Source: Neelides folsomi (taxonomy: Eukaryota; Arthropoda; Collembola; Neelipleona; Neelidae). Taken from it: 64,000 bases of DNA. The position numbers and the translations under genes are program-made. Below are positions 1 to 64,000 of the stretch, piece after piece. Numbering within the stretch: position 1 is the first letter of the stretch; each line of letters opens with the position of its first letter. The stretch covers positions 124,001 through 188,000 of the forward strand of contig JAQGBZ010000003.1 of assembly GCA_034687125.1 (NCBI GenBank), given 5' to 3'. The notes under the pieces are model-generated. The model did not search any database, had not been told where the DNA came from, and saw only the letters and a program-made list of their open reading frames with translations.

Positions 1-483
1 GACATTGGAGAAGCCGTTGCTTCCAATGACAAACATGCCCTCATTGTCGTGGGAGTTTTTATGAATGCTGGTACTGGTAGGAGTAATCTTCACAGCATCC
101 TTACTCCGATTGCCCAACATATTCCGAATTATGGGAAGGCAAAGACTTTAAAAGTTCCAATAGCCCTTGTTGAATTCTTTGATGTCTCTTCGACCGTTTA
201 TCGGTATGAGGGTTCGCTGACAACTCCGCCTTGTTCGGAGATCGTCCTCTGGCATGTGTTTACAACAGTGATCACTGTTGGGAGAAGCGATGTTGAAAAA
301 TTTAGGAAAACGATTGATGCCAATGGGAATTATTTGAAAAAGAATTTTCGCCCGGTACAAAACAAAAGGACTATTGATGAAATCGGAGGGAATTCGGAAG
401 AAAATCAAATCAATGATTTCAATGATAATAACAATAACAATTACAGACAAAAAAAACTTAAAGTTCATAAATACCTAATTTAA
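1..483 (+). CDS. Carbonic anhydrase, alpha class, C-terminal part (5' end outside window)
   Basis: The frame is open from base 1 and ends at a TAA at 481-483. It encodes the last third of an alpha-carbonic anhydrase (reversible CO2 hydration). Seen: the block Y-x-Y-E-G-S-L-T-T-P-P-C-S-E with the nearby W-H-V at about 205-255, which is the substrate-pocket signature, and a final N-F-R-P-V-Q at about 343-360 matching the family's usual C-terminal NFRP motif. The three zinc-binding histidines lie upstream of the window, so activity cannot be judged. After NFRPVQ there is a 40-residue Asn/Lys-rich tail with no visible membrane or GPI segment. AATAAA at 483-488 overlaps the stop codon. Family assignment is firm; the isoform is not. 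Confidence 0.9.
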   Translation, partial: DIGEAVASNDKHALIVVGVFMNAGTGRSNLHSILTPIAQHIPNYGKAKTLKVPIALVEFFDVSSTVYRYEGSLTTPPCSEIVLWHVFTTVITVGRSDVEKFRKTIDANGNYLKKNFRPVQNKRTIDEIGGNSEENQINDFNDNNNNNYRQKKLKVHKYLI

Positions 484-488
484 ATAAA

Positions 489-1372
489 GTTGTGCCCTAA
501 TAATAGGGATACCTTTTATTTTATTAATATATGAAATCATACAACAGTGGATTATTCAGAAATGACAATAAAAAATAAAGTGAAGTGTTAAAAATCTTAA
601 ATTAATTGATTTTTGAACTTATGAATTTATTAAAAAAATCAATCACGTCGATGTCCGTTTTTCTCCAATTACCATCATGGCATGTCTAACAAAGGTACGT
701 AGTGTAACAATTGTCTGATATCTAACTTGTGTAATTTAATATATTTTATAACATAATAGTTAATGTTATATTATTCATTCATTACTGGTCTTAATAATGA
801 TTAATAATTAACTTTGACAATACCTTTAATTTAAGGCATTATTTGTAGAATTACCACAAAATAAATATTAGGGCTTTGTAATAGTTTTTGAATCCCGAAT
901 CATAAAAATCGAATTAGGCAAATTTAATAAGGTATTAAATACATTTGTAAATGCATACACGATCTAATTTCCAATATTATTAAAAATACAATATATTTCG
1001 AAGTTAATTGAGAAACTATGTCTTATAATTATTAATTATTTAATAGACCTATACTCTGAAAGATACAAACTATTAATTAACTTAATTAATTACAAAAAAA
1101 GATTTCACATTTCACTTTGACTATTATTTCGAGAACAAAAAATGCATCCTCCCATCAAGCAAAATTTCTATAAATTAATATAAAAAATGAAGTAATTGCA
1201 ATATTATCATCTAAACAATCATATCGCTATTAATTAATTAATATTCATAAATTGTTAATAACAAAGGAATTTTTAATTGACAGTGCTTTTTAAATTCTTT
1301 AGTCTTTTTAAATATTTTTTTTGTACAGGCGGCGAATAATTTGATAAATGTCGATTAGTTTTAGTTATAATT
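489..1372. other. Intergenic, between convergent genes
   Basis: Very AT-rich sequence between two convergent 3' ends. I see no supported exon, RNA gene or clear repeat. Confidence 0.6.
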
Positions 1373-1373
1373 T

Positions 1374-3907
1374 TTATTGATAACCAATTGGTTTGTCAAT
1401 GACGGCGACTCCTGCATACGACCGTCCAACGACCATCGATGAGGATAGGAGTCTCCAAGTGTCGGTTTTTGGATCATAAACTTCGACTGAAGGTAAATTA
1501 CATGTTCCATCATCACCACCCACAACGTACAAGAAACCTAAGTGAGAAACAACTCCTGCATTTCTTCGACAAGTCGTCATGTCCGCCACGGGACTCCAAG
1601 TTCGAGTTGTCCCATTGAAAACCTCAACTGATTTCCGAACAATTGGGCCGTCATGTCCGCCAACAGCGTAAAGTAAATCCCCAACGACTCCAACTCCAGC
1701 TCCTGACCTTCGAGCTGACATGTCGGCCACACATGACCATTCGTCTCTATCAGGATCGTACACTTCCACTGATGATAAACACTGCCTGCTAGCTCCGTCA
1801 TAACCGCCAACCTTTAAATTAAGTAACGATTAACTTTTAATCCAACTGTCAACTGATCATTCAATTTTATTATACTTTTAAACGTTTTAATTTTGACTTC
1901 TTGTAAATTATACATTTACAAATTAAAAAAGTATTTATTTACCGCATAGAGTTTATTCTGAAGAACTCCAACACCCACAGAGCTCCTTCGAGTCGACATT
2001 GACGCTATTTGAATCCATTCTTTTTTAATAGAATCATATGCCTCCACGCTGTTAAGTCCCGTTGATCCGTCTAAAAAATATAAAAAATCAGAATAAAATA
2101 GTTATTACAATTTAACTTATTAGCTTAGTATCTTTATTGGATAATTAAGTTTTTCAATTTTAAGTTTTGAGTAATTACCAAATCCACCAACAGCATAAAT
2201 TCTTGTCCCAAGAACGGCAACTCCAAGTGTAGACCTTCTTGCGTTCATTGCCGGAGCAGGAAGCCATTTTCCACTGGCAGGGTCATAAACATCAACTGTT
2301 TTGACCCTTAGAGATCCATTGAATCCCCCAACAGCGTAAACTTTTCCAGCCAAAACGGCCAACCCAGCTCGACATCTCCGTGTGGGCATGTCAGCGAGAA
2401 GCCTCCAACGATCATCTTTCAAGTCGTGGGCTTCAACACAGCGAATGGCCTTTGGCGCCTGTCCCCCAACCACAAGAAGAACTTTTGGAAGACCAAGAGG
2501 AGCTCGGGGGCGAGCTCGAGGCGAAGCAAACGTGGGACGACCTTCTTGACGAAGAATTGTCAATTTCAAGGCTTCGATGATTAGATCTTTACATTGAGGA
2601 CTTCGTTTAACAAGAGGCTCTTCGTCAATCCTATTAATTTAAAATATTGAGAAATTAACTCTTAAATCATAGTGTTTAAAAGTTCTAATACAATAATCAG
2701 AATCGATCAATAATTTTCACTAAATCTAATCAAAATCAATAATAAAAGATATAAAATAATCTAATCCACACCTGCAAAGATAATCAGGAGAGAATAGAGG
2801 AAGTCGAACATGTGCCATAAGAGACGCGATAAAATCGGCTCTTTTTTCCAGGTCATGGTTCACCCAAGCACAAACACTTTCAAATACCGTTTCTTCTTGA
2901 GCCACAGCCAATTCATCGCTTCCGATCAAAAGACCAACCTGAATTTTACCAATTTTTAGAATTAAACGATTTTTAAGTTTTTTTAATTTGAAATCCGTTA
3001 CTTTTTGTATCAATTAAATGATTTAAGAGATAAAAATTAATAACGCACCTGTTGTGGTGTAAGTGAAAGAAATTCTTCTCCATCAACAACTTCAGTGAAA
3101 TGCATACATGTGAAATTATCAGCCGCAGCGAGGAGTTCCGTGCAAGCGTGGAGATCCGCAAACGCTCGAATTCCAAGACAATTACTTGGATGGAGCTGTC
3201 CTTTGAGAAATTCTTCACAAGCTTCTGAGACATCGACCATTTGAAGCAAACGTGCAGCAGGAAGCAAAGACGTCACAGAGTCTTCCATAATTGAAATGCT
3301 TCCAGTATAGGCGTAGTCGATAAGCGAAGCCAAAGCTCCGGCTTCTACACCCAAGATCTCGACTCGCTCCTTCGCTCGTTCCTCAAAGGAGGAAAACATG
3401 GCAGCAAAATAAGGAGATGATGAGGCGAGGACTGTCCGATGAGCTGGAACTTCAACACCTTCAGCGACAAGCGTCACATCAATAAGCATTCGATTCCTGA
3501 AAATTTCAACAACAATTAATATAAATCCAGTTTATTTAATTTTAATTAAAGTTTATTTTTTACAAACTTCCTTAAATTATCGAGAATTCCAAAAGCCTTT
3601 TCGAAATGTGACACGTTTTTATAAGGTGGCTTGAAATCGTCTTCTTCAGGAGAATTCGAAGGATTCCTTTGTGAACTTTCATCAAGACTGCTCTGACTTG
3701 GATGTCGAAGCAACAATCCACCAACGCGACCGCCACTTAAAGGAAAAAAATATGATTTTTAAATTAAATATAAAAATTATATGTAACATAGATAGATAAA
3801 TCGTAGAAACCTAATTAAAGTGGTTGGAATATGAAAGATTTAAAATCATTAAATTACTTGGCAGTTGATTCTGAATCCGACCCGTTACCCGCCGATTGAT
3901 CCATCAT
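1374..3907 (-). CDS. KLHL2/3: Kelch-like protein, KLHL2/KLHL3 type (Cullin-3 adaptor)
   Basis: Seven exons: 3907-3858, 3735-3568, 3496-3049, 2938-2772, 2630-2179, 2070-1943, 1811-1374; all phases agree and give 616 residues (vertebrate KLHL2/3 about 590). Family role: substrate receptor of a Cullin-3 ubiquitin ligase, often actin-associated. Order: Ser-rich N-terminus, BTB domain (from about residue 75, with A-H-R-x-V-L-A-S-S-S-P-Y-F), BACK domain with H-P-S-N-C-L-G-I-R-A-F-A-D, then six Kelch repeats with GG pairs. Near-identity of motifs such as GGQAPKAIRCVE, GGFNGSLRVKTVD and GGHDGPIVRKSVEV to KLHL2/3 supports that subfamily over KLHL20. The start is the first of two adjacent ATGs. AATAAA (minus strand, 1373-1378) overlaps the stop. 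Which of KLHL2 or KLHL3 is closer cannot be decided. Confidence 0.93.
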
Positions 3908-5724
3908 TGCAATTACAAATCTTATATTTATAACTTTGCCTTCACTTGTGCGATGCAAATGACTTGAAAACACTTTTCCACGAGATTAAAAAATTGCGAA
4001 ATTCGTAAGCAGCACACAGATCTACACAGACTGTCACAGATATTACAGATCTATGTCTTTACAGCTTTGTATAAGGTAAATGAACAAGATGTTCGTTTGC
4101 AGATAGTTAAATGTATGGTTAGATAATGAATTATAAAATCACGATTCTCAATGTCGTCTTCCTCATGCGCCCATGGAAGTCCTCCGGTAGAAACTCAATA
4201 CGAGTTGGGTATTGTGGAGATGAACGAGTAATTGTACTAATACAATCATCTTTTTTACTATTTATCCTAACGATGTACTTAATCTTATCTAATAATGCAG
4301 TTGAGTATTTCTTTGATAAATCTAAACACACCACAGCAGTGGAAATAAGCCTTGACTTTCACAATAAACTTAACAACTGACTCTTCAACTTTTAATAATA
4401 ATACAACTCATCTAAAATAATGCTCATCGCCCGATCTCTATTCAATATAATATTTTAAAAGGAAAAATTCTAAACAACCCTCAAGACCTACATAAGAAAA
4501 ATTTATAAAAATCAAAAAATAAGAATTTTCCTAATTGGAAAACGATTTCGTTCAATTCAGTATCCCTAGACAAAAGAGAAATAGATTTTGGTTCTTTTGC
4601 TACAAATTCTCGTATATTAATTTTACACACTCTTCAATTATTTATCAGTCAAAATATCATTGAGCTTGATTCAAAAAACTCTATCTCTTATGAAAATGTA
4701 AATACTCGATTTAATTAAAAATTAAAAAATAGGTCAATCATAATGTAAACACTTTACTCCCTGATTTAAGATTTTAGAAACAAAGGAGTTTAGAGTAAGG
4801 AATTTTGGTAGGTCTTGTAATGTAAACTTCTTCAACAATTAGTTAATTTGGTAATATTATCATAAAGTTAGTTAAAGATAATTCCACAAAGGACAATCCT
4901 CAAAAATAAATGTTTCTCTTTAACTTAAAGTCCCACTTGAGGAAAGCTAACTCTAGTTAAATGGTCTTTAGCCTGTATTTGAAAAGTATAGAGATTACAG
5001 TTGACAAACAAAACCCTTTCCTTAATGATTTGTCTTTGTTTGGGGGAAAAAAGATTCGATAATTTATTGCGTAGTTGAATTATTCTCGTAAAGTTGGAAT
5101 TTGAATTGATTGCTCTTCTGTCTGATAATTCATTTGTCGCGAGTGTGAATTTAATAATAACTACGAATGGCGCTGTTTACGCCATCACAATTGATCTAAC
5201 AATTAGAAAGACGGTTAATTTAGAAAAAGAAAAGTTAAAAAACTGAGGAAGTGGGGAGGAGGGGAGAAGAGTGAAGAAGCCCTTCGTCTAATTCACAAAC
5301 AGAATCTCCCCATTCAGATTACGCAATCTCCTAATTTCGAATGCAATCCGCTCAACGGCTCAACCCATTCGCTCTTTTCATCCTCTACGCAATATTTGCC
5401 AATACATCCAATATATACAAAACTTAACGTTCACACGTTCATGATGAATTTAATTAAAACCTAAATGCTAAATAAGTTGGTTTAAAGAGGTTTATATACT
5501 CCGAATTAACCAATGATTAAAAGTCGTTGGACTAAATAAAATGAATTTATATAATGCTGATATTATACATACTAAAGTACTAAAGTGCATAGTAAGAAGA
5601 CACTTTAGAAACTTGAGATTATGTACAAAAGAACACGTCAGGTTAATGGAAAATAATACACTTGTTAATAAAATATAAGTATTATTTAAATAATGTTATT
5701 TAAAGTTTTAACAATGGTCAAATT
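3908..5724. other. Intergenic, promoter side of two divergent genes
   Basis: Divergent 5' regions of the Kelch gene and the gene at 5725. Two overlapping opposite-strand frames at 4126-4380 have no splice context or domain and look accidental. Purine-rich patch near 5220-5280. No other support for a gene. Confidence 0.5.
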
Positions 5725-6403
5725 ATGAAAATCTACTCAAATATCCTAATTTATTTGAGTATTGTAGTTTTAAACTTATGGGAGATTGGAGCTATCGCAA
5801 GGTTCGATGTTGAGGATTCTTATACTGATGAGACTTACAAAGAGCTAAAGGAAGAATATGAAGAGAATCTCCATTCTGAGAGAGTAGAAATGAATATAAA
5901 TAGAGATGAAGTCAAAGATGTTACAAGCAAAGACCCAATTTCAAAAAAGCATTCACATGATCAAAATGTATAATAATATTTGGAATATATTCAAATTAAT
6001 AAGTATTTAGCTACTCCTTATAAATACTCTTCATTTAATTGCCGAATACATCCATGAGATATTAGATTAATTGAAATTGAATTTTTAGATTGAATTATTG
6101 ATTACGACAGAGAATTATGATATTGCGGTCGAAAGACTCGAATGTGAAAATCCTTATTTTTGGAACACGTTTTCATGTAATATTCATAACTACAAAATCC
6201 TAACCATAAATTTTTATCAAAGCCTAACTTGCTTTACCATTAAATATTTAGGCTACAGTTTGGATGTGAAAAATGGAAATATGAATTTATCTCGCGTTAA
6301 AAAAAATTTGCTAACATTCGGAATTATAATTGGATCGCTTTCACTCTTAATTTCCATTTGTTGTTCCTCTTTCTTCTGTAGGCGTAAAATATTGAAAACA
6401 TAA
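5725..6403 (+). CDS. Orphan type I membrane protein, two exons
   Basis: Exons 5725-5967 and 6089-6403 join in phase 0 through GTATAA...TTTTTAG and give about 185 residues. Seen: a hydrophobic N-terminus (residues 1-25, ending G-A-I-A-R) that looks like a signal peptide, an acidic Lys/Glu-rich segment (about 30-80), an ectodomain with four cysteines, then a 23-residue hydrophobic span near the C-terminus containing C-C-S-S and followed at once by C-R-R-K. That is the layout of a single-pass surface protein with a very short cytoplasmic tail. I do not recognise the family. AATAAA near 6537 could be its polyadenylation signal. The splice junction is supported only by phase and consensus. Confidence 0.6.
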
Positions 6404-6555
6404 TCAAAATTAATTAACAAATACATTATATTACATAGAATTTACAAATTGTGAAATATCTGTAGTTTATAAAAGTGATTCTTGGTTTTCAATATTTTTG
6501 CAAATGATATATTTTTGAAGGTTTTTGCCTCTTCAAAATAAAAAGAAGTAAGAGT

Positions 6556-6702
6556 ATGAAAAATCAAATGGACGAATTAGAAGAAACGATGAAACCTGGT
6601 CGAATGATTTTAGAAGATGGGAGAAAAGTGAAATACAAAAGTAGCAAAGAGGAAAAAGAAGAATATGAAAATCTCCTTTTCCTCCTCACATCGCTTACAT
6701 AA
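6556..6702 (+). CDS. Short ORF, 48 residues, uncertain
   Basis: ATG at 6556 opens a 48-codon frame rich in Glu, Lys and Met that starts MKNQMDELEETMK. The frame is open upstream to about 6506, so it could be a 3' exon of the membrane-protein gene just before it or a separate micropeptide. No domain. It could equally be 3' UTR. Confidence 0.25.
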   Translation: MKNQMDELEETMKPGRMILEDGRKVKYKSSKEEKEEYENLLFLLTSLT

Positions 6703-6858
6703 AGACAATTAGCAAATATTTACAAACTTTATTAATCAATAATATTGTGAACTATTTGGAAGTTCTCGTCGGACTTGATTGAATCCAAATCACAGACTAA
6801 ATCATAAATGACAATAAACAATGAAAAAAAGTTATAAAGTAAATAAAAGTGATAACTA

Positions 6859-8418
6859 TTAAAATTGAGAAAGAAGCAAAAGTGATTCTTTTTCTTCTGT
6901 TAACGCTCGGGATTCATGAAGGAAAACAGGAAAATCGACTCCCTATGAAATAATACACATATTTAGTATTATAGTGAGTTTAATAAATATTAATGATAGA
7001 TATAAAATTTCTATTTTTTCAATTATTATTGGTTAGCTTACTTGTGTTTGAGCAGATCGAACAAATCCAGTGTTTGAGCTAACAGTTACACATTGATAAT
7101 AATCTCCGGAACCAAAAATGACCAGGGACCTTGGTTTAATATTTCCAGTTAAGCACAATCGTTTCGTTCTTTCGCTCAATTGATCCGGAATAATTGAAAC
7201 TCTCTCCAGTAATTCGGCAGCTCGAAGCTATTAAAAATCATTTGATTTAAAAATTTAAAATCATGAGCCAATATTTGATGAATTTGTTAATAAGATAATT
7301 ACTTGTTCTTCTGGACCACCAACGGTTGTAAGAATCTTTTGAAATTCTTTATAAGCTGTCTCGCAACAATGGAGTTCTCTCCCTTTATAAAATAAAAAAC
7401 TTACTTTTAGATTCTTAGAAAAAATATCTAAATAGGTAATTTTAGGTAAAGTATAATTGAATAGCACAAACCTTCAAAATATTTTTCTAAAATGGGTTTT
7501 TGTGGTCTTTCTCTCTCGAAGAGACTTTGTTGATACAAAATGGGCTTCTTGAAGTTTACAGCTTCATGACCATTTGTAAGATTGGAGACGAATGCTAAGA
7601 GTGCCGTGATGTCCAAATTCAATTTCTTAACTTCGTCATAGGTTGATAATCCTTTTACGCTCGCTATATTTTCTTCGAGTGTTTCCTCTTCTGAGGATTC
7701 GTCTTCAGAAGATTCTTCACATGACTCATCTGAACTTTCATCATTAACAATGAATTCAAAATATTTGAGACCTAATTGACTCTCTTCGATTTTCTCTCCT
7801 TCAACTGAAACTCCCATCCTTTCAAGTGTTTCGGCCAGGCAAACACTAATTCCACTTGTGAATATAAAAGTCACCTATGATTTTATAAATTATTATAATT
7901 ATTAAAAATATCACTTATAAAATTATAGTTAACATCCCAGTATTCAGGATCTTATTCTAAAAATAAGTTGTAATATTCTAAATGGTTTAAAATTTTACTT
8001 TCGGTGGTTTGAAAAAACACGGATTTTCCTTCGCCGATACAATGTAATCTTTCGCATGGTCGAGTATTGACTTCTGTCCAAAATTTCCTCCTCCAGCGGC
8101 CAATAAAGCTAAAGACTTTGGATTCCTAGCAGAAACCTTGAACCACTCGTCCCCTTGAGTGGAAACGATGTCGACTATGAGTTTGCTGGCTTTCCCTCGA
8201 GAATAACTAAATGGTTTCATGACGGCTGATGGTCTTGACGTGGCCTTCATCACGCAGTTGACGATGGAAAGAAGATGAGGCAAATTACTTGATTGCTCTT
8301 TGAACACAGGGCTTTGAAGTTCTTTTTTAATTGATTTCCCCAACTTCTCAATACCTTGGATGGATTTTAAGTGAAGAGGCACTGGATCTAAAGGGTTCGT
8401 CTTAACCAGCACCTCCAT
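6859..8418 (-). CDS. UPF0415 / C7orf25-like protein
   Basis: Five exons: 8418-7999, 7874-7472, 7382-7303, 7227-7042, 6942-6859; phases agree; 390 residues (human C7orf25 about 420). Conserved protein of unknown function with a DUF1308-type domain. Recognised by I-F-x-F-x-S-G-I-S, L-N-L-D-I-T-A-L-L-A-F-V-S, the C-E-T-A-Y-K-E-F-Q-K-I-L-T-T-V-G-G-P block and the C-terminal run P-R-S-L-V-I-F-G-S-G-D ... T-G-F-V-R-S-A-Q-T-Q-G-V, all as in the family. A Ser/Glu-rich acidic insert sits near residue 175. The chosen ATG lies one base after a plausible acceptor (ACAG|C), so a 5' UTR intron is likely. Confidence 0.88.
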
Positions 8419-8750
8419 GCTGTGATTTATTTAAAGCAAATTATTAAACAATATTTTAATAAATAATATAACTTTTTTTAAATGGGGGAACAAATTATTA
8501 TTCAAGATCAATTAAAATATAAACAATAAGCACTATACAAAATAGTTGAATTTTCATATTCTGATTCTGATAGCCAGTTTATAGTTTTCTTCTTGATTTT
8601 CTATCCTCAAGCCTTGAGCACATTGCATTTTGTATAGTGAATTGTTGGGTTCAGACTTGATGTGCTTAAAGTTTATACGAGGCTATAATTGGTTATATAA
8701 TCAAATGGTTTCATGAACGTTTGTTAATAAGTTGAATTAAAAAGTCAATT
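8419..8750. other. Intergenic
   Basis: AT-rich sequence upstream of the C7orf25-like gene. Nothing recognised. Confidence 0.5.
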
Positions 8751-9417
8751 AAGGTATCCCTTCAAAATCCCTATAACAAAATCCCTATTCGTCAAAATCT
8801 CTACAAATATTATCCCTACGCTAATAATCTCTATAGTCAAATTCCCTAGATTAAAAATCATTCCCAGTTCAAAATATCTGCTTAATCACTTTATAAATAA
8901 TTTCTCCAAGTCAAAATCATAATATCGATTATTGACAATTGAATCTAAATACTTCTTCCTCAATGGTGTTTCCCTCAACAGACAATAGAAATTTTGAAAA
9001 TTTGAGTATGATTAAAATTATGTTCATTATTTAATGCTAAAATAAGTTTCCAGATTGAATGATGATCACATCGCAAAATGGAATAGAACCTATTGTGCAA
9101 CCTTCAATATTTTATTTGTTATGGGCAAATCAGTCATCCTCCACATAGTATAGCCCAAAAATGGCATAAAGTTATTGGTAGTTTTTTATTTATACATATT
9201 ATATACCCTTTTCTCATTTAAGACTAAGAGTGATTATGGCTCAGAGAAATTATTTATAAAGTGATTTTTAACTTGAAGATCTTTTTAACTGGTAGTGATT
9301 TTTAATGTATATATTTTGACTATAGAGATTATTATATTAGCGTAGGTCTTAGAGATTTTGATGTATAGGGATTATTAGTGTAGGGATTTTGACAGTGATC
9401 CGTCAAATAAATACCTT
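8751..9417. mobile_element. Foldback (MITE-like) element with long inverted repeats
   Basis: The arms at about 8751-8930 and 9245-9417 are inverted copies: AAGGTAT opens the left arm and ATACCTT closes the right. Inside them CTACGCTAATAATCTCTATA (left) matches, in reverse complement, CTATAGAGATTATTATATTAGCGTAG (right), and AATCACTTTATAAATAATTT (left) has its complement on the right. Each arm is a series of degenerate units of about 20 bases built on TCAAAATCCCTA. The roughly 310-base centre has no coding frame. This is the structure of a foldback transposon moved by another element's transposase. No clear target-site duplication was found. Confidence 0.75.
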
Positions 9418-10435
9418 TTACCCTATCTGAATGCATGTGAGAGTTTTATATCTCATCATCTCAATCAATACACTATTGTTGAAGTATTTTATTAGCATTG
9501 ACTGAGTTTTATGAATAACTTTAAGAAAGTTTCAACCCAGTTCCTTTTAGATATTATACCTAAAATATAGTTTAATTTAAATATTATAAAAATAATTGGA
9601 TGATTTCATCAGCTTTATAAATTTTAGTCAACCGAATTGTTCGCACTTTGTTTCTTTTTCAAGATCGGCCTTGGATTAATGTCGTCATCATTTAAGATGA
9701 TGAAATATTATAATATTACCTACATGTATTTTATTTGTGCATAAATATTTTAATTTGTAAAAGAAACGGAGTTTATTTCAGTTCATTAACCTGTTTGATT
9801 AATTTTTACATATATTTTAAATAAAATACAACTTGATCTTCTTTAAGCTTCTTCCTTGAGATATGTTTAGTTATATTAAATAAATTGACAAAGCCTCCAT
9901 AATAAAGTAAATATGAAGTTTCGGTTTTTTATACTAATTTCAAGAACCTTGATGTGTCATTAAAACAAATTAATCATTTATGGAAATTGCAAATTCATAT
10001 TCAATTGTATGCAAATTAAATAAAGTAAATTATTATGAATTTAGAAAATGATGGATGGTTGAAGTTTGCTTAAGACGTAAGAGTCAACGAGGAAAAGTTA
10101 GAGGAAAATATCAGTATTCACTATACCATATAACTAATATACATATTTATATATATTTAAGACGTATTATTTATTCTACGATGTATCATGGATGATTTTC
10201 AAAATCAAATTATTATCTACATACATAATGCATACTAACAATTGACAGATAGAAAAAAGTGTCCATATCCTTCGAATAATAAATAAAGTATTAAATTCAT
10301 TTCAAATCATTTGTGTTTAAAGAGTTGTTCAGCAAAGTCGATTCTCTAAAATAAGTATTTGCATTGTACTTTTATTTGATCATAAGATCAAATAACTTAT
10401 TAAAATTTCAATTTCTCATATAAGAGAAAATCAAA
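9418..10435. other. Intergenic, upstream of the mucin-like gene
   Basis: AT-rich; no exon or RNA gene recognised. Confidence 0.5.
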
Positions 10436-11199
10436 ATGAAGATCTCTCGAATAGGAATTTTTGTTTTTATTGGGATCTTTCTTCTTGCCATTATAGATGA
10501 AAGTTACGGGCGTAAAAGAAAGAAGGAGCGAGAAGAATCAAAGGAAATGACAGAAATGGGCGGAATGGAAGAAATGCAGTCATCCCTTCCACCACCACCC
10601 TGCAATCCAAGAATGAAACATAAACATCGTGGGAGAGGACGACCAAGGAAAAATTCAAAAGAGAGTGACGAGTCCGGATCCGAAGAAGGGTCTGATGAAG
10701 AAAGTGAGGATTTTGATCTATCATTAAATTATAATTTCTCAATGTTTAAATTCTAATTTTTTTAAAAGGACCAACACCTCCACCGCGAAGGGAAAGGCAA
10801 AGGAAGCATCATAGAAGAAGAGGAACAAGGAAACGTTGCTCAACAACTACAAGTACAACCACTACAACAACATCAACTACGCCCACAACCACAACATCGA
10901 CAACAACACCAACCACGACAACGGCACCAACAGTCGCTACGGTTCCAACAACTACTATGAGTACAACTCCTACAACAACAATGTCGACAACACCTACAAC
11001 TACGACTACAACAACGACTCCAACTACTACAACAACTCCTACCACTACAACAACTCCTACCACTACAACAACAACTCCTACAACTACCACTACAACAGCT
11101 CCGACCACTACAACAAGCACAATCCAATCGACAACTACAACTACGACAAGCCCTACAACGACTTCCACAACTACACGCGACCCATCAGTCAAAGCTTGA
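10436..11199 (+). CDS. Secreted mucin-like Thr-rich protein
   Basis: Exon 1 10436-10703 and exon 2 10769-11199 join as GAAGAA-A|GTGAGG ... TTAAAAG|GA in matching phase; 232 residues. Seen: a signal peptide (residues 1-25, ending E-S-Y-G), a strongly basic and acidic segment with R-G-R-G-R-P-R-K and a Glu/Ser/Asp patch, a second basic run (R-R-R-G-T-R-K-R), then about 110 residues of TTT(T)P repeats expected to be heavily O-glycosylated. The ACN repeat tract at 10840-11180 makes long spurious frames on both strands (poly-Val, poly-Cys, Asn/Tyr-rich). Likely an extracellular matrix, gut-lining or mucus component; the exact role is unknown. R-K-R just before the Thr domain could be a furin-type site. 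Confidence 0.75.
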
Positions 11200-11511
11200 T
11201 AACTAAAAAATGTAATAATTTGGTAATATTAAAAAATATTCCCATAAAAGTTATAAAATTATTGTGAACAATTAAATACTATGTATCGTATTTAATCATT
11301 GAGGCACTTTATATTATAAATTCATTTATTTTTTTATTTAGAGTAGATATTAAATCATTAATTACATACTATATTTATATTAAATGCTTAACGTAAATTA
11401 ACTAAACGAATTCATAAGTACAAATGGGGGTATGTACAAGTAAACGATAGTAGGTTAGGTTCCTACCATACAGTTACAGGTAGGCATTAAATTAAAATTA
11501 ATAAAAGGAAC
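11200..11511. other. Intergenic between convergent 3' ends
   Basis: Short AT-rich gap. It ends at 11512-11517 with the AATAAA (minus strand) of the potassium channel gene, three bases past its stop. Confidence 0.6.
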
Positions 11512-11519
11512 TTTTATTT

Positions 11520-12900
11520 TTAGTCTGTACAAGGTTCAGTTGCATGGAAATTGTTAAAATCAATGAGTCGATAGCCATTTCCTGTGTGGGTCATATCTAA
11601 TGCCTTGAGTTTATGTCCCCAAATAATTTCATCTGGAAGATAGGAAGATCTTGCTTGGGTCATCATTCCAGAAGATTCTGAAATTCCTTGTAAGATGACG
11701 ATGATCTCAAATTGAGTTGTAGTGTGTTTGAGCTTCTTCAACGGACTCAAATCGTTGATTTCATGTACAATGGTCGTAGGCCAAAAAAGTAGAATTTCCC
11801 CTCGCCCTCGTTCACCTTCGCCTTCGACTCGCAATTCGTGAATGTCCTTTTGAAGCAATGCACCTCCACCAGATTCATTTTTCCATATCACAAATGCCCT
11901 AAATGAAATGAAGAAGAAATATTCTTATTTATAAATATTTTCTTGATCTTTTGTAATTTGATATTTAAAATTTGGAATTAATTAAAAAATATTAAATTAC
12001 CTCACGCGAGCGTCGAGAATGTGTGAACGTCTTAAATCCCCGATTCTAAACATGAATTGCTTTTTGACTCCGTCTTCGATCGTGATAGTTGCAATCGATG
12101 AGAAAAGCAACGTTTCTCCTCGTTTCTTCGAGGATACCATTTTAACAAAAAGGAGCCCGACCATCCCTCCTTGCAAAATAGTTCCAAAAATGGATTGAAA
12201 GCAAAAGAGAGTAACAGCTTCTGGGCATTCTTCAGATATAACTCGATGGCCATAGCCAATTGTATGTTGAGTCTCAACAGAGAATAAAAATGCAGAGGCA
12301 AAATTTTTGATATTTGACACACTAAATATTAAAATGTTACAACTAACATTTAGCACAAACTGTTACATTGTTATTTGTTAATATTAAATATGAAAATCAT
12401 CAAATTCAAGAATAAATTATGGAAAATCATTGTCAGCTAAAATCTTATAAAAAGCATACCAAGGTTTCCAATGCGCAATGTGTATGTTGGCAAAATCATC
12501 ATGTAAATGGACAATGGCGTACCAAAGTAGGGCAAAAATGATCCACGAACCAACAAATGAAAAAATAAAAAATAAAATGGTATAAACCCATTCCAATTCA
12601 AGATAAGTTGTAAAAATGTCACTGAGAAATCTTTTGCTTTGCTGAGCCACTCGAGTTGTTCCGTGGTTAACTTGACCTCCCTTACTCACTTCGCGATATC
12701 TTAAACATATGAAAATTAAATCTTTTAAATAACATACGATAATGATATTAATTGAAGATTAAAAATAACAAAATGTAAAAATAAAAATATTATACAATAT
12801 TAGGAAATTTGTTATACTTTTCTTCATTAACTCTATTTAAAGATGTAGTGGATGGAATTGAAAGAGAAAGAAAACTTGGGGCTTTTTTTAAACAGTTCAT
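11520..12900 (-). CDS. Irk: Inward-rectifier potassium channel (Kir/Irk)
   Basis: Four exons: 12900-12818, 12699-12460, 12321-12001, 11898-11520; phases agree; 340 residues. Two-transmembrane K+ channel subunit of the plasma membrane. Seen: slide helix and M1 after F-L-S-D-I-F-T-T, pore helix F-A-S-A-F-L-F-S-V-E-T-Q-H, selectivity filter T-I-G-Y-G at residues 128-132, M2, then the cytoplasmic domain with R-I-G-D-L-R-R-S-H-I and A-R-S-S-Y-L-P-D-E-I. Aligned to Kir2.1, the M2 rectification-controller aspartate is Gln (residue 158), so weaker polyamine block is expected (inference). The N-terminus is short and the first exon rests on phase, an ATG and a GTATAAC donor. Polyadenylation signal at 11512-11517. 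Confidence 0.9.
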
Positions 12901-14349
12901 CGTTAAGATGGAATAAAATGCTTTTTATTTTTAGGGAAAATATAATATTTAAAATCAAATATATTATTCTCAATATAATATTTTATTATAAATATGAGTT
13001 GAGTGTAATTTGATAACAAAAAAGTAGAGTACTTTTTAAAAAAAAATTATTCTTCGTGTACATTGTCAATCAACAAAAAGAATTGGGCAGTCGTATATAA
13101 ACCTATTTATTTTAAAACTCGTTGTTTAATTAAAGTTCGTTGTTTATTCATTTTCAACATTTATGAGTAATTTATTCATTGCGGAGGATTCTGGAAGCGA
13201 TTTAATTAGAACGCGAATGATTGTAATGAAATCTATTCATACCAGTAAGAACGAATACACAGATCGTTAAATGGTAACATTTATTTGAATTATTCAATAA
13301 TTTTTCACCATGCCACGATTTGCTTCCCTCCAGGATGAAAATTTCTTTAATTTATTCTTGTTTAATTTTATGTCTTACCAGTAGACCTCGAATTGTTAAT
13401 AATATTATCGCCATTTATTAAGTCTCAACACAAATTGCGTTCAACTTTAATATCCATTCTTTAATTAATGCAAATCAACCAATAATGCTTATAGCTTTGG
13501 TCATTTATTTTGGGATCTTTAAATGAATATAGTTGACCCATGCACGCAAAATGCTTGTTCTCTCCCAATAATATCATTTGTACGTAATTATCGCAATTAA
13601 AAATAATTTTTGGCTCGCTACTTAGAGTGCTTATTGGTTTCGCCTAATAACTCATTTGTACCAATTTGTAATTCAATCACGTTAACTATCAGTATATTTA
13701 TGAGATGACATGCGTATGGAACTCACATCAATGTAAAACTATTGAAATACCATTTTGTTACCTAAATAATAATTTTGGAGTAATTTTGATCAAAGATGAA
13801 TTAATGAAGATTTAATAGATTTAATATTAGTTTGGTGTTTAGCAATACATATTTATCCCATAACCATTTGTATAATTTTTAGGTATATCTTTTAATGTAT
13901 GCAGTACTTTAGATTTTAGAAATTAAAAATTTTAGTATTCAATAACATAACATCACACTTGCACTACTGATTACTGATAGAAAAAAATTATAGGACGCGT
14001 TGAAATCGAAAATTTGTATTTCATGAAAAGATATGATTTTACATTTAGCATATTATGCATAAACAAAGTAACACTGACACTGAATAAATATAGTAATTTC
14101 ATAATAATATCATTATATTTATTTATTTGTGTATAAGCGGATACTAAAGTTGAGCAATATCCAATTTATTGCAAAAAGTTGTTTTAATCATCCTACCAAT
14201 ATTATTATTTAATTGTTGTGTATAACTGACATTTAATTATCATCTATTATTATGAAATTTATCATCAAAATATTATTTATAAATGAAAAGCTGCTTGAAA
14301 TCAAGCAAATATTTCAGTTAATTTTATCAATCAAGTTAATAGAAGCAAA
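12901..14349. other. Intergenic, divergent promoters
   Basis: About 1.4 kb of AT-rich sequence between the channel gene and the peptidase-like gene. No exon, RNA or obvious repeat recognised. Confidence 0.5.
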
Positions 14350-15633
14350 ATGTTTTACTTTGCTCTAATTTTAGCATTTTCTTTAGTTTCTGGTAATTTA
14401 ATTATAATTATTTATTTATTTAATAAATATGATATGATATGACGCAATTTATGTTAGGATATTTGTTTTTCTTAAATTTTTTCTCATGTATTTATTAATT
14501 AATGTGTTTTAGGATTCGGTGGTCCATTCCCAGGATCAACGCAGCCATGTTATACCCATACTTCAAATGGTAATATTACCTAATTTATCTATTAACTCTA
14601 AATTTATTATTGTAATTTTTAAAATTAATTATTTAATTAATGGATTTTTATAATCATTACTTATTGCAAAAAATAAACATTTTTCTTGAAAATTATTAGG
14701 AAAAGTAGGTGGAGAATGTCTTCAACAAAATTGTTGCTCAGGTGGAACCACCATTTCCAACTTATGTCCAAATTATGCAAATAACATCAAATGTTGTTTT
14801 TCTTCCAACACTTGTGCAAGTTCTCGTGGTAAAAGCCCAAACGAACCGAAAATTATATTAATACATAAAATTAAATTAAACAGCATTTAAATGATAAACT
14901 CCTTATTACCCGGTTTTAAATATAAATTACCTAACTTACATTTAGATACTCTTAATTTACAGGAACGTGCAATGATGCTGTTTCTCAAGACTATGATTGC
15001 CGTATTCTATCAATGCACGAAAAAGTCAAATTTGGCTTAAAGGTGATCATTTCTCAGCCATTGGAAATAGTCCTTATGACGGGGCAAGTTCACTTTCTAA
15101 CATCCGTGACACATGCAGAGGTCGACAAGTGAAAAGATCCGCGTAAGCTCATTTAACTCATACTATAATTCAATCTTATATTATAGATACTTATCGTTAG
15201 CTAAAGTTAAAGTGTAAATCAGTAATTAAATTGGTATTTAGATATGGAAGCGCACCTGGTGGATGTGTCTGTCTGAAAGGAACCATGGTTCGAGGACTTC
15301 ATACATATGCGACAAATTTCTGGAATAAATATGGATGGGATTGTGAAGTGAATTCTCTTCTGGATCTTCTCATTCTGCAATTTCATGGCATTATCAAGGT
15401 CGATATTAATTTTTAGTAAATAAATTGTGCTTACATTTAAATATAAATAATAAATGCATAAATTGAATCTCTTGTAATTTACAGGAAATACTTTCGACGT
15501 TTCTTGCTCAATTCCGATTAACCATTGCACAGAACTCACCAATTGGTGTCGCGCCCAAGATATTAAAGAAGCTTGTTGTCCAGGGTCATCATGTGGTGGT
15601 GAGACTTGGGTGCATTATGCTTTTAATTACTAA
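14350..15633 (+). pseudogene. M15/hedgehog-type peptidase with Cys-rich domain; two single-base frame breaks
   Basis: Six exons: 14350-14392, 14513-14569, 14700-14828, 14963-15142, 15242-15398, 15485-15633. A signal peptide is followed by a Cys-rich domain (C-C-S-G-G, then C-P-x4-N-x3-C-C) and a Cys-containing domain ending in S-W-H-Y-Q-G-N-T-F-D, which fits SxHxxGxxxD of zinc D,D-peptidases (M15), then W-V-H-Y as the likely third zinc ligand. Zinc-ligand codons: His 15389, Asp 15496, His 15613. Two breaks, at the A-run 15020-15024 and near 15346, each shift the frame by one missing base. The exon phases downstream agree only if both are allowed for, so the gene was intact until recently or the assembly dropped a base twice. 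Family role: cleaving peptidoglycan stem peptides; the origin may be bacterial transfer. Confidence 0.65.
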
Positions 15634-15886
15634 ACCTAAATATAAATGTTTTGAAACAATACAAGATCAAATTAATTCTGATTCAAAATATAATATTATG
15701 TAATACTTTATGAACACTACCTAATTGTGTTTTAATAATTGTCAACTTTTAAATTTTAACTGTTCATTTTTATTGAAAAAAACGAATAATCAATCAATCA
15801 AAAGGTTAAATCAAATGTTCTAAAAATATTCTATTACAACACTACCTTTTATAATGAATAATAGAGTACAAAAAATAAGGTAAAAA

Positions 15887-16303
15887 TTAAGCATTCTGAA
15901 CGATAACGTTAACGTTTGGTGCAACGCTTGGTCGTTTGTTCACAATACAGCAGGCATGAATCACTCCTAAATAAAAAAAATTATAATATATTCATTATTA
16001 ATCATCCTTGTGTCACATTAATATGTCATTTTTTTTCATATTGGTAAAAGTAGAAAATGCGTGTATGTAAAGCGCGAATGTGTTTTGTATTATTTAATTT
16101 TGAAAATTATACAAAACATTAAATTCGATTTTTCGATTCCATTTTATGAATTTTTAACCAATTTAATTTTCAAAGTACTCACCCGGGATGTACCCCAAAA
16201 GTGTTAGGATGAGATTAAGACAAAATTCGCTTCCACATCCATAATCTAGCAAAACCCCAATTGGAGGACAAAGGCAGGCACAAATGAGTGAACAGCAACC
16301 CAT
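15887..16303 (-). CDS. PMP3 / UPF0057 family small membrane protein
   Basis: Two exons, 16303-16183 and 15966-15887 (phase 1), 66 residues. Seen: C-L-C-P-P-I-G-V-L-L-D-Y-G-C-G-S-E-F, then L-N-L-I-L-T-L-L-G-Y-I-P-G-V-I-H-A, which is the PMP3/YqaE signature spanning two membrane helices. Known members are proteolipids that affect membrane potential and salt tolerance in yeast and plants; the role in animals is unclear. The N-terminus M-G-C-C is Cys-rich (a possible lipidation site) and the tail after the second helix is polar. Confidence 0.88.
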
Positions 16304-18103
16304 GTTATAATCTAATATGATAATTTATGAAATGCTACCCGAGCTTTCGCTTACATTATTTGTATAATTAGTTATCGCAATCGTCGATGTTAATAATCTA
16401 TTTGTATTTACCTTTATTTGTTCTTCTTTGACGAGATGGAAAAGGATGTGTTTTAGATGAATCGGACGCCTAATGAGATTGATGAAGACTTGTGGAGTGA
16501 ATCAATGGAAGCGTGGACGCGTTGAGGATTAAACAAATGACGAATATTTCCCGAGATAAAACGACTTGAAGGCGTTGAAGGTCTCACAAAAACGCTAATC
16601 TAACAAAATATTAACGATTGAACGAAATGAACGTTTTACTAGTATAAATAAAAATAGAGTATACTTGAACTTTTTGTGTATAATAACGAGCGTGTAATCG
16701 TTAGTGAGTACATGATTACGTTTTAGGATAGGTTAACTAACAATAAGCATATAGTGCTATTAAGTATGTGTGATTTTAAATGTGCTTAAGTCTATACTTA
16801 TGAATCTATACTTACTACAAATATAATGTATTTAAATGTGAAAACTTTGATTTGCGTAAAATGCATACCAACCTCTATGCAGAATATGGTAGATCTGTCT
16901 TTTATCTCGCTCTCACAGACTTTGACTTATTTAATGCTGTTATTTTAAATTTTAACTGTCCTCCGTCGCCGGTACTCTTCGTATACATTAATATTATCTA
17001 TGTAGCTACTCAATTACATAACATGTTACTCTCTAATGTTTTATGATGAACTTTTTAGTTATTTTACAGCTCTATTATAGATATTATTTAATTGTTTATT
17101 ACGCAAGAAATTCGTAGACCGGATGAACTCAAAATGATGCTAAAATCTATTTACCTAATATGGTAATGATATTAGGAAGAAAATTATTTGGTTCAACATG
17201 ATAAAAACTCAATTCTCAGAATGGAAATGACAAATAAAAGCAATGGTGATAATTTGCAAGTAACCAAATGCTTCAATTCTTGATATTACACTTTATATTG
17301 ACTTTATATGATATTTATGTATTTATTTGATGAAAGTGGGATGTGAAGGATTTATTGAATGTTTTTGGAGCGAAAAATTGTTCATCATGAAATATTCAAT
17401 GGAACAAATTGAGAATCGAAGGCCCAATGGTAAATTGGAAACACGATTGTATAATATGTATGAAGAATATAAAAATGTATTCAATTTTATACATTTTACT
17501 ATGCATTTTACATAGCATATTTCTCCTAAAGTTGAAGTTTAGCCACGAAAAGACAAGTTGGATTTTACAATTTTTCATGTACCAATTCAACATGCAAGTA
17601 AGCATTATCGTTTATCATGAATGTGCGTTTAAGCCTTAAGCTTATTATCTTGTATTGTGTTTGCGTGTAAAATCAATTAGATCAATATTTATACAAAAGT
17701 CCATCACTATGTTTTGAATGTTTAGGTTTAGTTATGTTAGTTTAGACTATGTGAAAATAATTTAATATCATATGATATAACATATAAATGAAATTTTATA
17801 AATATAAAAGCCTAGAAGGCATGTCATGTAAGTCATGTAATATATGAATTAGCTGAATTATTGAATTACATATTTAAAATAATTACAAATATTTTTCGCA
17901 TGCTGATTCTTAGCATATAGTAGGTGATTGTGATCATCAATTGTATATTAATAAAAAAATATCTGTGATAAATTCAATAAAACCAATCGAATAGGATTTT
18001 TTTATTTGGGTTTCAGACTTCGAAAAAATCAATTGCCATACACTTGATTACTAGAATAGAAGAAATTGCTTGAAACGAGCCGTTGTAAATATTAGGAACA
18101 TCT
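16304..18103. other. Intergenic
   Basis: 1.8 kb; 16430-16620 is less AT-rich and may hold 5' UTR or promoter of the PMP3 gene. Frames at 16852-17046 and 17327-17639 lack splice or domain support. Nothing else recognised. Confidence 0.45.
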
Positions 18104-18716
18104 TCACGGGACAATCATTACCTATTTAATAGACAAAATAATTTCATTAAGCTAAATCCAAACAAGTCATTCCAATAATTGAAAATAATATTTTAATTAT
18201 TTTAATTAAAATGTCAAAAGAGTTAAGACAAGTGTTATAAAATGTGAAATTGGTATCCTTACTTTCTTCCAGATCTTGCATCTCGCACATTTCGCCGCCT
18301 TCGAAAAATTTTAAAATATATTATTTGTTAAAAATAATTATATCACAGTTTAATTCACAGTTTATTTTTGCCCTTTGAGAGATAATACCCTTTGAAAAGC
18401 AATATCATAAAAATGAAGATCAACTCACCGAGTATGGCAAATTATTCATGACCATGAAGTAGTAAGTTCCGGTGTTGGGGTTCAAGAAGGTCGCAATGGT
18501 CTTTTGACTCTCGCTGAGAAAGGGCACAACAGGGACGGGCGGGACGAAGCAAGTGCCATTGGGGAAATTCCCGACAAACGTTCCTTTTTGATATAAAGCG
18601 GCTGTCGTAAAAGGCTCCACTTCCCTCACCCATTGGATTTCTCCCATGGGGACTCCATGTGGAAGGCGGATGTCGTAACCCTCAGGATGGGAGTAGGCTT
18701 TGTTAAATGATGTCAT
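18104..18716 (-). CDS. Orphan cytosolic protein, probably three exons
   Basis: Exon 18716-18429 encodes 96 residues without signal peptide, starting M-T-S-F-N-K-A-Y-S-H-P-E-G-Y-D and containing G-V-P-M-G-E-I-Q-W-V-R-E-V, a Pro/Val-rich stretch, then T-G-T-Y-Y-F-M-V-M-N-N. A good donor (TCG|GTGAGT) follows. Candidate further exons 18298-18263 and 18121-18104 keep the phase and give a Lys/Cys-rich tail (113 residues in all), but these last two are weak. A TTTAG acceptor just upstream of the ATG suggests a 5' UTR intron. The composition looks like a folded small protein. I do not recognise the family. Confidence 0.5.
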
Positions 18717-19037
18717 AATGATTTTTTGATCTAAATAAAGGTAGAGGTATTACAAATAATTAAAATAGAAAATTTTAACAATTTTTTAATATAATACAAC
18801 CTGTGGTAAAACCACTTAAATTCCCTTTCTTGATCAAGATCTTTTATCGAATGGTACGAATTTTGTAATTTTTTATTTATTTTTTTACTATCAAACTTTT
18901 ATGAAAATCTTAAAATGTTTCTTTCTCTTATTGTAAATTAGAAATAAACAATTGTGTAACTTTGCATTCTTTTATTAACTTTTTGTAATTTTTAACAATG
19001 GACAATTAAAAATGTTGGTTATAATTGAATGTCTCTT
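18717..19037. other. Short intergenic region
   Basis: 5' flank of the orphan gene and 3' flank of the mannosidase gene. Contains the mannosidase AATAAA (minus strand, 19037-19042). Nothing else. Confidence 0.5.
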
Positions 19038-22000
19038 TTATTTTGATACAATAAAGGTTCGGATTTCCATTGGACCAAAAGTAATGAATTCATTAGAATC
19101 TTGACCATTTTCCTCTCCAGAAATCTTAGTTTGTTCGCCTTCAACACGCCATTGGAGTCGCTTTGCTTCGTCTTTCCAAATGTTTCCTCCAAGCGTCGTC
19201 TCTTTGATTGTTTTGAATGGAAAAACGCTCCTCAGTGTCTAAATAGTATTAAATTCATTTAAACTTTGGTTATTTAACTCTTAATTACTTTTTCCTTATA
19301 GGAATGAAAATGAATAACTAAACTTATACAGTTCATTTAAATCTAAAAAACATTGATTTTATATACCGGTATATGAATTTTCGTTTTCTCTGATGGATCT
19401 TCCAATTCCCAACTTTCACCATAATGTTCGAACCTGATGAGGAAGTCGGATTTGCTCAGCCATTCAATCGTAATGATATGAACATTGTCCGGAATCACTT
19501 TGGCAAGTTCCGCATACTAAATTATAAAATAATTATAAAAATAATTAAATGCAAATATATCTTATATTAGATTGTATATCAATTCACCATTGTATTTGTG
19601 GATTTGACAGTTTGATCTTCGACAGCAGTTCTAAATGCTAAGATTCGATCCATGAAAATTTCTTGAGCCATTTTTCTATGAACTTGACTTGGAATTCCTA
19701 TCAAATCAATCAATCTTTAATTTCTTTAATAATGAATTTTAATGGCTTGTAATTTAAAGGAAAAAATTTCTTGCCTGTCTTTCCTCCTGCTAAAACGATC
19801 CAATGCTTTCCTCTTGCCACAAGTCCTGTACCATAAGCTTGTTCATTCAAAGCTTCTCCAACTCCAAAAGCATCATCATGGAGCAAACGACGATGAAGCT
19901 AATTTTAATTGAGAAACAATTAAATTAAGTTAATGCTCATAAAATATTTTTTTAAAACCATAATTTCCATTTCTCCGTCATTCATTGAAGTTCCTCCTTG
20001 TGTTCGGTCATTAAGCAAAATGAAGGATTCTCCAGTTTTTAAAGCTGGATCTTCACTGATGATCATTCGGGAATTGACAGGATAATAATTACCAGCCACT
20101 GGTTCATATAGCTTTAATAATTGTTTTTGCAAAAAAAGCAAGATTACAATATTAAAGTTTATATTAAATATTTTTACAAATATTATATATAGTGCAATAT
20201 AATGTCATCTTTAATCTTACGACGTATTTCCATGTTGGTCGGAAATTCCTTTGTCTTTTCAAAATTTCTCGTCCGTTGGCGTCAGTAAAGAAAACGCCAT
20301 TTGTCTTCATGTCAGTCGAATATCTTGTTATAACTTCTCTTCCAATATCATCCCTATTTATCATATACCCAATTAGTTATGTATGTATTTAAACATGTAA
20401 AATATTTCATATAATAATACTATAAAATGATTTTTATTGTTCATTATTACTTGATGTTAATTGGTCCAATCAACCACTCAAACTCCACTGCATAAGAATC
20501 ATCGTACAATCGGATGACTTGGGACGCCCACTCATTGAACGTTTGTTGGATTTCTATCACGTGCTCTCCTTCATAAACTGCGTATGAAGCAGTGGGACTT
20601 ACGACCTTTGGCACTGTTCCATTAGGGCGGAAAATATAAGCTCCTGAAGCTCGGTCCTCCGGCTTTTGATTGTAACCAGACATTCCTTCATAAAAGTAAA
20701 AATTTTGAGAAAAATTCTTAATCACAGATCCCGCTTTCATTGCTACAACAAGTCCTGTTGTTCCATCAATTTCAATTCCAACGCCCTGTAAATTAATAAT
20801 TTTTTAAAATTCATTTAATTAATTATATTTTTAAAATGAGCATTAATGTCTTAAAGATAATTGGATTTATTAAGCAGTTTCTATTTCGACTTACCAAATT
20901 ATTGTTAATCCAAAAATTGTCTCCACCCCCGCCATAAGTCGATGAACGTCTCCTTGTTGGCCGTATTTGTTCCATGAGTTCTTTTCTAACTCCATGTTGT
21001 TTATTGTTAATCCTCGTCACACGGAAATTTTTAAATGTCATTCCTTCATGGTCATCAACTTTAAAAACAATTTCATATTGGGATTCGCTAACTCTCCCAG
21101 GGATTTTAAGAACTGATTTGGGCAGAGCAACAGCTTGGTTATAAATTTCTCCGTCTTCTCCTTCCACATGCCACAAAGGAGTGGAAACTGGGAGTCGGAC
21201 ATATTTATTCTTCAAACCCCGAGATAATGGATTATACACAGTGACAACAAAATCGTTCATTGCTTCCACTGCCGAACAAGTGCTAATATTCATTTGGTGG
21301 CAAAATTTGAATTCGAGTCCACTGGCATTAAAGACATTATTCAATGCTTCGTTCACAACTCCTTCGCAAGCTCCAATTCCAATAGACAATCTGAGCGAAT
21401 AATCGTCTGTTACATGTTGTTTGGCTGTACCAGCAACTGCATCATGATGTTGGGCAACTCCGAGCGGCTCAGCCAATTTGAAAACTTCCTTAATGGATTT
21501 TAAATTTTCTGTTTGCGGTGCCATTTGTTTGCAAAATTGAAGGAAATTGTTGGTCTTATGAATGAAATATTTAAGGGTTGGGCGCGAAGTGAAATAACCT
21601 GTCCAAAATGCATGGGGATCGCTTGCATATGGAAAGAAATCATCCGATTTTTTACTCCATATGAGCCCAGCGTCATTTACAGATTTCAAATAGCAAGTAG
21701 GTGTCGAATAAATCAAATTCACCTTCTGACTCTTCCCATTCACTCCCTTGATGAGTTTATCCAGGTTTTTGTACCAAGTCCTTGCAGCCATATATTGGAA
21801 ATCTGAACCCATGGTCATTTGAACGTGAGAAGTTCTATAGGGCTCCGCCCAAGTTTGGGCAATTTCAATGAAATATTTAACTTTGTCGTCCAGGTTGTAT
21901 CCGAGGAGCTTTGGATCGTCGTTGATCGGTTCGTCTTCGCAAAAAATGTCAAAGCAGTATCCTTCTGGTGGATTATAGCCGTTGAAAAGAGCTCCAGTAA

Positions 22001-23565
22001 AGAGGTAGGCCGATTCTTTTAAATTCTGTGGAGAAGAGTCCCAAATCATTTCCATCTTCTTTGAAACTTCCCGGGCGAATTTGTCTTGATAGTCCAAGCG
22101 ACCAAAGAAAAGCCCGTCGTAATTCATTTGAGCAAAGAGTGACGCCATTTCTCGGGAATGGCCAAAAGGATCGATTTGCCACGCTACACGAGGAATTCCA
22201 CACTGTCCGAATGTATCATTTAAAAATCTAAATTAAAGAGAGAAAAAATTATGATTTTAATTTAATAGGTACAATATGTATTGAAGTAACTGGAACCTTT
22301 TCCTACAGTATCATTATCTGCCTCTACTCATTTGATTGTTTAGCTGGGGGAGTCACCAACAATTCATCTAAGAGTGAACCGTCACGGCTCACCAGTGGAA
22401 TACCAACCGCTCACGGAGACATCTCCAATCTCTGTTCAGCTGGCAACTTATATTTATATTCACCTACTTATCATTTACTCACTTGTTTATTCTGATATAA
22501 TAAACACCTAAACTGTCTTTAATTGCTTAACCTGATCAGTTACGTCATTTATTGAATAGTATTTACTGCACTTCTCGGTTAGGGTTAGTTTCGGGGCCTG
22601 GGCTGCGGTATCAGTAACCTTTCGACTAGCCTGAAGACCGGTGGGCGTTACAGTATGTATGAGAGGGGGTTTTTTTATTACCTATACAGACGCTATGATT
22701 TTAAATTCTTTAATGTTTACCTTAATCCAAGTGACATTTGGTCAATGATTGCATTGTAATGAGCAGAAGCCTCGTCGTTCATACACCATCCTCTTTGTAA
22801 TTTTAAATAAAGATTAAAAATTGGTGGATATTATAATTATTTTATCATTATTAAAAAAATACCCTCCAATAAATTCCAATTGTCCGCTTTCCACAAGTTT
22901 TCTGACTCTTTTTTGATTGAACTCATCCTGATTCGTCCACCATCTCCAGAAGAAACTCGACTCAACGAAAATGAATCTACGGTCTGGGCTTTTAACAAGC
23001 TCTTCAACGACAGAGTCCAAAGTATATTGAACTGCACCGAGTTGAATTTTGTTCTTGTCTTTATGCAATAATTGAAAAAATCAATAAAATTCAGTACTTT
23101 TTTGATCATAAGAGTAAAATTAGTATTGATGCACAATTGGTAAAATATTAATTTTTATTTTCATGTGAAATCGTGCCTTTTCACTCTTCAGCTTTATATA
23201 CAATTCGAATTATTTTAATTTATTTTAAAACATTTCATTTAAATTATCAAACCTCCGTAATAATATTGATCAACGGTCTTGAGCCATCCCACATCATCAT
23301 GAGAATGAGGAATTAAATGAACATTTAAATATCCTTCACGAACTTTTGGACAGCTCTGTTTTAATAAAATCATCAAGAAATGCAAATTACCAATTTTATA
23401 AAATAATGTCAATAATTAATATTATCGATAAAATTATCCTTAATTATTTTTATGAATTGATTTAATTGCCATTTGTGTTCAATGTTTAATACTCACTTCA
23501 TAACCGCAAATCCCCAAAGTTGACTTAGCAAAAGCTAAGAATATGAGTAAAAAGGAGAGCTTCAT
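19038..23565 (-). CDS. MAN2B1: Lysosomal alpha-mannosidase (GH38)
   Basis: Twelve exons: 23565-23497, 23355-23253, 23058-22863, 22792-22721, 22227-20895, 20785-20451, 20353-20221, 20111-19959, 19898-19775, 19697-19588, 19516-19367, 19238-19038; all phases agree; 992 residues (human about 1011). Lysosomal breakdown of alpha-mannosyl glycans. Seen: signal peptide, P-H-S-H-D-D-V-G-W near residue 40 (zinc His and Asp), [10 protein letters not shown] with the nucleophile Asp at 166, [10 protein letters not shown] with the third zinc His, and [10 protein letters not shown] plus R-T-Q-G-G in the C-terminal beta domains. R-P-T-R-R-R-S-S may be a proteolytic processing site. Intron 9 is GC-AG (donor GCAAGA). 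AATAAA overlaps the stop. Confidence 0.95.
22304..22656. mobile_element. 337-base GC-richer insertion in a mannosidase intron, flanked by 8-base direct repeats
   Basis: TACAGTAT occurs at 22304-22311 and again at 22649-22656. The 337 bases between are much richer in G+C than the host intron and contain no splice exon of the mannosidase. On the minus strand the insert region starts TGTAACGCCCACCGG, which resembles the start of some Gypsy-type LTRs, and carries a CAATAAATG signal; a solo LTR is possible but the ends do not form a clean TG...CA pair with a 4-6 base duplication. No terminal inverted repeats or RNA polymerase III boxes are evident. Confidence 0.5.
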
Positions 23566-24305
23566 TGTCCCACAAGTGAACGTCCTCCTGCAGCCTCTGG
23601 GAATCTTCTAATGACCTGAGATTTGGATAAGTGAGCTATTAACGAAGTTAAGATATCCTTCATAAGTGAAAGTGGATGTGACTCTTATAAATAAGACTTT
23701 TATTATGATTTTAAACCATTTCTTGACAATCTTACTTATTAATATATTCCTATGTCTAATATTGTATTCCTACATGGCCATGAGTATGGGAATGAATCAA
23801 TTGGTATGCATCTCCAATATCTTATTTACTACTTTATTAATGAGGCGGTTTAATCCTAAATGACTTACTGAATATAATCATTATGGGCCTTAATGTAAAT
23901 TGAGTTTTATATTGATGATATTTACTGATATATTGGAATATTGGATTCAATGTACTTAATTTATTTTATCTTGTTTGCTCCAGCCGAAGCCGCAGCAGCT
24001 GAACTTTGCCTTCCACAAGTCTTCACTTTCCACAAACATAAATATACGTAAATAATCAGACATTTATTGACAAATGATTAAACTGCAACTTTCATTTTCC
24101 TTCCATTATTTATTCAACATTTTATAAATTATCTAATAAAATATTTAAAATAATATTATAATTTTTTTATTAATTCATCATTTACCGATGATCCTCTAAT
24201 ACAAATCTATTTATTTAGAACTTTTTTTTACCAATAATAGGCAATTTACACTTCAAACCTAAAAAATTATAATTAAGATTAGGTAATAAAAAATTCAATA
24301 TTTTG
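23566..24305. other. Intergenic
   Basis: Mannosidase promoter side and 3' flank of the first array gene. A 65-codon hydrophobic frame at 23666-23863 (+) has no support. Confidence 0.5.
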
Positions 24306-24310
24306 TTTAT

Positions 24311-25115
24311 TTAGCCAGTAATGATAGATAACATAGCATTACAAAGACACTCAAGGAACATTGACATCAAATTGAAAACTAAAGTTAATCCATCTGGAAT
24401 AACCTTGTTATTATTTGAATGCGGTTTAATTGGCATTAAGGCATGCGTGTGAATATTTGGATTGTCTGCAGATATTAGAAATTCCCCAGTTTGTGAGTCC
24501 TCTTCGTTGTTAGTTACAGTTAAATTGGCATTTGTTGTCGCTGGCTTACGTTTGTCACCCTGGCCCTTTTGAATGCCACTGAAAGAATTCTGCAAATTGG
24601 GGAGAATATTCAACAAAGAAGACATTTGAAATTTATTTCCCATTTTGTCCTTTATGAATCCGCGTGCCAATTGTTCAGAGACCATTTTCTCCACTTTCAT
24701 CTTGAGAGGAAGATCCGAAGGGTTCGTTTTATTATTTTGTTCCAACTCTTCCAACTCAATTGCGACCGGTGAATTTAAGTCAATTGATGAATTTGAGGAA
24801 AGTTCCTCTTCCTCTTTACTTCCTTCAGATTGCATGCTCACGTATTTTTCATATCTTGCATTTTCATAAATTGATTTAAGGTCTCTGATTTTTTGGAAGA
24901 TAGAAAATTGAGGATTGGCTTCCGTTGGCCCCGCTGGTTGGACTATCTGAGACGTAGCGTTGACTTTGTCATCATCTAATGCTGGAGCACCATGAGCAAT
25001 TCCAATAACCTGACAAATTCACGAGTAAATTATTGATCGAGTAAAATGCTTTTGGCACTGCTAAATATAATAATCAAAATCTCACCATCAAGATCAGAAG
25101 TAATTTGAATTCCAT
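24311..25115 (-). CDS. Array member A: secreted protein with hydrophobic C-terminal E-C-L-C segment
   Basis: Exons 25115-25086 and 25009-24311 (phase 0), 242 residues, the largest of eight tandem relatives. The signal peptide is split by the intron (MEFKLLLILM | VIGIAHG), as in all members. The middle is long, polar and Ser/Glu/Lys-rich. The C-terminus is hydrophobic: L-T-L-V-F-N-L-M-S-M-F-L-E-C-L-C-N-A-M-L-S-I-I-T-G, ending the protein. Unrecognised family; the shared features are the intron inside the signal peptide and the acidic-C-x-C motif in a hydrophobic helix. AATAAA (24306-24311) overlaps the stop. Confidence 0.75.
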
Positions 25116-25921
25116 AATGCAACAGAGTTTGTGAGAAGGCTTGAGAATGAACCCGAATGGGTGAAAGAATGGTTGGGTTTGGAACACCTTTATGTTCAAT
25201 TCATTTCCAACCCTCCTGGCACTTCTTTATTTTTATGCTCACATTCCCAATGTGCATGTGATTTGTGAACTCGTGTCAATGTTAGAAAGAGAAAGTTTAA
25301 TTTCATGCTTATTAAAGGTTCGGGTAATTTAAGTTTGCAGTGAAATTGAAATTTTTATGTTTAAGGATCCTTTCCAATTCATTTACATAAATAAAGGTTT
25401 ATTAATTACATAATTATAATCAATGCTTATAAGTATAATTTATTGGACATTATAAATTGTTATTAATATTGTATTAACGAGGAAAAAGGTTAGGGTGTGT
25501 TTGTATGCATCATTTGATTACAAGAATGTTTTTATATTGGTTGTAATTTTTATCGATTTATTGTATTCATTTAATTAATCATTTAAGATTATTTTATGCT
25601 TTTATTACTCCGATCTCAGTTACTCATCAATTTTTCAAATTGGTTTTATAAATACATATCCACTTACACATTTTTCACTATTTAAAATATTTTTGATTGC
25701 TTACTTAAATATAAACAAATTAAATGGTAAACTAACCACATTATTATTTAGTTGATAAAACAAATCCTAAAATAATAATTTCATAAGAAAAATTAAATAA
25801 ATAAATTTAATAGTTGATTTGATGTAGCTCCAATTATGGATAAATGTTAATGAAATTAAGGAAAGATGAGGAAATGACGCTAATAAATGTTTTTTGTTAA
25901 ATAATATAATTTCAATGCACT
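25116..25921. other. Promoter side of array member A
   Basis: AT-rich; a CATAAAGGTG (minus strand, about 25190) could serve as TATA element. No gene seen. Confidence 0.4.
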
Positions 25922-25925
25922 TTTA

Positions 25926-26497
25926 TTACTTAATGAGCCCTAAAAGGGCTAGAAGAGTGGCAAGAAGACCATTAATATTCGAGGATGGGTTTAAACCTAA
26001 AAGTGCTGCTAACAAACTACAAACACAGTCGATGATGATGGTGACAAGGGAAATAAGAGCTCCGAGGACCTCGGTGTCTGTGAGAATTAAACTTAATTTT
26101 TCATTTGTCTGAGTCTGAACCGGTGATGATTCTCCGACTTCATTCTTATGAGCTCTCAATTTGTTAGCAATAGCCCTGGGTCTGGTCGACAAATCCCCGA
26201 GTTGGCTCGTCAATGCAGTTTGGATCAATTTGCTAATCAAGTCGGAGTTGACAACTTCCGCCCGTTCGGTCTTGACAATTTCCTTGGGTTGTTCAGCCAC
26301 TACTGGAGCCGCCTCCTTCACGGTCGCTCCAAGAGCCACAGCCAACATCTAAAAAGAAATATGAAGAACAAATTACCAATAATACTCTTTATATGGATCA
26401 ACTACATATTAGCGATAAATGTTGAGAATATCGCAGAATTTGCTAGCGATTGAAAAATTGAATAAATTACTGTTGAGAGAAGGACGAGTCTAAGCAT
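25926..26497 (-). CDS. Array member B: secreted protein with I-D-C-V-C hydrophobic tail
   Basis: Exons 26497-26471 and 26348-25926, 149 residues. Signal peptide split by the intron (MLRLVLLST | MLAVALGA). A Lys/Glu/Thr-rich middle is followed by A-L-I-S-L-V-T-I-I-I-D-C-V-C-S-L-L-A-A-L-L-G-L and a second Leu-rich stretch to the end. The two hydrophobic segments are separated by N-P-S-S-N. Orphan family, second gene of the array. AATAAA (25922-25927) overlaps the stop. A TATAAATTC on the minus strand near 26585 is a candidate TATA box. Confidence 0.75.
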
Positions 26498-27020
26498 TTT
26501 AACGAATATCTGGACGCGAATAAATAAATTTCTTTCCTCGAATGATCAACGGTTGACTGATTATACAGTGTGATTTCTCCCGAATTTATACTAGTCTAGC
26601 GGGAGGGTTTTAATTTTAGATGATAGACGCAGGCCGTTATATTTTGGAATTATATTTAGTAAATTTTAACAGCTACAGTTCAGTCGCCCCTCCAGTTGTC
26701 GAAGAATCTTTTATTCGACCTTATGATATTCTTAGTTTTTCTTGACGTATGGAACTATGAGAAAATTATACAGCTACGACATTTTTTGAAACACCTGCAT
26801 ACTAACAGTAAATTATATCGTATTTACCTAAATAAATAAAGCATATGCTTGTATGGTTGTATGAACGTACTTTTAAATATTGGCTATTATTTAAATTAAT
26901 TTACAAAGTCGGCCTATGTATTTCAATCATTATTTTCATGATATATATTATTTTTGGTAATTTGCATTTTGTGCATAAATCATTAAATATGTTAAATTAT
27001 TAAGAATTAATTTTTTCAAC
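26498..27020. other. Promoter side of array member B
   Basis: AT-rich, with the TATAAATT-like element near 26585. No gene recognised. Confidence 0.4.
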
Positions 27021-27021
27021 T

Positions 27022-27530
27022 TTATTTCGCTATTTCTTGTTGAAGGAGATTACATAAAAAGTCCAAATAATTAGAAGCAATTTCCAGAATAAATTCAATG
27101 CTAGCCTCAGTCGGATTTATCAAAACAGGGCCCAGAAGTTCACAAAAACAATTAATGAGAACTCCAAAGATGTCTGTGATTTCTTCAGCAATTTCTTCTC
27201 CAATGTCAACACATTCAGACAAATGAGTCAAAGATGCCAAAATGGATGAAGTTAGTGAGGTAATCAACCCGGATGGGTCAATCAACTTAGGAGAAAATCC
27301 CTTTACTTCTTTCCTTAAAGAAGGAAGGGAACTTCGGAGATATTCCATCTTATTGTCAGCCTCACGAACTCCGCAGTTTTTTCTTGCTGGAAAAGATCCA
27401 CCGCCCGTTATGAACCCCTAAACACAACAAATCATTTAATTCGAAAAACCAAAATTAAAGATGAAATTACATTCGCTTTTTAATTCTCATTTTTTCTTAC
27501 CACTAGAAGGAGAACCACCAGCGGACCCAT
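27022..27530 (-). CDS. Array member C: secreted protein with I-N-C-F-C segment
   Basis: Exons 27530-27501 and 27417-27022, 141 residues. Signal peptide split by the intron (MGPLVVLLLV | GFITGGG). The middle has one Cys near residue 30 (K-N-C-G-V) and another in S-E-C-V-D. Then D-I-F-G-V-L-I-N-C-F-C-E-L-L-G-P-V-L-I. The acidic position before C-x-C is Asn here, and a further amphipathic tail ends in L-C-N-L-L-Q-Q. AATAAA (27021-27026) overlaps the stop. Orphan family. Confidence 0.75.
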
Positions 27531-28214
27531 TTTGTACGTTTGTAAATAATTGAATTCTAATCATTGTCCTCAATAAGTAAAACAGCTTGAACCAAAATTC
27601 GTCAGGCAGTGAGTTTATTTTAAAATCTTTATTATTAAAACGAAGGTGAGCTTGAACTTGGATTGTGAAAGTGAGCTTGTCAAGGTGTACTTAATAACCT
27701 TTTTCATGACTTTCTCTTTTAAGGTTCTTTTCTAGTCGGATTCCCTTTGCCGTCAGCTTCCGCCTTTAAGTCTTTAATCCCTCGGGATTTTTTTCTAAAA
27801 GCTTCTTGTAGTTTTATTATAAGTATCCGAATATATGAAAAAAGCAAATACCAATGAAAAGATTATTGGCTATGACAAAATGAAAATACTTTAAAACGGT
27901 AAATGTTCATTTACCGATCTATGTTAAAATAAATGTATATACCTAAAACGAACTGATTCTGAATTTAACAAATTAGGGAATTTAAATAGAATATTGGCAG
28001 GATTTAAGCTTTTAATCAAATTACTTGATATCCTTCATTGTGTATGCTTGTAAGTTCGCTTTATGAGAAATGTGTTTGTAATTATTTGGTAATGACAATG
28101 ATTTATCTATCTAGATACATAATATCTGTATAATATGAAATTAGCTATGAATTATGTTATTATAACCAACTTAATTGACATTTTATTGATTTTAATTGAT
28201 ATTGATATATTCAT
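27531..28214. other. Intergenic within the array
   Basis: Promoter side of member C. No gene recognised. Confidence 0.4.
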
Positions 28215-28215
28215 T

Positions 28216-28804
28216 TTATTGATATTGTTTAGTTTGAGGTAAAAGTTCAAAAAGTTGAATTGCCATTGAACAAAAACAGTCAATAAGATTGTAAATGAGG
28301 AAACAAATGATGTAGATGATAGAAAGAAGACAAGAACAAATTTCTCCCAATCCTTTGGATCCTTTTTCCTTCATCTTCTCCATAATCGTGTGGAAGTTGA
28401 GGTCTGTGCTTTTCTTCATCCCATCTATCCCTCCCATCATCATGGCGATTTTCTCTGAGAGTCCCATCTCCCCAACCGCGTCTGTGTCCAGTGCAGCATT
28501 GAAAAGCTCTTCGATGGCTACTCGAACTTTCTCTGCCTGTAAACTCAAAGTATTCACCGGGGTTGTCGGAGAACTTAAAACTCCTCCAATCTACAAAATT
28601 AATAATATTTTAACCAATTATTTAATCAATTTTAAATGTTATCGTTCTCCATATTTAAAATTTGGTATTTTTAAACAAGAAAACAAGATTCAAGATTGAA
28701 CAAAAAGAAATTAATAATAAATAATATGTAATATTATAAAAAATTTGTATTTTATTGATTTTTACCAATACTGAGAATAAAATGAGTATTGGAGGATGAA
28801 ACAT
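28216..28804 (-). CDS. Array member D: secreted protein with I-D-C-F-C segment
   Basis: Exons 28804-28766 and 28590-28216, 137 residues. Signal peptide split by the intron (MFHPPILILFSVL | IGGVLSS). The middle is helical-looking, with Met/Glu/Lys runs. C-terminus: C-S-C-L-L-S-I-I-Y-I-I-C-F-L-I-Y-N-L-I-D-C-F-C-S-M-A, closest to members G and H, which share L-L-S-I-x-Y-x-I-x-x-L-I-Y. AATAAA (28215-28220) overlaps the stop. Links the short-motif members (A-C, F) to the G/H subgroup. Confidence 0.75.
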
Positions 28805-28895
28805 TCTTTCAAGAAGGATTGAAATGACTGAATGCTTAAAGGGAAAGGGTTAAAGGTTTACCCATCTTTTTAAGGTACTTTCCACTTTACTTTGA
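28805..28895. other. 5' flank of array member D
   Basis: Short promoter region; no feature recognised. Confidence 0.3.
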
Positions 28896-29192
28896 TTCAA
28901 TACCCTGCCTCTACAACAATACATTTTGAGGTGGACCATCCCCCAAGAACCAATCCTTACTAATGATTTTGTTAAAAATGTTAACATTAGGTACCTGTAT
29001 AGGGAAACTAAAAGTGAAATCCGAAGACTAATAGAAATAAAAAAAGTCATGTTCAATGCTCTGCCACACTACCATACTGACAATGAATACTTTAAAAAAG
29101 TAAGCAATATCTTTGGACAGCCCTTATTACCTGTAATTATAAAGTACATAGGAACTAACAAGTGCCATTATGAAGATATTAATGAATCATGA
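28896..29192 (+). other. Coding-like open frame on the opposite strand inside the array
   Basis: The frame is open from 28896 to a TGA at 29190-29192 (98 codons) with a natural-looking composition (for example L-Y-R-E-T-K-S-E-I-R-R-L and V-S-N-I-F-G-Q-P-L-L-P), unlike the low-complexity frames nearby. No ATG near its start and no clear splice acceptor. It could be a fragment of an old retroposed or transposon gene, or one exon of an unseen + strand gene. Not recognised. Confidence 0.3.
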
Positions 29193-29294
29193 ATGATGAA
29201 AATAAATTACTTTTTATGATAAAAGGACAAGTCAAGTAAAATAACTGCTGAAACAATAATTTATTAGGCTTTCAATTAAAATATTTATTTAATG

Positions 29295-29841
29295 TTAATC
29301 AAAATTGCTCCTTAATTTAATGCTATCAATAAGACATTGGAAAGCGTCACAAAAGGAGCTCATGAGAACGCAAGCGACTTGGCTGATTCCTTCAGCTACT
29401 TTGTTGATTGGATCCAAAATCCCTTTTTGTTTTTTAGGTTCGGTCTTAGTCGGTTGTGGAGTTTTTGCATATTCAAACTTTCCGATCACTTCCTTCACAT
29501 AAATATCTTTATTCTCCTTCAATTTATTCACTTCCTTTACTTCTTTCTCCTTCACTTGTTTAGTTACTTCCTTCACATACTCTTCTTTATTTTCTTTGAT
29601 TTCCTTTTCCCGTTTAACTCCCTTTGATTCCTTGTCTTCTTCGAGCAGATCGTCAATTGAGTTACTCATTGTAGGACCGGCGGAGACATGAGCCAGGATC
29701 TAAAAAGTAGTTAAATCTCAATTAAGTTATTTATTTAAGTTAGGCTGTGAGTGTAATTATTGGTATTTAATCATTTTGATGTGGAAAATAAAATATATGA
29801 AATCTTACAGCGACAACAATGATGAGCGACCACCAATTCAT
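29295..29841 (-). CDS. Array member E: secreted Lys/Glu-rich protein with divergent C-terminal segment
   Basis: Exons 29841-29809 and 29699-29295, 145 residues. Signal peptide split by the intron (MNWWSLIIVVA | ILAHVSAG). The middle is an unusual run of Lys-Glu-Val repeats (K-E-V-K-E-V-N-K-L-K-E) predicted to be a charged helix or coiled coil. The C-terminal segment is less hydrophobic: Q-V-A-C-V-L-M-S-S-F-C-D-A-F-Q-C-L-I-D, so the C-x-C motif is altered. Placed in the family by position, intron site and layout. AATAAA at 29284-29289, six bases after the stop. Confidence 0.65.
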
Positions 29842-30337
29842 TTTGGTTCTTATTTGGAGGGAACTTGGAGAGAAATGCCTCGTTTGGAATTGAGAATTGT
29901 AAATATAATCGAAAACGGCATTTCTATGAAGGGGAGTTGAATGAACTTACTGTATTTTTATATTTATTGGACCCTTGGATTACTTTCTGAATTCACAGTC
30001 TCCTTCCAAATAAGGATCAATCATAAACAGATACGGTACACACATTAGTGCTTTTAAGATAATTAATTTTATAAGGTTTTAATCAACCAATCTTATTTTT
30101 AAATTTAAGGATGTTTATCAATATGAAAAATGACGTTTTATCAGAAAAAAAAATAATTTGGGTCATTTAGAATGATAATGGTTTATTTTACAAATAACTT
30201 ATTCGGCCAATATTAATTTTTTTATTTATTTAAATTATATTCCATGCGCTTTTAATAGAGCTTAAAGTTTATATTTACAAATGAAATGAATGATACAAAA
30301 AAGTAATTGAAATCACTGTAGATCGTGATGCTGTATC
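29842..30337. other. Intergenic within the array
   Basis: Promoter side of member E and 3' flank of member F. Nothing recognised. Confidence 0.4.
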
Positions 30338-30828
30338 TTATTTCGGGGCTGCTTCCGGTTCAGCTGCAATTATTAGGCAAAGACAATCAATGAACGCTTC
30401 AATGAGTGCTGTAATGCTTGCAAGGATGGCTGGAACAATGTCAGTGATGTTGAAAGTTTCTTTGTTCTCAACGCTGTCCAGAAGGACGTTGACGAAATTA
30501 ATTTCCTTCTTTTCTCCATTCTTGATTTGAGACGCTGCGAGTTTGACCAAATCCAATTTCCCTCTTCCGTCATTTCCCAAAACGAAACTCAAAATTTTAT
30601 TCCACTTAGAATGGGCCTTTTCCACTTTTTCAATTTTCACATCTTGAATGTTTTCTGGGTCGTGGGATGTTTCTTCTTCAAGGAGTGGTGCGGAAGCAGC
30701 GAGCGTCAACTTAAAACAATACAATTAAAAATTTAAAAATATTAATTTAAATTAACAAATCAAGGTGTGGGTAAAATATGATTTAATACAAGTAGAGTGA
30801 GGATGAGGATTTGAAATGGAAAATTCAT
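30338..30828 (-). CDS. Array member F: secreted protein with I-D-C-L-C tail
   Basis: Exons 30828-30790 and 30709-30338, 136 residues. Signal peptide split by the intron (MNFPFQILILTLL | LTLAASA). The middle is polar, with G-N-D-G-R-G-K-L-D. C-terminus: I-V-P-A-I-L-A-S-I-T-A-L-I-E-A-F-I-D-C-L-C-L-I-I-A followed by a short A-E-P-E-A-A-P-K tail. Same layout as member B. No AATAAA directly at the stop. Confidence 0.72.
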
Positions 30829-31605
30829 GATTTGATTGGTAAAGACGCCGACTTCCGTGAACTTGAAATGAGCAAAGGGAAAAGAAAAATATAACAAGCT
30901 TCTACTTCAGAGAGGTTCATTTTTAGTTAAATATAGGAATCAACTTAAAACTTTAACGGTCATTTTGAAAGTCGGACCTTTGCATTTATATTTAACGAAG
31001 ACAATTCACCTTTTTGTCAAAGAAGAGCGAACAAAGGTGAAGGCGACAAAAGTGAAAGTTTTATTCTCTTTAACTTAAAGTCCATGTCCATTTGATTGTT
31101 TATTACCTTAAATAGATAATTTATCTGAATCAAAATACTGCAAATGTCACAATGTATTTATTTTAAAAGACGAATATACCGTTAAATACCAAACATTTTG
31201 GATAGCAGAAATACAATCTCAACTTTTTTCGCCTTTAGCAATTTAGTAATTAAGTATTTACTAGATAATTAACTAAAATATAAATGAAATGATAAATGTT
31301 ATAAGTAGAATTTTTTTATTTATTAATGTCAAAATGATTATAAATATGATGGCAAGAATCTTTACATGTCTGTATAATGCTTATTATTAATAAATCAAAA
31401 TGTCCATTTTTTCATTTTATTCTTTCACAATAGATATATTGGTATTATAACTTGTTGTTTATAAATGTTAAATTATGACATTAAAAAATTTCATTTTACA
31501 TCATAATATGATACTTATGGTATTAAATTAATGTTTAAATAAGTAAAATAATTAATACAGCAAACATAATACGATTGAAGTTAAAGGATATTCAATGGTT
31601 AACAT
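30829..31605. other. Intergenic within the array
   Basis: 5' flank of member F; an A-C-T-T-T-A-A-C-G-type motif near 30950 recalls the upstream regions of G and H. No gene. Confidence 0.35.
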
Positions 31606-32266
31606 TTAAAGAGATATTTTTAAAAAGTCGCATGATTCGATGAGTGTAAAAATAATGATGCAGAAACATTCGATAAGAGTATAAATGAGATAACAAATGG
31701 CGTAGAGAATACTGAGAAGAAGACAGCAAATTGCTTCCAAAATGTCATCGTTACTGAATTTCTCTCCCACCTTTTTCTTTCCAATGATTCCGTTGAAGAT
31801 GGAGGCGAAATTACCAGGTTTCGGAGGAGTCAAGCTTGGCTTTGATGGTTTCTCGAATGGAGATGTTCCTGAGATCGGAGGATTCTCCTGATAATTCATA
31901 CTCGGATTCGGATAATTTCCTGGTGGTTTTCCCAAGAGATTCCCAAGATTCATTCCTGGAGCAATGCCATCGAATGTTGCTGTGCCTTGTGGGCGGCCTC
32001 TTTGCTCTGAATTCAAATCAGTAAAATCTTTTGAAAATATTAATTTTGAATATCAATTGAATTCAGAGTCATAATTTGAATTTTAAATTAAATAAATAAA
32101 TACTCACGTTCTTCGGTGGCTGCCAAGGACAGGCTGGCCAGCTATATAAAAAAATAAAGCATTTACATTAAACGATATACCTAATTAAAATTAAAATTGA
32201 TTTAATTACTATTAGTGTATTAAAATTTTAATTTACAGCCAGCAGGAAAACAGTGACTCGGAACAT
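31606..32266 (-). CDS. Array member G: three-exon secreted protein with I-E-C-F-C segment
   Basis: Exons 32266-32237, 32141-32108 and 32006-31606, 154 residues. The signal peptide is spread over two exons (MFRVTVFLLA | LASLSLAATEE). The middle is Pro/Gly/Asn-rich (P-P-G-N-Y-P-N-P). C-terminus: I-C-C-L-L-L-S-I-L-Y-A-I-C-Y-L-I-Y-T-L-I-E-C-F-C-I-I-I-F, then S-C-D-F-L-K. Closely related to member H over coding and upstream DNA. An extra intron separates this pair from the two-exon members. Confidence 0.78.
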
Positions 32267-32358
32267 TTAGAAAAATTGTATTGAAACTTTATAGGTAAAA
32301 GCGGTAAAGTTGGGAAGCAGTGAGGTGAACTTGAACTTTTAACAAATGATAAAGAACC

Positions 32359-32370
32359 GGCCCTTTTATG
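32359..32370 (-). promoter_or_regulatory. TATA-like element of array member G
   Basis: Minus strand CATAAAAGGGCC, about 95 bases upstream of the ATG, identical in sequence and placement to that of member H. Confidence 0.55.
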
Positions 32371-32924
32371 CCTTGGAAGGGCTTAAAATATGGAAACGTT
32401 AATTATAGGAAAGGGAAAGTTGAAGTTTTGCGTTCTTGTAAGGTAGGTAGGTACCTTACGATTAGTTAAATTTTATGATTCATAAATGTCCCGCTACCTT
32501 AATAAGTTTAATTGTACTCATTCCCTGGTTAAATATTTCAAGTACCTCAAATCTCAAAAAAGTTCAAATATTTTATTGAACACATTTACATTAAGATTGG
32601 TGCTTATTATATAAAATGCATCATTAAGTCGAAATAATTAAATTAAATGATTAATTAATTAATGCCGAAATGATTATGATTTTATGAAATTTTAATATTT
32701 ATTTTATAATAGGTAAGTCAATATGTAATTCCTTAATTCTATTATTTTTATCAATATAATAATAATAATATGTATTATGGCTTATGACGTTATGATATAA
32801 AAATATCATGACAATAAAGAGATTTCAATTTATATCGTGAGCATTTTAATGAAAAATGTTTAAATAAAATATTTAATACCACAAACAAAAATGATTGAAA
32901 TTAAATGATTTCAATAGTTAATAT
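32371..32924. other. Intergenic between members G and H
   Basis: Includes a conserved upstream block of member G (to about 32420). The rest is AT-rich with no feature seen. Confidence 0.4.
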
Positions 32925-33579
32925 TTAACGAGATAACATTTTTAAAAAGTCGCATGATGCGATGAGGGAGAAAATAATTTCGCAGAAGACTTGAAGAAGC
33001 ACATAAATGAGATAAGAAATGGCGTAGAGAATACTGAGGAGGAGACAGCAAATACATCTCAAAACGTCATCGTCGTCGAATTTCTCTCCGGGTTTTTTCT
33101 TTCCTAGGATGCTAGAGAAGATTTCTGAGAAATCTTCAGGGTTCGGAGGAGCCATTTCTGGCTTCTGGAAAGTTGATGTTCCTGAGGTCGGGGGGTTCTC
33201 CTGATACTCCATATTAGGATTTGGATAACCTGGCGGTTTTGCTCCATTCAAGAGATTCCCGGCATTCCTTACTGTCCCTGTCCCATCGAATGTTGCCGTG
33301 GCTTGTGGTGTCCGTCTTTCTGAATTCAAATGAGTAAAAATTTTTGAGAAAATTAATTTTTAAATCCAATTTAATTCTGGATTATAATTATAATTTAAGA
33401 ATAAAATAACTCACGTTCTTCGGCGGCTGAGGACAAACTGACCAGCTATAAGAAAATAAAGTTTATTAAATGAGGCAATTAATTTGATAATCATAATTAA
33501 TGTATATTTATAAATTATTATTCATATTTTATTTAATTTCTAAATTTACAGCCAAGAGGAAAACGATGACGCGGTACAT
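32925..33579 (-). CDS. Array member H: three-exon secreted protein, recent paralog of G
   Basis: Exons 33579-33550, 33445-33415 and 33319-32925, 151 residues. Signal peptide over two exons (MYRVIVFLLA | LVSLSSAAEE). It shares with G the sites Y-Q-E-N-P-P-x-S-G-T-S, A-T-A-T-F-D-G and I-C-C-L-L-L-S-I-L-Y-A-I. The motif before the last Cys is L-Q-V-F-C, so the acidic residue and the first Cys of C-x-C are lost. Ends S-C-D-F-L-K-M-L-S-R. Orphan family. Confidence 0.78.
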
Positions 33580-33660
33580 TGTATTAAAACTTTAGACCCA
33601 AAGCGGTAAAGTTGAGAAATATAGAAGTGAACTTGAACTTTTAACAAATGATAAAGAACC

Positions 33661-33672
33661 GGCCCTTTTATG
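33661..33672 (-). promoter_or_regulatory. TATA-like element of array member H
   Basis: Minus strand CATAAAAGGGCC about 85 bases upstream of the ATG, within a block of over 100 bases (33605-33727) that is nearly repeated upstream of member G. Confidence 0.55.
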
Positions 33673-35549
33673 CCTTCGAATGGCTTAAAATACGGAAACG
33701 TTAATTTTAGGAAAGGGAAAGTTGAAGGTAAGCTTTCATGGCTTCCTACCTTAAATATTCTTAAATATTGATAAGTATAGGTATGTATATTTAATTGGAT
33801 CCATTCCTTTACTCAGAAATTTCAGGTACCTCAAACGGAAGTTCAAAGATATTAACGCTTTTTGAGATTTTAATCTTTTCGAAAATACTAATTCATGTAT
33901 GTGTATTATTATATCAACAATATTATATTTTATATCCAATCAGAGAATAGTGTATTGGTGAATATTTGATTACACCACAATTTCTGCATCAATAAAAATA
34001 ATGAATATGACATACAGATATATGTCACCCTTTGCTCGTAATTTATAACTTATAACAAAGAATTTCATATGGTATTTATAAATGTAAAGTACATAAAGTA
34101 TTCAATGCATAGATAAATAGCGAAACATTCTATGAGTTTCGAAGGCAAAGTTCCATATACTGGTACATATTATGCTTAAAGCAGGCGGAAATGCGTAAAA
34201 TTAAAAGAAAGCTGTTTTCATTGAATCCTTTGCCGCTTTCTTTGTCGAGGGAAGAAAAATCTTGATGTTTCAATTCATTTAATTGAATAATGAATGAAAG
34301 GAATTTGAATTGTCCAATTTGGTCCTTTAAGAATGAGAAGGAAGTTGATGTGAAAAGAGGAGTTTCCGTCCCTTCCATTCCCTCATGAGTTGGCAACCGA
34401 AGGGATTTTGGTTGATGCCCGAGGGCCAAAGAACCCAGCAGGTGGCCGAAACCGAAGGAACTCCGAACCTTCCAATGTCCCTATCTTCATCTATCTACAA
34501 TCATATCCAAAGATACACATCTCCCATATGAAATACCCCCTGTTTCTCTTGTATCTATTACGTATATGTATGTGTAAATGATCACACTATGAGTCCTACA
34601 GATAAGCACACAGATAAACCCTTATCAATATATTACATGTACCGTACAAATAAATACCTTATAAGTTTCTTTGTCTTTTCAAGACAAAGGAAATTTTGAC
34701 TTCAAGATTTAATTGTAATAAAATGAATTTTAACAATTTTCAAATTGTATAGAATTGTATTTTGTTTATTCACAGACACAGAGGAAGAGTTTACATACAA
34801 AACTTTGCATGTAAAAAATTCTAAAAAATAATCATTACTTTGTAATATCACGATTTCTCCTTAAAATATTAATTATTTTTTACATTAGCCTTTCACATTA
34901 CAAGTCATTGAGCATATCTCATTTCATGTATTTAATTTAAAATATTTATGTCTAATCGTACATTTACTAATGTCTAGTAGGAATACTCATTTGCAATGAA
35001 ACGTTCTTTTTCGAATACAATATTTAATTGACATTTGTAATCTATTATTTATAATTATCTAAATAACAAAATATTTTTTTATATTTTTATGAATGTTTTA
35101 CACCTTAAATTCATGTGATGATATTTTACGATATTAAAAACTAATTTAAATAAATTGATTTTTATAAACACTTTTTTATCAATGAGTAAAAGTAAATTAT
35201 ACAAAAAAGTGAATAATCTAATCTCGTTTGTTTGTTGAACACTTTGTATCATTTGTGGCTTGTTGATGTGAACGTTTTGATTCTTCAATTATTTTTCAGT
35301 TCTTTGAAGAATTTTCTTGAGCGATGGTCGATTGAAGTTAAAAAAGAGAATGATTGTGTATTAAATTAATTAATCTCAATTGAAGGGATTAAAGGAATAT
35401 TTTGATAATGTCTTCTTTGAGTTCTTTGAATGCTGAGAGAAGATTGTCGGCATTTAAAATATATATCGCTTCGAAGTTTCTAAATTGTTGTTTGATTGTG
35501 CCGGTAGAATTTAAAAATCAATTAAACGAAATATTTAAATTGTATTAAT
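33673..35549. other. Intergenic
   Basis: Outside the duplicated upstream block I see no supported gene. A 99-codon frame at 34130-34429 (-) overlaps one on the other strand and lacks splice context. A coding-like stretch on the minus strand at about 35390-35510 (F-R-N-F-E-A-I-Y-I-L-N-A-D) downstream of FBXL14 has no acceptor and may be 3' UTR. Confidence 0.4.
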
Positions 35550-37089
35550 TTACTTTAATTTTACTAGGCCCAAGTTAATTCTTTCCAATGATTTGAGTCT
35601 CAAAAGTGAATTAATCGCTTTCCCCACACCTGGACATCCATAAAGATCCAAATACCTCAACCTGGGAAGTTTATCAGCTAAAACTCCTACAGATTTCTCT
35701 GTAAGTGCCAAACATTGTCCGATTTCCAAAACTTCTAATTTCTCAGCTCGAAGTCCAACCCGAAGAAGCGCAGGGTCAGAGATTGGGCAAGCTGATAAAC
35801 GAAGTTCCCTCAAAGTTGGTGTTCCGACCCATTGGAGCGACCTCACTTTGTCACAGAAAGAAAGGTCCAAATGTGTGAGGCCAAGATGGACCAAACTCCC
35901 CAGTCCTGAATCGGAAATATTTTCACAGGCTCGAAGACACAGACGTTGAAGACACTTGGCTGATCCAAGACTCCTTAAACCATTGTCACTCACATTCACA
36001 TTGAAAGACACATTGAGGTCAATGAGCGAGGGAAGACGGCTCAAATGTTCCATGCCGCCATCTTAAATTAAATTTTATTCAATTATAATTTTTTATTCTT
36101 AAAATATATAAAGAGTTATATCTTAAAGAGGAATTTTAAATAATTAAAAGTAAATTGTAATATTTATTTAAAGTAATAATACCTGATAGCTTTTGACAGT
36201 CTTGTAAGTTAAGAATTTGTAAATTGATTAATCCGCCCTCGTCCATTCTGCATTTCTTCAAAGGTCTTTCTTCCTCGATCTCAATCGTCGTCATCGTAAT
36301 TGAATCTTCGTCTTTGGATGGGAAAGGGCGCCCAGCGAGGAAGGCAATCCCTTCATCAGACACATTGGTGGACCGAAGGTTCAAATGATGAAGATTTTGA
36401 AGTCGAGCCACTGCAGCCATTCCTTTATCTGTCAGTCTGTAGCAGCCGCCAAGGGCCAGAGTGGTCAAATTCGGAGTGAAATCAGCCAACCGCGACATGG
36501 CTGCATCGCTTAGCTGTTTCGTCAAGCTCAAATCCAAAGAGGTAAGATGGGGAAGTGATGAGAGGAGCGAAGAGGCCAAGACCCGGTCAGTCACATTGTT
36601 CAGTCCTGAGAGTTTTAGTGAACGAAGGGCCGGTGAGGGTTGGCCACTTAATCCCTTCAGTGATTTCCGAAAGGACAAAACTTGAACGGCTGTAATTCCC
36701 CGACGACCCAACGACCCAGCAATGGAACTTGAAGCATCTTTTAAATGGATTTTTGCTTCAACTCCTCTCCATAATCGCTTGTCGTATGCAATATCTCTCC
36801 AGTCTACAAAAATGAATAAATAATAATTTAATTAAATAAATAATAGAAATTCTCTATTAATCTATTTCACACCATTTTAACTAACATTAATCTCTCTTTA
36901 ATAATAATTAAATTAAATCAGAATTATTACAAAATTTAATTTAAAATTTGATTTATTTAATGACTTACATCGACAAACTCTAGCGGCAGCCCCGAGATCC
37001 CTCACACTCAAATGAGTAAAAACTTCTTGAAGCAGCTCCGGGAATAATCTCGTGGCTTCAGGATTTCCCGAACTCCCTCTCCGACTCAT
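35550..37089 (-). CDS. FBXL14: F-box/LRR protein FBXL14 (Partner of paired)
   Basis: Exons 37089-36969, 36803-36183, 36061-35550; phases agree; 417 residues, matching the usual 418. Substrate receptor of an SCF ubiquitin ligase (known targets include Snail-family and Paired proteins). Seen: an N-terminal F-box (L-F-P-E-L-L-Q-E-V-F-T-H-L-S-V-R-D, then V-C-R-Y-W-R-D-I-A-Y-D-K-R-L-W-R-G-V-E-A-K), followed by AMN1-type LRRs such as L-N-L-Q-D-C-Q-K-L-S and L-D-L-S-F-C-D-K-V and ending near L-E-R-I-N-L-G-L. A charged insert (R-P-F-P-S-K-D-E-D ... R-P-L-K-K-C-R-M-D) interrupts the repeats around residue 195 and may be a loop. More GC-rich than its neighbours. Confidence 0.93.
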
Positions 37090-38663
37090 CTCCAAAATGC
37101 CTCGTGACCGTGGTCGAGGTCAATCTCGATCACATCACTTAAAACTCCATGATTGCGGAGGGAGCGGACGTGAACGGGGAGTTTGGAGGAATTGGAAGAG
37201 CTTGGGGTGAGCTTGTGAGATGTTGGGAGGAAAGGACGTTGCCAAAATCTCAAGACTTCTTTTTTGCCCTCCAGGGTCTTCCAAGACCCTTCTTTTATTC
37301 CAACCCTCCCTATTTACCCAGAGACCCTGCAAGCCTCCCTTCAGTCCCTTCAGAACTTCTTTCCCTTCCCATGGGCCCAAGATCCCACGAAGGAGAGAGT
37401 GATACAGAATATGAGATCCTATATCATCTTACAAATGAATTCCACATCATTTTGACCATCTATGCTCCAATGCAAAGACCCACCCTTTACTCCGAAGACC
37501 CTTCGCTTCCTCTCCACTTTCTATTATTCCAAAATTTCTGGCCCAAACTCCAATATTTGTCTAAAGGCCCAGACGTCCAGACACGACCCTTTGGAATAAA
37601 ATACCTTTATGAACATAATAGCCCTATAATCCTTACTTTTAAATGCTTAAGTGAGGATGAATACATTGTAAGGTATATAATAAGGACACTGGAGTTAATA
37701 CATACATAAATACATATAGCTATATTACCTTTGTAATAGCCAGTTAGTCAGGTAATGTATTCTTCATGAATTGAGTTAAAGGTAAAACCGTAAAATTCTT
37801 TTGTACAATCTTGGTGTGAATAATTTTTCAAGTGTTCCGACTCCACTGGAAAATATTGTTCGGTCGAGTGGAGAACTAAACATCGTTTGTTAATGCCTTG
37901 GTATGGTTTTATACATTTAACGTATAATTATGAAATTGTCCTTATCGGAAGTTTATTAAGCTAAACAGCGTTTTGTACATTTAAATAAATGAGATAAAGG
38001 TGGAGGCGACGAGGAGACTGCTTGTTATGAATTCTATCAATCTTTTTATCTTAATTACCTTCAAAAAAGTTCATTGTTCACAAATGTCTATTCAAGATGA
38101 ATCTTGAATGATTTTCACTCAATTGCACAATTAGTAAGTAATTAGTTGTTTAATACCGTTTTTAGAATAAATCTTTAATGGCGCCACATATTCCATGACC
38201 TCGATTGACTTATCTTCTTTAAATATTTAATTAAATTGCATTATTAATTTATGCTTATAAAGTTATTAATTGAATTTGAATGTATTATTAAGGTATGCAT
38301 GTTACAAATTTAACTATTTATTTAACATAAAAATATAATGTATAAAATATTTAAAATAATAATGTGTACGGGTTCAAAGTATAATACATTATTTAAAATT
38401 AAATTCATTTTTTATTATTTAAAAATTTCGAATATGACAAAATAAGCTCAATTGGCTTTCTAAGATCATTGTATCCTTATAATACGATATCGATTTACTT
38501 GAATCTAACGAGTAAATTCTTATCTCCTTACTTTTAAAAAAGTTTAAAAAGTTTAAAGATTCTAAAATGGCTCATTTTTTGTCATTTTTCGATGTTTTTG
38601 CGTAAATCTTGACATATTTAATTCAATGCTATGATTATTTTTTCCTTATATATACTGATCGGA
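37090..38663. other. Intergenic, GC-richer near FBXL14 promoter
   Basis: 37090-37720 is unusually GC- and pyrimidine-rich for the window (FBXL14 promoter side) and carries several overlapping long frames, the longest 186 codons at 37149-37709 (+), with low-complexity Pro/Leu content and no domain. The rest is AT-rich. Confidence 0.4.
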
Positions 38664-39410
38664 AGTTAAATATTTCCAAATGTGTTTCATCGAAACGCTT
38701 ACGTTTAAAACAAACTTTTAACTTTTACTTTATAATTGCAAAATATTGAAGATACTTTGCGATACTTTTAAAATCACAACCACAATTTTAACTCTTGTGA
38801 TGAAACGCATTTACTTATTACTTTGAATTAATTCAAAGTTAAAAGTTATAAGTTAATAGTCAAAGTAAGTTTCAGGCGAAACGATCTTCAGAAGTTTTAC
38901 TTTTTTTACTATATTTATGTATGTATACTGGTGAAATTATTATGTTTAACCATCACATCCACGCATTCCTTGTGGCCCATTGCAGTCTCTCGCCTATTTA
39001 CTAAGCATTTGTTTACTCCGTGTAGGTCACGATATCAATATTAGATTGATATGTGTGACTTTTACTATATACTAAAACGCCAAAAGGTTGACGCCGCTCT
39101 TTGTTTTGACCAAACCCGAATATACTGTGCACATAATTGTGCTATTCGTTTTCGTTAGGATTATTATCAGGAGATCGTTTCATCGGACACTATTAACTTT
39201 GTACTTTTAACTTATTACTTTGGAAATTTTGACCAAAATCGTTTCATCGAAGAATTCAAAGTTCAAAGTTCAAAGTACATAGTAATAAGTTAAATATTTC
39301 TAAATGTGTTTCATCGAAACGTTTAATTTTAAAACAAACTTTTAACTTTGAATTTATAATTGCAAAGTATTGAAGATACTTTGGGATAGTATTTTAAATC
39401 ACATAAACCA
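38664..39410. repeat. Repeat cluster flanking the Harbinger relic
   Basis: A block of about 130 bases at 38664-38795 recurs as a direct copy at 39281-39410 (both contain AAATGTGTTTCATCGAAACG and TATTGAAGATACTTTG). Between them lie a palindrome, TTTGAATTAATTCAAA (about 38821), and several GTTTCATCG or inverted CGATGAAAC-like motifs. Pattern of nested or rearranged terminal repeats of a DNA transposon. Confidence 0.6.
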
Positions 39411-39527
39411 CTAATTCAACAATTCAAACGCTTCCAGTCTCTTCCAATTGTAAGGTAAGTCGCTAAATATTATTATTTATATTTAAATGGATAAATGTAT
39501 TATAAAGTGTTTATAATACAATTATGA

Positions 39528-40200
39528 GTGTTTAATAATTTTGCCTTTAATAATAGATGTTGGCAATTGAGAATCTTCTCAAACGAAGACGACGAAGATG
39601 AAGGAATGGAACGACCAAGAAGAAGAAAAATATTCAGGTCGAGAATTAATTTCGAATTGCCAGAGTTGGACTTTCGGGAACGTTTCCGTTTAAACCGGGA
39701 TGAAGTTGAGCTTATTCTTTCACGTATCGGACATGATGTGGATCATCCTTCTGAACGCAACAATTCTTTGTCTCCGCTCAACCAACTGTTGACAACTCTG
39801 CACTGGATGGGCAACAAAGGGTCTTATCATCTTATAGGAGACGCCCATGGATTAAGCAAGGCAACATAATGTAGGACAAGGCGACGGGTCATTGAATCAA
39901 TTGTGAGAATTCTCATGGACGAAATCTTAAGATGGCCTCCGAACGCTTCGAGAGACGCTAAAGGATTTTATGGGCTTAGTGGATTTCCTTCAGTATGCGC
40001 CTGTGTCGACGGAACTCTCATCAACATCATCAGCCCAACAGTCCATGAAGAGAACTTTGTAGATCGGCACGGTAACCATTCACTAAATTGCATGATGGCT
40101 TGTGGTCCGGACATGATGAATTATTACATCGACGCAAGATGACCATGAGCAACACACAATGCTTGTGAGAAACTCAAATTTATTTGCCGCTTTTGAAGGC
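39528..40200 (+). pseudogene. Degenerate PIF/Harbinger transposase (HARBI1-like)
   Basis: One frame continues through 39528-39866 and 39870-40139, broken by an in-frame TAA at 39867-39869 and by TGA codons at 40140 and 40146 (the latter two look like Trp TGG to TGA changes). Seen: F-R-E-R-F-R-L-N-R-D-E-V-E, then G-L-S-K-A-T, then the DDE-nuclease region G-F-P-S-V-C-A-C-V-D-G-T-L-I with the catalytic Asp, H-E-x2-F-V-D-R-H-G, H-S-L-N and C-G-P-D. The third catalytic residue is lost. Dead element; the coding frame is too broken for a domesticated gene. Confidence 0.85.
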
Positions 40201-40860
40201 GGCAGTTCTTCAAGGTGAAACACCCGGAAGAACTGATTTAGTTATTGGAAAACATTCACTTTCTCCCGATTTTGTCCTAATAAGAGCGTGTGCAATTTTG
40301 TAGATTTTTTCTATATTACTAATGAATTTATTACTAATTCCTTTTTTCTTTAGTTTTTCCCAAAGCATAGAGTGGTTTATAGTATCAAAGGCCTGGGATA
40401 AATCTATAAAAATCACATATAAGTAAAATCCTTTTGATACATATTTAAATATAGTTGACATAATATTAAATATTTGGTCCATACAGCTTGTTCCGGGTTT
40501 ATAGGCTGCCTGAAATTCGGAGATTACGCCGTGTTTATTGTTATATATCTGTAATCTGTCATTAATTTAGTATAAAGTTTTAAGCTAGTTTTTGCTAAAG
40601 AAATTGGTCTATAATTTGTGACTATAGATGCTTCCCCTTTTTTATATAGTGGGCTAATAACTATCTTTGTCCAATCATCAGGATATGTACCACTTTCCCA
40701 CATTTCATTAAAAGTATTAAGCAATTTATTCTTTAAAGTATCATTAAAGATTTTCCATGTTTCATTTGGGATTCCGTCGAAACCCGGAGCTTTGTTTTTA
40801 GATAGTTTTTTTAGTGCTATGTTTAGTTCATAAGTAAAAATGTTGGGTTTCATGGGGATA
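40201..40860 (-). mobile_element. Fragment of a non-LTR retrotransposon reverse transcriptase
   Basis: Two minus-strand frames, 40853-40524 and 40482-40210, offset by a frameshift near 40560. Seen: L-S-K-N-K-A-P-G-F-D-G-I-P-N-E, S-P-L-Y-K-K-G, N-Y-R-P-I-S-L, then a Q-A-A-Y-K-P-G-type motif and F-I-D-L-S-Q-A-F-D-T-I-N-H with the first catalytic Asp. The fragment stops at V-L-P-G-V-S-P, before the YADD box. Jockey/CR1-like by motifs. Truncated at both ends and abutting the Harbinger relic. Confidence 0.85.
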
Positions 40861-41363
40861 TTTGTTCAATGCCTCCATTATCCTAATTTCTAAATGAACC
40901 ATTATTATTATTATTAAAATGACCTTTGCATTTAATTTAAAACGAATCGTTATGGTTTATTCTATAAAGTAATATAGAAAAAGATTGAAAAATGTTGTGC
41001 AGCTTATTTTTCCCATAAAATTACATTTTATCTACTATACCTTTTAATGTATTTTAACCCTTTGGGCTTCGAATTTTCATAAGGTGTCAAGACATAAATG
41101 ACCGCCTAAATTTTAACCACGCATTAATTAATGTATGATTGAGATATTTTATGAAAATTTCCGAATGCAGTATGTAAAAATTATTGGTTGAAATTTAGCC
41201 CGTTCTACTGATAACTTATATGGGGTCCTTTATGATTATTCATATTTTTCCTAATATTTTACAAATAATAATATATCATAAGTATTTTGTAAATGTAAGT
41301 AATTTAATTACAATTACATAGTTATTATATTATTATAGAAAGTCAGTGTCAATTGTAAAAAAA
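40861..41363. other. Intergenic
   Basis: AT-rich; 3' flank of IFT81. No feature seen. Confidence 0.5.
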
Positions 41364-44300
41364 CTATATTGCAGATTTTTCTTTCGCAACCCTTTTCTTC
41401 GTTTCAAGTAATCTGTAAAGGTAAAAATTTGTTTTAATAACTATAATAATCAAATGGAAATATTGTTAAATATTTTAATTGACTTGTTCAAATTCTTCCA
41501 AAGTTGAACTTGTTCCTTTCTGTCTGCAACTTTCTCCGTCATTCCTCTTTCCATCTCCTTCATCTTTTTCCCAGACCTCTCAGAGGATAAAATCTCCATC
41601 TCAATTTTTTCTCTAAAATTTGTCATTTTTAATTAATTAATTAATGAACTTAATTCCATATAAACTCATGTGTACAATACTTGTAAGATTTTTTCTCTGG
41701 ATTTTTGCTAGTGTACAACTTCATTTCATCTTGCATTCTCTTTAGATCAATTTTATGATGAGAAATGGCAATTTTAAGTTTGCAGAACTTCAATTGATCC
41801 TCATCATACTTTTTTGTCATTTCCGTGAATTCCTATTAAGTTCATATACAAATATTTATATTGTAAATAAGACACAAACAAATGAAAAAATATCAAATTC
41901 ATCTAACTTTTTCAATTGTATTCGCCTCAGATTCAATAGCAGCCACCGCCAAGTCAAATTTTCTTTTCATATTCTCATGTTCGTGACCGATCATTTGCCC
42001 AGCTTGTCTTTTGCTGTTTAAATCTGTTCATATAAAATATCTATATTAATGTCAACATTGTCAACAGAAATTTTATAAATACAGTATAAGTATTGGTGAT
42101 ACCAGGCATCAAATCTCATACTAAATATAAAATGTTTACTATTTATATATGAATATTTCATACTTTTAACAAGCGGAGCCAACTCAGCTTTTTTAATATT
42201 AATCCTTTCATTGAGTTCTGAAGCTGACATTGTCATTTCTTCAAGATGCTTTGATTTTTCATCATCAACGGAGGTTTTTTCACTGGAGAGTTTTTCCAAA
42301 TTTTCATTTGCAGCGCTAAAACCTTTCATGCCCAAGCGAATTTCTTCATCTCCCTATATTAAAAAACAATTATTGAAAATATACTAAATAATATAATGTA
42401 CCATATATCTTGTACAAAAATCAAGGATGAGAGAAGAGTAGAAATGCTCTGAATATGACTATGTATATCTACTACATAAATCCTTTATAAGCAGATAAGC
42501 ACACAAAGTATTAGATATGTTAAGAACCAATTTCTTCGCTGTTTTTTGAAACTCTTCTTCAATTGTTTGCCGAGTAGCAACGAGGAGTTTGACTTCGCTC
42601 TTGAGAAATCCAAGTTCCGCTTTGAGTTGTTTGTATCGGCTGCTCTTCACTCTTAGATCTTTGACATAATCTTTGAGATCTTTCTCTTGTATTGTGGTTT
42701 GGGAAGAGAAAGACGTCACTTCTTTGCGCTTTTCCTCTTCCTCGCTCTTCAACGCGATCAATTTGCCTTTGGCTTCTTTCAGCCTCTCAATCGTGGCTTC
42801 TTTCCTATTTGATACAATTCCTGTCTGCTGTCTGAACATTAAAAGTTTGTCATCCTCCGTTTTCATCATTCGTCTCATCAACATTTCACTCACTTGGGTT
42901 CGAACACTTTCAACCTATATAATTCAAAATTTTAATTACAATTAAATTATTATTTATATAGTAGATAATATTAAAATTATTTATAATATTAAATTATGAC
43001 TTTTCTTGTAAGATCTTCAATATCTGAAGGAGTTATCGACGTGTCAGCAACGACGCGTTCATAAATAGAAATCTGCTTCTTTTTCATTTCCAACTCTTTG
43101 GGTATTTTGGAAGTCACAATGTATTTTGCCACTTCCGTGTCTTGTTCCAATCTTTGTAGGATTCCTTCCGCTGTGGCTCCAGCAGCCGCTCCTCGAATTT
43201 CCTTCAATTGCCGTTGAATCCGCTGTGCACGTTGTTCCTCGTGATTGTGGGCTTGGGACTGAATCCGTCCTTGTTCAACGAGCTCACGAGTTTTTTCACG
43301 TTCTTCTCTAAATTTCCTAATGACATCTAAACTTGACTCGATCCCTCCAGCACTTTCAGTCTGTTACAATGAAAGTAAAATAATTTGTAAAAAGCATTTA
43401 CAAAGACAAAAATTTTAATTGTAATATAAGTATTGAAATAAAATGGATAAAACAATAAAAATTACTTGGCGTTTGAACCGTTCAATTTTCCTCATAACGC
43501 TTTCTTGTTCTTGTTCCATTGCCCCAATGTCTTTCCGAATTTCTGCTATGTGATGTCCATTCGTTTTAAGTGAATCAAATTCTTTGTGAGAAACTTTGAA
43601 TTTCTCCATCATTTCTTCATACTGCAAAAAATATCGTATATTATTCAATAACTTTTACTAAATAAACTCTTAAGATTTTGAATTTGGGCAATTTACCTGC
43701 GCAAATAATTCCTCCATATCTGCATCACCTTGCATCTCCGGCGGTAGTTCAATTTTCACAAGATATTTTGCCAAATATGCTCTCGTTTTAAGTTCGGGAA
43801 TCCTCGGGAGCATCCATGCAAGGACATGGTGAATAACTCGTGAATCTCCATCTCCCAATCCAATACGAAGATCCATACTAATAAAAAAATTCATTTTTTA
43901 TTCAAACACATTTTCAAACGCATTTTTCTCATATTATGATATTTGAAAAAATTTACTAATATTTTTTTGTATATGGCTAATAAATGTATAGAAATGAATA
44001 TTTTTATGTAATGTCAAGATAGGGCTTTACGGATCATCACTTTCTGGCTGATATTTAAGAACTCTGAGAGTTGTTAAAAACGTGTGAAGGAGATATTCCT
44101 CATCTTCGACCTCTTTTAAGTCAATTCCCTTCCTTCCTTCCACTTCTCCTAAAACATCGGCAAAGACCTGGAAATCCACATAGAAATGTGCATCCATAAT
44201 TTGCTCATTTTTGGTCTCTTTGATCAGTGGTGCGGGTAATCAAGTGCGGGGAAAAACGGCGTCATCTTTGCTAATCACAACACCTCATTATTTATCCTCA

Positions 44301-44797
44301 TTTACATATCCAACATCATCCCACAATTTGAATATTCAAAGTAGAACAAAACACATCTTCATAGACACTTGGACTGGGCAAACAAAGATAATTTTTTCCA
44401 ACCTGTCTGTTTATCTCTGTGTTATTTATTATGTGCTTAATTTAAATATGAAAATACTGTGGATCCAAAGTTAATCTTTGGTTTTACTAATTTTATTTTG
44501 GCTAGAAATTGAGATGACAAATGGGATGAGTTTGTTCCTGGGGATGAAGTGACAGGTGATTAGATGAGGGAGATAAATAAATAAATTAATACATTTGATG
44601 AGGATGATAAGGAAATGATTATAATTTACTAAAATTGATGATGATGGTGGAAGTAGGGGGGATTATTAAACCTAATTTCCATTTACCTGAAGGAGAGCTT
44701 GAGGTGATAAGGAGTCGAAGGAGATGAGGGTGAAGTTCTTTTTAAAGGGCTCTTTCTTCAACTCCCCCACAATGAATCGCACTCTTTCGCTCGTCAT
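41364..44797 (-). CDS. IFT81: Intraflagellar transport protein 81
   Basis: Eleven exons: 44797-44687, 44167-44031, 43877-43697, 43621-43466, 43360-43001, 42914-42528, 42353-42164, 42023-41908, 41832-41681, 41612-41484, 41412-41364; phases agree; 655 residues (human 676). IFT-B core subunit that with IFT74 carries tubulin into cilia. Seen: calponin-like N-terminal domain ([22 protein letters not shown], then [14 protein letters not shown]), then long coiled coil with A-E-I-R-K-D-I-x-A-M-E and [15 protein letters not shown]. The exon 5 donor is weak (GTCATA) and exon 6 uses GTTCTT, but both keep the phase. In arthropods expected in ciliated sensory neurons and flagellated sperm. Confidence 0.93.
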
Positions 44798-45685
44798 CCT
44801 CAATTATACAAGTGGACAATGAGAGGGATGAAAAAGGAGATGATCAAAATCACAGGATCTTTTCTCATATGGAACCATAAGGAACCAACAGCGGCTCCTT
44901 CTAATAATCCTATCCTTACAGGTAACCAAGTTCCGTTGCTGTCAACACTCCAAGACTTTGGCGTGATCGATTTGCCTTTTATGTGCCCCTTATATGCAAA
45001 CATCGCTGGTTGTTAAATTATATTCTCTTTCATACTCACCCCCTGTAAATGTCATTAAAACATTAAATTTTTTTAATAAATATTATCTCAATGCCCATTG
45101 TATCATTCAAAATGACAAGTGCTACATATAATATGCATGGGAAATTATTTATGAGAAAAAATTGAATATGGTATGTAGCGGACATAAAAAAAATTTTTTA
45201 TAATGAATTAAGTGAGTTATCTATACCTGTAGATGTCAATTTTGGAAAATTGCATTGAATTTAAAACATTTTTGACCCTCAGAGTGCTTGGAAATCAGGA
45301 TATTTAAAAATAATGAATTTATTGTACAAAATGTAAATTGATATTGATTTTGACCATTATATATATTTTTCTATTTAGCTTGAGCTTTCTAATTCGGAAC
45401 TTTTTTATGTGGCGTATGATAACATCTATGGAATGTGTATGGTATGTATTGAATACCATACGTAATTGTTTCGAAGTGGAAGACAAAGAAATTTAATTTT
45501 TTCCAATTTCAGTCCAGATGGTTGGGGAGGGTTAAGTAAATAGGCTAGTGGTCCAATTTCGGGCAATTTCTTCCTAAATTGGTCATGTTGAGGAGGGAGA
45601 GGAGGGTTGGGAGACGCCGTGGCACCGTTTTCTTCCTACTTAAATCCCCTTCTTCCCCGCTACCCGCCACTCTTCCTCCAACCCC
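44798..45685. other. Intergenic, divergent promoters
   Basis: Between IFT81 and the Gly-rich gene. 45560-45680 is GC-richer and leads into the start of the next gene. No other gene supported. Confidence 0.5.
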
Positions 45686-46863
45686 ATGTGCAACATGTGG
45701 AGAGTTTGGGTCTTTGTCGCCTTCGTGCCTCTCGCCTTCGCTGCCACCAATCTCACGAGCTCCGTGAGCAAAAGAGACGCTCCTTTGGACGTAGGCTACA
45801 GCGGAGGAGGCGGAACAGGCGGAGGATATGGAGGAGGTGGACAATCATTCGGTGGGGCTTATTCCGGCGGAGGTGGCGGAGGTTACAGTGGCGGCGGTGG
45901 AGGAGGATACAGTGGCGGAGGTGGTGGAGGAGGATACAGTGGCGGAGGAGGCGGCTATGGAGTTCCGGCTGGTGGTTCAGGTGGAGTTTACAATTACCAA
46001 GTAATGCCTTCTTATGGAACAGGAGGAGGATATGATGAAGGTCAGTTGATTTTTTTCATTTTGGATATAAAATCTTCATTTGAACTGGAAAAGTTATTAC
46101 AGATGTATTTGAATTTTAAAAGATTTTGGTGCTTTTATGTGATCTTTGTATTTTTATTGTTTAGATGAAGATGATGAAGAAGGTGGATTTGGTGGAACTG
46201 AAGCAATTTGCCTTGCTTCATTACTCGGAATCAAAGGTGGAAAGGGACTGAAAGGAATTAAAGCTGTGAAAGCGGCGAAAGCAGCCAAAGGCGCTCTGCT
46301 CGCCCTTAAAGCCGTCAAAGGTGCAATTCTTCTTCCGCTGAAACTCATCGGACTTCCGATTATTTTGCCATTCCTTCTTCTCTTCGCTGCCTTGCCGTTT
46401 ATTTTACTCCTTTTGATTCCTGTCCCGGTCATTTCGACGACGCCGGGTAGAAGGCAAGCAAATTCTGATGGAAATTCCCCGTCGATTTTAAGTCAAACTG
46501 CCCGGATGGCTCAATCAGCTTTTACCTCACAAGAATGTATTGAGAGGATTTCTTGTCAAATCTCTCGGATGGCTCGTGGAACCAAAGCAGACAAATGGAT
46601 TCAATTGTAATGAAATTTAAACAATTTATTCTTAATTCCCGACCATCATATTAATTATTATCTTACTAATAACAATAACTGGTAAATAAAATATTATTAG
46701 AATAGAATAAGCGTTGATTTTGTGTTTGTTTGATTTTTGCAGTGCTATTGAAAAAGGGCCACTCCAAGGAACTTTGAAAGATCGAGTTAAAAAAGCAGCG
46801 GATTTTAAAAATGAAGAATGTAGCAGGTTTGAATGCGATCCTATTCGGATATTCAGAAGATGA
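45686..46863 (+). CDS. Secreted protein with Gly-Tyr-Ser repeats and a Lys/Leu amphipathic core
   Basis: Exons 45686-46040, 46165-46606, 46743-46863; phases agree; 305 residues from the first ATG, 302 from the second (45695), which gives the better signal peptide (M-W-R-V-W-V-F-V-A-F-V-P-L-A-F-A-A). Then S-K-R-D (possible dibasic cleavage), about 70 residues of G-G-G-G-Y-S repeats, an acidic D-E-D-E-D-D-E-E patch, a Lys/Ala/Leu helix (K-G-L-K-G-I-K-A-V-K-A-A-K), a 35-residue hydrophobic Leu/Pro/Ile run, and a C-terminal part with paired Cys (E-C-I-E-R-I-S-C and E-C-S-R-F-E-C). Possibly a cuticle or surface-coating structural protein; the Lys-Leu part recalls Osiris proteins only loosely. Confidence 0.72.
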
Positions 46864-47805
46864 TTTTCATGATGACGAGAATTTGACATTTAACAAGTAA
46901 ATTAAAAAGGACAAAGTGACCAAATATGACTTTTTGACGACAATTCTTCAACTTTCTTGACAATGACATAGCTATTCTGTTGGAGCTTTAGATATAACTA
47001 GCTTATAGTAAATCCTCTTTATTGTCTCTTTATTATTACAATTATCACAATGAAAATGATAACGGCGAAAGGAAGAATTGATTCATTTAACAAAGAATCA
47101 AAAGGATATGGAATATTACATAACGTGACCAGAAGTCGTGGAGTATTTAACTAGTATTTATTTTATTGAATAAACCTTAATTTTGTTATTCGTTTCACAT
47201 TAAGACAATTTTATACTCGTTTTTATATTTAGAAAATGTTTTTATTATTTGTTTTTGATTATTGAATGAATTTTAAGAATTTAGCTATTTTTCACAGTGC
47301 AAGATTCAAAGATGTGTCTCGTGAGATTTCGTGAATAAAGTTTATTTATTTTGCACTTATGATTCATTTTGCCAATTGTTGGATGAATTCAATAACGTTC
47401 CACACGTTCCCCTTTCTGTGCATATGGAACGAATATAAAATATATAAAAGTCGTGAAGCGTGAGGGACGAGGGAACAATTACGTCGCAATGATCATGATT
47501 CAGCGTCTTTATTCAAACATCATGTCAGTAGGTTTTTATTATGTGAGATTGTGAGAACGTATTTCTAAACAAGTTAAAACATTTTTTCCTTCCTTTAAGA
47601 ATACTATTCTTAAAATTACTATAAACTTCATAACTTTAAACAATTTTAGTAATTTATAAAAAATGCTGGAAGAACACTTAAGTTTTATTAGTAATGGAAA
47701 TTTATATTAAGACACTCCGATGATATCAGAAATACAGAATAGAGATCTTTACATATTTTATGCACATTTAATTTTAATTAATCTGATTGATTTCAAATCC
47801 TTGAG
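46864..47805. other. Intergenic
   Basis: A + strand TATATAAAAG near 47440 is followed about 50 bases later by an ATG with a short open frame, but no further exon is found. Otherwise nothing. Confidence 0.4.
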
Positions 47806-47810
47806 TTTAT

Positions 47811-48306
47811 TTATCTGCCGTATCCACCGTATCCACCGTATCCACCGTATCCACCGTATCCTCCAAATCCTCCAAATCTTCCTCCTCCAAACCCTCTTCC
47901 TCTGAATCTTCTGCCACCTCCGTAACCACCATAGCCTCCGTAACCTCCGTAGCCTCCGAAGCCTCCACCGAAGCCACCACCTCCGAGTCCTGATTAAAAA
48001 TACAATAAATTTATTAATAAATGAATTAATAATTACAATTAATGATTAATTTTAAAAATTATTTAAGTGAATATTGAGAAAATTAAATAATAATGCATTT
48101 GTAGTTTATTTACCAATTAGAATTTGGCGTTTATCTCTTGTTAATTCTTCATTTGGGTCTTGTTCTGTAAACAAAGTAAATAATTATTTTTTAATGAAAA
48201 TTAATAAAAGTTACCTTTATAAAATAATTTATACAAGTTAAATACCTTCAGCCATTGAAATAGCCAAATAAGTCAAAACGACCAAAATGAAAAGTGCGAT
48301 CTTCAT
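47811..48306 (-). CDS. Gly-Tyr-rich secreted peptide precursor 1
   Basis: Exons 48306-48246, 48164-48114, 47989-47811, 96 residues. Signal peptide (MKIALFILVVLTYLAISMA), a short acidic propeptide (E-E-Q-D-P-N-E-E-L-T-R), the dibasic site D-K-R, then a Q-I-L-I-G-L start followed by G-G-Y and G-G-F repeats with a central R-R-F-R-G-R-G. The layout matches Gly-rich antimicrobial or cuticular peptides of arthropods and nematodes. Paralog of the gene at 49539. AATAAA overlaps the stop. The repeat codes for the reverse-strand ATCCACCGT tract at 47820-47860. Confidence 0.85.
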
Positions 48307-49533
48307 TTTTCAAATCTTAATAGGAGATTTCTTCTCGTTTGGAAATATCTTAATGTCTTGCTAGGCTCTCAAACTTGAATGAAAATCATGCGACAGCGAA
48401 TTTCTTTTATAGCTTGAAAATAAAAATAAAAAATGCAAAAAACTGAAGACACATACAATATCCATATATTTAAAAAGAATTTCTTTATTTTTTCCCCATT
48501 CTTGCGATCATTAATTCGTGGACATTTCAAAGGAAGATGAATAGAATTGGCGTCGATTTAGTGAGTTACATAATTTTTTTTATCTCCAGAAGCCATTTAG
48601 GGAATTCCTGGACAGTCAACGTTCGCAAATTCAATTCAATATTCTTTTCTCCCAAGATCTTCTTCGTCATATGACTCAATGAAGTTCATATTTATACTGC
48701 CTGCTGATGCGGTACGTAATTATGCCCTCGAATCTCCCAGAGGTAAAAATGTAATAAAAACAAGTGTTTTTGCCTCTTTAATATTCACCATTATCTACAA
48801 TTACCAATTACATTTACATAAACTCTTTAGTCTTGTCAGTTGTAATTTGTACAGCAATTACTTATATCGAGCATGTGTGTTATACTCAGGGCCTCAATTT
48901 AATGGTAAATAATGTATAGCTAGTAATTACTAATTATCTATATTAATTTTTGAATTATATATAATATTACTATTTATTATTGAACCTGTAGATCTAGAAT
49001 GAATTAAAAATCACACATTTTTACTCGTCTGAGAATGCCTTGAAAAAATTATTTGTCTGATTTTAAAGCTCAAACTATGTATTTAAATAATAATAATCAT
49101 AATAATCAAAGATTGAATTCTCTATTTTAGGCTTATGAAACGAAAGAAAACATTTGTCATTTAGTAACATTTATTAGGGTATTAAAGTAAAATTAATAAC
49201 TTGTTATAATTCTAATCTCTTGTTTATAAATCATATACCTCCAAATTTTTACATTTTATGAAATTTTTGCAAAAAAACCAACTTAATTCGTTTAGATAAT
49301 TCCCCATACTTTAACATTTTAAAACAAAATATATTTCAAATTGATCATAGTATGCAGTATGTAATGGTATGGTACTTAAGTATACTTATCAATACAAAAA
49401 CAGGAGAATTGAATAAAAAGGAGTCCAAATTTATTTTATACAGGCATTATTAATTTTTTTAAAGATTTGACAAAGTTTAACATCGAATTTTTTGCATAGA
49501 TAACAGTGTTAACAATTGTAAATTGTTGAATTA
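48307..49533. other. Intergenic between paralogous Gly-rich genes
   Basis: AT-rich; a 77-codon + strand frame at 48679-48912 lacks support. Nothing else recognised. Confidence 0.45.
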
Positions 49534-49538
49534 ATTAT

Positions 49539-49886
49539 TTATTTTCCATATCCTCCAAATCCTCCGCCGTATCCTCCGAATCCTCCACCGTATCCTCCGT
49601 ATCCTCCACCATAGCCTCCGTATCCTCCACCATAGCCTCCGTATCCTCCTCCATATCCGCCATAGCCACCGAATCTCCTTCTTCCAAATCCAAATTGACG
49701 CTTGTTCCTCACCAATTCAACATTCGATTCTTCTTCTAAAGATTTAAAGAATGTTAGCTAATACGGATAAATAGTTTTGATGTGATATTTAACATTAATT
49801 TTATAGTGTAAGATACCTTCAGCTGGTGCAGCCGTTGAAATGGCCAAGTAACCCAAAACGAGCAAGACGAAAAGTGAGAACTTCAT
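49539..49886 (-). CDS. Gly-Tyr-rich secreted peptide precursor 2
   Basis: Exons 49886-49817 and 49735-49539, 88 residues. Signal peptide (MKFSLFVLLVLGYLAISTA), acidic propeptide (A-P-A-E-E-E-E-S-N-V-E-L-V-R), dibasic N-K-R, then Q-F-G-F-G-R-R-R-F and G-G-Y-G-G-G-Y repeats to the end. One intron fewer than its paralog at 47811, so exons 2 and 3 are fused here or were split there. AATAAA (49538-49543) overlaps the stop. Probably a tandem duplication followed by repeat drift. Confidence 0.85.
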
Positions 49887-50612
49887 TTTTGATCTCCTTC
49901 TTAAACTTCGAAACTGTTAATGTCTCAAGAGCTTGTGGAACTTGAATACAATGATGGAAAAGAGAACTCCTTATATACTTTGTAAAATAAACCAAAAAAA
50001 GGACCAAATCCGAATTTATCCAGATTTAAGTGAGGTGATTAGCTTTTTTATTTTCTACCCTGCCACAACTGGATTCATTAATTTGATGTTGCTAAAGTCA
50101 GAAGGACAAAAGAATTTTCGATAGAGTTACCTAAAAAGTTTTTTTTGGTCCAGTCGTATACCCGAAGGAATTTCCATTCGTAGTCACCTTATATATTAAA
50201 TACATGCATTTATTAAACTTTTTGCTACCCAAGGAATCATGACGGAATGAAATTCTCCATACAAAGGCATCTTCAGGTATTAAATCTCAAACAAATCTTA
50301 GTTTATGACGCAGAAAATAATCACGTCACTAATTCACCCCACAAGCACAATAAATAAAAAATGAAATAAAAACAAATGTTATTGCCTTCCAATTTGTCTT
50401 TTTAATCCGAACCATAAGCTCTTACTTATTTTTATATAATTCCAATTTAGAAAATTACATTAAAATTAACTAATTTTCCTCATGGAGTGCAATATTTTTT
50501 ATATGACTTGTGTACGATAAGAAAAATTGTATTTTGCATTACATGTTAAAATAGTATTTTTTCTCTTGCAGTCGCACAAAAATCTAAGAACATTTTTTTT
50601 CTCTTAATGACG
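49887..50612. other. Intergenic
   Basis: Promoter side of the Gly-rich gene; nothing recognised. Confidence 0.45.
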
Positions 50613-50864
50613 TCAAACGAGCTTGTAAGGTTGAGTCGGAGTTGGAAAGATGATGTGCTCAGAAATTAAAACCGACTCATTTGCAACTGGGTCCAAAAAA
50701 CTTCGGTCAGCTTCAATTTTGGACAAAGGGACGATCGTGACGTTGAGAACTTCTTGGATGAAAAATCGTCTTTCTTTGAAATAGACGCTCAAGAAGTAAA
50801 GCGCCCCGAAGAGGAACATCAGAAGTAAAAAATTAAAAGCTGCTTCTGTTCTTCGGACTTTCAT
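50613..50864 (-). CDS. Small membrane protein, 83 residues, orphan
   Basis: Intact frame with an ATG preceded by an AACAG acceptor (about 50881), which suggests a 5' UTR intron. Seen: basic N-terminus (M-K-V-R-R-T), one transmembrane helix at residues 10-29, then K-E-R-R-F-F and a conserved-looking C-terminal half with N-V-T-I-V and N-E-S, both possible N-glycosylation sites. A type II membrane orientation is likely. Not recognised. Confidence 0.5.
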   Translation of the reverse strand: MKVRRTEAAFNFLLLMFLFGALYFLSVYFKERRFFIQEVLNVTIVPLSKIEADRSFLDPVANESVLISEHIIFPTPTQPYKLV

Positions 50865-52115
50865 AAATAAATTGCTACTCCTGTTAAAACGATAAATTTA
50901 ATATTCAAAGTGGAATTCACAATAACTTTTAAACTATAAAAATGATTTAATAAAATATTTTTTAATTAATAAATATAATGGATTTTTAGTCTAACTTACA
51001 TGTTGAATTATTGTAGTGGTTCAAAGTCAAATGTGTGAGATTATGAGAAGGTTGAAAATGAAAGTGAGGATTTCCTTTTCCTCTCCACAATTCTATTAAT
51101 TTTAAATTTCCTCATTTCTCGCATCATAACCGTTGAATAATTCAAGGAGGTTTGAGTCAGCTTCGCATCCGAATTCCATATTTATTCAAAGACATTTTTC
51201 ACCGATGTTTTTTTCACCATCAAAGAATATTTTTTTATTAAAACTACTGAATGTGAGAGAGTGTATTACTAAAACTATGTAAGTACATAATACGTGTATT
51301 GGTAAGTGCATAAGAGTATAAGTATTTATAGTATATCCCTATAGTCATAAATTTCGAATAGTAAAGGACAATGGGGCTTTTGTGAGCCCTTTGCATAAAT
51401 ATAATATTGAAGATCTATGGTGTTCATACGTGTGAATGTGTGAAACGTGCGGTTGGGTCACAATAAAATAAAAATTGAGATGTTTTTGTATTCCTCCCCG
51501 GCTTCTAAAGTTTCCTCCACTTTCCTCATCTTTAAAAAGGTGAATGAATAAAATATGTGGACCATTAGGACGCATATTTGTCCATAAATTAACTCATTCC
51601 GTGGAAGTTCTTAATCCCCAATCTTCCCATTCTTCCTTTCAGAGGGGAAATGAAGTGGAGGAATTAGAAGGAGAATGAGACTTGTTTTTTTCTCACGCCC
51701 AAATAAGCTCCTTCTGAAAAGAAATAACTATGTGGGACTTGATCAACACGATCAGGGCGCATAAATTGCATGAACCTCGAATTCAATTCCATACCTTTAT
51801 TCCCATTACAATGCACCTCAACATTACCATTCAATATAAAATAACACATTTCTTTTAATATAATGAATAATGAGATTTATTATATTTAATATTATTATTT
51901 AATATTTAACTATCCTGATTATTTATAGTTCCTGTCTACCTGACCGGAATATGTGAAATTATTAAAGAATATATTTAAATTCGATTTTACCATATATGCA
52001 AGTTGGACATTTACATAGGATATATATGTCGTTACTGATATCTGATATCTCTATAACTTTAATAAGCATGTTATACTCTTTAACTAATAAACTGATAAGG
52101 GTTAATAGAACAAGA
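50865..52115. other. Intergenic
   Basis: Two minus-strand frames at 51345-51575 and 51664-51849 have no start, splice or domain support. No other feature. Confidence 0.4.
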
Positions 52116-52440
52116 ATGGATTCTTCTACTTGGAAGGTGAACAATGATAATCTCCAAACGGTAAGGTTTCCAGATCAGAATCTCATATTCAATTTTAATT
52201 AACGTCCCTTTTATATTCATACAGAGCTATTGGAATAGGAATAAGGAGAGTCATCGTGAGAAACGATGGATTTTAAATCCGCCATTCTCCCAGAACTCTC
52301 AACTTCAATTCTTCACCCATTTGTTCCTCCAACACTCCACGACCAAGGTTGGGAAAAATTGGAGGAAGATTTTGCGAAAAGTGGGAGTGTCAATAACTCC
52401 ACCTCGTTTATATGCACATAATAGAGCCAATGGGAAATGA
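52116..52440 (+). CDS. Possible two-exon small basic protein
   Basis: ATG at 52116; exon 52116-52160 ends at a strong donor (ACG|GTAAGG). An ATACAG acceptor opens exon 52225-52440 in phase, giving 86 residues with a basic C-terminal half (N-W-R-K-I-L-R-K-V-G-V). No signal peptide or domain. An alternative 51-codon frame from the ATG at 52266 overlaps it in another frame. Neither is supported beyond splice consensus. Confidence 0.3.
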
Positions 52441-52643
52441 TAGGAAATGTTATGTCCTAGCTCAATATACTTTAATTACAATTAATTACGCTCGTTCCAT
52501 TTCATTTGACTCTCACACTTACCAAATGTACTTACTTTTTAGATACAAAAAACAGAGCTGAATATCCTTTTTCTTATATTGTAAATTGCAACAGAACGTT
52601 AGTTTATAATTTAGCTATACATAACTTTATTTTCAGAGATTCA

Positions 52644-54828
52644 ATGAAAATAAATTCCACAATGATTTGTGGATTTTTATTAAAAATACTCAAAAAGTTG
52701 ATTGTGTTTGTGATCTCTTTTGTTGTGACGATTTCTTTCCCTTTTGTTATAATCCTCATAAGCCCAATTTACATCTTTAGATATTTTGTGTTCAAAACCA
52801 GCAAGTTTTTCCGTCCTGATTTAGGAAAGATGTTGTCTACTCGAAGTTGTGTGAGTTCGATTGATGATATGTATACCAAACCGAATATTTCTCTTGCTGT
52901 TGTAATGGCCATCGAAGGGGATATTCCTTTGCATTTGGGGAAAAAGAGATGGACCGAAGCTGTGCTTGATAAAAAAGGAAAAGATGGGAATTTGCTCAGA
53001 CCAGAAATGAAACAGTGAGATATTTCATTTAAGCTATAATAAAAAATATTAATTTTATTTTATCAATGATAATCAAACAGACATCACATTACATTATAAT
53101 TTTCATTAATTGCTAACAATCGATGGTTTCGTATAGGTATTTAACATCATGGATGGGGTTCCACTTTTGGAAAGATGATCCAAACTTCAATATTGACGAT
53201 CACATTTTTTATCATAAAGATCCAGAGTTTGGGGATAAATTCATAAACGAGGAAGATTTGCTCAAATTAAGTTTAAAATTACTACAAAAACCATACAAGG
53301 TTAAAACACAATAATTGGAATTTTGGAATTATTGAATTGGAATTGGTTTCAATTCAATAAATTTTGTTTAAAATAGAGAAAACGACCATTATGGGATATC
53401 AACGTGGTTCAAAACTACCGACCCAACAGAGGACCTGAAGGCCTCGAACAAGATAAAACCCGGATTGTGTTAATTCTCCGAATTCATCATTGCCTCGCAG
53501 ATGGATTTTCAATTGTTCAAATGTTGCTAGAAGCAGGGGAAAATGTAGGAATTAAAATGCCCATTCCTTCCTATGAAACTCCGAGCAATTGGAAGAAATT
53601 CAAAGACGTTTTTACTTTTTGTGTCAAAGTTCCATTTCTCTTCATGCCAGAGGTAGCAATTTAACCATACTATATAAATATTGTATAGCTAATCGCATTT
53701 CAATTAAACTATGAATGGTTCAAAGAACTATTCAAAAACTCAATTGGATCAATTATGTAAAATATTGCCGTTAGCCACTAAACATAAATTTTTATCCTCG
53801 GGTACTACCTGTATTTGTATTTGTGCCATTGTGCCCATAAACTATTTGAATTTTAATTGTATAATATGTGTGTAATGGATATTGGATATTTTGAAGGTTT
53901 TGAACAGTTGGGATTTCAATGCCTGGAGACGTCCCAAGATGAAAAAAGGAATCAATGCTGCAGCAATTGAAAGGATCGAAATGGACAGACTTAAAAACAT
54001 TAAAAGCTTCTTTGGCGTGTCGGTAACAACTGTCGTCATTGCAGCAGTGACGGGAGCCATTCGGAGTCACATGATTCGAACAGGCGTCAAAGTCCCTAAG
54101 CGAATTCACACCGGTACAACTTTACCGGTTTCAAATCATCCGAGTGAAAAACTACGAAATCACATGTGAGCAATTTTTAATGCTTTTTTTCCCAAACACT
54201 ACACAAAGAACTTATAGATCTGTCGATCAATCACATAATAATCGTATTAATAATATTGTCATTTTACTTTGTACTATAAGGACAATGTGTACTTTGGCGT
54301 TACCAGTCGGTGAAAGCGATCCTGTGATTCGATTGAAAATAATAAATGATGAAATTCAACGTGCCAGGACCTCCGTCCTTCCTCAACTCTTTTTCTTTTT
54401 TCTCCCAATCTTGGGAGGATTGTTCCATTGGATGGCTCGAATTCTAATTAGAAATTCTCTCATGACTTGTCTCCTCACTTCGTTTCCTGGACCAAAAGAA
54501 ACACTAAGATTCATGGGAGTAAAAGTTACTGATTTGGCTTTAGGCTCGGGACTCCTTCCGGGATCAACAGGTAAAAAACTCAAAATTACATATTGACTTT
54601 AGCTAAACTCATCAATCACTATCACGGATGTGTACATACAGGTAGAACCGACCTAACATTTTATCTATTTTCATAGCTGTTGGGTTCACGACGCTGAGTT
54701 ACAATGGGAATATGAATATCATTGGTGGAGGTGACACGGCCTTGATTTTGACTGAAGAAGAAGCAAGAGTTTTTATTAATGGAATCACTGATGAAATTCA
54801 CGTGCTTGAAAAGATTGCCAATGTATGA
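52644..54828 (+). CDS. Wax ester synthase / diacylglycerol acyltransferase (WSD1-like)
   Basis: Six exons: 52644-53014, 53137-53299, 53377-53652, 53897-54165, 54281-54570, 54677-54828; phases agree; 506 residues. WS/DGAT enzymes join fatty acyl-CoA to fatty alcohols or diacylglycerol. Seen: an N-terminal hydrophobic anchor (residues about 10-45), R-P-L-W-D, the catalytic H-H-C-L-A-D-G at residues 215-221 (HHxxxDG), then V-T-G-A-I-R, and C-terminal G-P and Y-N-G blocks typical of the WES C-terminal domain. Bacteria and plants carry this family; among animals it is patchy. In an arthropod it could make cuticular wax or storage esters. An upstream in-frame ATG (52506) would add a polar leader and is less likely. 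Confidence 0.9.
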
Positions 54829-55089
54829 GAGTGAATTAGAAGAAGCTACAACTTTATATTTAAAAGGTATTTATCATTTATTATATTGTATAATAAATAT
54901 CAGTTTTATCATCTACCCAATTTGACCGTACTCTATATATTTTTATTTATCATTTTTTAAAATTGCTCATTGAAATTGAACGAACATTTTCTGCAGGATT
55001 TTCTGAAATTCTCTCAAACCTCGTCGTACAAGGAATAATATTTAAATCAGCTAATTTTAGATAGTGATGAGTTAAATGAATTAAGGTGT

Positions 55090-55495
55090 TTATGAAAAGC
55101 AGTAACAAAGGTCTGGACGACAATAATAAAAAACATATCCAGATGTGAAACAAGATGTTGAACAATCACTCTCAATCAATCGGCCGCAGTATCCAGGAAG
55201 ATATCCGTTGTCTACTACCAGGCCGGTTGTTGAAGGATAGCCGGATCCAAATCCTTTCAAATCAAGAATTACCTTACTTTAATAATTTTTTGATAATTAA
55301 TAATGATAAACAAAATTAACCTGATTTCGTTTCCTTTTGACTCTTAACCTCTAAATCTTGATGTGTTTTAAGCGAAGCTTTTCCAAATGTTTCAGGGAGA
55401 TTTAGATAATTAAAATAACTTAAAGCGTCTGATCTTTGTAATGTTATAAAATATAAAAGAAATACTACTACATGAACTCTATCAAATAGTTCCAT
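55090..55495 (-). CDS. CSalpha-beta (defensin-like) secreted peptide 2
   Basis: Exons 55495-55349 and 55272-55090, joined at GAG|GTTAAG in phase 0, 109 residues. Signal peptide at about residues 1-25 and a propeptide; the mature part holds six cysteines spaced C-x7-C-x3-C-x9-C-x4-C-x1-C. The CxxxC and CxC pairs define the cysteine-stabilised alpha/beta fold of arthropod defensins and related toxins. The paralog at 55760 has identical spacing. Antimicrobial defence is the likeliest role; ion-channel activity cannot be excluded. The exon join is the least certain point. Confidence 0.75.
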
Positions 55496-55759
55496 TTTAG
55501 GGTTATCGGTTAAAATGTTAATGGAAAAACGAAATAAAATTTTGTATTAAAAAAACTTATTCATTTATTCACAACGTGTAAGGCCATTTGAGAAAATGTA
55601 ATTACAATTTATCATATAGTTAATTATAATATTATGTAGAACAAGGTAAAGAAATCTGTTTGCGGTTTTGATGAATGTTGATAGAATTTCGAGACGAGTA
55701 AATATTGGAAGATTTGTTTTATGTTTTTACAAGTGTAGTATATAAATATTTAAAAAAAA

Positions 55760-56391
55760 TTAATTGAAACACCAACATTGTTTATGAGAGCACCAATATT
55801 TTTTGTATTCTTCAGCTCTGCAAGCCGTATAGCACTCGATTTCATGGTATCCTCCACAATAATCAATATCATTTCCAAATTCCACTAAAAATGTTATTAT
55901 AAGTTCTTTTATTAACGAATGTTTTTCATTTCATATTTAATAAACGTATATTTAATAAATATAAAATTTAAAAAGTACCCTTATTTTTTTCAAATCCTTT
56001 AACTTGAACTTTTTTCAAAACAGAGGACATATCGTTTTTAGCTTCCGCCTTTGTAAATTGTTTGGAGAGGTCAGAAAATTTTGGTGAAGAATAAACATGT
56101 TTAATCTGAAATAATTTTTATTAAAATATAAATACCAATGTAATATCTAGTGGATTAAATTGTAAATATGAAACCAGAGCAGAATAATAATAAAATATAC
56201 TTAATATTTAAATATATTTCATTCAATTTAATTTATTTTATTTTGATATATTTATGTTAATAGTTAAGGGTTGCGTCAAAAGTCGTCGTTTTAAAAAATA
56301 AAGCGACTTTTGACGCCCCTGATATATGGTACTTTTAGTATAATACACTAACTTTAAAGACAAGAAAAAAGAAAAGCACATATAACTTCAT
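55760..56391 (-). CDS. CSalpha-beta (defensin-like) secreted peptide 1
   Basis: Exons 56391-56353, 56105-55979, 55884-55760; phases agree; 96 residues. A short Phe/Leu-rich signal peptide, with its cleavage region on exon 2, a Lys/Ser-rich propeptide, and a last exon with six cysteines in the spacing C-x7-C-x3-C-x9-C-x4-C-x1-C. Acts outside the cell; probably an antimicrobial peptide. The mature domain has a mixed charge, more basic and aromatic than its neighbour's. Signal peptide and mature domain lie on different exons, a common defensin gene plan. Confidence 0.8.
56273..56316. repeat. Perfect 13-base hairpin
   Basis: GCGTCAAAAGTCG at 56273-56285 and its exact complement CGACTTTTGACGC at 56304-56316, loop of 18 bases, inside intron 1 of the CSalpha-beta gene. 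Could be the ends of a tiny foldback repeat or a transcribed stem. Confidence 0.7.
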
Positions 56392-57011
56392 TATTAATAA
56401 ATAATTTATAAAAATTTGAATGTTCAAAATTCAATTTAAATCGTTCAGTTATATAATAAATTATTATAATTAAATGCAAATATTTATATACCTAGATGTA
56501 CGTACTTACACTTACATTAGGTAAAATGATCTATACGGAAATGATTAAAAATATTATTACCTAATATAGTTATAGACGTATATGTCAGAAAAAAGACGTT
56601 GTGAATGAAAAATTAGGAAATGATTATTTAACAAAAGTAAACATCGTTATTTACCTTAAATTTTACTGGAAGAGGATTATGGATTATAGAATGAGGAAAT
56701 ATTTAATTTAGCGCTAACTAATACATCTACTTTCACTTACTTTATAAAGCAAATAAATAATACTTGATATAATTAAGAGTATAATGTAATTTTATTCAAT
56801 ACATATTATGTAGGTATATAAACAGAACTCGCACAGTTGTACGATATACTATAAAAGATCTAGACTAGAGATGAAAATTTTGCTTATACGGATTATATTT
56901 AAAAATCATGAGGTCAATAATTTAATTTTTTTCTTTTTAATATTAGATTGTAAAGTCGAAAACGTGTGTTGAATAGAAGAACAGCAACCTCCTCAGTCTT
57001 ATGTGATGGTG
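56392..57011. other. Intergenic, promoter side of the CSalpha-beta gene
   Basis: AT-rich; no gene or clear immune-response motif recognised by eye. Confidence 0.4.
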
Positions 57012-57230
57012 AGGTCATAGGTCACGAGATCGCGGAAAAGTTGAAAGGCAAAAAGGTCACGATGAGTTGAAAGGGGATGATGTCACGAGGAGTTGAAAGG
57101 TGACAAGGTCACGATTAGTTAAAATGTGTTGAGGTCAAAGTTACGTTGAAAGGTGATAAGGTCACAACGAGTTACTGTCACAAGGGGAAAATGGACTTAA
57201 GGTGAAAATGAATTCCATGAGGTCAAATGT
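57012..57230. repeat. 26-base minisatellite with AGGTCA motifs
   Basis: From about 57041 five degenerate units of TTGAAAGGTGATAAGGTCAC-type (period about 26) follow one another. AGGTCA occurs at 57012, 57019, 57054, 57106, 57132, 57159 and 57220; the first two form AGGTCA-T-AGGTCA, a DR1 nuclear-receptor site. Confidence 0.6.
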
Positions 57231-57481
57231 CACGGGGAGTGAAAATGATCTTTGACTTGTAAAGTTGTAAATAATGAATCAGCCACGATGTGGAATTGAA
57301 CTAATATGGCGTTAGAGATGAACATATACCCTTTGAAATGGAAATTGAATTGAGTGTTGTTGGTTGTTTGTTCCCACTTCCTCCAGACCCGAAAAAAGAC
57401 AAAACTTTCTTGTGCGATGTTGAGGCCTAAATTCCGGCATGGCATGTTCAGGTTTATTTCAAAGGATTAAATTTATAACGC

Positions 57482-57790
57482 AAAGTTGATGACTAAATTT
57501 TATCTTGCAAATTTTTCCTGGAGATGAAAATGATGTTTATAATCATTACATATAAAGGTCACGACGACAATCATTTATTTTTCATCTTTTCACTATTACA
57601 TTGTAAAGTTGACGACTATACTTTTATCTGACAAATTTTCTTGGATGTGCAAATTGTGTTTTTATGAATTATGTATAAAGTTCACGACCCCAATCATCAA
57701 AATTTCGTCTTATAACATTTGGAACGAAAAGTTCATGACTATATTTTTGTCTTACAAGCTTTTTCTGGAGATGTAAATAGTGTTTGAAAA
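57482..57790. repeat. Three degenerate copies of a 123-base tandem repeat
   Basis: AAAGTTGATGACTA (57482), AAAGTTGACGACTA (57605) and AAAGTTCATGACTA (57728) recur exactly 123 bases apart, with matching inner blocks such as CTGGAGATG and, in the first two copies, ATAAAGG/TTCACGAC. The third copy is partial and runs into the 3' flank of the U2 gene. Confidence 0.75.
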
Positions 57791-57887
57791 ATTCTCGATC
57801 GGAAAAAAGAAAAATCGTTGTTACTCGTCGAAAAATTTGTTTTATACCTTTTTCGTTTTTATACCATTTATCTTTTATTGTGTTTAT

Positions 57888-58072
57888 TGGGCCGTTTCCT
57901 GCTATACTGCAATGCAAGTACAACCCGTGGTGCGGGAGGGGCAAGCCCCAGATCCGCTCCGTATTCCAAAAATCAGTTTTAATCTTTGATGCTCCAATGG
58001 AGCAATACCAGAGATTAAGCTGATAAGAACAGATACTACACTTTGATCTTAGCCAAAAGGCCGAGAAGCGAT
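57888..58072 (-). ncRNA. U2: U2 spliceosomal RNA
   Basis: Read on the minus strand, the gene begins ATCGCTTCTCGGCCTTTTGG at 58072, continues with the branch-point recognition stretch GTGTAGTATCTG, stem-loop IIa/b, the Sm site GATTTTTGG, and ends with stem-loops III and IV (GGGGCTTGCCCC, then a hairpin around TTGCAGTA). All core elements are intact, so it looks functional. The exact 3' end is uncertain by about five bases. The upstream element that should sit about 55 bases before position 58072 was not recognised. It is the only RNA gene I could identify here. Confidence 0.95.
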
Positions 58073-59165
58073 AGTTTTTCACACTTCTGACAACTGTCTT
58101 CAAGAGAAAAACACTTTATTTCCACTCGACTTTCGAAAAAAAATTAATATAGCCCAAAAAATATTATTTTTTGGAAAACTTCAATTTCAGATCTGATTAA
58201 AGGGCCATATGTGCTTTTATATTTTGCATTCATTTTTTTAAATCACATTTACCTAATGGTCTTAATTAGCTAAAGTTGTTAGAATTGAGACAAAAGTGGT
58301 AAAAAGACGTTTAGTCTCTTAAATTCATTCTGGGGAACGTTGAGACATTTTCTTGTTATTTAGGTATTTATTGTTATTGGATACTTGTTTGTGATATAAA
58401 TATTATATTCGATTCAAATTCAATCTCTAAAGGTGACTCAAATCATATTCAAAATTAATTATTTTAATAACTAGTTTCATTATCGAAAATTTTTTTCCCC
58501 TAAAATGTCGTAAATCAATTTGGGAGTATATTACTTTATGACAAATATACAAATTATTGATATTTATGAACATTAAACTCTGAAATTGATTTATTATTTA
58601 ACAATGAAATTATTTTTAATTTTAATTTATTATCAAGTCTTTTATTGTTACAATATTACAAAGGAACACAATATGATTTCACTTACTTCTTTATCATGTT
58701 CTAGCACAACCCTTAAGAATCCTAATGATGGTTAAAGTGAATGATGAAAACGAATAAAAGATTTGAGAAAATGAAAGAAAACCGATGAGGTGAAAATGAA
58801 ATTCATAAATATGAGGTAATCACTCAATGAGTAAATTGTAATATTGAGTAAAATATTATGGCTTTTGTTTATTACTATGATATCGTGTGAATTTAATTAA
58901 ATTGAAAAAGATTGTGCTTGCTTACTAACCAATAAGATCAATGAGGTTTAATATAATCAGATGTTTTATTTATGCTCTTAATATAATATAATTTAATTTG
59001 AAGCAGTCAAATTTTTTAATTATTCATTGTATTACTATTATAATTCGTTATCTAACTTTTACAGGACTTTTTTGTTGACTAAATTGACATTTTGAACGAC
59101 GAAGAACAGTTGATGAGTCGAAAGATAATTGGGAATGAATATTTATTTTATTTCTCTCATCGTTT
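58073..59165. other. Intergenic, U2 promoter side
   Basis: AT-rich; contains the presumed snRNA promoter just above 58072 and the AATAAA of the neuropeptide gene (minus strand, about 59140-59150). No gene seen. Confidence 0.5.
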
Positions 59166-59676
59166 TCACTCTTCATTTAAATTTTTGCCTATTCCCTTTT
59201 TATCTCTCCAAATGTTTGCAGTCGTTGGAAGGAAGTTCATTTTATTCTGATTATTGAATCCAATCTTCCACCCACAAAGTTCTTCAACAACTCTTTTGTA
59301 CTGTCAATTAAAATTTTAAGTTATTTAAATATTTTAAAAACTCGAATGCTGTATAATTTATTAATTTAACTATTTTTACCTCGTATAGGAATTCAACGAA
59401 AGGGCGAATGGCCGAACATCCTTTGCCTTCTTCATCGTCAGGCCCAGAAAATTGCATTGGTGGAGCAAAGCTTCGTTTTCCTGCGACCCATTCTCTTGTA
59501 AAGGTGATCTAAATTAAAAGTTGAATTTAAAATATAAAATGGATGTAGCTGTAAGTTCACATTAATGATTTATTAATTAATTTAGTTTAAACCTGGGCCA
59601 AGTTGAATGTTGCAAGTTGAAGAAGGACAAGACAGAAGAGGAACTTTCCTCGTTTCAACGACGCCGACGAGACCAT
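59166..59676 (-). CDS. ACP: AKH/corazonin-related peptide (ACP) precursor
   Basis: Exons 59676-59593, 59508-59380, 59300-59166; phase 0 throughout; 115 residues. A 27-residue signal peptide ends ...F-N-L-A; the peptide Q-I-T-F-T-R-E-W-V-A follows at once, then G-K-R (residues 38-40) as amidation and cleavage site. The predicted product is a pyroGlu, amidated decapeptide. It fits insect ACPs (pQVTFSRDW-type) better than AKH (8-10 residues, no Arg at position 6) or corazonin. The C-terminal part has two Cys (K-G-C-S and E-L-C-G), as in AKH-superfamily precursors. The exon 1/2 junction falls exactly after Gln1, a usual site in this family. Secreted from neurosecretory cells; the receptor is a GnRH-type GPCR. 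Confidence 0.88.
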
Positions 59677-60491
59677 GATTGAAGCTGAAGGATCCAAGAA
59701 CGGAAAATTTCCTTTTATATACCACATTCATATTAAGACTCGGGAAGCATCTTGTGAATTTCCAATGGAAGTTGAAAGAGATATTGAGGGAATTGAGTCT
59801 CCTCGGGGCCAAGGAGTCTCTGAATCCCAAATTTAATCCCGTGAGAATTACGACACCTTCCTACTCAACCGCACACACCTTGACATGGCAAAAAGCTCAG
59901 AGAAAGAACAAAGGGAAGTTGGATCAAATATTTCTCATATTCGTCATTCACAACATGAATACAATTTATCATCAGACAGTTGAATATTTAAAGTTATTAT
60001 TTAACTTTCATGTAGATATTAATAAGTCAAAAAGCTTCTTAAAAAGTTTCCAAATCGAATCATTGAACCATTCATTTTAATAACAAATAAATGCATGAAA
60101 TAATGTTCAAAGGAAAATTATGGAAATTTTCAGTTTGGCACACTTTCCCTTTTATTGACTATCAATCTTTTCAAGGATCCTAATCTCAATGTATTTAATA
60201 TTATTACTTTCAGTGGGATTCATTATTCAATTGAAATAAATATTTTATCAAATAATGAGTCCACAGTTGCAGAAAACGTCATTGCTCAAAATCTTCATTT
60301 AAATAATCATAAATATATTTAAGCGACTGGGAAATTGAATTGAAAATATAAATACGCCCTCGGTTCCCATTAATAGATTAATTCGAAGAATTTAATAAAA
60401 TTTAAGCCTCAGGTATTGAGTACAGCTTTAAAGAGCTTTACGAAGGAAATAGCGGAAATACTTAACTTGTCAACTTCGATTAATTAATATA
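59677..60491. other. Intergenic, divergent promoters
   Basis: Between the ACP and cathepsin genes. A 133-codon + strand frame (59679-60080) overlaps the ACP 5' flank and has no domain. Confidence 0.45.
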
Positions 60492-62092
60492 ATGGATTTG
60501 ACGTGTGAGAAAGTTATTATGTTCCTGGTTTTAAGCTTTTCTCTTCAAGTTTTGTCTATGAGCCCTTCGGGTTCGGTCTGGGATTCAGATTTCATGCCAC
60601 GATGGAACGCCTTTAAGGTTTCTACTATTAATATTGATATTATTTATTTAAAAGTAATACACGTATAAAATATGAATGAATTTACCTACATTATAATAAT
60701 ATCTTCCACAGTAAGGATAGGAAAATAATTCTGGGTCGTGGCACGAGTTGAGGTTTAAAGTAAATTTTACTAAATATTCAGGTCAAGTACAAAAAGTCTT
60801 ATTCGTCCATTGATGAGGAATTTAAAAGATTGGCCATTTTTATTGAAAAATTTGAAACAATAACGATGTTCAACAGGAATCGGAATAAAACTTATAATAA
60901 AGGTGGATAATCTTAAAAATATAATCGACATTAAAATTATACCTGCGCCTTCACATAATAAAAAAATTAATTTTTATTAATATTTTATGTTCGACTTTGA
61001 GACCATTGAGTTAGAATATTGTTTCAGGTCTAAATGAATTTAGCGATATGAGACCCGAAGAATTGAAGCATCTTGGTGGACTTTTGGAAGAACCCATGAT
61101 AAACGTGAAATATGCGGATGAATTGGAAACCCAATTTCAACGTGTCCTTCCTGATCATGTTGACTGGCGAGATCGACGTGCTGTTACTGGAGTGAAACAT
61201 CAAGGAACAAATTGTAGCTCTTGTTGGGCCTTTGCGGCTTTGGGCTCTCTGGAATCAGCCCATTTTATTAAAACTGGAAAACTAATAACATTGAGCGAAC
61301 AACATTTAGTAGACTGTACAAGTAACGATTTTTCAGTTGTGTTTATTTTTACATATTTGGGAAAATGTATGATTTTACAATAATGAAATTATTTTTATAA
61401 TGAGAATTTGGATGTGGCGGTGGATATATGAGCAGTGCTTTCGATCATATCAAAAGAACAGGAGGAATTTCAGCTACTTCTTGCTATCCCTACAAGAGTC
61501 AGAAAAACCAATGTGGACAAACCACACCGTGCAACAAGGTCAACGTCACAAATTACTTCCGTGTACGATCGAATGAGGAAGCACTGAAAGATGGTGTGGC
61601 AAATATTGGACCTGTAAAAATTCATATTTATTAAATAGTTCAATGAATTGCATTTGTATTGTAATATAAGATGTTCGGATGTTTATAATGAAGTTAATGA
61701 ACTAAATGTAAATATAAATTTTAAATGTTTATACAAGTGGATTTAATTGTGTATTTTTTATGTTCATAGCTTACTGTTGGAATTAAAGTTCCAATGAGTC
61801 TTTATGATTACAAATCAGGCGTTTATCATGATCCTGAAGGATGCACAACAACGGAACTTCGACATGGTGTAACTATTGTTGGGTAATGCAGTATTGGAAG
61901 ATTGAAGAATTACCTGAATAATAATTATCCTAATTATTATAAAGGTATGGAGTTGAAGGAGGATTGGACTACTGGCTTGTAAAGAACTCCTGGGGAAGAA
62001 ATTGGGGAGATCAGGGATTCTTCAAAATTGCACGGAACAAAAAGAATCATTGTGGAATTGGCCTAACTGCATTATATCCTAAAACTTCTTAA
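60492..62092 (+). CDS. Cathepsin L-like cysteine protease (C1A)
   Basis: Six exons: 60492-60617, 60782-60902, 61028-61321, 61405-61613, 61770-61882, 61945-62092; phases agree; 336 residues. Signal peptide, I29 pro-domain (F-x-K-F-E-T-I-x-x-F-N-R-N, N-E-F-S-D-M), mature part from about L-P-D-H-V-D-W-R. Catalytic Cys148 (S-C-W-A-F-A), His282 (L-R-H-G-V) and Asn302 (N-S-W-G), with Gln141 for the oxyanion hole. The active-site motif is Q-G-T-N-C-S-S-C-W, one residue longer than the usual QGxCGSCW and with Ser for Gly. F-G-C-G-G-G-Y-M gives the substrate cleft. Exon 3 uses donor ACAA|GTAACG, which restores the family motif. Lysosomal or digestive protease. Confidence 0.9.
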
Positions 62093-62312
62093 TTCGCAAC
62101 GTTTGGCATTAATCGATTATTTTATTTATTATAAAATATATAATATAATTTAATATTACTTATTTTATATTTTAACATAATATTTTGTTGTATCAATTTC
62201 ACCCATCAATCCCATCCCATTTTCTTTTATGCATTATAAATGATAAAATGACAAATACGAGGAAATTCAAGAAGTAGGAAAATGTTTTAATTCAATATAT
62301 AAATTAATTGAA

Positions 62313-63930
62313 TTAGTTGATTGAGAATTCTTCTTTGAGGGCCTCAATGGCTCCTTGAAGCACCAACGCCTCTGCCTATATTATAAATTATAAAAGAAAT
62401 ATTAAAATCTATTTTTGTGAAAATTATGAATCATGGGAGTTATTTGAATATTACCTTCGCGTGTTTGATTTTGAGCTCCGTTAGGTCGACAAGATTCTTC
62501 TTGAAAGCACCAACACGACGAGATTTGAAATCCACGAGTTCTTCTTTTGCTCTTGTTGAAATTGCTTCGAATTTTCCACAAGCTTCAGTTTGAACAGCTT
62601 CAGCCTAAAATTCATTTCAGATAAAATTACCATTTATTCTTTGGAATTTAATCAATTATGGAGATCTTCAATAAATTCGAAAAATTGTCCCAACTTACAT
62701 CTACGACTTCCATTGTCTTTACGCAGCATTCAAAAAAGAATTTACAAATAATTTTTTGGCATTTTTCAAACCAACATATCAATACCATAATTTCGATAAT
62801 AGATAATTTAGCAATTATAGGAGTGATAAATAAAAACTTACAGCTGAAACGTCACGATTTTTAGCCCTTGCTCTGTCAAGGTTCTTATTCGCAGTTTCAT
62901 AGTTAGCTAAACAACGCCGACGACGATACAAGAGATTCTTCGCAGCCGCCGAATCTCGATAGTAATAGCGAAGGGTGTCAGAGAGTTTCAAATCTTCGTC
63001 CGACGCGACCCGATTTTCTACTTTTCTTGCCTTCTCCAAAGCTTCTGAGACTCTCGTGAGGAATTTCTCCAATTCGTTGCTGTCAATGGTCGCAAGCTGC
63101 AAGAGTTCCGACGATACTTTGATGAGAGAATCTGAGAGATGTTTATGTGAGCGGGTCATTCGATCCGCCCGACTCGTCGCCTCTTTCAGATGATTCGAAT
63201 AGTCGAGAAGGAACGTTCTCTCAGAATCGAAAAACTCATCAACGTCTTTTGTTCCAGAGGAAAGAAGGAGCTCTTCGGTACTTTGACCCAAGGACTTCAC
63301 AAGTCCCCCGAACAATTCTTTTTTGTTTCGTCCACGGACGGAGAGCTCTTGTTCGTATTCGAGGAACACACGGAAATTATGATCACGACGGAACATGGCG
63401 TGACTCGCGAGACGAGTTAGGAAAACTTCATGCATTGCGACTGTTTTCTTGAAAGTCGCTAAATATTCTCTGTAATATTATCCAATCAATTAAAAATTAA
63501 TATTCCACTCTAAATAAATATTAAATAAAATATTTATCATTTATTTAATTAAAAGTTAATATTAACAAAATATAAAAAAATCTATAAAATTATTAAACAT
63601 GTAAATGAACATACGCTTCGAGTTCTTGTTTCATTTTCGTAAATTCTTCTTTTGTCATTGTTCCTTCTCCTTCCCCGAGTTTTTGAAGCTTTTCTCTCGA
63701 AGCATCAAAATCAGGTTTGGGTGGCGGCGGTGGAATCTAAATCAATTAAATTATTAGAATCAGAAAATACATATCAGAAAGATCTATAAGTAATTCAAAT
63801 AACAGTAAAGTTAACTAACGATATATCCAGCATATTCTTCATTTTCTTCGAAACGGTCATGGAGCCATACGAACTCTTCGTGTTGACGAACGACGGAAAA
63901 TTCTGGCTTTGAAAATTCAGGTGCCGTCGT
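62313..63930 (-). CDS. SNX6: Sorting nexin SNX5/SNX6, C-terminal part (5' end outside window)
   Basis: Visible exons: 63930-63820, 63736-63615, 63469-62842, 62604-62455, 62375-62313; phases agree. Retromer-linked membrane-sculpting protein of endosomes. Seen: the second half of the PX domain ([13 protein letters not shown], then the Pro-rich [11 protein letters not shown]), a [12 protein letters not shown] linker, then the BAR domain with M-H-E-V-F-L-x-[37 protein letters not shown] and [10 protein letters not shown]5 and SNX6 cannot be told apart. The start codon is beyond base 64000. Confidence 0.93.
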
Positions 63931-64000
63931 CTAATAAAAATAAGCGATGTTTAAAAATTAAAAATTGACAAGTTAAAATTTTAGCTGTTTTTTTTTATTA

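Follow-up and report, generated by a model that had tools for sequence, protein, structure and literature searches.

Which part of a fast-changing secreted protein family remains common to its members, and what this part may do outside the cell, is the question raised by a row of eight genes found in a 64-kb window (the whole stretch of springtail DNA that was analysed). Tandem arrays of fast-changing secreted orphan proteins are known, and the signal peptide is often the conserved part of such proteins. In the present array the common part, besides an intron located within the signal peptide, is a predicted C-terminal helix marked by cysteine residues and organized on an 11-residue register. 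Together, this register and the placement of the cysteines offer a concrete and testable assembly mechanism in a non-insect group of hexapods. That the host is a springtail is seen from its COX1, for which the 37 best named matches among the 120 listed all come from springtails; a chelicerate host, suggested at first by an apparent gap between COX1 and COX2, was dropped, this gap being occupied by trnL(UUR).

Organization of the Array

The array consists of eight genes, A to H, all on the minus strand and extending from position 24311 to position 33579 of the window according to their spliced models, which bears out the count of eight minus-strand genes in 9.3 kb given by the first-pass annotation. 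Each gene is spliced into one open reading frame with GT-AG introns. Two exons compose gene A (25115-25086 and 25009-24311; 242 aa), gene B (26497-26471 and 26348-25926; 149 aa), gene C (27530-27501 and 27417-27022; 141 aa), gene D (28804-28766 and 28590-28216; 137 aa), gene E (29841-29809 and 29699-29295; 145 aa) and gene F (30828-30790 and 30709-30338; 136 aa). A third exon occurs in gene G (32266-32237, 32141-32108 and 32006-31606; 154 aa) and gene H (33579-33550, 33445-33415 and 33319-32925; 151 aa). The short first exon, previously described as 9-13 codons long and followed by an intron within the signal sequence, comprises 10, 9, 10, 13, 11, 13, 10 and 10 codons in A to H, respectively, and intron 1 lies in phase 0 in all eight genes, 6-7 codons upstream of the likely signal-peptide cleavage site, as called by eye from the -3/-1 rule and not with SignalP.

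The split signal peptide is nevertheless not a hallmark of the array, as had been proposed, because it also occurs in cuticle genes of the same genome, where at least 4 of 14 inspected exons of Chitin_bind_4 genes start within the signal peptide, as judged by eye. Cuticle proteins of this type resemble the array proteins in being secreted with intron-split signal peptides but differ by their domain: Chitin_bind_4 (PF00379) gave no match at E<=1 in the array proteins, compared with 39 matches elsewhere in the genome. A common TATA-Inr promoter was also considered and found unconvincing, since a score of 13 is reached in two of the eight genes and in 4.7% of 600 control stretches, and a score of 12 in two of the eight genes compared with 35% of the control stretches.

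Kinship of the Eight Proteins

The C-terminal motifs FLECLC (A), IIDCVC (B), LINCFC (C), LIDCFC (D), FIDCLC (F) and LIECFC (G), together with their altered forms in E (LMSSFC) and H (LLQVFC), are all present as previously quoted. When a motif profile was built with each gene left out in turn, G and H being left out together, the real segment was equalled or exceeded by 5 of 2000 permutations of the same composition for A, by 1 for B and by none for the other six genes; among 1211 decoy ORFs, the held-out score was reached by 15 for A, by 6 for E and by none for the remaining six. Leave-one-out hidden Markov models, in which G and H support each other, were matched on the mature sequence by 266 (A), 1 (B) and 47 (E) of 300 block shuffles and by none for C, D, F, G and H, and on the full-length sequence including the signal peptide by 1 (A), 15 (B) and 23 (E) of 300 and by none for the other five. 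The mature proteins of B, C, D, F, G and H are recovered by the model of the other seven and those of A and E are not; the placement of A in the family rests on position, intron, signal peptide and motif. Pairwise tblastn connects B with F (2.6e-4, and 1.8e-5 in the reverse direction) and D with both G (1.9e-9) and H (3.3e-5). Gene C carries, after its LINCFC motif, a second hydrophobic segment (IEFILEIASNY LDFLCNLLQQE), and its held-out profile score of 16.3 for the main motif rises to 18.8 at the best place in the protein.

Taken together, these sequence comparisons support the view, already put forward in the first-pass annotation, that A-H form a tandemly duplicated secreted family at a single locus, with fast-changing middles and a conserved Cys-bearing C-terminus. 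Kinship is shown for most members, and the family and its sequence features can be considered solid.

The first-pass annotation knew no family with such a layout, and none of the searches performed assigned the proteins to a known family. Pfam listed 11 matches for the eight proteins at E<=1, none of them above its own cut-off, word-based searches among 5.8 billion proteins found no relatives, and a search of PDB sequences with a profile of the C-termini gave no match at E<=10. No further copy of the family was found outside the array in the 75-Mb genome: a composite query yielded eight matches at E<=10, seven within the array and one outside (C474, E 0.17), the latter being taken as chance, with a 138-residue frame on the opposite strand that resembles, by eye, a chitin-binding protein. 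Similarly, a tblastn search of the 64-kb window with the eight proteins as queries revealed no convincing extra copy; the best matches out of the array, both taken as chance, are those of E to a stretch rich in Lys and Glu near 42.7 kb (E 0.011) and of F to a stretch interrupted by stops near 11.9 kb (E 0.043).

The Predicted C-Terminal Helix and Its 11-Residue Register

Structure prediction of the mature monomers, suggested as a check in the first-pass annotation, gives a continuous C-terminal helix in both proteins modelled, G and F, and low confidence elsewhere. The AlphaFold2 models are single chains built from only 5 and 8 divergent sequences. In G, one continuous helix of 40 residues covers residues 85-124 of the mature piece, with pLDDT values of 73, 85, 91, 91 and 66 for successive ten-residue blocks from residue 81 (model mean 61.5), and the first 60 residues of the piece are devoid of predicted structure. 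In F, the C-terminal helix covers mature residues 81-112 (blocks 69, 83, 82 and 58; model mean 55.7) and is one of four predicted helices. These four helices, together with the ungapped alignment between the middles of D and F, could point to small soluble helical bundles with the C-terminal helix as a buried core helix, for instance in carriers of hydrophobic ligands. Such a fold appears improbable, however, in view of the F blocks, which exceed a pLDDT of 60 in the last helix only, of the first 60 residues of the G piece, which have no predicted structure, and of the Foldseek search with the G model, which returned no solved fold at E<=0.001.

The register was spotted first in G, residues 108-151 of which (31618..31749, minus strand) read DDILEAICCLL LSILYAICYLI YTLIECFCIII FTLIESCDFLK, and was afterwards applied to the other genes, the C-terminus of A for example being arranged as PDGLTLVFNLM SMFLECLCNAM LSIITG. 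At repeat positions 3, 4, 7, 10 and 11, Ile, Leu, Val, Met and Phe account for 0.78, 0.88, 0.79, 0.64 and 0.64 of the residues, whereas Glu or Asp occupies position 5 in 12 of 31 cases and Cys occupies position 8 in 13 of 29 and position 6 in 7 of 30. The lag-11 similarity pooled over the eight C-termini was reached by none of 2000 shuffles, likewise when compared with the best of lags 2-16 and when the hydrophobic/polar pattern was kept, with the caveat that a lag of 11 is to be expected in any amphipathic helix. Pooling A, B, C, E and F alone gave 0, 1 and 1 of 2000 in the same three tests. Gene by gene, the period-11 z-score decreases from 4.9 (G), 2.9 (D) and 2.1 (H) to 1.7 (A), 1.4 (F), 1.2 (C), 0.8 (B) and 0.5 (E), compared with a mean of -0.11 (sd 0.98, maximum 3.0) for 272 segments of mitochondrial membrane proteins and of 0.08 (sd 1.10, maximum 3.3) for 53 hydrophobic ORF segments. 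Judged from these scores, the periodicity is clear in G, D and H, whereas the other five genes, each considered alone, show it weakly or in degenerate form. The amphipathic moment at 98.2 degrees was matched by 0-50 of 2000 shuffles in seven of the eight genes and was not significant in B (294 of 2000). A trace of recent 11-residue duplication in the form of 33-nt DNA repeats is not clear, the lag-33 identity being 0.51 in G and 0.25-0.39 in the others, with third positions at or below 0.41.

A hydrophobic C-terminal helix behind a signal peptide and a variable ectodomain is also what membrane-anchored surface proteins would display, with the acid-Cys motif pairing with partner helices. Estimated with the biological hydrophobicity scale, the insertion energy is favourable for D (-4.5), G (-4.2), H (-3.9) and B (-2.0), in agreement with such an anchor, but F (0.1) and A (0.5) stay near zero and C (1.2) and E (2.6) are positive, which makes borderline or poor spans of these four despite the same layout; the C-terminus is thus clearly hydrophobic enough for insertion in four of the eight members. 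In addition, the helix of G is about twice as long as a bilayer is thick and carries acidic residues along its length, and the surface-anchor reading is rather unlikely. A GPI anchor was discarded on account of the polar tails found behind the helix in D, E and F, an argument that leaves out A, which ends soon after the motif.

The precursors of ant aculeatoxins and of frog-skin peptides resemble the array in their layout, consisting of a signal peptide, a variable middle and a C-terminal helical segment, so that the array proteins could be prepropeptides of a defensive secretion, the middle being cut away to free the helix as a membrane-active peptide. In A, D, F, G and H the helix is preceded by KK, KR or KKK, located at or close to a single alignment column, where K is invariant in the five-gene alignment. 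Two Pfam matches below cut-off point in the same direction: the signal region of H matches FSAP_sig_propep, a family of frog-skin signal peptides and propeptides, with 14.4 bits for a cut-off of 27 (E 0.04), and E matches Sol_i_2, a family of venom allergens of ants, with 14.8 bits for a cut-off of 26 (E 0.029). The basic pair is limited, however, to these five of the eight genes, being missing from C and E in the alignment and replaced by HK in B, and a KK pair is poorly suited to convertases. Moreover, G, H and C have acidic and extremely hydrophobic helices instead of cationic ones, and release of a free peptide seems quite unlikely.

Possible Mode of Assembly

The reading retained here, to which we would give a little less than an even chance, is that of a secreted family with a C-terminal hydrophobic helix which assembles or associates with lipid, is locked by disulfides and bears variable hydrophilic heads. 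From the sequences we infer the following mechanism. The signal peptide would export the A-H proteins, and the variable hydrophilic head, for which the structure is predicted with low confidence, would be followed by a continuous hydrophobic helix on a hendecad-like register, with hydrophobic residues at positions 3, 4, 7, 10 and 11, a frequent Glu or Asp at position 5, and Cys at positions 6 and 8. The helices may pack on each other or on lipid by means of a straight hydrophobic strip, and the cysteines at the borders of this strip may form disulfides joining neighbouring chains. Because the two Cys of a C-x-C flank the hydrophobic face on either side, helix geometry makes bonds between chains likelier than a bond within one C-x-C. 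The outcome would be a cross-linked oligomer, film or particle displaying the variable heads. With respect to the earlier proposal that the helix inserts in membranes or self-assembles, the hydrophobicity estimate favours membrane insertion for D, G, H and B only. Defensive, venom-like, adhesive and lipid-binding roles, as put forward in the first-pass annotation, are not discriminated by the sequence. In simple terms, a greasy helix may make the proteins adhere to one another or cover fatty surfaces, leaving their front ends free to change.

A far-reaching extension, which we regard as decidedly improbable, would make these proteins a new class of protein amphiphile, in which disulfide-lockable helices of 11-residue repeats carry interchangeable hydrophilic heads and self-assemble outside the cell, and which could belong to the epicuticular granules, the wax interface or the gland films behind the water repellence of springtails. 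For the water-repellent cuticle of Orchesella cincta, lipids and glycine-rich structural proteins are named in the available part of a review (PMC9861782). A new group of secreted candidates would be of value even if their role proves to be a different one.

Comparison with Known Systems

Right-handed hendecad coiled coils have a core spacing of 3-1-3-4, which matches repeat positions 11, 3, 4 and 7 of the array, but the array helices are more hydrophobic and carry Cys at the borders of the strip. The 11/3 lipid-surface helices of the synuclein/perilipin type are weakly hydrophobic, Lys-rich and cysteine-poor; they share with the array the 11-residue register leading to a straight hydrophobic strip, whereas the array helices are Cys-rich and strongly hydrophobic. 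Among extracellular coatings, the brochosomins and brochosome-associated proteins of leafhoppers are, in the part of the source available (PMC10607721), taxon-restricted secreted orphans with cysteines proposed to form disulfides, and resemble the array in these respects. They belong to a different animal group and brochosomins measure 21-40 kDa (PMC10607721), and the 11-residue C-terminal helix is a feature of the array that the same part of this source does not describe for brochosomins, the likeness being one of description alone.

Variable Middles and the G-H Pair

The middles, the Lys/Glu/Val-rich one of E for example, had been described as completely different. This holds for most of the 28 pairs compared, which are unalignable, but not for G and H, which are alike throughout (0 of 1000 shuffles), and there is weak similarity in the best of the 27 other pairs, C-E (8 of 1000), D-F (23; ungapped over 66 residues) and E-F (46). 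With a single pair aligning clearly, the idea that the middles represent one conserved domain was rejected. G and H are a duplicate pair, with a Ka/Ks of 0.377 over 148 codons, a value below 1 that counts in favour of the assembly reading. By part, the ratio amounts to 0.585 for the C-terminus (48 codons) and 0.389 for the middle (83 codons); the C-terminus of this pair is thus no more constrained than the middle, which counts against the assembly of disulfide-locked helices preferred above. The similarity of the two genes extends upstream, where the 141 bp 5' of H show 89% identity to the region upstream of G.

Gene models and genomic context

The array is best regarded as a real springtail gene family for which no relatives were found, and whose C-terminal helix is both unusual and conserved. 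It consists of eight genes, A to H, encoding small, presumably secreted proteins on the minus strand (24311-33579). Reading of this strand from 34500 to 23500 and splicing of the gene models bore out the coordinates, gene count, strand and C-terminal acidic-C-x-C motifs of the first-pass annotation. Each of the eight spliced models gives a complete open frame, its GT-AG introns measuring 76-175 bases, and the first intron, in phase 0 throughout, lies inside the signal peptide, by eye 6-7 codons upstream of the likely cleavage. Genes G and H possess a second intron directly past the signal peptide. The array is flanked by a GH38 alpha-mannosidase on one side and an LRR gene on the other.

Judged from the mitochondrial contig, the host of the array is a springtail. 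The gene trnL(UUR) sits between cox1 and cox2, as in the pancrustacean arrangement. In a COX1 search (best 120 of 8000 scored candidates), the top listed match reaches 93% identity, matches P0002-P0038 (79-82%) are springtails and, among the matches listed, beetles start at P0039. Of P0002-P0038, 35 are springtails by name, in part through the placement of their genera, and the remaining two carry the labels Metazoa (with a Folsomia candida entry) and Hexapoda. Elsewhere in the genome, a single Osiris-type (DUF1676) match occurs (locus L019, 2670-3347, G000:C457; 27.3 bits for a cut-off of 24.3); insects have about twenty Osiris genes. The DIOX_N domain gives 8 matches, one being a dioxygenase gene (locus L020, G000:C223:19220-19549); PMC8138834 reports a beta-lactam pathway in several springtails.

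Kinship of the array genes

The intron-split signal peptide, noted earlier as a shared feature of the array, is present in A to H but is not distinctive, since cuticle genes of the same springtail have it. The genome contains 39 Chitin_bind_4 matches, and at least 4 of the 14 exons inspected by eye open partway through a signal peptide, in its second half, with no in-frame ATG and about 12-17 residues before the likely cleavage; the first exons of these genes were not found. As such cuticle-protein exons (loci L023, L027 and L028, by eye) indicate split signal peptides in other secreted genes, the split itself is ordinary and only its constant position argues for kinship.

Common descent of all eight genes is likely, given their sequence links, shared orientation and intron phase, and matching position within the protein. 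Within the window, tblastn links D to G (1.9e-9, the strongest), D to H (3.3e-5) and B to F (2.6e-4 and 1.8e-5), and more weakly D to F (0.013), F to G (0.04-0.055) and B to D (0.08-0.09). Leave-one-out HMMs of the mature sequence recovered every gene except A and E: 0-1 of 300 block shuffles scored at least as high in each of the six others, against 266 in A and 47 in E; at full length, the shuffles numbered 1 for A, 15 for B, 23 for E and 0 for the other five. The motif segment alone exceeds same-composition permutations in all eight genes (at most 5 of 2000 reach the real score), and decoy ORFs reach the motif score in 15 of 1211 cases for A and 6 of 1211 for E. By these comparisons, A and E are the least certain members.

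The closest pair, G and H, aligns over 148 codons with a Ks of 0.559 and a Ka of 0.211, a ratio which argues that the two are genuine coding genes and subject to purifying selection. Their introns are alignable at 80% (71/89 and 76/95 aligned sites), and the 141 bp upstream are 89% identical.

Search for relatives

The array proteins gave no Pfam match above cut-off and no PDB sequence below E 0.1 (best 0.13), nor any at E<=10 with the C-terminal profile. Among 5.8 billion proteins, including UniRef and nr with springtail entries, nothing was retrieved at E<=0.1 with the alignment (8000 candidates scored) or at E<=10 with G (65 candidates), in a search that depends on common 5-residue words, so that distant relatives may escape. 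A literature search, with subscription papers mostly outside its reach, found nothing on the family. In the genome itself (75,104,828 bases, 840 contigs, window included), G matched itself, H and D, and a composite of the A-F C-termini gave 8 matches, 7 within the array; the eighth was considered as a further member and taken as chance. By these searches, the array is a single-locus family.

The C-terminal helix

AlphaFold2 models, built from 5 sequences for G and 8 for F, are of low quality as a whole (mean pLDDT of 61.5 and 55.7), and both predict a single continuous C-terminal helix (mature-piece residues 85-124 in G, 81-112 in F). The helix of G can be written in 11-residue rows: DDILEAICCLL / LSILYAICYLI / YTLIECFCIII / FTLIESCDFLK. 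Pooled over the eight genes, lag-11 self-similarity is 0.23 versus -0.75 (sd 0.13) in shuffles, and 0 of 2000 shuffles reach it; the count is the same when the best lag between 2 and 16 is taken and when shuffling preserves the hydrophobic/polar pattern. Restricted to A, B, C, E and F, the three tests give 0, 1 and 1 of 2000. Taken singly, in windows starting at the repeat, period-11 z values are 4.9 (G), 2.9 (D) and 2.1 (H), and controls average about zero (272 mitochondrial segments, maximum 3.0; 53 hydrophobic ORF segments, maximum 3.3). As the other five genes stay below 2, their repeat is degenerate, or no more than a helix register. In gene C, another hydrophobic segment in the same 11-residue register follows the motif (27025-27099, minus strand), and the motif-profile score of C is 18.8 at the best place elsewhere in the protein versus 16.3 at the main motif.

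Over 28 full repeats plus part rows, positions 3, 4, 7, 10 and 11 are hydrophobic, position 8 holds Cys in 13 of 29 cells and position 6 in 7 of 30, and position 5 holds Glu or Asp in 12 of 31. The spacing of positions 11, 3, 4 and 7 is that of a hendecad core. Because, with 98 degrees per residue, about 164 degrees separate positions 6 and 8, which sit on opposite borders of the hydrophobic strip, a disulfide within the C-x-C would hardly be feasible in a helix.

Possible function

A secreted, disulfide-linked amphiphile is the preferred reading and a plausible mechanism, if a little short of probable: a changing hydrophilic head would be joined to a hydrophobic helix packing on neighbouring helices or on lipid, and disulfides would cross-link the packed helices. 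Against this counts the Ka/Ks of G and H, by which the helix (0.585) is no more constrained than the middle region (0.389), both from small samples. In D, G and H, the helix would likewise qualify as a membrane span, and the C-terminal part is possibly a processed peptide, in line with the basic pair that precedes the helix in five genes (A, D, F, G and H). For the array proteins, defence, adhesion, reproduction or cuticle may be candidate roles.

Other frames in the window

On the plus strand at 45644-46610, a Gly-rich frame with a signal-like start precedes a second one that combines KAVKAAK repeats with a long hydrophobic stretch rich in Leu, Ile and Pro; neither has a Pfam match at E<=0.001, and they possibly represent another secreted structural protein. 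A small minus-strand frame, MGCCSLICACLCPPIGVLLDYGCGSEFCLNLILTLLGYIPG (16163-16324), presumably resembling the PMP3/UPF0057 family, is one of the hydrophobic Cys matches that lie beyond the array. A low-complexity, Thr/Pro-rich frame occurs on the plus strand at 10750-11199.
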